Below, in pieces: positions 1 to 40,066 of a DNA stretch of 40,066 nt (within the stretch, counting starts at the first letter, position 1; the number at the start of each line of letters is the position of its first letter). Made by a program: the position numbers and the translations under genes. Below the pieces are notes generated by a model. That model was not told where the DNA came from, did not search any database, and was given only the letters and a program-made list of their open reading frames with translations. The stretch comes from a virus. The DNA is taken from positions 1 to 40,066 of the IMG/VR virus record IMGVR_UViG_3300042691_032366. One strand, given 5' to 3'.

Positions 1-14
1 TCACCGCTCGATTT

Positions 15-31
15 TTGGCATGATTTTTGCT
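15..31 (+). promoter_or_regulatory. Candidate sigma-54 (-24/-12) promoter
   Basis: The stretch reads TTGGCATGATTTTTGCT. It fits the sigma-54 consensus YTGGCACG-N4-TTGCW with one change (C to T at base 21). The GG at 17-18 and the GC at 29-30 are separated by exactly ten bases, the invariant spacing. A transcript would start near base 42 and run directly into the tandem hairpins. No enhancer-binding-protein gene is in view, and one match in 40 kb could be chance, so this is a candidate only. Confidence 0.42.
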
Positions 32-41
32 TGAAATATTC

Positions 42-104
42 TAGGCTGTTTCCCCACGTTAGGGGGGTTGGCGTCATTCCCCACGTTAGGGGGGTTTTTT
101 TGTT
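42..104 (+). ncRNA. Candidate short structured RNA made of two identical hairpins
   Basis: If the sigma-54-like element fires, the RNA would start near 42 and contain two copies of a C4-(ACGTTA)-G4 hairpin, at 52-67 and 79-94. The second copy is followed by TTTTTTT at 95-101, giving an intrinsic terminator shape. No convincing ORF lies inside. A small RNA of about 60 bases is an inference from promoter, hairpin pair and T tract; protein-binding DNA repeats are the main alternative. Confidence 0.28.
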
Positions 105-122
105 TTACCACGATTGGGGGGT
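54..122. repeat. Three tandem 27-base repeats (iteron-like, G-rich)
   Basis: The 15-base core CCACGTTAGGGGGGT starts at 54 and at 81. A two-base variant, CCACGATTGGGGGGT, starts at 108, so the three cores are exactly 27 bases apart. Copies one and two share 20 identical bases. After the third core lies a nested fold: GGGGG (117-121) can pair with CCCCC (127-131), and ACCAC (107-111) with GTGGT (143-147). The block is far more G-rich than anything else in the window. It may be a protein-binding array, perhaps for packaging, or structured RNA. Confidence 0.6.
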
Positions 123-206
123 GTCACCCCCAAAACGGGGCGGTGGTATAAACACAATAAGTACTTCATATATAATTGGCCAGTTTAATAGCCACTATTT
201 ATAAAT

Positions 207-241
207 TAAAAAAAAGCAAGAGATCCATAGACCCCTTGCTT
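207..241 (-). terminator. Rho-independent terminator of the leftward gene
   Basis: Read on the minus strand, AAGCAAG (241-235) pairs perfectly with CTTGCTT (220-214) across a 14-base loop and is followed by a run of eight T (A at 208-215 on the plus strand). It lies 31 bases past the stop codon of the leftward gene. Bases 148-206 hold nothing else I can identify. Confidence 0.75.
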
Positions 242-271
242 CTTTAGTATCACATTCCTATCTTCCAACTA

Positions 272-496
272 TCAAATAGTAGTCTCCGTTTCGTTATTTT
301 TAACTAATGGTCTACGACCTCGTGGCTTAACAATACTTAATTTTCGTCTTTGGCGCCTAACCATACCCACAGTAATTACTCTTGATCCGTCTATCTTATT
401 CAAGTATTGAGCAATTTCTTCGTCTTTCATAGTTTTGGCATTATTTGCCACAAACTCCAACTCTTCTTTTGTCCACTTTTTATATGTTTTTGACAT
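272..496 (-). CDS. Small helix-turn-helix DNA-binding protein with AT-hook
   Basis: A 74-residue basic protein and the only leftward gene in the window. Residues 8-53 look like a SANT/Myb or homeodomain-like helical bundle: KKWTKEELEF opens it, DEEIAQYLNK forms the middle helix, and VGMVRRQRRKL is the likely recognition helix. Residues 57-63 (KPRGRRP) match the AT-hook core P-R-G-R-P with one inserted R. Such proteins bind AT-rich DNA. A clear Shine-Dalgarno (AAGGAGAC, minus strand, 508-501) lies just upstream of the ATG, and a terminator follows. The gene diverges from the packaging operon, and its leader abuts the rightward promoter at 511-538, so a role as repressor or autoregulator of that promoter is a reasonable inference. 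The exact family was not established. Confidence 0.75.
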   Translation of the reverse strand: MSKTYKKWTKEELEFVANNAKTMKDEEIAQYLNKIDGSRVITVGMVRRQRRKLSIVKPRGRRPLVKNNETETTI

Positions 497-510
497 AAAT
501 GTCTCCTTAT

Positions 511-538
511 TTGCTAAAAGTGTATTATCTACTATAAT
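511..538 (+). promoter_or_regulatory. Sigma-70-like promoter of the packaging operon
   Basis: A perfect TATAAT (-10) sits at 533-538 and TTGCTA (four of six matches to -35) at 511-516, with a 16-base spacer. Transcription would begin near 545, about 30 bases ahead of the first rightward ORF. The -35 box touches the ribosome-binding site of the divergent HTH gene, so control of the two directions is probably linked. Confidence 0.5.
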
Positions 539-576
539 AACATAAATAGATCAAAATTTCGGTCAAGGTATATTTT

Positions 577-744
577 ATGAAAAACCCCCATAATTTAATT
601 TCTTCCACATTAAAAACTGTAGCTTGTGATAATATAGTTAGTGAATATGAACTAACCCAAGCTAATGATAAAAACCTACAGGATATATTAAATGAGCAAA
701 ACAAAAAAGATAAAGAAAGAGACGAAGAGCAAACTACCCAATAA
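577..744 (+). CDS. Small hypothetical protein (55 aa), first ORF of the rightward operon
   Basis: An ATG at 577 opens 55 codons ending at TAA 742-744. An AAGG lies eight bases upstream (565-568), and a good promoter lies about 30 bases before that. The product begins MKNPHNLISS and its last third is strongly charged (NEQNKKDKERDEEQTTQ), probably helical or disordered. It overlaps the next gene by 53 bases in another frame, an unusually long overlap, although neighbouring genes here also overlap by up to 17 bases. I do not recognise a family. Promoter and ribosome site argue for a real gene; the length and overlap argue for caution. Confidence 0.45.
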   Translation: MKNPHNLISSTLKTVACDNIVSEYELTQANDKNLQDILNEQNKKDKERDEEQTTQ

Positions 745-1333
745 TGTTAGCGAACAAGAATTTTTACAAGTTTGGGAAAAAATTAGTAAAAAATTAGGAT
801 ATAAATTTAAATTTGGATATCATAGTCACGAAGACATGAAGCAACAAGCAGCAATATTCGCCCTAGAAGGTTTAAAAAATTATGATAATAGTCGCCCACT
901 AGAAAATTTTTTATGGACCCATGTTAGAAATAGGTTGTTTAATTACAAAAGAGACAATTATCAAAGACCAGACAAACCATGTTTAACATGTCCTCTTTAT
1001 AATAGTAAAGATAAAATTTGTACAGAATTTACGAATACTATGGACTGTTCATTATACGAAGGATGGGTTAAAAGAAATGATGCTAAAAAAAATATAATGA
1101 AACCAGTAAATATGGAAAGTATAGTACATACTCCAAACGAATTATCTTATGAAAATTTATTTGAAAGTATCAGCAATAAAGAAATTTTAAATATTATAGA
1201 TAACAATATTAGCATTAAAAATCGCCCCATATTTCTTAAAATTAAAGGTGGTAGCAAAGTATTAAAAAGCGATATGAAAAAACTTCTTAACGAAATTAAA
1301 AAAATCTTAAAAAATCATGACATCCAATTCTAA
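692..1333 (+). CDS. Sigma-70-region-2-like protein with inserted Cys4 zinc motif
   Basis: A 213-residue protein. Residues 45-90 resemble sigma-70 region 2, the part that binds core RNA polymerase and the -10 element: a helix with FALEGLKNYDNSRPLENF is followed by LWTHVRNRLFNYKRD, the pattern seen in ECF and phage late sigma factors. Directly after this lies a likely zinc finger with Cys97, Cys100, Cys110 and Cys119 (C-x2-C-x9-C-x8-C). The C-terminal 50 residues are basic and helical and could hold a degenerate region 4. The gene has an AGGA ribosome site eight bases upstream and overlaps the next gene by 17 bases. By position, a late-transcription sigma factor analogous to T4 gp55 is the best guess. 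A packaging-related DNA-binding role is the alternative. Confidence 0.55.
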   Translation: MSKTKKIKKETKSKLPNNVSEQEFLQVWEKISKKLGYKFKFGYHSHEDMKQQAAIFALEGLKNYDNSRPLENFLWTHVRNRLFNYKRDNYQRPDKPCLTCPLYNSKDKICTEFTNTMDCSLYEGWVKRNDAKKNIMKPVNMESIVHTPNELSYENLFESISNKEILNIIDNNISIKNRPIFLKIKGGSKVLKSDMKKLLNEIKKILKNHDIQF

Positions 1334-2153
1334 TAATTCGGCCCCTAAAAAACGAGGTCAACTAAGCTTAGATGAAGAAAAATTTATTAGAGAAAATATA
1401 CAATCTCTGACTATTGATCAAATAGCCCACAACTTAAATCGTAATCCTGCACCAATAAAAAGATATATCTCTGAGACTAACTTATATCAAAATTCTGATC
1501 AACAAAAAGAAGACGAACTATTAAAACAAAAACTCTATAGTAAAAGTTTCTGGAGCGAAATCAAAAAACAATTTGATGATGAGAGTGGAGAATTAGAATA
1601 TTTTGAAAATGTATGGGTTAATTTAATCAAACAATTTCGTGAAGATGTATTACCAGCAGAAGAACTTCAGATTAAACAATTTATTACCATAGATATTCTT
1701 ATTAACAGAAGCATGAAAGAACGCAAACGACACATTACCGAAACGGAAAAACTACAACGTCTTGTTGATAAAGAATATGAAAAACCCGAAGACCAAAGAG
1801 ATGTTCCAAAACTTGCTAATTTAGAAACTCAATTAACTTTCGCCCGAAATAGTATTGCTAGTTATACTAACGAATATACCAAGCTCCTTGCTGAACAACA
1901 AAAAATAAGCAAAGATCTAAAAGCCACAAGAGAACAACGTATTAAAAGAATCGAAGATGGCAAAAGCAGCTGGGTTGGATTAATTCGTATGTTAGAAGAC
2001 GAAGAAATAAGAGAAAAAGAAGGGCGCGAAATGGTAATACTTAATATGGCCACAGAAAAAGCTAAACAAAAATTGAGTGAATATCATCAATATCAAGATG
2101 GCAAAGTAGATATTCCACTATTAACACCAGAAGTTGTTTTAAAAAATGACTAG
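1317..2153 (+). CDS. Probable small terminase subunit (HTH plus coiled coil)
   Basis: A 278-residue protein with the layout of a small terminase, which recognises phage DNA and hands it to the motor. A basic N-terminus (APKKRGQ) leads into a helix-turn-helix at about residues 17-55 (DEEKFIREN, TIDQIAHNLNRN, IKRYISE). A long charged helical region follows, with coiled-coil character at about 130-215 that could mediate ring assembly, and a short C-terminal tail could touch the large subunit. It begins 17 bases inside the preceding gene and overlaps the HNH gene by 8, so translation is probably coupled. The assignment rests on domain order and on lying three genes before the large terminase, not on a recognised family signature. 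Its HTH looks like that of the small leftward protein. Confidence 0.5.
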   Translation: MTSNSNNSAPKKRGQLSLDEEKFIRENIQSLTIDQIAHNLNRNPAPIKRYISETNLYQNSDQQKEDELLKQKLYSKSFWSEIKKQFDDESGELEYFENVWVNLIKQFREDVLPAEELQIKQFITIDILINRSMKERKRHITETEKLQRLVDKEYEKPEDQRDVPKLANLETQLTFARNSIASYTNEYTKLLAEQQKISKDLKATREQRIKRIEDGKSSWVGLIRMLEDEEIREKEGREMVILNMATEKAKQKLSEYHQYQDGKVDIPLLTPEVVLKND

Positions 2154-2409
2154 AGACTATAGTGATCCACAATATAAAAAATGGAGACAATCTATAAGAC
2201 AAAGAGATAAAAGTAAATGTCAATGGCCTAATTGTAATAGCTCGCTTAAAATACATGCTCATCATATTATGCCATGGAGCAATTTTCCATCACTAAGATA
2301 TGATATTAATAATGGTATATGTTTATGTAAAATTCATCATGACTTAATAAAAAGCAATGAAGAATCATATGCCCCATTATTTTTTAAAATACTTAAAAAT
2401 AAATCATGA
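2146..2409 (+). CDS. HNH endonuclease
   Basis: An 87-residue single-domain HNH nuclease. The beta-beta-alpha metal site is visible: Cys25 and Cys30 (CQWPNC) with Cys61 and His64 (CKIH) form the structural zinc knuckle. The HAHH segment at residues 37-40 supplies the catalytic histidine, and Asn55 or Asn56 is the central N. Length is normal for small phage HNH proteins. It overlaps the small terminase candidate by 8 bases and the ERCC4 gene by 4. HNH proteins beside terminases are known to assist DNA cleavage during packaging in several cos-type phages, which fits the site here. A homing nuclease is less likely because the gene is locked into the overlapping operon. Confidence 0.85.
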   Translation: MTRDYSDPQYKKWRQSIRQRDKSKCQWPNCNSSLKIHAHHIMPWSNFPSLRYDINNGICLCKIHHDLIKSNEESYAPLFFKILKNKS

Positions 2410-2882
2410 ATAATAATTTTACTATTATAATAGACACAAGAGAGCAAAAGCCGTGGACTTTTGAAGAACACGCAACCGCTCATCATAAATTAGACACCGG
2501 AGACTATAGCATAGAAGGATTACAAGAAATAGTAGCTATAGAAAGAAAAAGAAATGTTGCGGAAGTAGCCAACAATATCACAGAAAGTAGATTTCAAGAT
2601 GTTGTTGATAGGTTAAAAAAAATAAAATACCCATTTGTATTATTAGAATTTAATTTAGACGATGTAATGAGATATCCAATTGGTTCTACTATACCTAAAA
2701 AACTATGGAGTAAAATTAGAATAACACCAAATTTTATTATTAAACATCTATTAGACCTAGAATTAGAACATAACATAAAAATTATTTTTTGTGGTAATTC
2801 ATCAAATGCTGAAAAAATGGCTCTTAATATCCTAAAACGTATTTATAAAAAATCTTTAATTCAGGACAATAACAATGTTTGA
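2406..2882 (+). CDS. ERCC4 (XPF/Mus81-type) nuclease-domain protein
   Basis: A 158-residue protein made almost entirely of an ERCC4 nuclease fold. IIIDTREQKPW (Asp10, Arg12, Glu13) is the opening strand and GDYS (Gly32-Asp33) the second acidic site. AIERKR (Glu46-Arg47-Lys48) is the hallmark ERK box, and FVLLEFNLDD is the following core strand. In the classical GDx(n)ERKx3D motif the last aspartate falls at position 52, where this protein has alanine, with Glu53 next to it. The enzyme may therefore use a shifted acid or be weakened. Family members cut branched or flap DNA, and a role in tidying replicating DNA before packaging is inferred. It is coupled by ATGA overlap to HNH and by 8 bases to the large terminase. 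Confidence 0.8.
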   Translation: MNNNFTIIIDTREQKPWTFEEHATAHHKLDTGDYSIEGLQEIVAIERKRNVAEVANNITESRFQDVVDRLKKIKYPFVLLEFNLDDVMRYPIGSTIPKKLWSKIRITPNFIIKHLLDLELEHNIKIIFCGNSSNAEKMALNILKRIYKKSLIQDNNNV

Positions 2883-4878
2883 TGATGCGTGGCTAAACCT
2901 AGGCGAACTTTCTAAGATTACAATTCCTAAAAATCCTATGATAAATAGGAATAAAAAAGATATAGAAAATCCAGACTCTCACCTATTAAAACTCTTAAGA
3001 AATCCGGCTAATTTTGGATCCACATGCAAACTCCTTTTTGATATTGAACTCCATCCTGTACAAATTGCTATATTACAAGAATTTTGGATAAGGCCATTTC
3101 CTATGTTTATTGCTAGTCGTGGTTTCGGCAAAAGTTTTTTAATGGCATTATATTGCACATTAAAATGTATATTAGTTCCAGGAACAAAAATCGTTGTTGT
3201 TGGAGCTGCTTTCCGACAAAGCAAGTTAGTTTTTGAATATATGGAAACTCTATGGAGAAACAGCGCTATTTTACGAAGTATTTTTAATGGCAATGATGAC
3301 GGACCAAGGAGAGATGTTGATAGATGCACAATGAGGCTTGGAGATAGTTGGACTATAGCTATCCCAATGGGCGATGGAAGCAAAATTAGAGGTTTGAGAG
3401 CGCACATTATCATAGCTGACGAATTTGCAAGTATTAGTCCTGATATTTATGAAACCGTAGTATCAGGTTTCGCAGCAGTGTCTGCTACTCCTATACAAAA
3501 CGTTAAAAAAGAAGCAAAAAAGCAAGCTATGAAAGAAGCTGGTATATGGAACGACGATCTTGAACAACTTAATTTTAAAATGGGTAATCAAGCAATTATA
3601 GCTGGTACAGCAGATTATGCATTTAAACATTTTGCCTCTTATTGGAAAAGATATAAAGCAATTATAGAAAGCAAAGGAGAAAAACATAAATTAGAAGAAA
3701 TTTTTAAAGGAGAAGTTCCAGAAAATTTTAACTGGAAAGATTATAGTATTATTCGTATTCCATACGAACTCATTCCTAAAGGGTTTATGGATGACAAACA
3801 AGTAGCACGAGCCAAAGCAACAATACACACAGGCATATACAACATGGAATATGCCGCTTGTTTTACAGAAGATAGCGATGGATTTTTTAAGCGTAGTCTT
3901 ATAGAGAGTTGTGTAGTTAAAGACAACAATCCAGTTCTCATTAATAATGAAAAAATTATTTTTGAACCTAAAATTTTTGGAGATTTAAAACATAAGTATG
4001 TTTATGGCATTGATCCGGCTAGTGAAAAAGATAATTTTAGTATAGTTGTATTAGAGATGCATCCTAACCATAATAGAGTTGTTTATTGTTGGACTACTAA
4101 TAGAACAAATTTTAAAGAAAGACAAAATGCAGGACTAGTAAACGAACATGATTTTTATGGATTTTGCGCTAGAAAAATTCGTAATCTAATGAAAGTATTT
4201 CCTTGTGAAAGAATAGGTATTGACGCTCAAGGCGGCGGTATAGCGATAGAGGAAGCTTTGCATGATCCAGGAAAATTAGAAGAAGGAGAGCATTTAATTT
4301 GGCCAATCATAGAAGATAAACCTAAAGATACAGACGATCAACAAGGACTTCATATTTTAGAATTAGTGCAGTTTGCAAGAGCCGATTGGACAAGCCAAGC
4401 TAATCATGGTTTACGCAAAGATTTAGAAGATAAAGCCTTATTATTTCCTAGATTTGATGAACTTAGTTTAGTATTAGCTTTAGATCAAGAAAATAGAAAT
4501 ATACAAACAGCAGACTTGACACCTATTTATGATAGTATTAGCGAGTGTATTCTAGAAATAGAAGAATTAAAAAATGAATTAACAACTATAGTTATGACCC
4601 AAACTAGTACAGGCTCTGGAGCTAGAGATAGATGGGACACTCCTGATGTTAAACTTCCAAACGGCAAAAAGGGTAAATTACGCAAAGACAGATATAGTGC
4701 TTTATTAATAGCTAATATGATAGCTAGACAAATTAATAGATCAATTGCTCCAGTATCTTATGAAGTAATTGGAACAAATGCTTCATTAGCAACAAAAAAT
4801 AATGGACAAATGTATAAGGGGCCAAGTTGGTTTACAGACTCAGCAAATGATGATATTTATATAGGAATATACAAATAA
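2875..4878 (+). CDS. terL: Terminase large subunit (packaging ATPase/nuclease)
   Basis: A 667-residue packaging motor. The N-terminal ATPase shows a Walker A-like loop at 81-87 (SRGFGKS), a Walker B strand ending in Asp182-Glu183 (HIIIADEFA), and a coupling-motif candidate SATP at about 203-206. The C-terminal RNase H-like nuclease shows its three expected acids: Asp380 (YGIDPASEKDNFS), Asp450 (IGIDAQGGG) and Asp605 (RKDRYSALL). It docks on the portal, translocates DNA into the prohead and cuts the concatemer. Length is in the upper normal range, with no sign of an intein or frameshift. The start overlaps the ERCC4 gene by 8 bases; the portal gene begins 45 bases after the stop. Confidence 0.95.
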   Translation: MFDDAWLNLGELSKITIPKNPMINRNKKDIENPDSHLLKLLRNPANFGSTCKLLFDIELHPVQIAILQEFWIRPFPMFIASRGFGKSFLMALYCTLKCILVPGTKIVVVGAAFRQSKLVFEYMETLWRNSAILRSIFNGNDDGPRRDVDRCTMRLGDSWTIAIPMGDGSKIRGLRAHIIIADEFASISPDIYETVVSGFAAVSATPIQNVKKEAKKQAMKEAGIWNDDLEQLNFKMGNQAIIAGTADYAFKHFASYWKRYKAIIESKGEKHKLEEIFKGEVPENFNWKDYSIIRIPYELIPKGFMDDKQVARAKATIHTGIYNMEYAACFTEDSDGFFKRSLIESCVVKDNNPVLINNEKIIFEPKIFGDLKHKYVYGIDPASEKDNFSIVVLEMHPNHNRVVYCWTTNRTNFKERQNAGLVNEHDFYGFCARKIRNLMKVFPCERIGIDAQGGGIAIEEALHDPGKLEEGEHLIWPIIEDKPKDTDDQQGLHILELVQFARADWTSQANHGLRKDLEDKALLFPRFDELSLVLALDQENRNIQTADLTPIYDSISECILEIEELKNELTTIVMTQTSTGSGARDRWDTPDVKLPNGKKGKLRKDRYSALLIANMIARQINRSIAPVSYEVIGTNASLATKNNGQMYKGPSWFTDSANDDIYIGIYK

Positions 4879-4923
4879 GTGTGTAATACAATTATAATAC
4901 CATTACAATAAAATTATATAATT

Positions 4924-7122
4924 ATGACCAAAAAATATCCAAAAAGCGATGCTATAGCTGATGCTGCGCTAGAAAACCAAGAAGCATATGTTACATGGGG
5001 AGAAGATCTTCAAAGTAAACAGGATGCTCTTAAACAATCATCAGAATGCTTGAATGAATATGGCCTATATAAGGCAACCTCAGCATACAGAGGAAGAACA
5101 AATGACTATAGTAATCTTTTACCAAATGTAAGTGGTAAACCAGGATTAACTCGTGGTGGATATGATTATTTCCGACCAGGAGAAGCAGTTCCTACACAAA
5201 TTAAAGAAATTATAGACAGAGCAGAAGAGATATATCAAAAAGTTGGATTAGTTAAAAATGTTATTGATCTAATGGCAGACTTCGCTGTACAAGGAATAAA
5301 ACCAGTATGTAAAAATAAAAGAACAGAAAGATTTTATCGTAAATGGTTCAAAAAAGTCAAAGGCAAAGACAGAAGTGAAAGATTCTTAAATAATTTATAT
5401 AAAACAGCAAATATAGTAATTAATAGACAAACAGCTAAAATTAGTTTAAAAACAGCAGAAGATTTTTTTAGAGCCACATCGACAGCAGATACTACAGAAC
5501 AAGACGAAGACAATATACCTGTAGATAAAAGAGAAATTCCTTGGAGATATACATTTATAGATCCTGTTTATGTTAATGTTGCGGCAGGGTCTTTATCTTC
5601 ATTTGTTGGTAAAAAACGATATGAATTATTAATACCGTCATCATTAAGAAAAATTATTAATAGTCCCAAAACAGATAATGAAAAATTAATTGTTTCATCA
5701 TTACCAGAACAAATAGTATTAGCGGCTAAAAATAAAAAACCCTATCCATTAGATCCAGAAAAAACCTTAGTATTTCATTATAAAAAAGACGATTGGCAGA
5801 GCTGGGCATACCCAATGATTTATAGCATCATGGATGATATAACAGTAATAGAGAAACTTAAATTAGCTGATATGTCAGCCTTAGATGGTGCCATTAGTAA
5901 TATTCGTATTTTTAAACTTGGTAGTCTTGAGCATAAAATTGCCCCAACAAAAGCCGCTGCTAGTAAATTATCTGGAATATTACAAAATAATGTGGGAGGA
6001 GGAACTTTGGATCTTGTGTGGGGTCCAGATATCGAGTTAATTGAAAGCAATACAAATGTTCATCAATTTTTAGGTGAAGCAAAATATATTCCACACTTAA
6101 ATAGTGTTTATGCTGGACTAGGAATTCCTCCAACTCTTACAGGAACTTTTGGAGCAGCAGGAACTACGAATAATTTTATTAGCCTTAAAACATTAACTCA
6201 AAGATTGCAATACGGAAGAGATATGCTTGTCTCTTTTTGGGAAAAAGAATTCGAACTTGTACAAAAAGCTATGGGTTTTAAATATGCAGCAAAAGTAGAA
6301 TTTGACAGAATGGATTTAAGTAATGAAGATGCCGAAAAGGCATTACTTATACAACTTGCTGATAGAAATCTTATTAGTGATGAACTTATACAAAGCAGAT
6401 TTGGTTTTGATCCGGAGATGGAAAAAATTAGACTTAATAGAGAAAATAAAGACAGAGCAGCCGAACGGATGGTTCCAAAAGCTGGTCCTTGGTATGATCC
6501 TATGTTCGAAGAATCATTGTTAAAAACTGCACTACAAATTGGACTTGCTACCCCGAGTCAAGTTGGTCTAGAATTGCAAAAGAAAAAGGCTGGAGAAAAG
6601 ACAGTTTTAGAAATGAAAACTCCATCAGGTCCTTTTGGTAATCCTGTTGGTGTTAAAGATTCGCCAGAATCTTTAAAAGGTCAACCAGAACAAGGAAGAC
6701 CCAAGAATTCGAAAGATTCTAATAAAAGAAAAACAAAAAAATTTAGTCCACAAATTGGAGCAAAACTTCAACTTTGGGCAGATAATGCTCAAGACAATAT
6801 TACAGATATATTAAATCCAATATTATTAGATTTCTATCAAAAGAAAAATATGAGAAGTTTATCTAATGATCAATATGCCGAGGCAGAAGCAATTAAAACC
6901 AAACTGCTTCTTTCTGCACAACCATATAAGCCTATAGATCAATCATTTATTTCGTCTGGTTTAAAATTATTAAATAATAATACTAGTATTAATAAAATAT
7001 ATAATTATTATCAAATATTTTTAAATAATATGAAACACACTTTCTCTAGGGAGTTATCTGTACAAGAACTAAAACAACTTAAGTCGTATTTTTACTCTAT
7101 GGTGTATGACAACTTAACCTAA
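4924..7122 (+). CDS. Portal protein
   Basis: A 732-residue portal, the dodecameric ring at the capsid vertex through which DNA enters and to which the neck attaches. Recognisable stretches are the N-terminal helical wing (IDRAEEIYQKVGLVKNVIDL), the aromatic strand around YTFIDPVYVNV, and the stem-to-crown region beginning GIPPTLTGTFGAAGTTNNF, followed by a long helix (QRLQYGRDMLVSFWEKEF). The last 150 residues are lysine-, asparagine- and glutamine-rich and helical. It lies directly after the terminase, as usual. No Shine-Dalgarno can be seen before the ATG; the 45-base gap is almost pure A/T and includes a TATAAT at 4893-4898 without a good -35 box. The stop codon overlaps the next annotated ATG by one base. 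Confidence 0.88.
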   Translation: MTKKYPKSDAIADAALENQEAYVTWGEDLQSKQDALKQSSECLNEYGLYKATSAYRGRTNDYSNLLPNVSGKPGLTRGGYDYFRPGEAVPTQIKEIIDRAEEIYQKVGLVKNVIDLMADFAVQGIKPVCKNKRTERFYRKWFKKVKGKDRSERFLNNLYKTANIVINRQTAKISLKTAEDFFRATSTADTTEQDEDNIPVDKREIPWRYTFIDPVYVNVAAGSLSSFVGKKRYELLIPSSLRKIINSPKTDNEKLIVSSLPEQIVLAAKNKKPYPLDPEKTLVFHYKKDDWQSWAYPMIYSIMDDITVIEKLKLADMSALDGAISNIRIFKLGSLEHKIAPTKAAASKLSGILQNNVGGGTLDLVWGPDIELIESNTNVHQFLGEAKYIPHLNSVYAGLGIPPTLTGTFGAAGTTNNFISLKTLTQRLQYGRDMLVSFWEKEFELVQKAMGFKYAAKVEFDRMDLSNEDAEKALLIQLADRNLISDELIQSRFGFDPEMEKIRLNRENKDRAAERMVPKAGPWYDPMFEESLLKTALQIGLATPSQVGLELQKKKAGEKTVLEMKTPSGPFGNPVGVKDSPESLKGQPEQGRPKNSKDSNKRKTKKFSPQIGAKLQLWADNAQDNITDILNPILLDFYQKKNMRSLSNDQYAEAEAIKTKLLLSAQPYKPIDQSFISSGLKLLNNNTSINKIYNYYQIFLNNMKHTFSRELSVQELKQLKSYFYSMVYDNLT

Positions 7123-7133
7123 TGGAATATAAT

Positions 7134-8597
7134 ATGATTATATATAACCAAGAAAAATTAGATGGATTAGAACAAGCTATTGCTTCACAACAATTTATAT
7201 CTGTAGCATCTATTGCTTCTCCAATTTCAGAAAACAATCAAAAAGTTGTTGCTAAAAACTTAAAATCATTAGCTTCTTATGATGATTCTGATCTTTATTA
7301 TGTACAATCTATTTTAGTTACATCATCTTGGAATAAAAATGATGATATATTTGATAAAGCAGAAGTGTGGGCAGCAAAAAATACTCCAGAAGATAAGCCA
7401 ACAAACTTAGAACATGATGAAAACACTATTATTGGCCATATAGTATCAAATTGGTCAATTACTGACGATGGAATTCTTATTGACGATTCCACACCTATAG
7501 AAAATTTGCCAGAAAAATTCCATATTGTAACAGGTTCTGTTATCTATAAAGCTTATGTTAATCCAGAATTAAAAGAAAGAACATCAAAATTAATAGCAGA
7601 AATAGAAAATGGATCAAAATATGTAAGTATGGAATGTATGTTTAAGGGTTTTGATTATGGATTAATCGACGAAAACACTGGCGAATATAAGATCTTATCA
7701 AGATCTAATGATACTGCTTTTCTAACAAAACACTTAAGAGCATACGGAGGAAGTGGCAAATACGAAAACCATAAACTAGGAAGAGTACTAAGACAGATCA
7801 CATTCTCTGGTAAAGGATATGTTGACAAACCAGCTAATCCAGATAGTATAATATTTAGTAAAGAAAATTTTATGAATATTGAAAATATAAAAAATACTGA
7901 AAAAAGTTTTTCAGGTGTATCAGAAATAAGTACAAATCCAATGGAGACTAATAATATGAGTTTAGAAAAAGAAATAGCCGAAATTAAAGAAAAAGTAGAA
8001 GCCATGAAAGATTGTGCTTCAGCAACTCAAGAGGCATATGCTCAAGTTAGTGAGCTTAAAGATAAACTAGTTGCTTTAGAAACAGAATTATCACAAACTA
8101 AAACTGCTTACGACGAACTCGTTTCTTCAACAGAAGCAGCTAAAAAAATGAGTGAAGAAGAAATGATGAAGAAAGAAGAAGAAATGAAAAAGGCTAAATC
8201 TGATTTAGATGAGGCTTTGGCAGCTGTAGCTGCATATAAGATGAAAGAAGAAGAAATGATGAAGAAAGAAAAGAAAATGAAAAGAATGGCAAGTCTTTTA
8301 GAAAAAGGACTAGACCAAGAAACTGCTTCATCCGCTGTCGATAATTTCGAATCACTAGAAGATAATGCTTTTGATGCTATGGTAGCACTAATCAGTAATG
8401 CTGCTAAAAAAATGTCACCAAAAAGCAAAGAAAACAACACAGTAAAAGCTGAAGAAGCTCTTGATAGTGTTGAATCTGAAACTGAACTTGATCTTAGTGC
8501 TGGTGAAGACAACACAGATAGTGTTGACTCAACTCGTGCAGCATTAGTAGATTTTGTATGCGCTAGACTAGGTAAAAAACTTAATAAGGGAGAATAA
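7134..8597 (+). CDS. Prohead maturation protease with C-terminal scaffold domain
   Basis: I place the start at 7134 rather than the in-frame ATG at 7122, because GGAATATA lies just ahead of 7134 while 7122 has no ribosome site; the product is then 487 residues. Numbered from 7122, residues about 55-245 form a prohead protease: the His98 region (NLEHDENTIIGHI) and the Ser169 strand (KYVSMECMF) are the likely catalytic pair. Residues 280-410 are a charged coiled coil with the twice-repeated EEEMMKKE, typical of scaffold. The last 60 residues are acidic. The protease would cleave scaffold and capsid proteins after shell assembly. A second start inside the gene gives the scaffold alone. Portal, protease, decoration and capsid order is standard. 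Confidence 0.82.
   Translation: MIIYNQEKLDGLEQAIASQQFISVASIASPISENNQKVVAKNLKSLASYDDSDLYYVQSILVTSSWNKNDDIFDKAEVWAAKNTPEDKPTNLEHDENTIIGHIVSNWSITDDGILIDDSTPIENLPEKFHIVTGSVIYKAYVNPELKERTSKLIAEIENGSKYVSMECMFKGFDYGLIDENTGEYKILSRSNDTAFLTKHLRAYGGSGKYENHKLGRVLRQITFSGKGYVDKPANPDSIIFSKENFMNIENIKNTEKSFSGVSEISTNPMETNNMSLEKEIAEIKEKVEAMKDCASATQEAYAQVSELKDKLVALETELSQTKTAYDELVSSTEAAKKMSEEEMMKKEEEMKKAKSDLDEALAAVAAYKMKEEEMMKKEKKMKRMASLLEKGLDQETASSAVDNFESLEDNAFDAMVALISNAAKKMSPKSKENNTVKAEEALDSVESETELDLSAGEDNTDSVDSTRAALVDFVCARLGKKLNKGE
7956..8597 (+). CDS. Nested scaffold protein (internal in-frame start)
   Basis: An ATG at 7956, codon 279 counted from 7122, is in frame with the protease and is preceded by GGAGACTAATAAT. 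This is nearly the ribosome-binding cassette that precedes the decoration and capsid genes (GGGAGAATAATAAT). Translation from here yields 213 residues, starting MSLEKEIAEIKEK, and made only of the coiled-coil and acidic tail, which is what a free scaffold looks like. Lambda C/Nu3 and herpesvirus assemblin genes use the same nested design, with an excess of scaffold made from the inner start. Expression is inferred from the ribosome site and the exact domain boundary. An alternative ATG at 7941 lies before the Shine-Dalgarno and is not favoured. Confidence 0.65.
   Translation: MSLEKEIAEIKEKVEAMKDCASATQEAYAQVSELKDKLVALETELSQTKTAYDELVSSTEAAKKMSEEEMMKKEEEMKKAKSDLDEALAAVAAYKMKEEEMMKKEKKMKRMASLLEKGLDQETASSAVDNFESLEDNAFDAMVALISNAAKKMSPKSKENNTVKAEEALDSVESETELDLSAGEDNTDSVDSTRAALVDFVCARLGKKLNKGE
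8154..8270 (+). repeat. 24-base direct repeat in the scaffold coding region
   Basis: The same 24 bases occur at 8154-8177 and 8247-8270, 93 bases apart and in frame, both encoding EEEMMKKE. They duplicate a heptad-like segment of the scaffold coiled coil and suggest a recent internal duplication. Confidence 0.8.
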
Positions 8598-9082
8598 TAA
8601 TATGGCTCTTAAATCAGATCGTATCGAACATTTAACAGATATCTCTTTTTTCATGACAACAACTGCCGAAAGAGGAGGTGTTGTTAGTGCCACCGCAACT
8701 AGTGGTTCTGGAGTATCAATGGATGATGCCAATGCAGTAGTAGCATACAGTGCTGTAGGCACAGGCGTTAATCCAGTTGGCGTTCTTCTTAATGATGTTG
8801 TTAATTATGATTTAACAAGACAACACATCAATTGGCACAAAGATGAAGTTCAAGTTGGTGGTAAAGTAACTTTACTTCGAGTAGGTCAAGTTACAACAAA
8901 CATGCTTGTTCCAGGTATTAGTCCAACAGTAGGCACCAAAGCTTATGTTGGCGCTAGTGGTCTAATTGGCACAAGTAGCACAAATTCTGTTCAAATCGGT
9001 TCGTTCCTCAGTAGTAAGGACGCCGATGGTTATGCCAAAGTATCCGTAAACATCGCTTAATTTAAGGGAGAATAATAATATG
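8586..9082 (+). repeat. Identical 19-base translation-start cassettes
   Basis: The 19 bases AAGGGAGAATAATAATATG occur at 8586-8604 (decoration protein) and 9064-9082 (major capsid). Close relatives precede the nested scaffold (7943-7958) and the first tail-tube gene (13394-13408). They mark the strongest ribosome sites in the window and justify the starts chosen. Confidence 0.8.
8602..9060 (+). CDS. Capsid decoration / head-stabilising protein
   Basis: A 152-residue, beta-rich protein lying between scaffold and major capsid genes, the usual place for a decoration or cement protein. The sequence is small-residue rich (Gly, Ser, Thr, Val), with DUF2190-like features such as VGGKVTLLRVGQVTTNML and a C-terminal SVQIGSFLSSKDADGYAKVSVNIA-type strand pair. 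It would sit on the outside of the shell and stiffen it after expansion. The ribosome site AAGGGAGA is strong, and its 19-base cassette is identical to that of the capsid gene, implying similar high translation. It has no transmembrane segment or signal peptide. The call rests on position and composition. Confidence 0.65.
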   Translation: MALKSDRIEHLTDISFFMTTTAERGGVVSATATSGSGVSMDDANAVVAYSAVGTGVNPVGVLLNDVVNYDLTRQHINWHKDEVQVGGKVTLLRVGQVTTNMLVPGISPTVGTKAYVGASGLIGTSSTNSVQIGSFLSSKDADGYAKVSVNIA

Positions 9083-10108
9083 TCCAATAAAGCTTTTGAA
9101 CCAACACCAGAGCTTACTGATCTTCTAGTTCGTTCTGGTTCTTTAAATAAAGAAGAGGCTCTTGCAGCTAATGCCGAATTTGCAAAAGCTCTAGAACTTC
9201 CTCTTCGTCAGGGTATTTTAAATGGCGATATTCTAGACGGTATCTTTGAGCCAATCACACTAAGTCAAAGTGCCACTCCAGAATTTCCATTAGACTTTTT
9301 AGCTCCAGGCACCGAAAAAGATTTCGTAGCCTATACTATCCCAAATCATGGATATATTCCAGAGCGTCACGTTGAAGGCGATTATGTCATGGTTCCAACC
9401 TATGATATTGGTGCTTCAATCGACTATCTCCTAAAATATGCTCGTGATGCTCGTTGGGACGTAGTTGGTCGTGCTATGGAAGTTATGGAAGCCCAATTCG
9501 TAAAGAAGATGAACGATGATGGCTGGCATACACTTCTAGCTGCTGGTGTTGATCGTAACATAGTAGTATTCGATAGTGATGCTGATCAAGGTCAATTTAC
9601 CAAACGCTTAGTCAGTCTTATGAAGACTGTTATGCGTAGAAATGGTGGCGGCAATAGCGCAAGTAATAACCGTGGTATTCTAACTGACCTTTATGTCAGC
9701 CCAGAAGCTATGGAAGATATCCGCAACTGGGGGGTTGATCAAGTTGATGAAGTAACACGTAGAGAAATCTATGTTGCTGCTGATGGTAGTCTTAATCGTG
9801 TATTTGGAGTTAATTTACATGATCTAGACGAACTAGGCGAAGATCAAGAATATCAGTTGTTCTACGAAAACGTTCTAAATGGTACACTACCACAAGATGT
9901 TGGTGGAGATGTAAATAACGACAAAGTTGAACTTGTTGTTGGTTTAGATCTTCGTAAGAGAGATAGTTTTATCATGCCAATTCGTGAACAAGTTCAAATC
10001 TTTGAAGATGATACATTACATCGTCAAAAGAGAGCTGGTTTCTATGGATGGGCTGAACAAGGCTTTGCTGTTCTAGATAATCGCAGAGTTTTACTAGGCG
10101 CTCTCTAA
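9080..10108 (+). CDS. Major capsid protein
   Basis: A 342-residue shell protein, presumably of the HK97 fold. The first 60 residues are helical and acidic, like a delta domain, and may be trimmed. A central segment (GDYVMVPTYDIGASIDYLLKYARDARWDVVGRAMEVMEAQF) would carry the strand and spine helix, and the C-terminus ends with a domain containing RKRDSFIMPIREQVQIF and GWAEQGFAVLDNRRVLLG. Codon use differs from most of the window: arginine is often CGT or CGC rather than AGA, and the gene looks less A/T-rich, which fits very high expression. It has the strongest ribosome site in the window and a strong terminator directly after it. I see no frameshift or immunoglobulin extension. Confidence 0.88.
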   Translation: MSNKAFEPTPELTDLLVRSGSLNKEEALAANAEFAKALELPLRQGILNGDILDGIFEPITLSQSATPEFPLDFLAPGTEKDFVAYTIPNHGYIPERHVEGDYVMVPTYDIGASIDYLLKYARDARWDVVGRAMEVMEAQFVKKMNDDGWHTLLAAGVDRNIVVFDSDADQGQFTKRLVSLMKTVMRRNGGGNSASNNRGILTDLYVSPEAMEDIRNWGVDQVDEVTRREIYVAADGSLNRVFGVNLHDLDELGEDQEYQLFYENVLNGTLPQDVGGDVNNDKVELVVGLDLRKRDSFIMPIREQVQIFEDDTLHRQKRAGFYGWAEQGFAVLDNRRVLLGAL

Positions 10109-10135
10109 TTATCAGTTTATTTTCTCTTAAACAAG

Positions 10136-10164
10136 AAAGCCGCTCCTTTGGGGCGGCTTTTTTT
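10136..10164 (+). terminator. Strong rho-independent terminator after the capsid gene
   Basis: An 11-pair stem (10136-10146 with 10150-10160, containing GCCGC/GCGGC and one G-T wobble) with a three-base TTT loop runs into seven T (10158-10164). It ends or attenuates the portal-to-capsid transcript before the neck genes. Confidence 0.92.
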
Positions 10165-10211
10165 GTATCGGTGTATATACTTTTATATCAAAATCAATAA
10201 GGAAATATTTT

Positions 10212-10736
10212 ATGTCATGGCAAAATGAAATGACTATTATGGTTAGAACGCTAATTAATGACAATATTGCTCCATACCAATTTTCTGATGAAAGAATACA
10301 ACAGACTATCTTAGTTGCTGGAAAATATGTTCAATTTGATGTTGTTTTAGATCATCCATATACTATTGATGTTGTTAACGGTACTATTAATCCTGATCCT
10401 ACTACTGATAGTGATGAAATTTTTATTATTTTAACTTCTCTTAAGGCTGCGTGTTTAGTAGACCAAGGCACACTAAGAACTAAAGCAGCAATGGATGGCG
10501 TTAGAGCAGCTCTTGGTCCAGCTAGTTTAAGTGTAACGGGATCCTCTGCTGGATGGGAGATGATTTTAAAACATGGTCCGTGTAAATTATATGACGATCT
10601 TGTTGAGCATTGGGACGTTGCTAATGCTAGCGCTATAGCTGCTGTATTAGGTCCATTTTCTGGTAATCAATTCGATCCAGAATTACAAAGAACTAAAAGT
10701 AGATTTGATCCATATAGAACTGGTTTTTATTCATAG
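10212..10736 (+). CDS. Probable head-tail connector (adaptor) protein
   Basis: A 174-residue protein, first gene after the capsid terminator. The helical N-terminus (NEMTIMVRTLINDNIAPYQFSDERIQQTILVAGKYV), a short strand region, then a helix with FIILTSLKAACLVDQGTLRTKAA, match the general layout of gp6/gp15-type head-tail adaptors, which bind under the portal and extend the DNA channel. The last 40 residues are rich in Pro, Asp and Arg. It has a good AAGGA ribosome site, and its stop lies nine bases before the next ATG. The assignment combines position and secondary-structure pattern. Confidence 0.6.
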   Translation: MSWQNEMTIMVRTLINDNIAPYQFSDERIQQTILVAGKYVQFDVVLDHPYTIDVVNGTINPDPTTDSDEIFIILTSLKAACLVDQGTLRTKAAMDGVRAALGPASLSVTGSSAGWEMILKHGPCKLYDDLVEHWDVANASAIAAVLGPFSGNQFDPELQRTKSRFDPYRTGFYS

Positions 10737-10745
10737 GAATAATTT

Positions 10746-11141
10746 ATGTCATCATTTTGTGTTTCAATTTTTAATACATTAGAAAATCCAGCAGAAAATG
10801 ACTCTTGCTTTGTGACAGCTACAAAAAATTTGACCTTAAATAAAGGAAGTAGTTATAGAATTACATTTTTAGTATCTAAAAACGGAGACGGTGTTGATCT
10901 TAGCTCATACTCATTAAGAGGAGATATTAGATCCTCGTCAACATCAGATTTAATTTTATTAAATATGTCTACCTCAAATCTATTACTAAAAATAGATACT
11001 AATAATAGCGCTATAATTATGAATATTCCAGAAACTTTTACTCGGAGAATACAACAAAATATCGCTATCTATAATATAGAATTATTGAATAATAATTCTG
11101 AAACTAGTAAAATTGTTACTGGTATTATTACTTTTGTTTAA
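10746..11141 (+). CDS. Small beta-sandwich virion protein, unknown role
   Basis: A 131-residue, beta-rich protein. The pattern LTLNKGSSYRITFLVSK...SLRGDIRSS...IYNIELL...KIVTGIITF is that of a small Ig-like domain seen in baseplate upper proteins and in assorted phage structural proteins; here it fills essentially the whole gene. It lies among neck genes, so a head-completion or decoration role is possible. AGGA precedes the ATG. The next gene follows after 14 bases. I do not recognise a specific family. Confidence 0.55.
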   Translation: MSSFCVSIFNTLENPAENDSCFVTATKNLTLNKGSSYRITFLVSKNGDGVDLSSYSLRGDIRSSSTSDLILLNMSTSNLLLKIDTNNSAIIMNIPETFTRRIQQNIAIYNIELLNNNSETSKIVTGIITFV

Positions 11142-11155
11142 TATAAATATATAAC

Positions 11156-11665
11156 ATGAATATCATTACTAATGATTTAAAACTTCTATATAAAAATATG
11201 ATAGATGAACTTCTCAGAGAAGGATCTTTATCTTTGCCATGTAAGCTTATCTATGAGGGATCAAAATTTATAGAGTGTGTTAATTGTTATATAGATCCTA
11301 TATCTCATAAATCCAGCAACAGGCACAAAACTGGAGGACCATTAGTTTTCGCAGAAGGACAATTGTGTCCTTATTGTTCTGGCGCTGGAGGAATATTTCA
11401 AGAAGCATCAGAAACTATTAATATGTTGGTTTTGTTTGATTATAAATATTGGATTAATTTTAATGCTAAAATACATAGTCCAGACGGACTTGTTCAAACT
11501 ATTAGTAAATTTGAAGATTTTCCTAAAATTAAAAGCTGCAATCAAATTATTATAGATAGCAATATACAAAACTATACTGAAAGTTATTATAAAAGAAATA
11601 GCGAACCAGAACCGTGCGGATTTGGAGATAGTTCTTATATTTTTACGTATTGGAAGAAAATATGA
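11156..11665 (+). CDS. Neck/connector-type protein with Cys4 zinc ribbon
   Basis: A 169-residue protein carrying two CxxC knuckles, Cys41/Cys44 (CVNC) and Cys71/Cys74 (CPYCSGAGG). The second resembles half of a DnaJ-type zinc finger. Beta strands follow (INMLVLFDYKYWINF and IKSCNQIIIDSNI), as in head-closure or stopper proteins of other siphoviruses. No Shine-Dalgarno is visible before the ATG, so expression may rely on the upstream gene. It overlaps the next gene by ATGA. A stopper or tail-completion role is inferred from position only. Confidence 0.55.
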   Translation: MNIITNDLKLLYKNMIDELLREGSLSLPCKLIYEGSKFIECVNCYIDPISHKSSNRHKTGGPLVFAEGQLCPYCSGAGGIFQEASETINMLVLFDYKYWINFNAKIHSPDGLVQTISKFEDFPKIKSCNQIIIDSNIQNYTESYYKRNSEPEPCGFGDSSYIFTYWKKI

Positions 11666-12306
11666 CAAAACTATCATTTTCAATTAAATTATTAGAGAAT
11701 AATTCTACTATATCTAAAAATATTGCACAGGCATTATTGTCGGATGTGACAGCATATTTTAATAATATAGCAAATAAAATAAAACAAAATATACCAGATA
11801 TAGTTATAAATAATATTATTAATCAACCAGAATATTCAGCATTATCGAGTGGTAATTTACAATATGAATTAGGTATCACTAATCCAGCAGCTAGATTATC
11901 AGAAATTTTAGATACAATCAGATCTGGAACACTAGTAAATATTAAACCGCCTAAGATTATATCAAATAAAATTTCTGCTGGTATTAAATTACAAATGATA
12001 CAAAAAGACTTTTCTGATTTATTAAGCTTGGGGTCATCTAGTTTTATAAGCGAAAAAGGGTCTCAAATAGATTGGTTAAGGTGGCTCTTATTAGAGGGTG
12101 ATTCTGTTATTATTAGTGACTATAATTTTATTCTTGGACCAAATGACGCATCAAGAACTGGCGGAGGTATAATGAGACAAACAAATGGAGGATCATGGAG
12201 AGTTCCTCCTGAATATGCTGGTAACATTAATAATAATTGGATTACTAGAGGCTTAGACAGTGCCACATCACAAATAGATCAATTTATAACAAGTCTGATT
12301 AAATAA
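11662..12306 (+). CDS. Probable neck / tail-completion protein
   Basis: I set the start at the ATG at 11662, which overlaps the previous stop (ATGA) and has GGAAG seven bases ahead. An upstream TTG at 11650 would add only four residues. The 214-residue product begins with an amphipathic helical half (about 1-110). Its C-terminal domain has the stretches IDWLRWLLLEGDSVII, FILGPNDASRTGGG and GSWRVPPEYAG, a pattern I associate with neck proteins of tailed phages that attach the tail to the portal complex. Its N-terminal half resembles HK97 gp10-type proteins in helix content only. The function is inferred from location. Confidence 0.55.
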   Translation: MTKLSFSIKLLENNSTISKNIAQALLSDVTAYFNNIANKIKQNIPDIVINNIINQPEYSALSSGNLQYELGITNPAARLSEILDTIRSGTLVNIKPPKIISNKISAGIKLQMIQKDFSDLLSLGSSSFISEKGSQIDWLRWLLLEGDSVIISDYNFILGPNDASRTGGGIMRQTNGGSWRVPPEYAGNINNNWITRGLDSATSQIDQFITSLIK

Positions 12307-12317
12307 AGGAATAAATT

Positions 12318-13301
12318 ATGGTTTTTAATCCATCTTTTATTGGTGTTCAAAGCTTAGGACAATCATTATTCATTAATGAATTAATAAATAATTATAAGTC
12401 TTTTCTGGACTGGGGATTTTTGAACATCGGAGGATTTACCAATGTATCGACACCAACAACAAATATAAATAATTTTAATTTACATATTTTAAAACCTACT
12501 AAAGATCCAAACTATACCACAAATACGGTATGGCAAACTCCTAGAAAAGATTGGGTTTACGAAAGTGGCATAAATTATAGTGGTGTACAACCAATAAATT
12601 TTAGTGGAATATATGTTGGATCTTCTTTTTACCCAGCTCCTACTGGAGATGCTAATATTGGATATAAAATTAATTATCCAGATGGTAGAGTTGTCTTTAA
12701 TCAACCAATTCCCACAGGAACATCTGTGACAGCAGAATATTCTTATAGAAATATTCAAATTTATAAAATGGAAGAATTTCCTTATTGGAAAGAAATCCAA
12801 CAGGCGTCGTTAGAAAATAAAACAGGCTTTAGCTTATCAGACAAAGGGGAATTCAGTATTTCTGCTGAAAAACGAATTCAACTACCAGCCGTTATTATAG
12901 AAGCTGTAGCAAGATCAAATAGCAAGCCACTTCAACTAGGAGACGTATCACAAATAATTGAACAAGATTTATTATTTCATATATTATCTGATAATTCTAA
13001 AGATAAAAATAATATAATTGATATTTTAAGATTACAAAAAGATAGAATTCTTTATTTATATAATACTGATAATGTAGTAAAATCTGGAGTATATCCTTTA
13101 AATTATGATGGTTCTAAAAATATAAATGGTCAAAATTATAATATTATTGTAAATAATCCATCATACCAATGGATAAAATGTCGAATAAAAGATATTAATA
13201 TTTCTGATATTAATTTTATTAATATTAGATTATATGGAGCTATTGTTAGAATTACAAACGAAGTATTGATATATAATCAAGATAATAGTTTATGTAATTA
13301 G
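12318..13301 (+). CDS. Neck or tail-terminator-region protein, unknown family
   Basis: A 327-residue protein with an AAAGGA ribosome site. The N-terminal third contains the segment INNYKSFLDWGFLNIGGFTNV. Next is a beta-rich portion with YPDGRVVFNQPIPTGTSVTAEYSY, a turn pattern common in phage structural proteins. A long mixed C-terminal part ends in a strand-rich segment (YQWIKCRIKDINISDINFINIRLYGAIVRITNEV). It is the last gene before the tail-tube pair, a place where tail-terminator proteins usually lie, but at 327 residues it is larger than a typical terminator. About 100 A/T-rich bases with a palindrome separate it from the tube gene. Confidence 0.5.
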   Translation: MVFNPSFIGVQSLGQSLFINELINNYKSFLDWGFLNIGGFTNVSTPTTNINNFNLHILKPTKDPNYTTNTVWQTPRKDWVYESGINYSGVQPINFSGIYVGSSFYPAPTGDANIGYKINYPDGRVVFNQPIPTGTSVTAEYSYRNIQIYKMEEFPYWKEIQQASLENKTGFSLSDKGEFSISAEKRIQLPAVIIEAVARSNSKPLQLGDVSQIIEQDLLFHILSDNSKDKNNIIDILRLQKDRILYLYNTDNVVKSGVYPLNYDGSKNINGQNYNIIVNNPSYQWIKCRIKDINISDINFINIRLYGAIVRITNEVLIYNQDNSLCN

Positions 13302-13357
13302 CCATAATTTATTTATATATTTATTTATATGATTATCGTTTTTTAATATTTTGGGTG

Positions 13358-13374
13358 TATGATAAGATATCATA
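13358..13374. repeat. Inverted repeat TATGATA-AGA-TATCATA ahead of the tail-tube gene
   Basis: Perfect 7-base arms flank a 3-base spacer, 31 bases before the tail-tube start. It could be an operator half-site pair or a weak mRNA hairpin. It contains an ATG-like region only by chance. The surrounding 13302-13357 is A/T-rich, with TTTATATAT-like stretches but no convincing promoter. Confidence 0.55.
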
Positions 13375-13405
13375 TTCCCAATGCAACTATTACGGAGATA
13401 TTAAT

Positions 13406-14209
13406 ATGGCAGAGCGTATATTTTATGCCACACATAACGTTACTTTAGGAGGCGCCTCTCTTCAAGGCGTACAAAGTGTAAGCTTAACATCAAGCGTAGG
13501 TTTAGATCCAGTTTTTCAATTAGGTCAATGTGATCCGGTTGACTTTATTCAAAACGTGCCAGAAGTTGAAGTAACTATTACACGAGCAATACAGGGCGGG
13601 GCAGCTATTTCATTAGCTCTTAATAACCAAAGTTGTGAACTCGCTGAAGAACTTCTTAATGAAGAAAAAACAATTGTAATAGGTAGTTCAGAAGGTGGTT
13701 TTACAGTTGATAATGCTTTAATTAGTGGATATAGTGTTAACTTTACTACTGACGGTGTGTTTACAGAAGAAATTACATATGTTGGAGACACTTTAACATC
13801 TGGTGGTTCTTTTAGCCCAAGTAATGATAATATCCATTTACCATACAGGCCAGACTGGACTGGTGTTAGTGGAGCTACTAGCGCTAGACTTACTCTTGCT
13901 ATCAATAGAGAGCCAACCTTTGTTCTTGGTCAATATAGACCACTTAAAAGATTCGTACAGTTTCCAATCGAAGCTACTCTAGAAATTGGATATCTATTAC
14001 CAGACGCTGGATCAACCCCAACAGATCCACCCGTTTGTGCCACTTTACCAAATGGTAATCAAAGCTTTAGTATTGGCGCTTGCGGTAGCACATGGTCTGT
14101 GAGTAACGCCAGATTAAGTAATATTGGTTATAGTGGTGGTGATGTTGGTGGTGGTAATGTTGAGGTTACCTATACATATACATCCTATAATAATTTTAGT
14201 ATTGGCTAA
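13406..14209 (+). CDS. Tail tube protein A (duplicated tube domain)
   Basis: The start is set at 13406, where GGAGATATTAAT precedes the ATG; the upstream in-frame ATG-region start at 13355 has no ribosome site. The 267-residue protein is beta-rich. Two related segments are visible: residues 22-58 (SVSLTSSVGLDPVFQLGQ, then VPEVEVTITR) and 157-193 (SARLTLAINREPTFVLGQ, then FPIEATLEIG). This suggests two copies of the tube fold in one chain, as in phage T5, where such a protein builds trimeric rings with pseudo-sixfold symmetry. A C-terminal domain (SFSIGACGSTWSV...SGGDVGGGNVEVTYTYTSY) is shared with the next gene. Its rings would stack along the tape measure to form the tail. Confidence 0.75.
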   Translation: MAERIFYATHNVTLGGASLQGVQSVSLTSSVGLDPVFQLGQCDPVDFIQNVPEVEVTITRAIQGGAAISLALNNQSCELAEELLNEEKTIVIGSSEGGFTVDNALISGYSVNFTTDGVFTEEITYVGDTLTSGGSFSPSNDNIHLPYRPDWTGVSGATSARLTLAINREPTFVLGQYRPLKRFVQFPIEATLEIGYLLPDAGSTPTDPPVCATLPNGNQSFSIGACGSTWSVSNARLSNIGYSGGDVGGGNVEVTYTYTSYNNFSIG

Positions 14210-14212
14210 TAA

Positions 14213-14224
14213 TAAGAATTCTTA
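14213..14224. repeat. Perfect 12-base palindrome TAAGAATTCTTA between the tube genes
   Basis: The palindrome lies four bases after the stop of tube gene A and about 40 bases before the GTG of tube gene B. It could be a protein site or a weak hairpin separating the two messages; no T tract follows closely. Confidence 0.4.
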
Positions 14225-14266
14225 ATTTTTAAATTTAATTTATATACAAACTAAAAGGACAAGTTT

Positions 14267-15133
14267 GTGCCTACAGGACCTACTATAAAAGTAAATCAGT
14301 TTCATAAGTTATCTGTTAGTAACTGTGGATATAATTTATCAGGATTAATATCAGCAGAATATTCATTAAGTAGAAATATTAATGCTTTATATAGGCTTGG
14401 AAATAGAAGTCCTATAGCTACATACGGCGATATGCCAGAAATACAAGTGTCATATACTGGACACGCACCAGAAATGGGCTCTTTTAATGTTACAGAAGCT
14501 AATAAATTAGCTACTATTGATATTTCTGGTTCTAATGGAGGAGTTAGTGCTAGTTTAGCTTTATTATCTAAATTTAGCTATAATTTTCAAACCGACGGAC
14601 CTTTTACTATAACTAAATCATACACAGGATTTGCTAAACCATCTGGAGGCGGAGGCGGAGGAGGAGGTGGTGGTGGCGGATATGGCTCAGTATTAGTTGC
14701 TAAAAGACAGGATTATGGTGGAAATTTGCCAGCAGGTATTTCTGGCAATTATTTACAGTCTGTTAGTGCAGAGGTATCTATAAATAGACAAAATATAGGA
14801 GAATTTGCTACAAGAAAACCATATGCTTCTGTTGTGCAGTTTCCTTTACAACAAAGTATAACATATGAAGTAATAGCATCGTCTATGGATTCTATAACAA
14901 TAAATGACTTATATACTGCTTGTAAAAATCCAGGTAGTCAAACATATAGCGCTAGCATTAGTGCTTGTGGGGTCTCGTTTTCAATTAGTAAAGCTTATGT
15001 TACCAGTATACAATATAGTGGAGGAGAAGCTTCTTTAGGAAGCAAGCCACAAACAATTAGTATAACATATACTAGTTACGAAGATATACCAGGAATTAAA
15101 CCAATAATTTATTTCGATGACACACCATGTTAA
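14267..15133 (+). CDS. Tail tube protein B, paralogue with poly-glycine loop
   Basis: A 288-residue paralogue of tube protein A that begins with GTG; AAAGGA lies seven bases upstream. The two tube-like segments are at about residues 28-64 (ISAEYSLSRNINALYRLGNRS, split by MPEIQVSYTG) and 164-202 (SVSAEVSINRQNIGEFATRK, then FPLQQSITYEV). The C-terminal domain SASISACGVSFSISKAYVTSIQYSGGEAS matches that of tube A. Between the two segments runs a perfect stretch of 12 glycines (127-138), likely an exposed flexible loop. It could form part of a mixed tube or a special ring at one end. It overlaps the next gene by 17 bases. Confidence 0.7.
   Translation: MPTGPTIKVNQFHKLSVSNCGYNLSGLISAEYSLSRNINALYRLGNRSPIATYGDMPEIQVSYTGHAPEMGSFNVTEANKLATIDISGSNGGVSASLALLSKFSYNFQTDGPFTITKSYTGFAKPSGGGGGGGGGGGGYGSVLVAKRQDYGGNLPAGISGNYLQSVSAEVSINRQNIGEFATRKPYASVVQFPLQQSITYEVIASSMDSITINDLYTACKNPGSQTYSASISACGVSFSISKAYVTSIQYSGGEASLGSKPQTISITYTSYEDIPGIKPIIYFDDTPC
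14645..14680 (+). repeat. Poly-glycine tract (12 Gly codons, mixed GGA/GGC/GGT)
   Basis: Twelve consecutive glycine codons use three different third bases, so the run is not a simple slipped microsatellite and appears kept at the protein level. It connects the two tube-like halves of tail tube protein B. Confidence 0.9.
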
Positions 15134-16166
15134 TTTAGAAAAAATATTATATAGAATATTATTAGGATATTATTATATTTATATAGATAATGAAGAATAT
15201 AAAGTAATAAGTCCTAATCTAACTATTAAATATCAAGCAGAAATTTTATATGATAAAACTATAGAAGAAAATAAATTTGATAAAAGATTATTAACATCAA
15301 AAGAAATTGAAATGCAGTTAATAACAAATGGGGTCTGGAATCCAGAACTAGATAAAAGATTAACTATAGTAAAAGAAGATATTGATAATGCTAAGGTAGA
15401 TATTTATTTAAACTTTTTAAATAGTACTAAAAAAAAGTTTTTAAAAAATAATCTATATATACAAGAAAAATTATTAAACGAATTATTATCTAAAAAAAAT
15501 TGTTTAAATCATCTGAGCATAGAAGAACATGCGACTACTATAAAAAATGAATTTATATTAATGCAAACTATCTATGATAAAACAAATAATTTAGTATTTA
15601 ATTATAATGATTCAACAATAGATTATACAAAATTACAAATTTTTATTAGAGAAATTGTTAATGATATTATTACTATAGATGATATAAGATCTTTAGTGAA
15701 GTCAGATATATGGAAATCATATTCTTCTATTAGTAATTTAACTAAAGATATAATTGATATTAATGATGATTATAAACATTTAATAAATTTCCATAATATG
15801 TATAATAATGTTAGACAACACCCTGAATGTCCATCTGAGGATATTATAAATGATGATATTGCTCTTGATGGATGGTTTATACATCAAAATAGAAAATCAG
15901 AAAAAGAGAAAAAGAAAAATGCTATTCTCGATAAAATTGGGGGTAATATAAAAGATAAGGCACAACATATCTTTGTTATGACCCAAAATGAAGAAGAGAT
16001 AAAAGCTATTCAAGATCTCAATGGACCGGAAGAAAAACAATTTATAAAGGAAGTTACGGAATATAGTAAGCAATTCCCAGGAACAAGATGGGAAGATATA
16101 CCAGCAGTTAAGCGTAAAGCACAACTTGAGGCTCAACAAAAATGCTCTATTAATAAGAAGAAATAA
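15117..16166 (+). CDS. Unknown protein between tail tube and tape measure (tail assembly region)
   Basis: A 349-residue, highly charged and mainly helical protein that I do not recognise. It is rich in Lys, Asp, Asn and Ile and has a distinct C-terminal third: SEKEKKKNAILDKIGGNIKDKAQHIF, then a long helix ending in a lysine cluster (KKK). No Shine-Dalgarno is visible; the start lies 17 bases inside the tube B gene, so translational coupling is likely. The position between tube and tape measure is that of tail assembly chaperones, which keep the tape measure soluble until the tube forms around it. No signal peptide or membrane segment is seen. Confidence 0.55.
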   Translation: MTHHVNLEKILYRILLGYYYIYIDNEEYKVISPNLTIKYQAEILYDKTIEENKFDKRLLTSKEIEMQLITNGVWNPELDKRLTIVKEDIDNAKVDIYLNFLNSTKKKFLKNNLYIQEKLLNELLSKKNCLNHLSIEEHATTIKNEFILMQTIYDKTNNLVFNYNDSTIDYTKLQIFIREIVNDIITIDDIRSLVKSDIWKSYSSISNLTKDIIDINDDYKHLINFHNMYNNVRQHPECPSEDIINDDIALDGWFIHQNRKSEKEKKKNAILDKIGGNIKDKAQHIFVMTQNEEEIKAIQDLNGPEEKQFIKEVTEYSKQFPGTRWEDIPAVKRKAQLEAQQKCSINKKK

Positions 16167-16168
16167 TT

Positions 16169-16495
16169 ATGAAAAAAAATAATTCTAGAAAAAGTGTTAT
16201 TCAACAGTTATCTAAAAGATTTCAAACCACGATCATTGGTTCTTTGGCTCGCTTCGAAGATCAATTTGGATATTTGTGGGGATTAAATTCTGATAAAGAA
16301 TTAACAGATAGACAAAAAGAATTTTTAGATTTGTGGGAATATACTAGAACATCTATATTAAATCATGGCAATAATCAAATGAGAGATGCTATAGATGAAG
16401 TTGTAGATTATTTGGAACAAGAAACAGATATAGCTAGACACAGATTAACTTTTATAAACCCATTAAATAAACAAGACCATCACAGAGAGGAATAA
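16169..16495 (+). CDS. Small helical protein in the tail-chaperone position
   Basis: A 108-residue, all-helical, charged protein starting two bases after the previous stop, with a weak purine-rich ribosome site (AGAAG). Segments such as VIQQLSKRFQTTIIGSLARF, ELTDRQKEFLDLWEYTRTSI and RDAIDEVVDYLEQETDIARH look like a three-helix bundle. It sits with its neighbours in the tail-chaperone slot and has no domain I can name. A run of A near its start is not placed to give the classic G/GT frameshift. Confidence 0.6.
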   Translation: MKKNNSRKSVIQQLSKRFQTTIIGSLARFEDQFGYLWGLNSDKELTDRQKEFLDLWEYTRTSILNHGNNQMRDAIDEVVDYLEQETDIARHRLTFINPLNKQDHHREE

Positions 16496-16496
16496 T

Positions 16497-17360
16497 ATGA
16501 ATATTGATTCATTTTCGATAACTATTGATAATAAGGAACAAAATTTTACCATTAGATCAGCTTCTTTAGCAGATCAGAGAGAGGCCCAAAAAGTATATAA
16601 TCAGGCTTTCTCTGATGCTGTTAAATCTGGCTGTATTGTTAGAGCTAGACTAGACGATCTTTTAAAAGAGCAAGGATTATGGGATGAAAGCAAACAGGCT
16701 AAACTTAACAATATTCAACAACAAATTTCTGATAGCGAAAAGAGTTTGGCTAAAGGCGGAATTAGCCTAAAAGCGGCTAAAGAAATAGCTATTAAAATTA
16801 AAGAACTTAGAGAAGATCTTAGAGATTTAATTTCTGTTAGAACTAATTTGGACAATCACACAGCAGAAGGACAAGCCGATAACGCTAGATTTAACTATTT
16901 AATCTCATGCTGCTTGGTGTATTCTGATAATAAAGAAAAGAAGTTTTTTAAAGATTATGCAGACTATTTAGCAAGAGCGGCCGAACCTATAGCTATTAAA
17001 GCAGCACAGGTTCTAGCCAACATGATGTATGGTTTGGATAATGATTATGAAAAGAAACTTCCAGAAAATAAATTTTTGATTAAATATAAATTTGTTGACG
17101 ATAATTTACGTTTGGTTGATAAAGAAGGTCGTTTAGTCGATAGCGAAGGAAGGCTTATTGACCAGAGTGGCCGCTTTATTAATGAAAAAGGCGAGTTTGT
17201 TGATAAAAATGGCAACCTGGTAGATGTTAATGGAGATTATGTAGCAGACTTTGCACCATTTACAGATGATAATGGCAATCCTATTATTTTAGAGGAAGAT
17301 AAGGAAAAAGTTAATAATGTTTCAAAATCATCATCAACAGAACCAGTTGCTTCGTCTTGA
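16497..17360 (+). CDS. Putative tail assembly chaperone with seven-residue repeats
   Basis: A 287-residue protein. It begins with a beta-rich segment (SFSITIDNKEQNFTIRSASLADQREAQKVY), followed by a helical core. From residue 205 to 246 it contains six tandem seven-residue units of the form xLVDxxG (RLVDKEG, RLVDSEG, RLIDQSG, RFINEKG, EFVDKNG, NLVDVNG), and then an acidic tail. N-terminal domain type and place just before the tape measure fit a tail assembly chaperone or other late tail assembly factor. GAGAGG precedes the ATG. The repeats may form a small beta-roll or bind metal through their Asp and Asn residues, but that is inference. Confidence 0.6.
   Translation: MNIDSFSITIDNKEQNFTIRSASLADQREAQKVYNQAFSDAVKSGCIVRARLDDLLKEQGLWDESKQAKLNNIQQQISDSEKSLAKGGISLKAAKEIAIKIKELREDLRDLISVRTNLDNHTAEGQADNARFNYLISCCLVYSDNKEKKFFKDYADYLARAAEPIAIKAAQVLANMMYGLDNDYEKKLPENKFLIKYKFVDDNLRLVDKEGRLVDSEGRLIDQSGRFINEKGEFVDKNGNLVDVNGDYVADFAPFTDDNGNPIILEEDKEKVNNVSKSSSTEPVASS
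17109..17234 (+). repeat. Six tandem 21-base units encoding xLVDxxG
   Basis: Six in-frame 21-base units code for R/E/N-L/F-V/I-D/N-x-x-G. Their DNA differs at many third positions while the hydrophobic, Asp and Gly positions persist, so selection acts on the protein pattern. A degenerate continuation (17235-17276) follows. Confidence 0.85.
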
Positions 17361-17387
17361 AATAATATTTCTTAAACCAACTACTTT

Positions 17388-17425
17388 AAGGCATCATAGT
17401 CAAACTGTGATGCCTTTTTGTTTTT
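17388..17425 (+). terminator. Rho-independent terminator before the tape measure gene
   Basis: The arms AAGGCATCATAGT (17388-17400) and ACTGTGATGCCTT (17404-17416) pair with one mismatch around a CAA loop. T runs follow at 17415-17419 and 17421-17425. The tape measure ribosome site (AAGGA, 17426-17430) is immediately after, so the terminator may limit its expression by attenuation. Confidence 0.85.
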
Positions 17426-17439
17426 AAGGATTTATACTA

Positions 17440-20400
17440 ATGGCAGCATTTAATCTTACAGCAGAACTAAATTTAAGAGGCCCATCTAATATTAACCAGG
17501 TTGTTGGCAATATTAGAAGACAATTATCTACTCTTACTTTAGATTTAAATATTAATCCTAATACTTCTAGAGGTGTTCAGGCTGTTACTGCAAATATTAG
17601 AACGTTGAGCACCGCATTAAGAGATGCTCAGAGCAATGCGGCGGCTTTATCTACCACATTATCTAATTTAGTTACCACTATCAATAACGCTGGTAATGCG
17701 GCTGCTAATGCTGGTAATGCCTTAAATAGATTAAATACTCAAACAAGAGCCGCTCAAGCTGCTGCTAGAGATGGAGCAACAGCAATGGAGAACTTTGGTG
17801 CTCAATCTGCTCTTGCTATTCGTAGATTTGCCGCTTTTAGTGTTGCTACTGGAGCAGTTTATTCATTTACTCGTGCCTTATCATCAGCATATTCAGAATT
17901 TATTAATTTTAATAAAGAATTTGTTAGATTACAACAGGTTACCAACTCATCTGCTTCCGGTCTTGCTGGATTATCACAAGAAATCACCAGACTATCTACT
18001 GGTCTTGGCGTTAGTTCATCAGAACTATTAACAGTATCATCAACTTTAGCACAGGCTGGCTTATCGGCTAATCAAACTAAAACAGCACTAGAAGCATTGG
18101 CAAAATCCGCTCTTGCCCCATCTTTTGATAACTTAAATGAAACAGTAGAAGGTAGTATTGCTTTAATGAGACAGTTTGGATTAAGCGCTGGTGACTTAGA
18201 ATCAGCGTTAGGGTCGATTAACGCGGTCGCTGCTAAATTTGCTGTAGAATCCAGTGATATTATTACTGCTATTCAGCGTACTGGTGGTGTTTTTGCTTCG
18301 GCTAGTAAAGGAGTAAGTCAAGGCAAAGATGCTCTTAATGAATTTATTGCTGTATTTACAAGTGTTCGTGCTACTACTCGTGAAAGCGCAGAAACTATCG
18401 CTACTGGCCTGCGAACAATCTTTACTCGTATTCAACGAGGAAATACAATACAAGCATTAAAAGAGTATGGTATTACATTAACAGATTTAGAAGGCAAGTT
18501 CGTTGGACCATATGAGGCTGTTCGTAGACTTAGTGAAGGCTTAAGAGGATTAGATCCTAGAGACTTAAGATTTAGTGAAATTGTTGAAGAACTTGGTGGA
18601 TTTAGACAAATTGGTAAAGTTATTCCATTAATTCAACAATTTGCTACAGCACAACAAGCATTAAGTGTTGCTCAAAGAGGAGCAGGATCATTAGCAGGAG
18701 ATGCTGCCAAAGCACAAGAATCATTAGCTATTAGAGTAAATAAAGTAAGAGAAGAATTTATTGCATTAATTAGAGATATTGGACAAACACAAAGTTTTCA
18801 AAAGTTCGTTGATATATCTTTACAACTAGCTAGCGCATTAATTTCAGTAGCATCTGCTGCGAAAGATGTTTTGCCTGCTATAACTGCTATAGCAGCGATT
18901 AGAGCGGTTCCAGCAATAGCACAATTTGCTGGAGGATTTGGTCGTGGAATAACAAGAAGGAATGAAGGTGGTCCTATTAGAAAATTTGCTACTGGAGGCC
19001 TGGTTCCTGGTAGTGGCAATAGAGATACTGTTCCTGCGATGTTAACCCCAGGAGAATTTGTTATTAGGAAAAAGGCTGTTGAAACAATTGGAGCTAGTAA
19101 TTTAGCCAGGATGAATGTTGGTGGCAAAGTTCAAAAATTTGAAGATGGTGGATATGTAGAAGGTTCAGCGTTAAGAGCATTAAAACAATTAACCAGAGAT
19201 TTCTTAATGCCAAAATCAAGAAAAGGAGGAAGAAGAAAAATATCTTTTGTGGGCCAACAAGCAGTTTCTATATCCAAAAATATTTCACCAGAACTATTAA
19301 AACAAATAGAAGAAGAAGGAAGACTTGTTTATGGTACCGGCTTAGGCGCCTTAGCAAAAGGCGATCCTGGATTAATAGTAGATAAAATTATTAATGTTGC
19401 TTTAGCTAAAACACAAAAACAAAAAGAAGGAAGACTTAAAAAAACACAAGGAGCCTTAACATTTAGTGCTGCCGGATTACAACGTGGTCCGCGAGCACCA
19501 AAAGGACAAATGGAAAAGGCATTAGTCAGATATCAGCAAGATCCAGAATATCGTAAAGCTATGGGCCTAGGAGCTTCAGGAGATGTTCTTCAAGCATTAT
19601 CAGCATTTAGAAAAAGCGGAGGACAAACTAGTTTAGCTGGTGTTTTTTCTGAAGAAGCTATATCAAAAATTGAATCAGGAATACCTCGATATATAGCCGC
19701 ATTAGGAAATGAACCACAAAAAATAGCAAAAGCAAAAACAGCTCAACAATATCTTAGATCTTTTGCTGGAGGAGCTACTGCTAGTAAGGCCGGACATGCA
19801 ACAGCATTTAGTGAAACCATTAATCAGATGTTAAAGTCTGGTATAATTCAAGAGTTTGCTGATGGGGGTTTTGTTCAAAAATTTGCTCAAAAACAACCGA
19901 AATATAATTCTGGATTAGTTAAGTCGGTTCAAAAAGCTGGTAGTTTTGAAAATTTAATTAATCAAAATATGGTAGACAGTAACGGTAATTATAATTTTGG
20001 TTTAGTTTCTCTAAGATCTGGTACAAAAACTGGTAGTAGAACAGAAACTCGTCCTATTGAGGGCACTGATAAAATAGCTCGTATTAATGTTGGTGTTCTA
20101 TCTGATGTGAATAACTTTAATAAACAGATTGAAAAAGATATAACTAGTAAATTAAAAGAATCTATTTTTAATACTGGCAAAATGTTATCTGGTAAATTAA
20201 GAGGTAGTAGTAAAATCAGTCTTAGTAGTACTAAACAGGCTTTAGGAGGAGCTACTCTTAGTAGTGCAACCGGAAGTATATTCGAAGCAGCACTACAAAT
20301 GGTTGGTGCTCCTTATGTAGATAAAATCGAATCTATTAAATCTATGGATTTTCCATTTGGATTAGGACCAGCAGCTCCATTATTTGGCGCGGGTTTTCCA

Positions 20401-23400
20401 CAGCAAGTTCCTACTGATGCTACTAGAACTATTGGAGGAAGTGGCAAAGGAATATCTGATTTTATGGAACAAGTTAGTAGATTTGTTAAAGCTACAGAAA
20501 CAGGTAAGTTTACAAAATCGCTTGGATCTCCCATTGGTACTCCATCAAGTCTAATATCCTCTAGACTTATATCTCAAATTAAAACACCAGCTCAAATTGA
20601 AAAAGTAAATGAAATTTTAAGACGATTTCAAATACCTAATTTTAGAATTGGTGATCTTTCTGATCCTAAAAAACTATCCAAGTATGAGAGTATTTTAAAT
20701 AAATCACTACAAAGAAATCCTAATGCTATTCAAGCTTTAGAGGTTGAACAGTTCGCTACAGGAGGTTCTGTACAAGATACTGTACCAGCTCTTTTAACTC
20801 CTGGTGAATTTGTAATAAATAAAACAGCGGCACAAAGAATAGGATATAGTCAACTTAATAGATTAAATAAGGCAGATAAAGTACAGGGATTTAATAAAGG
20901 AGGCGCTGTTGGTAACATACAAAATTTTGCGAATGGTGGTATGGTTCAGTCATTTTTTATTGGAGGAGCAGTACAGGCTGGATCACAAATTATTCGACAA
21001 TTACCACAGTTAGCAACAGCGATAGCTCAGGCAGTTAGAATATTGCCAAGAAATTTACCGCAAGGAAATGGGTGGTTAGCGTCTAATACTGGCACAAGAG
21101 CTATGGGATTACCTCAAAGTAGAGGAGGAATGTTGAGAAACTTATTATCAGATCCTATGTCATTAGTATTTGGTTCTGGCTTACTAGGAGAGGGTATAAG
21201 TGGGGTTATAGGAGGTAAAAGAGGAGAAGCGGCTGGATCTGCATTTGCTGGAGGTGCTGGAGTAGCTGGCGTTGTTGCTAGTATTGTTGGAGTAACAACG
21301 CCGTTTGGATTATTGGCAACAGCAACCACTGGATTAATAGCTGGTTTTAATGCGTATAATAAATCTATTAGAGATTCTAATATAGCAGAAAATAATAAAA
21401 AGGTTGAGGATTCTTCTGAAAGATTATCTCAAACATTAGATAAACTATCTCAATCCGGAAAGATTACGTCTACTTCTCTAGACTCAATAAGAACAGAAAT
21501 TGGATCTATTATATCCGCTCAACAGGAGAATATTAGAAGTAGAACAGAAGAGGCTCAGCCAGGAATAATGTCAAATATCACTGAGGCTTTATACAATATA
21601 GGAACTACTTTTGGATTAGCTCCATCTTCTGGAGCTGGTAGAATTGATAGAGGAGCATTAAGTCAAAATTTATTTAGCGAAAGTAAAACTGGGGCCGAAC
21701 AAATTGCTCAAACCTTTTCTACTCTTATGCAAAGAGGAATGACATTTAACCAAATTTCTGCTAAACTAGATACAGGAGCTAAGGTTGAGATACCAGGATT
21801 AAGAGATATTCTTGGAGAAGAAAGAACTCCACAAATATCAGAGCTGAGTAGATCTCTTGCTATTGCGCAAAGAGGCACGCAAATTACAGATCTAGAGGCT
21901 AAGCTTGCAGATTTGATAGAAAGTCGTAATAGTTTAGCGTCTTTTGATCCTGGAAGAGAAGTTTTTGATATCAGAATCAAAGAAACTGCTCAAGCCTATG
22001 CGTTAGCTATTAATGCATCTAATGCTGAACTTCAAAGACAACAACAAGAATTAAATAATGTACAAAAAGCAACAGCTGTGGTCGTATCAAGATTAAATCT
22101 TTTTGCTGAAGCAATGAAAAATGTTGATGCTGCTACTATTAGAGCTTCCTCTGAATTTGAAGAAGCTCAAAGACAAATTGATGTTGGTGTTGGCTCCAGA
22201 TTAGGAGGTCGTGCGACTATTGCTCAACCAAGCAGAATGAATGAGGCGGTATTAGAAAATCTTAGAGCATATTCTCCAGAAGAAATTAGTAGAACTATTA
22301 GTCAATTTGGTCAAAATCTTAATTTAAATCCTGAGTTTACGAAAAGAGCACAAGGAGCAGCATTATCACAAAGAGTATTACAAACAGATTTACCAAAAAT
22401 ATTAAATAGCATAGCAGCAGAAGAAAGAGATGCAAACTTTGGAGACACTAGTAGAGCAAATACAATAAGAAATCAATTAAAAGAGGCATTAAAGGCAGGA
22501 GGTGTTACTGATACTACAGAAATAGATCGTGTTATTGAAGACGTTATTACTAATATAGAGAAACTTGGTAAGGGCGAAATTACATTTGATACTATCGCAG
22601 CTAATAGCGAAACTTTTGCTAAATTATTTAAAACTAATTCTGAGGCCCTTCAAGCTTATTCAAATGTTGTAAAATCTGCTAATAATATATTTGCAAATTT
22701 TGTTTCTAAAATAAATGAATATTCTAATGCTATAGAACAATCTATTAACACTCAACTACAAGCTAATCAAATTAGAGCTGGTGGAGATATACAACTTAGA
22801 GAAGCATTAGGACAAAGGGTTTCTCTAAATGAACGTAATCAATTATTTAATAATGAAATATTAGGAATGACAGCAACTATTGGGGCTGGTAACAGACCAA
22901 TTGCTGGTACTGGAACTACCGACCCTAATGAAATAGCCAGAAGATTAGCGGCTGCCGAGCAAAGAAAAAGAGAGTTAGAAGCTCAATCAACAACCGGCGG
23001 GCCACAAAAATTTGCTAGTGAATTATCTCAAGTTACAATACAGATTAATCAATATGAAAACGCTCTTAAAAAGTTAGCTAATGATACTAATAGAGCGGCC
23101 AATGCTTTAAATGAAATTAGTAGATTAAGACAACTTAGAGAGACCAGAAGAGAATCATTCTTAGATTTTGCTAGTAATCTTAATGATCCAGAATACATGA
23201 CCAACTTTATGCAACAAGCAGCATCATTAAGCGCTGTGATGTCTGGTCGTGGTACTATGGATGATATTAGATCTGCTAGAGAAGGATTCCAAAGACGAGT
23301 ATCAGCAGGATTTGTTAGTCAAGATCAATTGCAAATAGAAAGTACACAACTTACTCAACAGATTGTGGCTATCTTGGAAAGAGCTATGGGTGGACCACTA

Positions 23401-26400
23401 CCACAAGGATTAAGAGAACAAATAGCATCAGATTTTGGAACTCTTCCAGAAGAGCAAAATGCTATTAAAGAATATAAAGATGCCACAGAGGCTCAAGCGC
23501 GAGCTACTGAAATTATGGGAATAAGAATGCAAGAAGGAGCAAATTATCTATTTACTAAGGTTAGAGAAGCTGGAGATTTATGGGTTGCTGCTGTACGACT
23601 ATCTGCTAATCAAGCAGCAGCACAAATGGCGGCTCCTCCTGGCGCGCCAGTTCAACAAGCAGGAGCAAAAGCTAAGGGAGGATTAATATACGCTAATGAA
23701 GGACAATATATAGATTTTCAACCAAAAGGCACTGATACTGTGCCTGCAATGTTAACTCCCGGAGAATTTGTGGTCAATGCTAAGGCTACTAAAAAGAATC
23801 TTGGATTATTAAAACAAATTAATTCTAGTGGTAAAGCTAGCGGATTTAGTAAGGGCGGTGTGGTTTATTTGGCTGATGGTGGACAAGTAGAAGCAATAGA
23901 AAGAGATAGAAGACAATATAGTCTGAATATACAAAGTTTGAAAGCACAAAGAGATTCTCTTGGTTATTTGGGTGTTGATGGACAATTTGTGTGGAATGCA
24001 CAATCAGGAGCATCAAAAGAATTTGCCGAAAAAAGATATAATGAAATTGAAACAGAAATACAAAAGGCAGAACAAGAATTAGCTAATTTTAATAATAAGT
24101 ACCCAGAAACTCCAAAACCACCAGCACAACAACAAGCAGAACAACAGAGACAGCAAGCTCAACAACAACAACAACAACAAGTTCCACTTTCTCCTAAGCA
24201 AAAAGCTCAACAAGAAAAAGAACGCCGTAAGCAAGCTGTATTAGATGAAAAAGAACGTCGTAAACAAGCTGCTATGGCTAATAATCCTGGATATGCTGCT
24301 AGAGTAGGGAGAGAACAAGCTAAACAACAAAAAGAACAGATGGAGGCGGTACAAAGATTTCCTGATCTTGATCCAAAAGATGCTATAAAAGAATATAGGA
24401 AAGAAAAAAGAGCTAGAGTGCAAGAAATGAACGAAAGATATGGACGTTCTGTATCTATATTTACGTCCTCTAATAATAGACAAACAGATGATGTTAAAAT
24501 AGAAGAATCAATAGGACCAATTTTATCTCAAACAGAAGTAGAAGCTATAGAACGTAAAACTTATGGAGGATTAACAAAGGCAGAGTATGATAATCAAAGA
24601 AAGCAAGAGGAAGAAGCTAGACGAGCTAGACTTGATGAAATACAAGCTTCTGTAGCCTCCACAGAAACACCTGAAGCTAAACTAGAAGAACAGAGAAGAA
24701 ATAAAATAATAGCTGATTATGAAGCTCAACAAAAGATAGATAAAGAAAAAAGAAACAAAAGTATAGCTGAAAGACAAGCCAGGGATGCCGAAGCTAGAAA
24801 TAGAGGATTTAGAGATGCTGCACAAGAAGCTGGTGTTAAAGCCAAAGAAAAAGCTGAGGCTAAAATAGCAGAACAACGAGCAACAGATAAAGAAAAAAGA
24901 GCAGCTGATAAAGCTAGCATAGAAGCAGGAACAAATGCTGGTGTTTCTAAAACACAAAGAATACAAGAATTATTAGCCACAGATCCTGCTTATGAAAATC
25001 AAAGAAAAGATTTTGCTTTAACTGAATATATTAAAACAAGAATACAAGAAAAATATTCAGATGATTTAACAGATAAAAAAGACCCAGCTAGAGATCGTGC
25101 AAATTTAGAAAGACTAATATCTGATGCTACTGCTGATTATAATGCTAAACGAAGACAACTACAAGAACAAGCTAATGTAAGTAAAGAAAAATTTGCAAAC
25201 CAAAATGTACAGATAGGTCTTCAACAATTTCAAGAAGGAGTTGATAAGAGTCCATTAGTAGCTGCTGGCACCGCTATACCAAAAGCTGGATACGGAGTAA
25301 TTAGGGCCGGTGTTGGCTATACTGTAGCAGGAGCGATGGCATTAAAAAATCTTAATCCAGCCAATAGACCAGAGGATATAGCTTTTAATAATGAAATTAT
25401 TAATTCAGCAATGGCCCAGGGAGAAGCGGGATTACAAACAATACTAGCTACTGGTGCTGATCTTGGATATAAATTAGGATTAGATAATTTAGACCTAATT
25501 ACTACACCCGAAGCATATGGTATGGGGCCTGCTGGGGCTGGTTTGCGTCCAAGAATGACCATGATGGAAGAATCTGATAAACAACCTTCCAATATAGAAG
25601 CATCAACAGAACCATCTAGAGGATTGTTTGATAAACAAGGACGAGGAGATGCTCAGGCTAGAGCCGCAATTGCTAATTTTATAGCTAGTGGTCCACGCAC
25701 ATCAGCTTATGCTGGAATTGTAGGAGATGCATCGACAACACCCTCTGCTATAATACAACCTAAAAGAAATAAAACACCAGGAGCCTATCAAGCAACAGCA
25801 GAAATGGCCAGAGCTAGAATTAATCAAATTAATGAACAAGAAGCTAATAAAGCAAGAGGGGCATACTCTACAGAAGCTATCAAACAAAACAAAACTATAA
25901 GAGCTTTTGAAGAATCGGTCATTGGTCAAACGCTAGGGCTTTCTCCGGGTTCACTTGGAGAATTAGTAACGGCAGAAAACGTACAACGAGGAGCAACAAA
26001 TATTGCTCAAGTTGCTGGTGAAGGAGCTATTGATGCTTTTGGTGGCGCTAGCTCATTGGTAAAAAGTGGAGAAGCAGCTGTTGCTAAAGGATTAACACGA
26101 GCAGCTAGTGCTACTAATAGAGGCATAGAGAGAGTTGGTGGTAAACTAGTAGATATTGCTGAAGCTGGAATAGAATCTGCTCGCACCAACGCCCCATTAT
26201 TACCTCAATTACCGCTACCAAAAATTGGTTCAAAAATCACAGAAGCTTTAAAAGCAAGACGAGTTGCTAGAGAAACTAGAAGAGGACAAGGAGCTCTTAC
26301 TAGAGAAGCTTTAGAAACAGCAGAAAAAAATGCAAATTTAGCCGAGGCCAATAGAAGAATTAGTATAATTCCTATGGAAGATATACAGAGTGATATTGCG

Positions 26401-27642
26401 CAACGAGTTACTAGAGGATACGAAAGTAGTCAAAGATTAGCTGATATGGGATTACCACCGTTAGATTTTAGCAATAAATCATTAGCTCAGATAGCAAGAG
26501 AGACTTCTGAAAATATAACTCCAGAAAATTTACCTACAACAATCCGTAATTTTTCTAAAAAAACCGGAACAACAAAGCAAGCAGAAACAGCAAGCAAAGC
26601 ATACGAAATGTCTTCACGAGAAGAATTCTTAAGAAGACAAGCAGAAATACAAGCTAGAAAACAAGCAATAACTCAAAGCGACAAATCATCTGGTTCATTA
26701 TCAACACCATTGAATCAACCAGAATCTATAATACCAAATGTAATCTCACAACCAACTCCTACAGCCGCAACATTATCTACTTCCGAATCAATATTAATGG
26801 CCAAAGTAGCAAGAGCCAAAGAATTATCACGAGCTGGACTGTCTGGATTATCACCATCTGAACAAGAAATTTTCCAAAAACTTATGAGGGATCCAGATGT
26901 ATTACAAGCTCTAAATCCTAGAAAAGTACAAAATAGATCTTTAGGTGGATTAATCTATGCGAGCAAGGGAACGCTAGTTCCATACCAACCACGAGGCACC
27001 GACACTGTACCAGCCATGCTAACTCCTGGCGAATTTGTGGTCAATAAAGCAGCAACTCAAAGAAACTTGCCATTATTAAAAGCTATTAATAATAATAGTC
27101 AATATATGAGTAGGGGTGGAAAAGTAAGTTATTTTGCTGATGGAGGACAAGCATCTGGAAGCATGGGCGCTGGCGGTGTATCTTCATTTAGCTTAGATTC
27201 ATCAGCATTTTCTGATGCTGTTGGAACATTTGGAACATCAGTTTCTGAACTTAAAACTGTGCTTGGTAATTTTGGAGACGGAGCAGGAACTTTAGCAAAA
27301 AGCGCTACTGATTTAGCATCTGCTTTTGGTGGCATAAGCACATCAGCAGGAGCATTATCAGCAGCAGCATCAATACTACAAGGAGCAACACAAGGTTTAG
27401 CATCACCAATAGCAGCGTTTACATCATCTATAGACAGAATATCCTCTACATTAAATAATATGAAAGATATTAATGTAAATATTACTGGTTCTATTCCTCC
27501 TATAAGTATTGTGGTTGAAGTTAATGGTGGGGATGGATTAAAGGATGAATTAAAGCCATTTGCTGATGAAATTTACAATAAGATTGGTCAACGCTTGGCA
27601 CAAGCTACAAACGGCCTATTTAAAATAGAAACAACTAGTTAA
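17440..27642 (+). CDS. Giant tape measure protein (3,400 aa)
   Basis: This very long protein sets tail length. Residues about 130-420 hold a TP901-type tape measure core (SELLTVSSTLAQAGLS, FDNLNETVEGSIALMRQFGLS, TIATGLRTIFTRIQRGN). Hydrophobic stretches lie at about 460-500, 1246-1300 and 2603-2640 and may act in membrane passage. Four copies of the motif DTVPAMLTPGEFV (near residues 529, 1113, 2097 and 3186) are each set among glycine-rich ADGG or ATGG signals. A Q-rich, highly charged helical region spans about 2190-2560, with a seven-glutamine run at 2241-2247. The 140 C-terminal residues are a Ser/Ala/Gly-rich region ending in beta strands. At 0.15 nm per residue, a tail of about 510 nm is predicted. 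No frameshift or stop was found. AAGGA precedes the ATG. Confidence 0.93.
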   Translation: MAAFNLTAELNLRGPSNINQVVGNIRRQLSTLTLDLNINPNTSRGVQAVTANIRTLSTALRDAQSNAAALSTTLSNLVTTINNAGNAAANAGNALNRLNTQTRAAQAAARDGATAMENFGAQSALAIRRFAAFSVATGAVYSFTRALSSAYSEFINFNKEFVRLQQVTNSSASGLAGLSQEITRLSTGLGVSSSELLTVSSTLAQAGLSANQTKTALEALAKSALAPSFDNLNETVEGSIALMRQFGLSAGDLESALGSINAVAAKFAVESSDIITAIQRTGGVFASASKGVSQGKDALNEFIAVFTSVRATTRESAETIATGLRTIFTRIQRGNTIQALKEYGITLTDLEGKFVGPYEAVRRLSEGLRGLDPRDLRFSEIVEELGGFRQIGKVIPLIQQFATAQQALSVAQRGAGSLAGDAAKAQESLAIRVNKVREEFIALIRDIGQTQSFQKFVDISLQLASALISVASAAKDVLPAITAIAAIRAVPAIAQFAGGFGRGITRRNEGGPIRKFATGGLVPGSGNRDTVPAMLTPGEFVIRKKAVETIGASNLARMNVGGKVQKFEDGGYVEGSALRALKQLTRDFLMPKSRKGGRRKISFVGQQAVSISKNISPELLKQIEEEGRLVYGTGLGALAKGDPGLIVDKIINVALAKTQKQKEGRLKKTQGALTFSAAGLQRGPRAPKGQMEKALVRYQQDPEYRKAMGLGASGDVLQALSAFRKSGGQTSLAGVFSEEAISKIESGIPRYIAALGNEPQKIAKAKTAQQYLRSFAGGATASKAGHATAFSETINQMLKSGIIQEFADGGFVQKFAQKQPKYNSGLVKSVQKAGSFENLINQNMVDSNGNYNFGLVSLRSGTKTGSRTETRPIEGTDKIARINVGVLSDVNNFNKQIEKDITSKLKESIFNTGKMLSGKLRGSSKISLSSTKQALGGATLSSATGSIFEAALQMVGAPYVDKIESIKSMDFPFGLGPAAPLFGAGFPQQVPTDATRTIGGSGKGISDFMEQVSRFVKATETGKFTKSLGSPIGTPSSLISSRLISQIKTPAQIEKVNEILRRFQIPNFRIGDLSDPKKLSKYESILNKSLQRNPNAIQALEVEQFATGGSVQDTVPALLTPGEFVINKTAAQRIGYSQLNRLNKADKVQGFNKGGAVGNIQNFANGGMVQSFFIGGAVQAGSQIIRQLPQLATAIAQAVRILPRNLPQGNGWLASNTGTRAMGLPQSRGGMLRNLLSDPMSLVFGSGLLGEGISGVIGGKRGEAAGSAFAGGAGVAGVVASIVGVTTPFGLLATATTGLIAGFNAYNKSIRDSNIAENNKKVEDSSERLSQTLDKLSQSGKITSTSLDSIRTEIGSIISAQQENIRSRTEEAQPGIMSNITEALYNIGTTFGLAPSSGAGRIDRGALSQNLFSESKTGAEQIAQTFSTLMQRGMTFNQISAKLDTGAKVEIPGLRDILGEERTPQISELSRSLAIAQRGTQITDLEAKLADLIESRNSLASFDPGREVFDIRIKETAQAYALAINASNAELQRQQQELNNVQKATAVVVSRLNLFAEAMKNVDAATIRASSEFEEAQRQIDVGVGSRLGGRATIAQPSRMNEAVLENLRAYSPEEISRTISQFGQNLNLNPEFTKRAQGAALSQRVLQTDLPKILNSIAAEERDANFGDTSRANTIRNQLKEALKAGGVTDTTEIDRVIEDVITNIEKLGKGEITFDTIAANSETFAKLFKTNSEALQAYSNVVKSANNIFANFVSKINEYSNAIEQSINTQLQANQIRAGGDIQLREALGQRVSLNERNQLFNNEILGMTATIGAGNRPIAGTGTTDPNEIARRLAAAEQRKRELEAQSTTGGPQKFASELSQVTIQINQYENALKKLANDTNRAANALNEISRLRQLRETRRESFLDFASNLNDPEYMTNFMQQAASLSAVMSGRGTMDDIRSAREGFQRRVSAGFVSQDQLQIESTQLTQQIVAILERAMGGPLPQGLREQIASDFGTLPEEQNAIKEYKDATEAQARATEIMGIRMQEGANYLFTKVREAGDLWVAAVRLSANQAAAQMAAPPGAPVQQAGAKAKGGLIYANEGQYIDFQPKGTDTVPAMLTPGEFVVNAKATKKNLGLLKQINSSGKASGFSKGGVVYLADGGQVEAIERDRRQYSLNIQSLKAQRDSLGYLGVDGQFVWNAQSGASKEFAEKRYNEIETEIQKAEQELANFNNKYPETPKPPAQQQAEQQRQQAQQQQQQQVPLSPKQKAQQEKERRKQAVLDEKERRKQAAMANNPGYAARVGREQAKQQKEQMEAVQRFPDLDPKDAIKEYRKEKRARVQEMNERYGRSVSIFTSSNNRQTDDVKIEESIGPILSQTEVEAIERKTYGGLTKAEYDNQRKQEEEARRARLDEIQASVASTETPEAKLEEQRRNKIIADYEAQQKIDKEKRNKSIAERQARDAEARNRGFRDAAQEAGVKAKEKAEAKIAEQRATDKEKRAADKASIEAGTNAGVSKTQRIQELLATDPAYENQRKDFALTEYIKTRIQEKYSDDLTDKKDPARDRANLERLISDATADYNAKRRQLQEQANVSKEKFANQNVQIGLQQFQEGVDKSPLVAAGTAIPKAGYGVIRAGVGYTVAGAMALKNLNPANRPEDIAFNNEIINSAMAQGEAGLQTILATGADLGYKLGLDNLDLITTPEAYGMGPAGAGLRPRMTMMEESDKQPSNIEASTEPSRGLFDKQGRGDAQARAAIANFIASGPRTSAYAGIVGDASTTPSAIIQPKRNKTPGAYQATAEMARARINQINEQEANKARGAYSTEAIKQNKTIRAFEESVIGQTLGLSPGSLGELVTAENVQRGATNIAQVAGEGAIDAFGGASSLVKSGEAAVAKGLTRAASATNRGIERVGGKLVDIAEAGIESARTNAPLLPQLPLPKIGSKITEALKARRVARETRRGQGALTREALETAEKNANLAEANRRISIIPMEDIQSDIAQRVTRGYESSQRLADMGLPPLDFSNKSLAQIARETSENITPENLPTTIRNFSKKTGTTKQAETASKAYEMSSREEFLRRQAEIQARKQAITQSDKSSGSLSTPLNQPESIIPNVISQPTPTAATLSTSESILMAKVARAKELSRAGLSGLSPSEQEIFQKLMRDPDVLQALNPRKVQNRSLGGLIYASKGTLVPYQPRGTDTVPAMLTPGEFVVNKAATQRNLPLLKAINNNSQYMSRGGKVSYFADGGQASGSMGAGGVSSFSLDSSAFSDAVGTFGTSVSELKTVLGNFGDGAGTLAKSATDLASAFGGISTSAGALSAAASILQGATQGLASPIAAFTSSIDRISSTLNNMKDINVNITGSIPPISIVVEVNGGDGLKDELKPFADEIYNKIGQRLAQATNGLFKIETTS

Positions 27643-27655
27643 AAAGGGTTTTATA

Positions 27656-30600
27656 ATGTCAATTAAATACTATGCTAATAAAGTTCAAGAAACATCAACC
27701 ACAACAGGCCAGGGTAATTTATTGTTGGCCGGTTCGCCAATAGGATTCAAGAACTTTGTTTCAACAATAGGGCCTAATAATAAGTTTACATATTATATTC
27801 ATAGATTAGATTCTAATTTAGAATGGGAAATTGGTACAGGATATATATTAAGCAGTGGTGGCCTTAACCAATTAGTAAGAGAAAGTGTTATCTCATCTAC
27901 CAATCTTGATACTTTTGTTGGATTCACAGCTGGTACAAAATATATAGAACCAATCATAGGTCAAGATAGTGTTAATAATTCTTTTGTAAATGTAGAAAAT
28001 AAAAACTCTAATTTCTCACCACCCTATGTTTCTGCAACATATCTCGTAGATGCTTCTAGTGGTAATATACAAGTATCTTTACCAGAGGTATCGGCGGAAA
28101 ATGATCCTATTATTTTAGGCTTTTTATTAAAAAATACTATAGGCAATCAATATCAACAACCAAACGCTATTAGTTTATTACCAAGTGGATTAGAGACCAT
28201 AAATGGAACACCATCCGCTGAAATTGATATTAATCAAGATTATCTTCAGTTGGTTTCTGTGCCATCACAAAGTGGTTGGTTTAAATTAGATCCTATTCAA
28301 GATGCTACTTATCCATATGGTAACGATGGCTCTATTCAAATTAAATATGATAATGCTTTTAGTGGGGTTGCGAACTTAAATTGGAATCTAAATAATCATG
28401 CTTTATTAATTGGTGGCACTGGCACAATGACCAGCGCGGATATAATTATTCCAGCATCAGGACAAACTATAGTTTTTAATGAACAATCTTTAGATAAAGA
28501 TTTTAGAGTAGAAGGTAGCGGAAATCCTTACTTATTATTTTTAGACGCTAGTTCTAACAAAATAGGTATTAACACATCAAATGCTACAGATGCTTTAACT
28601 ATTAATAGCCAAACCGGCGATGGTATTACCGTATATAAAAGTGGCGTTGGTCCAAAATTAGTTTTATCCAATACGTCTGTTAGTGGATTAGCAACAAATA
28701 ATATTATTGGTTATGTTGTTTTTTCTGGACTTAATAGCACCAACTCTCCTGTAGAATATGCTAGAATTTATTCTAGTATTGAGTCTGCTACTAATAGTAA
28801 TGAAAATTCATCAGTTTCAATCGAAATAGTTAATAATGGATCTAATGAAAATGTTGCTGTATTTAGTTCTAGTGGCATTAATTTAGGATTTAATAATCAA
28901 AATATAGATGGCATTATGCTAGGTGGAGCATCTACTAATGATGGAAATAATATAGTATTAGGTTATTATAATACTATTTGTGGCGAAAACTGTATTATTC
29001 TCGGTAATAGTATTGATAGTTCTGGCAATTTTGGTGGACTATTAGGATATAACCATGCTGTGTCAGGCAATAATATATGGGTGCTTGGTGGCTCTGGTAT
29101 AGTTGTTAGCGGAGATAATCGTGCCTACTTAGGTATTAACAATAATAATCATATAGCAATCATCAACTCGGGTAGTTTAGATTATACAACATTTAGTAAT
29201 CAAGATATTAATTTTAATATTCATAACCAAGCTATACTTAGTAGTGGAATTAAAGAGACTATTAATTTTAACTTTACTAATAGTACTGGTATTGCTAAAA
29301 CTGGTGTGAGACTAGGATCTAATATCGTAAATGTATTAAATAATAATGAAAGTTCCAATCTTTACGCCCAGACACTGCACAATGGATCGGTAATAGACGT
29401 TTTAAATATAGGTGGTTCTGGAGTTAATATTGGTCCTAATACTACCTCTAATAATATTGTTTGCGGTTTGAACAATAATATTAGTCATACTGGCAATATT
29501 GTTTATGGAAAATCTATTAGTAGTAGTGGTAATAATAATATTTTAATCGGAGATAATATAGTTTGTTCTGGTAACGATATTACAATACTAGGATCAGACA
29601 ATACTTGTTTATCGTCTGGTAATTTGGGTGTTGTAATCTTAGGAAATAATAATATTTCTGATGAAGATTATGCTGTAAGCATCGGTAATAATAATGCTAG
29701 TAGCGGATTATATTCGGTATCATGTGGATATAACAACGGGGCGCATGGGGCATATTCTGTTAGTATAGGCTCTAATAATAATGTTTTAAGTAATAGTTCG
29801 GTAGCAGTTGGAAGAAATAATAGCTTAAATAATTTAGATTTATATAGCACAATGTTCGCTGTTGGCATAGGTAATTATGCTGAAATATATGGTAGTGGTT
29901 CTATAGTTGGCTATAACAATCAATTAAGAGGCGATGGAGGTCTTATTATAGGCAATAATTCAGCATCTTCCGGACTTAATAATTTAATTATTGGAAATGG
30001 TGTGGATAGTACAGGAAATAATAATATTGTAATAGGTCATAATATTAGTAATACTGGATCTAATAACCTATATCTCAATAATAATAATATTAATATTAGT
30101 GGCGTAAATTCTATTAATATTAGATGCTCTGGCTCTGGTCTTACAGTATTTCCAACTGGAATAAATTTAAATTCACCAATAGTAGGCACCAGCGGTCAAT
30201 TTAATACTTTATCTGTAAATACTCTAACTATAACTAATGGTAGTGGTATTATTTTTGGCTCTGGAACATCAGGATATATAACTAAGTTTACTTCTAGTTC
30301 TACTATTGGTTCTGGCACAATTTTTGATAATGGAAATGTTGGTATTGGAACAAATGATCCACAATATAAGTTACATGTTATTGGAGATGTAGCAGTATCC
30401 GGAGTTAGTGGTATTTATTATTATAATACTCCTTCTGTTGTAGGACCAACATTTAGCTTATATATAGAAAATAATCAAATTGTTAAATCTTCTAGTTCAA
30501 TATATACTAAAGAAAATATTAAGCTTTATAATAAAGGATTAGAAGATGTACTAAAACTACAACCAGTATCATTTAATTATATTGGAGGATCAAGACGCAC

Positions 30601-30775
30601 AGCTGGTTTAATAGCAGAATCTGTTGATAAACAAGGATTAGATGAGTTTATTGTTAAAAATGAAAACAATGAACCAGCTGATATTACATATCCTCAAATG
30701 ATAGTATTATTAATTAATGCAATTAAAGAATTAAAAAATGAAATTAATATACTAAAATCTCAAATAAATAATTAG
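27656..30775 (+). CDS. Tail fibre with YadA-like beta-roll and S74 chaperone domain
   Basis: A 1,039-residue trimeric fibre candidate. Residues 1-100 form an N-terminal attachment-type domain (YYANKVQETSTTTGQGNLLLAG...) known from other phage tail fibres. Residues about 415-820 are Asn/Gly/Ser-rich repeats such as AVSIGNNN, YSVSIGSNNN and SSVAVGRNN, the pattern of the left-handed beta-roll of YadA heads. The C-terminus carries a peptidase S74 intramolecular chaperone: TKENI at 951-955, LQPVSFNYIGG, TAGLIAESV, and a final helix. In this family a Ser five residues before the Lys cleaves the chaperone off; Ser947 and Lys952 have that spacing. The mature fibre probably contacts the host. AAAGGG is the ribosome site. 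Confidence 0.85.
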   Translation: MSIKYYANKVQETSTTTGQGNLLLAGSPIGFKNFVSTIGPNNKFTYYIHRLDSNLEWEIGTGYILSSGGLNQLVRESVISSTNLDTFVGFTAGTKYIEPIIGQDSVNNSFVNVENKNSNFSPPYVSATYLVDASSGNIQVSLPEVSAENDPIILGFLLKNTIGNQYQQPNAISLLPSGLETINGTPSAEIDINQDYLQLVSVPSQSGWFKLDPIQDATYPYGNDGSIQIKYDNAFSGVANLNWNLNNHALLIGGTGTMTSADIIIPASGQTIVFNEQSLDKDFRVEGSGNPYLLFLDASSNKIGINTSNATDALTINSQTGDGITVYKSGVGPKLVLSNTSVSGLATNNIIGYVVFSGLNSTNSPVEYARIYSSIESATNSNENSSVSIEIVNNGSNENVAVFSSSGINLGFNNQNIDGIMLGGASTNDGNNIVLGYYNTICGENCIILGNSIDSSGNFGGLLGYNHAVSGNNIWVLGGSGIVVSGDNRAYLGINNNNHIAIINSGSLDYTTFSNQDINFNIHNQAILSSGIKETINFNFTNSTGIAKTGVRLGSNIVNVLNNNESSNLYAQTLHNGSVIDVLNIGGSGVNIGPNTTSNNIVCGLNNNISHTGNIVYGKSISSSGNNNILIGDNIVCSGNDITILGSDNTCLSSGNLGVVILGNNNISDEDYAVSIGNNNASSGLYSVSCGYNNGAHGAYSVSIGSNNNVLSNSSVAVGRNNSLNNLDLYSTMFAVGIGNYAEIYGSGSIVGYNNQLRGDGGLIIGNNSASSGLNNLIIGNGVDSTGNNNIVIGHNISNTGSNNLYLNNNNINISGVNSINIRCSGSGLTVFPTGINLNSPIVGTSGQFNTLSVNTLTITNGSGIIFGSGTSGYITKFTSSSTIGSGTIFDNGNVGIGTNDPQYKLHVIGDVAVSGVSGIYYYNTPSVVGPTFSLYIENNQIVKSSSSIYTKENIKLYNKGLEDVLKLQPVSFNYIGGSRRTAGLIAESVDKQGLDEFIVKNENNEPADITYPQMIVLLINAIKELKNEINILKSQINN

Positions 30776-30782
30776 GATTTTT

Positions 30783-32204
30783 ATGTTAGTAGGATCTATA
30801 GATTTATCATCAGCTTCTGTAGTAGCAACAAGTAAATATGATTACTACAAATCAGACGGAGGAGAAATTATAGGAGGAGTACAAACTATAACTATATCAG
30901 GATCTGTGGTTGTTGGTGATGACCAATCCTCAATCCCAGGATCATTGGTCATGAATCAGTTACAAAATATTGTTAAATTAGGACAGGACCCAAAGTGTAT
31001 CACTGTCAGTATCCCTGGACAATATTCTGGACAAGCAAAAATAGAAAATGTTACGACAAATCAAGGATCTGATCCTGCATGGATTAATAAAGGAGAATTT
31101 TCTATAGAATTAAAAGCTCCACTACAATCTATACCAACTAATTCTTTTAATATTACAGCACAAGATAGCGTGACACAAATTAGTAGATCTAGCAAAATTG
31201 AGTTTCCAGAAGATCATCATGGCTATTTATATGATACAAATTTTCATAAAACATATGTTATACAATCAAACGAGACAAATTTTACTTGTGAACCAATATG
31301 TCAACCAAATTTTAGCCTAAGTAATGTAATTAATAAACTTAGTAGTAATAATAATAATATACATCCGTCATTATCAAGATTTAGTTCTTATAATAAATAC
31401 GGAAAAACCAAATCTGTACAAGTATCTGGAAATTCTGCCACAATTAAAACGGAATATATATTAACCCCACATAATGGAAAGGCTTTTACAGATTTAAATT
31501 TTAGTCATAATAAATCATACGGAGATAGTCCGTCTACTAAAAAAATTATAAGTGGAACTATTACTGGCTTAACAGATAGTAATGTTTTTGATGCTAATGG
31601 TATGACTGGAACATGTGTAGCTAGTAGGTTAGCTAATGCCGAATCTGTTTTTTCACAGATTAGCTCTAGATTTGCGAATATTTCAAGTTGGGAAGGAATT
31701 GAACTAGAATTGCTTGAATTACCGAATCCATTTGTTAATAACATAGCACCAGGATGTATTTCAGTTAATAATACAAATAAACAACCATGTATTAAGCCGT
31801 CATTAAGTACAGTAGCGAGATCTAGAACCGATGGTACTATTGATTTTACTTTTGAGTGGTCAACTAGTGAAAATTGTTCTAGCTCAAATAATCGCATATC
31901 TACAGATTTCACCATAGATATAATAGAACCACAGCCACAATTTGTTGAACATGTTATTCCAGGCTATGGAACATTAATACAAAATTTAAATACTAGGAAT
32001 GCTAGAAGAATTAATATTCAAATTGTTACTACATACCCACAAGATTTATGTGGTCCACCGCCACCTATATGTGAAACCGATAATGATATGATCAACGAGA
32101 TATTAAGTAAATATAATATAACTAATGCTATTTTAATTAAGGATACTCTTACAACATCGAAAAGAAGCATTACCAAAGACCAAACATATATTCAATGTAA
32201 CTAA
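30783..32204 (+). CDS. Tail-tip protein, paralogue 1
   Basis: A 473-residue beta-rich protein, clearly related to its neighbour. Shared landmarks are an opening strand block (GGEIIGGVQTITISGSV versus SYIIGGVLNVVLDGT) and a Cys-containing strand pair (CITVSIPG versus CIELIIGC). Also shared are a central FTCEPIC/ITCSTKAIC element, SRF/SRY followed by a domain ending in ILTP/YLTQ, and a TITGL/TINGL motif. The final segment has FEWSTSENC versus AEFGPTSGC. It lies between the fibre and the Ig-repeat protein, so a distal tail, tail-tip or fibre-support role is inferred. No known catalytic motif is visible. AGGA is seven bases from the ATG. Confidence 0.6.
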   Translation: MLVGSIDLSSASVVATSKYDYYKSDGGEIIGGVQTITISGSVVVGDDQSSIPGSLVMNQLQNIVKLGQDPKCITVSIPGQYSGQAKIENVTTNQGSDPAWINKGEFSIELKAPLQSIPTNSFNITAQDSVTQISRSSKIEFPEDHHGYLYDTNFHKTYVIQSNETNFTCEPICQPNFSLSNVINKLSSNNNNIHPSLSRFSSYNKYGKTKSVQVSGNSATIKTEYILTPHNGKAFTDLNFSHNKSYGDSPSTKKIISGTITGLTDSNVFDANGMTGTCVASRLANAESVFSQISSRFANISSWEGIELELLELPNPFVNNIAPGCISVNNTNKQPCIKPSLSTVARSRTDGTIDFTFEWSTSENCSSSNNRISTDFTIDIIEPQPQFVEHVIPGYGTLIQNLNTRNARRINIQIVTTYPQDLCGPPPPICETDNDMINEILSKYNITNAILIKDTLTTSKRSITKDQTYIQCN

Positions 32205-32233
32205 TAGCAAGATTTTTATAAGGAATAGTATTT

Positions 32234-33703
32234 ATGCGTACAACGTCTGCTGTTAAATTAGGCTCAAGATACCTTATTCCTGCTCCTTACGTAAATAGTA
32301 ATTATGAATATACAAAATTTGGATCATATATTATTGGAGGAGTTTTAAATGTTGTCTTAGATGGCACTATTGCTAGTGAAGAGATAGCAAAAGAAATACA
32401 AGACATAGCTAGTTTATCAGCTAATACTGATTGTATTGAGCTTATTATAGGTTGTGATGGATCTCCAGACTTTTTGCAAGGTGCTGGAAGAATAACAAAT
32501 GTATCAGTAAATGCATCTGATAGTTCTCCATTCACAGCCACATATTCTATAACAGTATCATTAGAGGTAGTAAACGGACAACCTGCTGTTAAGCCAGACA
32601 CAGACTTTTTACAATTATTCGGATTACCATCTAATGCATCATTTATTAAAAACTATAACGAACAAATTACTGTTGAAGGAGATGCTACTGTTATTGGTTA
32701 TTATGATAGTGTACTTGGTATATCAAAGTCATTTATTAAAGCATCAGGCAGCATATCAATAACTTGTTCTACAAAAGCAATATGTGGCATTCCATCATTT
32801 AATGGTCTAGATCAAGCAATAAATTTATTAAAGACAAGATATCAGTCTTTATCTTCTTTTAATTTTAATCAGTCAGGACATCCTTTATCAAGATATGCTG
32901 GTTGGGCAAGATGGTTGGATAGTAAATCTATTAGTATTGATGAGGGAGGCACAGTATCATGTTCTTTTGATATTTATCTGACTCAAGGCAAATGTCTGCC
33001 TATAGCTCGTATTGATATTAGAACAGAAGATAAACTTGATCATACATTAGGTTTGACCACAGATATATTAAATAGAAGCATTAATGGAACTATTAATGGA
33101 CTATCCACAACCACAAGTGATCTTCTGCAGGACAAAACAACGACCAATGAAAGAGTAGGTAATGCTAGAGCGGCATATGATGTAATAATAAAATTAGTTG
33201 AAAGTGGTGCTTGGCCAGGAAATACAGTGAAACTGTCAGGTGAAGAAGGCTTATGCGTTCCTCAAGAATGTCCTCCCGGCCAACAAACATTATATTATCA
33301 AAGATTATCTAGTAATGTTAATATTTCTAAGGTGGCCGGCGAGATATCCTTTTCTGCTGAATTTGGTCCGACTAGCGGTTGTCGTTTAAATAATTTTGAT
33401 ATTGATACTACAATTGAAGAAGAATTTCCTGTAACAAGATTCAGAGAATTCATTATTCCTAATTCTCCCAATCCAGTTATTCAATATATAGGAGATACTC
33501 CTCATAAAGCTACAGTAACATCACAAGGATCAATTAAAGATTGTGATAAAACAAAAAAACCACAATTAATTTCTTGCGTCAGAGCTGCTTTCAACCAAGC
33601 GGTTAGTCCGTATAATGGATGGCTTAAAACATCAGAGCAAATAACACAATCTAAATTTAGTTATAAAATTATGGCAACCTTTATTAAGGTTGTATGTAAT
33701 TAG
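32234..33703 (+). CDS. Tail-tip protein, paralogue 2
   Basis: A 489-residue paralogue of the preceding protein; the landmarks are the same across the length, so the pair arose by gene duplication. It adds a conserved C-terminal portion (TRFREFIIPNSPNPVIQYIGD and ISCVRAAFNQAVSPYNGW) that has a weaker counterpart in paralogue 1. Eight or more cysteines lie in pairs, possible disulfides if the tail tip is exported or exposed. AAGGAATAG lies upstream of the ATG, and the next gene begins 13 bases after its stop, with TAGGAGA providing its ribosome site. I do not recognise a named family. Confidence 0.6.
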   Translation: MRTTSAVKLGSRYLIPAPYVNSNYEYTKFGSYIIGGVLNVVLDGTIASEEIAKEIQDIASLSANTDCIELIIGCDGSPDFLQGAGRITNVSVNASDSSPFTATYSITVSLEVVNGQPAVKPDTDFLQLFGLPSNASFIKNYNEQITVEGDATVIGYYDSVLGISKSFIKASGSISITCSTKAICGIPSFNGLDQAINLLKTRYQSLSSFNFNQSGHPLSRYAGWARWLDSKSISIDEGGTVSCSFDIYLTQGKCLPIARIDIRTEDKLDHTLGLTTDILNRSINGTINGLSTTTSDLLQDKTTTNERVGNARAAYDVIIKLVESGAWPGNTVKLSGEEGLCVPQECPPGQQTLYYQRLSSNVNISKVAGEISFSAEFGPTSGCRLNNFDIDTTIEEEFPVTRFREFIIPNSPNPVIQYIGDTPHKATVTSQGSIKDCDKTKKPQLISCVRAAFNQAVSPYNGWLKTSEQITQSKFSYKIMATFIKVVCN

Positions 33704-33716
33704 GAGAATATAAAAT

Positions 33717-36059
33717 ATGGATATAGAATATAATAGTATTAATAATCTTTGTTTTTCTGATTCTAATGGCATCATAGATATAACTGTTATTAATTTAACA
33801 GAACCAGAGTCTTTATTATTTGGATCATATACAATAGAGTGGTTTGGAGATTTAACTAATACCATACTATCACAGAATAAAAGAACATTAAGTAATTTAA
33901 AAAATGGTACATATAGTTTTAGATTAGTAAACCCAGATAATCCTAATGTTACTAGTAATTTAACTACAATTAATATTACATCGCCAAATCAATTATTTAT
34001 AAAGAATATTTATTCGTCGCAATTTAGCTGTGGGAATAATGGGTTTATTCAAATATTTATTTCTGGAGGACAATCTCCGTATACATATAGCTTAAATGGA
34101 GTATCTAATACTATTTCAGCTAATAATTATACATTTGAAAACTTAAACCCAGGAATATATAACCTAAGTATTATAGACGCCAATGGTTGTTCTGTTAGCG
34201 CTAGTAATATTGAACTATTAGAGAGCATAGTAGAATTAAATATAGATCAAATAATTTCCCCAAAACAATTAAATGATATGGGAGGAATATCTTTTAGTAT
34301 TACTGGTAGCGGTCCATTTGGTATGTCCTTTGAATCTCTCAATAGCCAAGACATAATTAATATAGATAAATTTGATACTACATATTTAAAATCTATTAAT
34401 AATAGTACATATAATTATATAATTAATAATTTATATCCAGGAGATTATAATTTAACCATAATTGATAAAAATAATTGTGTTAATAATTTTGAAATTAATA
34501 TACCAAACATAGATCCTATAATAGTAAATATTAATGTTTCTACGGATACTACTCAAAATATACTCACTATTAATAATACTATACCAATATTTGATACTTT
34601 ATTAATTCCATATAAATTTATAGTTAATGATACTAAAGAATGGCAAGCCATTAAAGAATATAATCTTAAAAACTATTTATCAATTTCTATTGATGGACAA
34701 ATATATCAATTTCTTATTGCTAGAACAATGTTAAATAAATATTGTTTAGACAATAATAAAATAGAGGTTCTTAGATTAGGCAATACTGATAAAGACTGGT
34801 TTTTTTATCTACAGTTGGCTCCATCAATTAACTTGAATGATAATCCTGAATTTATGAACTCTAAAATAGAACTTAAAACATCAGATTCTACTATTCCAAT
34901 AACTTTAGGATTAAATGATCATCAACAATTAGATAATAATAATTTAAGTTTAATTAGAGGTAGTTTTATAGTATCAGGATTAGTAGATTCACAATTTAAA
35001 AATGGAGAAAAATGCTATATATCAACCAGTGATCAAATCTCTGATATCAATCAATATAATTTTATGGTTAAAGACATTAAAATAGCTACACATAGAAATC
35101 TATACTCTGTTGGTCTTGTTACAATCATTAATTTCTTAGAGAACTTCAAAACTTTAATATCAACAGTGAGCTTGCATCAAAATTTTTGCGATTTAAATAT
35201 TTTAGATTATCAATACCTACTGAATATAAAAAATTTATTAATTACATTAAATAATTTTAATAATAATAACAATATTTTTATATATAATATTAATGAACAG
35301 GGTAATGGTTCTATTGTATCTTCAATACGTAATCAAAATGAATTTTATTTTTTTAATGAGACAATACAAAATGAAGTTTATATCAACTACTCTTATTTTA
35401 AAGAGGATTCTGAAAAATTATCCAATTTATTTTTAAATAATAAATTAGTTGAAAATATTTTATCTGTATCTAATATAAGAACAGGTTTTTATATAATTAA
35501 AATTAAAGATAAATTTAACAATAAACCATCTATAATAATTAATAATAATAAAATTATAGAATATAGTATTCATAATACTGAAGCAAAACAATTTATACAA
35601 ATATATAATCCTAAAATTATTTCCTTATTTGAAGATGGAGATATTTTGGTATATGTTCCTCAAACTAATAGTGATCCTATTTTGAATAAATTGAATAACA
35701 TACCAACTATAGCAAAAATTAGTATTAATAATTCTATTACGTTTATACCACAAAGACAAACTAAAATTATTTCCCAAACTAATGACCCTAATAATAAATC
35801 CTCTTTAAATATTAAAATTAGTCCTAATTTAACGAAATGTATAATTAATGGCCCAAATAATTATCTTTTAGAAATCGACACAGATACTAAATTAATCAAT
35901 ATGATTCCAGGTGTATATACTATAGTAGGAAACGAAGAAGATTTACTAGCTAAAAATCTAGAACAAAACTATAATAGGATATTAGTGGATAAAAATAGCG
36001 AAACTAATGTTATTATTAAGTTTGAATCTTATAAAGATAAAATATTAATTAAGGAATAA
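33717..36059 (+). CDS. Tail protein with SprB-like Ig repeats
   Basis: A 780-residue protein. The N-terminal third holds three Ig-like units, residues about 8-88, 92-168 and 172-264. The second shows the typical SprB-repeat signature GGQSPYTYSLNG, then LNPGIYNLSIIDANGCSVSA; the third has LYPGDYNLTIIDKNNC. SprB repeats are best known in cell-surface adhesins of Bacteroidota. Residues beyond 270 are Asn/Ile-rich with many strands and no domain I can name. It sits between the tip paralogues and the large tip protein, so it is likely part of the host-contact structure. GGAGA precedes the ATG. Confidence 0.65.
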   Translation: MDIEYNSINNLCFSDSNGIIDITVINLTEPESLLFGSYTIEWFGDLTNTILSQNKRTLSNLKNGTYSFRLVNPDNPNVTSNLTTINITSPNQLFIKNIYSSQFSCGNNGFIQIFISGGQSPYTYSLNGVSNTISANNYTFENLNPGIYNLSIIDANGCSVSASNIELLESIVELNIDQIISPKQLNDMGGISFSITGSGPFGMSFESLNSQDIINIDKFDTTYLKSINNSTYNYIINNLYPGDYNLTIIDKNNCVNNFEINIPNIDPIIVNINVSTDTTQNILTINNTIPIFDTLLIPYKFIVNDTKEWQAIKEYNLKNYLSISIDGQIYQFLIARTMLNKYCLDNNKIEVLRLGNTDKDWFFYLQLAPSINLNDNPEFMNSKIELKTSDSTIPITLGLNDHQQLDNNNLSLIRGSFIVSGLVDSQFKNGEKCYISTSDQISDINQYNFMVKDIKIATHRNLYSVGLVTIINFLENFKTLISTVSLHQNFCDLNILDYQYLLNIKNLLITLNNFNNNNNIFIYNINEQGNGSIVSSIRNQNEFYFFNETIQNEVYINYSYFKEDSEKLSNLFLNNKLVENILSVSNIRTGFYIIKIKDKFNNKPSIIINNNKIIEYSIHNTEAKQFIQIYNPKIISLFEDGDILVYVPQTNSDPILNKLNNIPTIAKISINNSITFIPQRQTKIISQTNDPNNKSSLNIKISPNLTKCIINGPNNYLLEIDTDTKLINMIPGVYTIVGNEEDLLAKNLEQNYNRILVDKNSETNVIIKFESYKDKILIKE

Positions 36060-36060
36060 A

Positions 36061-39000
36061 ATGCCAACAAATTGCAGAACAGCATACGCAACTTTTAGTT
36101 TTAATTATGTGTACGGTGGGCAAGTATACACAGGTTCTGTAACACTAAATGATTTTAATGTTAATTATGGAGTTGGTTCGAATAATTCCTCATTAGATAT
36201 TTCTGTATTATATGGAGGATGTAATAATATTAGTGATATTCCGACTACGGTGGCTAGCGTTGGAAGATTAGCCACATTTAATTGTAATAATTTTAGTTTT
36301 ACTGGAATAGTTCACGAATCATCTTATAACGAGAGCGAAGGCGGATTTATATTTAAATGCAAATTAATTGATGCAAATAAAATATTAGAAAATGTTACAA
36401 TTTTATTAAAAGACTACTATTGTCCATTAGAAGCTCCTAATTTTATTAATGTTGCAAATCTTATAGAGGGAGCATCAGCAATATGTCCCCCTGGTATGGA
36501 TTCTCAGAACTGGCCTAGAACCGGGAATTGTGGTGTTTTTGGTACTTCTGGTGTTGGAACAACAAGCCCAAATAATGGAGTATCATTACGTAAAATTTTT
36601 CAAGTTCTAAATGGTAGAACTATTTATACTACAGCTGGAGAACAAATAAGTTTAGATTTATCAGCACTAGTATCCGCCTTAGCGTCTGTTGAATATGCTT
36701 CTGTTAATAGTACAGATATGTCATTGATGCAACTAATAACAACAGCATGTGATTCTTTAGCTGCTGATTGTTATGTGCAATTAAATGGACCAATAGTTAG
36801 CGTACTGTTAATCCCCAGATCTTCACAACCTGTTTTTGGAATCATACAAGGATTAATCGAAGAGGCTAGATCTACAGGAAGTTTAATCAGAAATGAGATA
36901 GGAGCACAAGAAATTTATGCAGAAAGCAATAAGGTAATTATTGGAGATAAGGTATCTTACCTGTCTGAGAAACTATTTAGGGGCGCATCAATGATGTTTG
37001 GTTATGATACTAATAATGAAATTATTAGAGCTGAACCAAAACGTAATTTTAAAGTAAAAATAAATACTACCCCATTAAAAGCAGCTATTGGATTTCCTCA
37101 TGATATGTATGAGATTACAGAAGAAGAAATTATTTGCGCTGGATCTCAACACTTATGGACAACTTGGGGTTGTAAACCAGGTAATGAAAAAAGTTTATCG
37201 CGAGCAGTATCAAAATTTTTAGGATTATATACGGATGGTAGTCGTGAATTGAAAGCTATTGTAGACGCATGGATTTTCTGCAATACAAAATTACCAACTG
37301 AAGAAGGATGGAAACAACAAGCAGATAATTTAATGGTTAATGTTGCTGGTGGTACTATGGATGAAAAAATTATTAAGCTAAGAATGGCTTATGATTGGTT
37401 TAGAAGAGAAATTATTGACCAGTATTATGGTAAAACATGGTTAATACCAATGGGAGCAAGTAAAACATGTGCTTTTCCAACAGTGAGAACCAAAACTGTA
37501 AGAGGAGACACTGGCGAATTTCATTTAGCTGATGTTACATCTGATTCTGGATATCCTAGTCCATCACAAATTAATAATATTAGAGGATTAATTCCATGGG
37601 TAGATACTAATTTATATGAAGCTTCTGATAATAAAATTAATGGATTTGCAGATTCAAAAGAAAATAAAAAAGACACAATTAATATCACAGGAAAAGATAT
37701 TCCATTGGTTTTTAGCCCAGATGCATTAGCGGCAGAATCTTCAACATATTATGCTAAAAATCAAAGAATATATATAGGAATAAAAGCAGATACTGCTTAT
37801 TATCAAAATCCAAAAACAAGAGGAGGAGAAATATTAATTACACTAGACTCTAAACTACCAATGATTCCTGATATTAATAATGGAGAATTATTAAATCATG
37901 GATTAGCAACAATGGCTATATTATTTGGTGCTGCTGCTTATAATGCATTATCACCAAAAGGCAAAGATGGTTTTGCTGATTTAAGCACTATTAATATTAA
38001 AAATATAAATTTACCAACAGTATTATTTGATGATACAGATGGTTGTGTTATACCTTTTACTAGTAATATGTATGTTTATGGACCATGGACAGCAAGTAAA
38101 GGTACTATAGGCTCTACTAAAGTTGATATTATTAGCGATCTAAATCCATGGAACTATGGTGGTTGGGATGCTATGTCTAATATTGGTACTCAATTAGCAA
38201 ATATTGGACTTAGAGCAAGCAATGCTCAAGAGTCTGGTTCTTTTACTTTAGCAGAACCGCCTGGCTATAATATAGATTATTTTATTAATTTTGGATTATT
38301 ATTAGACTCTATTAATGTAAATTATAATTCTAATGGTGTTACAACAGACTATTCATTCAAGACCTTTAGTGCTAAATTTGGACAATATGCGCAAGCATTA
38401 TCAGAAAGAGTTAAACAAATTGTTCAAATTAGATCTAAATTAATAGAAAACATTAGATCACAAAGAAGAAAAACATTAACATTAATTTATAATGTTAGAA
38501 GAGAGATTGCTGTTCGTAAACTAGGTAAATTTTTACCAGGAAATATGGGACAAAACAACACTCCTCCGCCTCCAGAACATCCAAGTCCTGGATTCTTATT
38601 AATAGGAGGATATACGGTTATTCCTTCTAAAATTTCTACAGGCGCAACAACAACATCACAATGTATCAATCCTAAGAAACAAAATCCAGAAAGAACCAAG
38701 GTTTGTAATCCATATAGCCCACCATTATCTGAGTCATCAGAAAAATATAATAATACTATTATGTCATATCAAGTTGGATTAGAACCAAAATACGCAATAT
38801 CTCATGGTGCTAAAGATGATAGGTGGTGGCTTACAGCAGTTATGTCATTAGATGGATTAATAAGTCCAGTATCCACTAAAGGTAGACACGATAAACTATC
38901 TAGATATTCTGTATCTTGGACTGGACTGACACTATCCAAACCCAGACCATCTATGCCACCAATTATGTTAACAGTAGGCACAACAGACGTAAATTCTAAT

Positions 39001-40066
39001 CTACCAATAAATCAAACATATTTAAATCCAATTTTAACTAAAAAATTATTAACACAATGGGATGATAGAAAAGGCAGCACATCAAAGGGATGTAATATAC
39101 AATATTTATCCTTTGGAGATAGTGTTGGGAGCATGTCGTTATATGATGAAAGAGAAAATCATGATGATTTAGGGTTTCAAGCTCTGAGGGGGCCTTTGGT
39201 GTTACAGGCTTGGGGGTATGATACACTGAATAAACCTATTCCAAATGCTGTGGACGATCCAATAGACGCATCTTTGGGCAAATTTCAAAATTGTCAGACT
39301 AAAGATAAGTTTATGAGCAATTGGTTGCAAAACCCAATGACTTGGCCTGTTGGACCAATAGATTTACGTTTTGATAGAGATAGAGGCGTATGGGTCAGTC
39401 CTCCACAAGATAGAATTGTTATGGCTAGATTAATACAAGATCTTCCTGCTATGGGAAAAGCCAAAGCTATATTAATTAATCCAGAAGGAGATGGAATTAC
39501 TTTTTATGGAGACTATAAATTTTATGGACCAAAAGGAGAAGACTTACCAGAAGATGTTACTGCGGCTAAAATTACAGTTTATGATTTTTTAAATGAGCCT
39601 TTATATATAGATGCAACTGTATATGCATACTATGATGATAATAAATATATAATACTAAATCATGATAATCACCAACCCAAAAGTAAATATTTTAAACTTA
39701 CAGGAACATTAGATCCTTGTGGAACAACATATGCTGATGAAGTTAAGCTGAAACAAATTGAATGCCCGGATTTTTTTGAGCCATGCAAAAGATTGACTAA
39801 CGAAAACGTTTATGATATAGCAAATATTGTGAGAATTCATAACTTAGCAACTAAAAAAGATATAGATACTGCCGCTTTATCCGGAGAATACGTAGAAGCT
39901 GTATTAGATAGATATTATCCTAATAAAGATAATGATAGGGGTTTGCCATATTGGAAAATTTTAAGATTTATAGATTGTGAATGTGATAGTTCTAGCAGTA
40001 GTTCTAGTAGTAGCAGTAGTAGCTCTAGTAGTAGTTCTAGTAGTAGCAGTAGTTCTTCTAGTAGTA
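36061..40066 (+). CDS. Very large tail-tip/hub candidate, cut by the window end
   Basis: An ATG at 36061 with AAGGA upstream opens at least 1,335 codons with no stop before the window ends. The first 110 residues form a beta-barrel-like unit with SFTGIVHESSYNESEGGF, similar in character to tail-hub domains. Residues about 200-310 contain LMQLITTACDSLAADCYVQL and VIIGDKVSYL, again resembling hub proteins that thread the tail end. Later regions are large, mixed alpha/beta, and carry a basic helix (QIRSKLIENIRSQRRKTL, about residue 797) and a Pro-rich linker. From residue 1310 the protein is pure serine to the end. A tail hub or tip (Tal-like) function is inferred from size and place; no lytic domain is identified. 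Confidence 0.7.
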   Translation, partial: MPTNCRTAYATFSFNYVYGGQVYTGSVTLNDFNVNYGVGSNNSSLDISVLYGGCNNISDIPTTVASVGRLATFNCNNFSFTGIVHESSYNESEGGFIFKCKLIDANKILENVTILLKDYYCPLEAPNFINVANLIEGASAICPPGMDSQNWPRTGNCGVFGTSGVGTTSPNNGVSLRKIFQVLNGRTIYTTAGEQISLDLSALVSALASVEYASVNSTDMSLMQLITTACDSLAADCYVQLNGPIVSVLLIPRSSQPVFGIIQGLIEEARSTGSLIRNEIGAQEIYAESNKVIIGDKVSYLSEKLFRGASMMFGYDTNNEIIRAEPKRNFKVKINTTPLKAAIGFPHDMYEITEEEIICAGSQHLWTTWGCKPGNEKSLSRAVSKFLGLYTDGSRELKAIVDAWIFCNTKLPTEEGWKQQADNLMVNVAGGTMDEKIIKLRMAYDWFRREIIDQYYGKTWLIPMGASKTCAFPTVRTKTVRGDTGEFHLADVTSDSGYPSPSQINNIRGLIPWVDTNLYEASDNKINGFADSKENKKDTINITGKDIPLVFSPDALAAESSTYYAKNQRIYIGIKADTAYYQNPKTRGGEILITLDSKLPMIPDINNGELLNHGLATMAILFGAAAYNALSPKGKDGFADLSTINIKNINLPTVLFDDTDGCVIPFTSNMYVYGPWTASKGTIGSTKVDIISDLNPWNYGGWDAMSNIGTQLANIGLRASNAQESGSFTLAEPPGYNIDYFINFGLLLDSINVNYNSNGVTTDYSFKTFSAKFGQYAQALSERVKQIVQIRSKLIENIRSQRRKTLTLIYNVRREIAVRKLGKFLPGNMGQNNTPPPPEHPSPGFLLIGGYTVIPSKISTGATTTSQCINPKKQNPERTKVCNPYSPPLSESSEKYNNTIMSYQVGLEPKYAISHGAKDDRWWLTAVMSLDGLISPVSTKGRHDKLSRYSVSWTGLTLSKPRPSMPPIMLTVGTTDVNSNLPINQTYLNPILTKKLLTQWDDRKGSTSKGCNIQYLSFGDSVGSMSLYDERENHDDLGFQALRGPLVLQAWGYDTLNKPIPNAVDDPIDASLGKFQNCQTKDKFMSNWLQNPMTWPVGPIDLRFDRDRGVWVSPPQDRIVMARLIQDLPAMGKAKAILINPEGDGITFYGDYKFYGPKGEDLPEDVTAAKITVYDFLNEPLYIDATVYAYYDDNKYIILNHDNHQPKSKYFKLTGTLDPCGTTYADEVKLKQIECPDFFEPCKRLTNENVYDIANIVRIHNLATKKDIDTAALSGEYVEAVLDRYYPNKDNDRGLPYWKILRFIDCECDSSSSSSSSSSSSSSSSSSSSSSSSSS
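39988..40065 (+). repeat. Poly-serine tract of at least 26 residues at the window edge
   Basis: Twenty-six consecutive serine codons occur as 16 AGT, 6 TCT and 4 AGC, and the tract is still open at the last base. AGY and TCN codons cannot interchange by one mutation without leaving serine, so the mixture argues for selection on the protein rather than simple slippage. Confidence 0.95.

Follow-up and report, generated by a model that had tools for sequence, protein, structure and literature searches.

The closest described counterparts of the locus analysed here are the PeSLs, the promoter-early stem-loop elements described for T4-type phages (Arbiol, 2010, and Comeau, 2014, both cited in PMC4503421). 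As far as PeSLs are presented in that citing source, the likeness lies in units of a promoter and a stem-loop that are repeated between small phage genes, with near-identical units standing beside unrelated genes, as is seen here in the related phage L244. On the same second-hand account, the present locus differs in having a sigma-54-type promoter, which usually faces away from the next gene, in the several unrelated classes of palindrome that follow it, mostly without a T run, and in its carriers, which form an uncultured phage clade. The parallel with PeSLs, in the form in which they are summarised there, concerns the repetition between dissimilar neighbours in L244; the window holds one copy.

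Bacterial sigma-54 (-24/-12) promoters provide another point of reference. The locus resembles them in consensus, spacing and predicted start, but the sites studied here form arrays in phage genomes that carry no sigma-54 gene, and an activator site could not be recognised for them. Phages are usually seen using the housekeeping sigma factor of their host or a sigma factor of their own, and searches of the literature covered, which took in a minority of subscription papers, turned up no description of phages with arrays of sigma-54 promoters. Small RNAs are also known from such promoters in bacteria, CrcZ being a sigma-54-dependent example. GlmY, another bacterial small RNA, has been described as a sigma-54 target (PMC4591121). 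If the site in the window is transcribed, it would share with GlmY and CrcZ a short non-coding transcript made from a -24/-12 promoter; unlike them, however, the predicted window RNA has no conserved loop or binding motif, and it is not conserved as an RNA.

An initial annotation had interpreted the locus as a sigma-54-like promoter feeding a small RNA composed of two identical hairpins. The promoter half of this interpretation is well supported by the spacing, clustering and gene-proximal position of related sites, whereas the tandem-hairpin RNA is not.

A predicted sigma-54-type promoter at the edge of the window

The window, by which we mean the whole stretch of 40,066 nucleotides that was analysed, is a linear 40-kb virus record whose structural genes include one for a tape measure of 3400 aa; it also has a terminase. 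The features discussed below lie at its left end:

1 to 5, no strand assigned: TCACC, the last five bases of the dyad GGNGAAA-YTTCNCC, the remainder lying beyond the end of the record
15 to 31, plus strand: predicted sigma-54-type -24/-12 promoter, TTGGCATGATTTTTGCT, based on 0 mismatches and on spacing and logo in relatives
42, plus strand: predicted transcription start, by the rule of PMC4591121
50 to 103, plus strand: 27-nt tandem duplication bearing both hairpins (50 to 76 and 77 to 103), present as a single copy in L187, L133 and L174
52 to 65, plus strand: hairpin 1, CCCC-ACGTTA-GGGG, based on a 14-mer match and the predicted fold
79 to 92, plus strand: hairpin 2, again CCCC-ACGTTA-GGGG, with a T run behind it at 95 to 101; terminator-like by fold and terminator scan
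90 to 187, no strand assigned: conserved element, non-coding and nearly constant in length, which starts with GGGGGTTTTT at base 90 and closes with GGCCAGTTTA at base 187, based on 43 distinct loci
272 to 496, minus strand: small gene of 74 aa, conserved beside the element, with a weak match to a transcription-regulator family
692 to 1333, plus strand: sigma-factor-like gene (weak phrog_1740 match), which opens the gene block that runs up to the terminase

The sequence at 15–31 is TTGGCATGATTTTTGCT, and its core at 16–31 matches the sigma-54 consensus TGGCAYRNNNNTTGCW with 0 mismatches. The fit to this consensus and its exact spacing had been recognised correctly in the initial annotation; the single substitution that was reported with them is not there. 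The perfect match to TGGCAYRNNNNTTGCW at 16–31 is unique within the window, and chance alone would give about 0.05 perfect sites per window of the same composition, counting both strands. Both in the window and in its relatives, TGGCAY at -24 and TTGCW at -12 are held at an invariant spacing, as is characteristic of sigma-54 promoters. According to the rule derived from sigma-54 ChIP-seq in E. coli, by which transcription starts 19 bp past the centre of the motif (PMC4591121), the predicted start falls on base 42, in agreement with the start near 42 that had been proposed earlier.

Because the window begins just 14 bases before the motif, the upstream flank was judged from the relatives alone. 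The search for an upstream activator site revealed, in many of them, the dyad GGNGAAA-YTTCNCC, whose end lies at a fixed 9 or 11 bp upstream of the -24 box, nearer than usual enhancers. The whole dyad is visible in L187, L133, L174, L004, L082 and L130.

Distribution of the sites among related phages

Relatives were gathered with the protein encoded at 7122–8594, which yielded 80 related loci from viral contigs. Spacing was evaluated in 649 kb of non-redundant relative sequence, selected by a structural protein and independently of the motif. In this set, TTGGCAY and TTGCW separated by N5 gave 36 matches, compared with 0–4 at each of 15 other spacings (from 0 to 15), and the logo of the aligned sites in relatives is TTTGGCAYRRNRTTTGCW. 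A control with the reversed pattern gave 0 matches across 33 larger records. Between 1 and 13 sites occur in 20 of the 23 large relatives, mostly grouped within a few kb and between small genes; several large relatives have just one site or none.

Orientation and context were assessed on 184 distinct sites. A gene start diverges behind the site in 110 of them, a sigma-70-like box lies ahead of it in 26, and a palindrome begins no more than 16 nt past it in 63. Eight sites were flagged by a nearby ATG ahead and no sigma-70 box, six of which have the ATG 32–36 nt past the motif and a purine-rich leader; judged by these sequence features, the six are apparently gene promoters. Those at 32–36 nt from an ATG are L062:2180 and L078:369 on the minus strand, and L237:6416, L248:3591 and L250:3153 and 4552 on the plus strand. 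A further ATG-facing site, with a longer leader, is found in L242, and site pairs that converge or overlap, an arrangement odd for promoters, occur in L025, L029 and L042.

Among 20 large relatives checked, no sigma-54 gene was found, so the sigma-54, and with it the activator, would be supplied by the host. A search for activator domains in 20 large relatives returned one match, which was weak.

Palindromes and cassette-like arrays

The short palindromes that often follow the sites belong to several unrelated classes and mostly have no T run. They include CTGCCATTTTGGCAG occurring twice, CGTAAG/CTTACG units and C4-G4 hairpins in varying number, and paired palindromes commonly have a GC-rich spacer between them. 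Predicted transcripts at the sites of relatives are more structured than downstream controls, with means of -13.6 and -8.8 kcal/mol, respectively. The first palindrome often starts 4–5 nt past the motif; from there it would straddle the start site and therefore would not lie wholly in the RNA. In the other viral contigs L123, L176, L120 and L163, a sigma-54-type site is followed by long C(n)G(n) runs, each some 10–25 bases in length.

One array, given as L244 and also as G025, comprises twelve units whose 150-nt surroundings average 80% identity. In G025 the twelve sites lie about 0.5–1.4 kb apart, all of them opposite in strand to most of the small genes, and the ten neighbouring proteins that were compared at this array have no mutual similarity. 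When the two strands of the 12 palindrome units in L244 were compared, the motif strand was slightly more structured, a difference that is not decisive. Positions 2080–12676 of L244 present twelve near-identical promoter/palindrome units among dissimilar small genes, in a cassette-like manner.

Because dozens of relatives carry such arrays, a spreading regulatory cassette is favoured over a dedicated two-loop small-RNA gene. Our leading explanation, to which we give about even confidence, is a promoter/palindrome regulatory cassette of the sigma-54 type that abuts a DNA element at the junction of early and late genes. The sequence at 15–31 would be one copy of an intergenic cassette, composed of a sigma-54-type site and palindromes, that has increased in copy number between small genes within a clade of large uncultured phages and usually faces away from the neighbouring small gene. 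Host sigma-54 RNA polymerase would be bound there, awaiting an enhancer-binding protein of the host, and firing would produce at most a short leader RNA running from base 42 into the C4/G4 hairpin and T tract. Such a leader would stop around base 100, where a conserved element of about 100 bp, located between two gene blocks, has its left edge. Its most likely use is the regulation or insulation of neighbouring transcription, rather than a trans-acting RNA, with the insulating role being a guess. What is observed directly is the motif with its spacing and repetition, the duplication and the conserved element, whereas use of sigma-54, the transcript and its end, and a regulatory role are inferred from them. 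A more tentative proposal is that the large-phage clade has spread mobile host-sigma-54 promoter/palindrome cassettes through its small-gene block, coupling control to the nitrogen or stress state of the host, with one copy placed against the conserved element, which may itself have a part in replication or packaging.

If true, sigma-54-type arrays across one clade would mean that these phages tie the control of their genes to the physiology of the host in an unusual way, and their hosts could be expected to retain sigma-54. Promoter/stem-loop cassettes that spread between unrelated genes of phages would then be known from a second case, one that can be tested in further genomes by sequence alone.

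Alternatively, the motif could serve not as a promoter but as the target of a DNA-binding protein of the phage, through which the small-gene cassettes are regulated or recombined; the resemblance to sigma-54 sites would then be coincidental. Such a protein would accommodate the convergent, tandem and back-to-back pairs, the frequent overlap of the first palindrome with the predicted start, and the fact that most sites have the sigma-70-type promoter of a small gene close by, at no constant distance. We nevertheless consider it unlikely, as the two asymmetric blocks, the exact N5 spacing and the tolerated bases all agree with the sigma-54 consensus, and certain sites have an ATG at the distance expected of a promoter. 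A sigma-54-type promoter is preferred because of the strict spacing, the fit at degenerate positions and the gene-proximal sites.

The conserved non-coding element

The element at 90–187 includes the G arm of hairpin 2 and the T tract behind it, lies beside the packaging genes, and has a nearly constant length across 43 distinct uncultured phage loci. Since both ends of this aligned set had been fixed by the way in which the sequences were picked, the length test was redone from the right end alone. In this test GGGGTTTT, which has a background frequency of about once per 22 kb overall, was found 96–101 nt before the end in 43 of 45 distinct right-end matches; in one of the two exceptions the run is interrupted by an A, and the other is seemingly unrelated. 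Some 27 nt inside the element vary freely, and exact matches to its core number at most one per genome searched. RNAalifold predicts no pair and no consensus structure in the downstream element, and a search there for RNA covariation found none. Even relatives in which no hairpin comes before them retain the G run and T tract, at a fixed distance from the conserved right-hand motif, so that the “U tract” is primarily a part of this element, whatever its effect as a terminator.

At the orthologous locus, within 200 bp, a perfect site in the same direction is present in 11 of 41 relatives and a site with one mismatch in seven, while five have only a near-consensus site in the opposite direction and 18 have none, allowing up to one mismatch. 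The site lies further upstream of the orthologous locus in L025 and L029. In G015 (100001–120000) and G013 (132001–152000), a small-gene block richer in GC (about 0.43 versus 0.33–0.37) adjoins the element.

An origin or packaging role for the conserved element itself is possible. It is rather improbable that the promoter and hairpin are parts of a cis-acting replication or packaging element, in which the short transcript primes replication or opens the element. The nearly fixed length of this single-copy element, its place beside the terminase genes and, in G015, its distance of about 1 kb from a switch of GC skew and coding strand would agree with such a function. In G013, however, the corresponding switch is 4–8 kb from the element, the skew tracks the coding strand, and the sigma-54-type site is missing or reversed at many element loci.

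The twin hairpins

CCCC-ACGTTA-GGGG occurs at 52–65 and again at 79–92, so that the two identical C4/G4 hairpins with an ACGUUA loop described in the initial annotation are present, as is the U tract after the second one (T run at 95–101). The predicted RNA from 42 folds into the two hairpins at -23.1 kcal/mol (z -2.1), and 8 of 200 shuffled sequences fold equally well. A terminator scan reports the second hairpin with its T run at 76–95, the combination of a GC-rich stem and trailing T residues that is expected at an intrinsic terminator.

The nearest relatives, L187, L133 and L174, have the promoter and leader in common with the window but a single hairpin, so the tandem pair is a duplication that took place in the lineage of the window. 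Hairpin loops differ between relatives, at least 24 of the 43 orthologous loci have a G run with no C arm before it, and consensus pairs are lacking downstream. The claim of an RNA made of tandem identical hairpins does not hold up against this variation, and neither does a conserved or covarying RNA structure in relatives. No match to the window reached the gathering score in Rfam, the weak matches being far under threshold; the exact twin-hairpin pattern had no match in viral contigs, and the promoter-plus-hairpin pattern none in genome contigs. The small-RNA reading is weakened by the duplication and by the variation among relatives, and in the leading explanation the two identical hairpins would have no separate role. 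It is very improbable that the locus makes a dedicated small non-coding RNA with exposed ACGUUA loops for binding RNA or protein of the host, since the intact promoter, two strong hairpins, terminator-like end and more structured predicted transcripts of relatives that speak for it are offset by a second hairpin that is a duplication, variable loops, a frequently missing C arm and no covarying structure.

Genomic context of the window

Searches for phage DNA similarity with the window returned chance matches only, the conserved protein at 1317–2150 had no match in the phage collection, and the terminase had only distant matches. As regards the host, the terminase led to two MAG contigs assigned to different phyla, probably misbinned phage, which were not used. 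In the window, the T4-type late promoter motif TATAAATA shows no clear tendency to precede genes. Rfam applied to relatives found one tRNA in six relatives. At 17440–27642 the window encodes the tape-measure-like protein of 3400 aa, and a very long tail is therefore expected.
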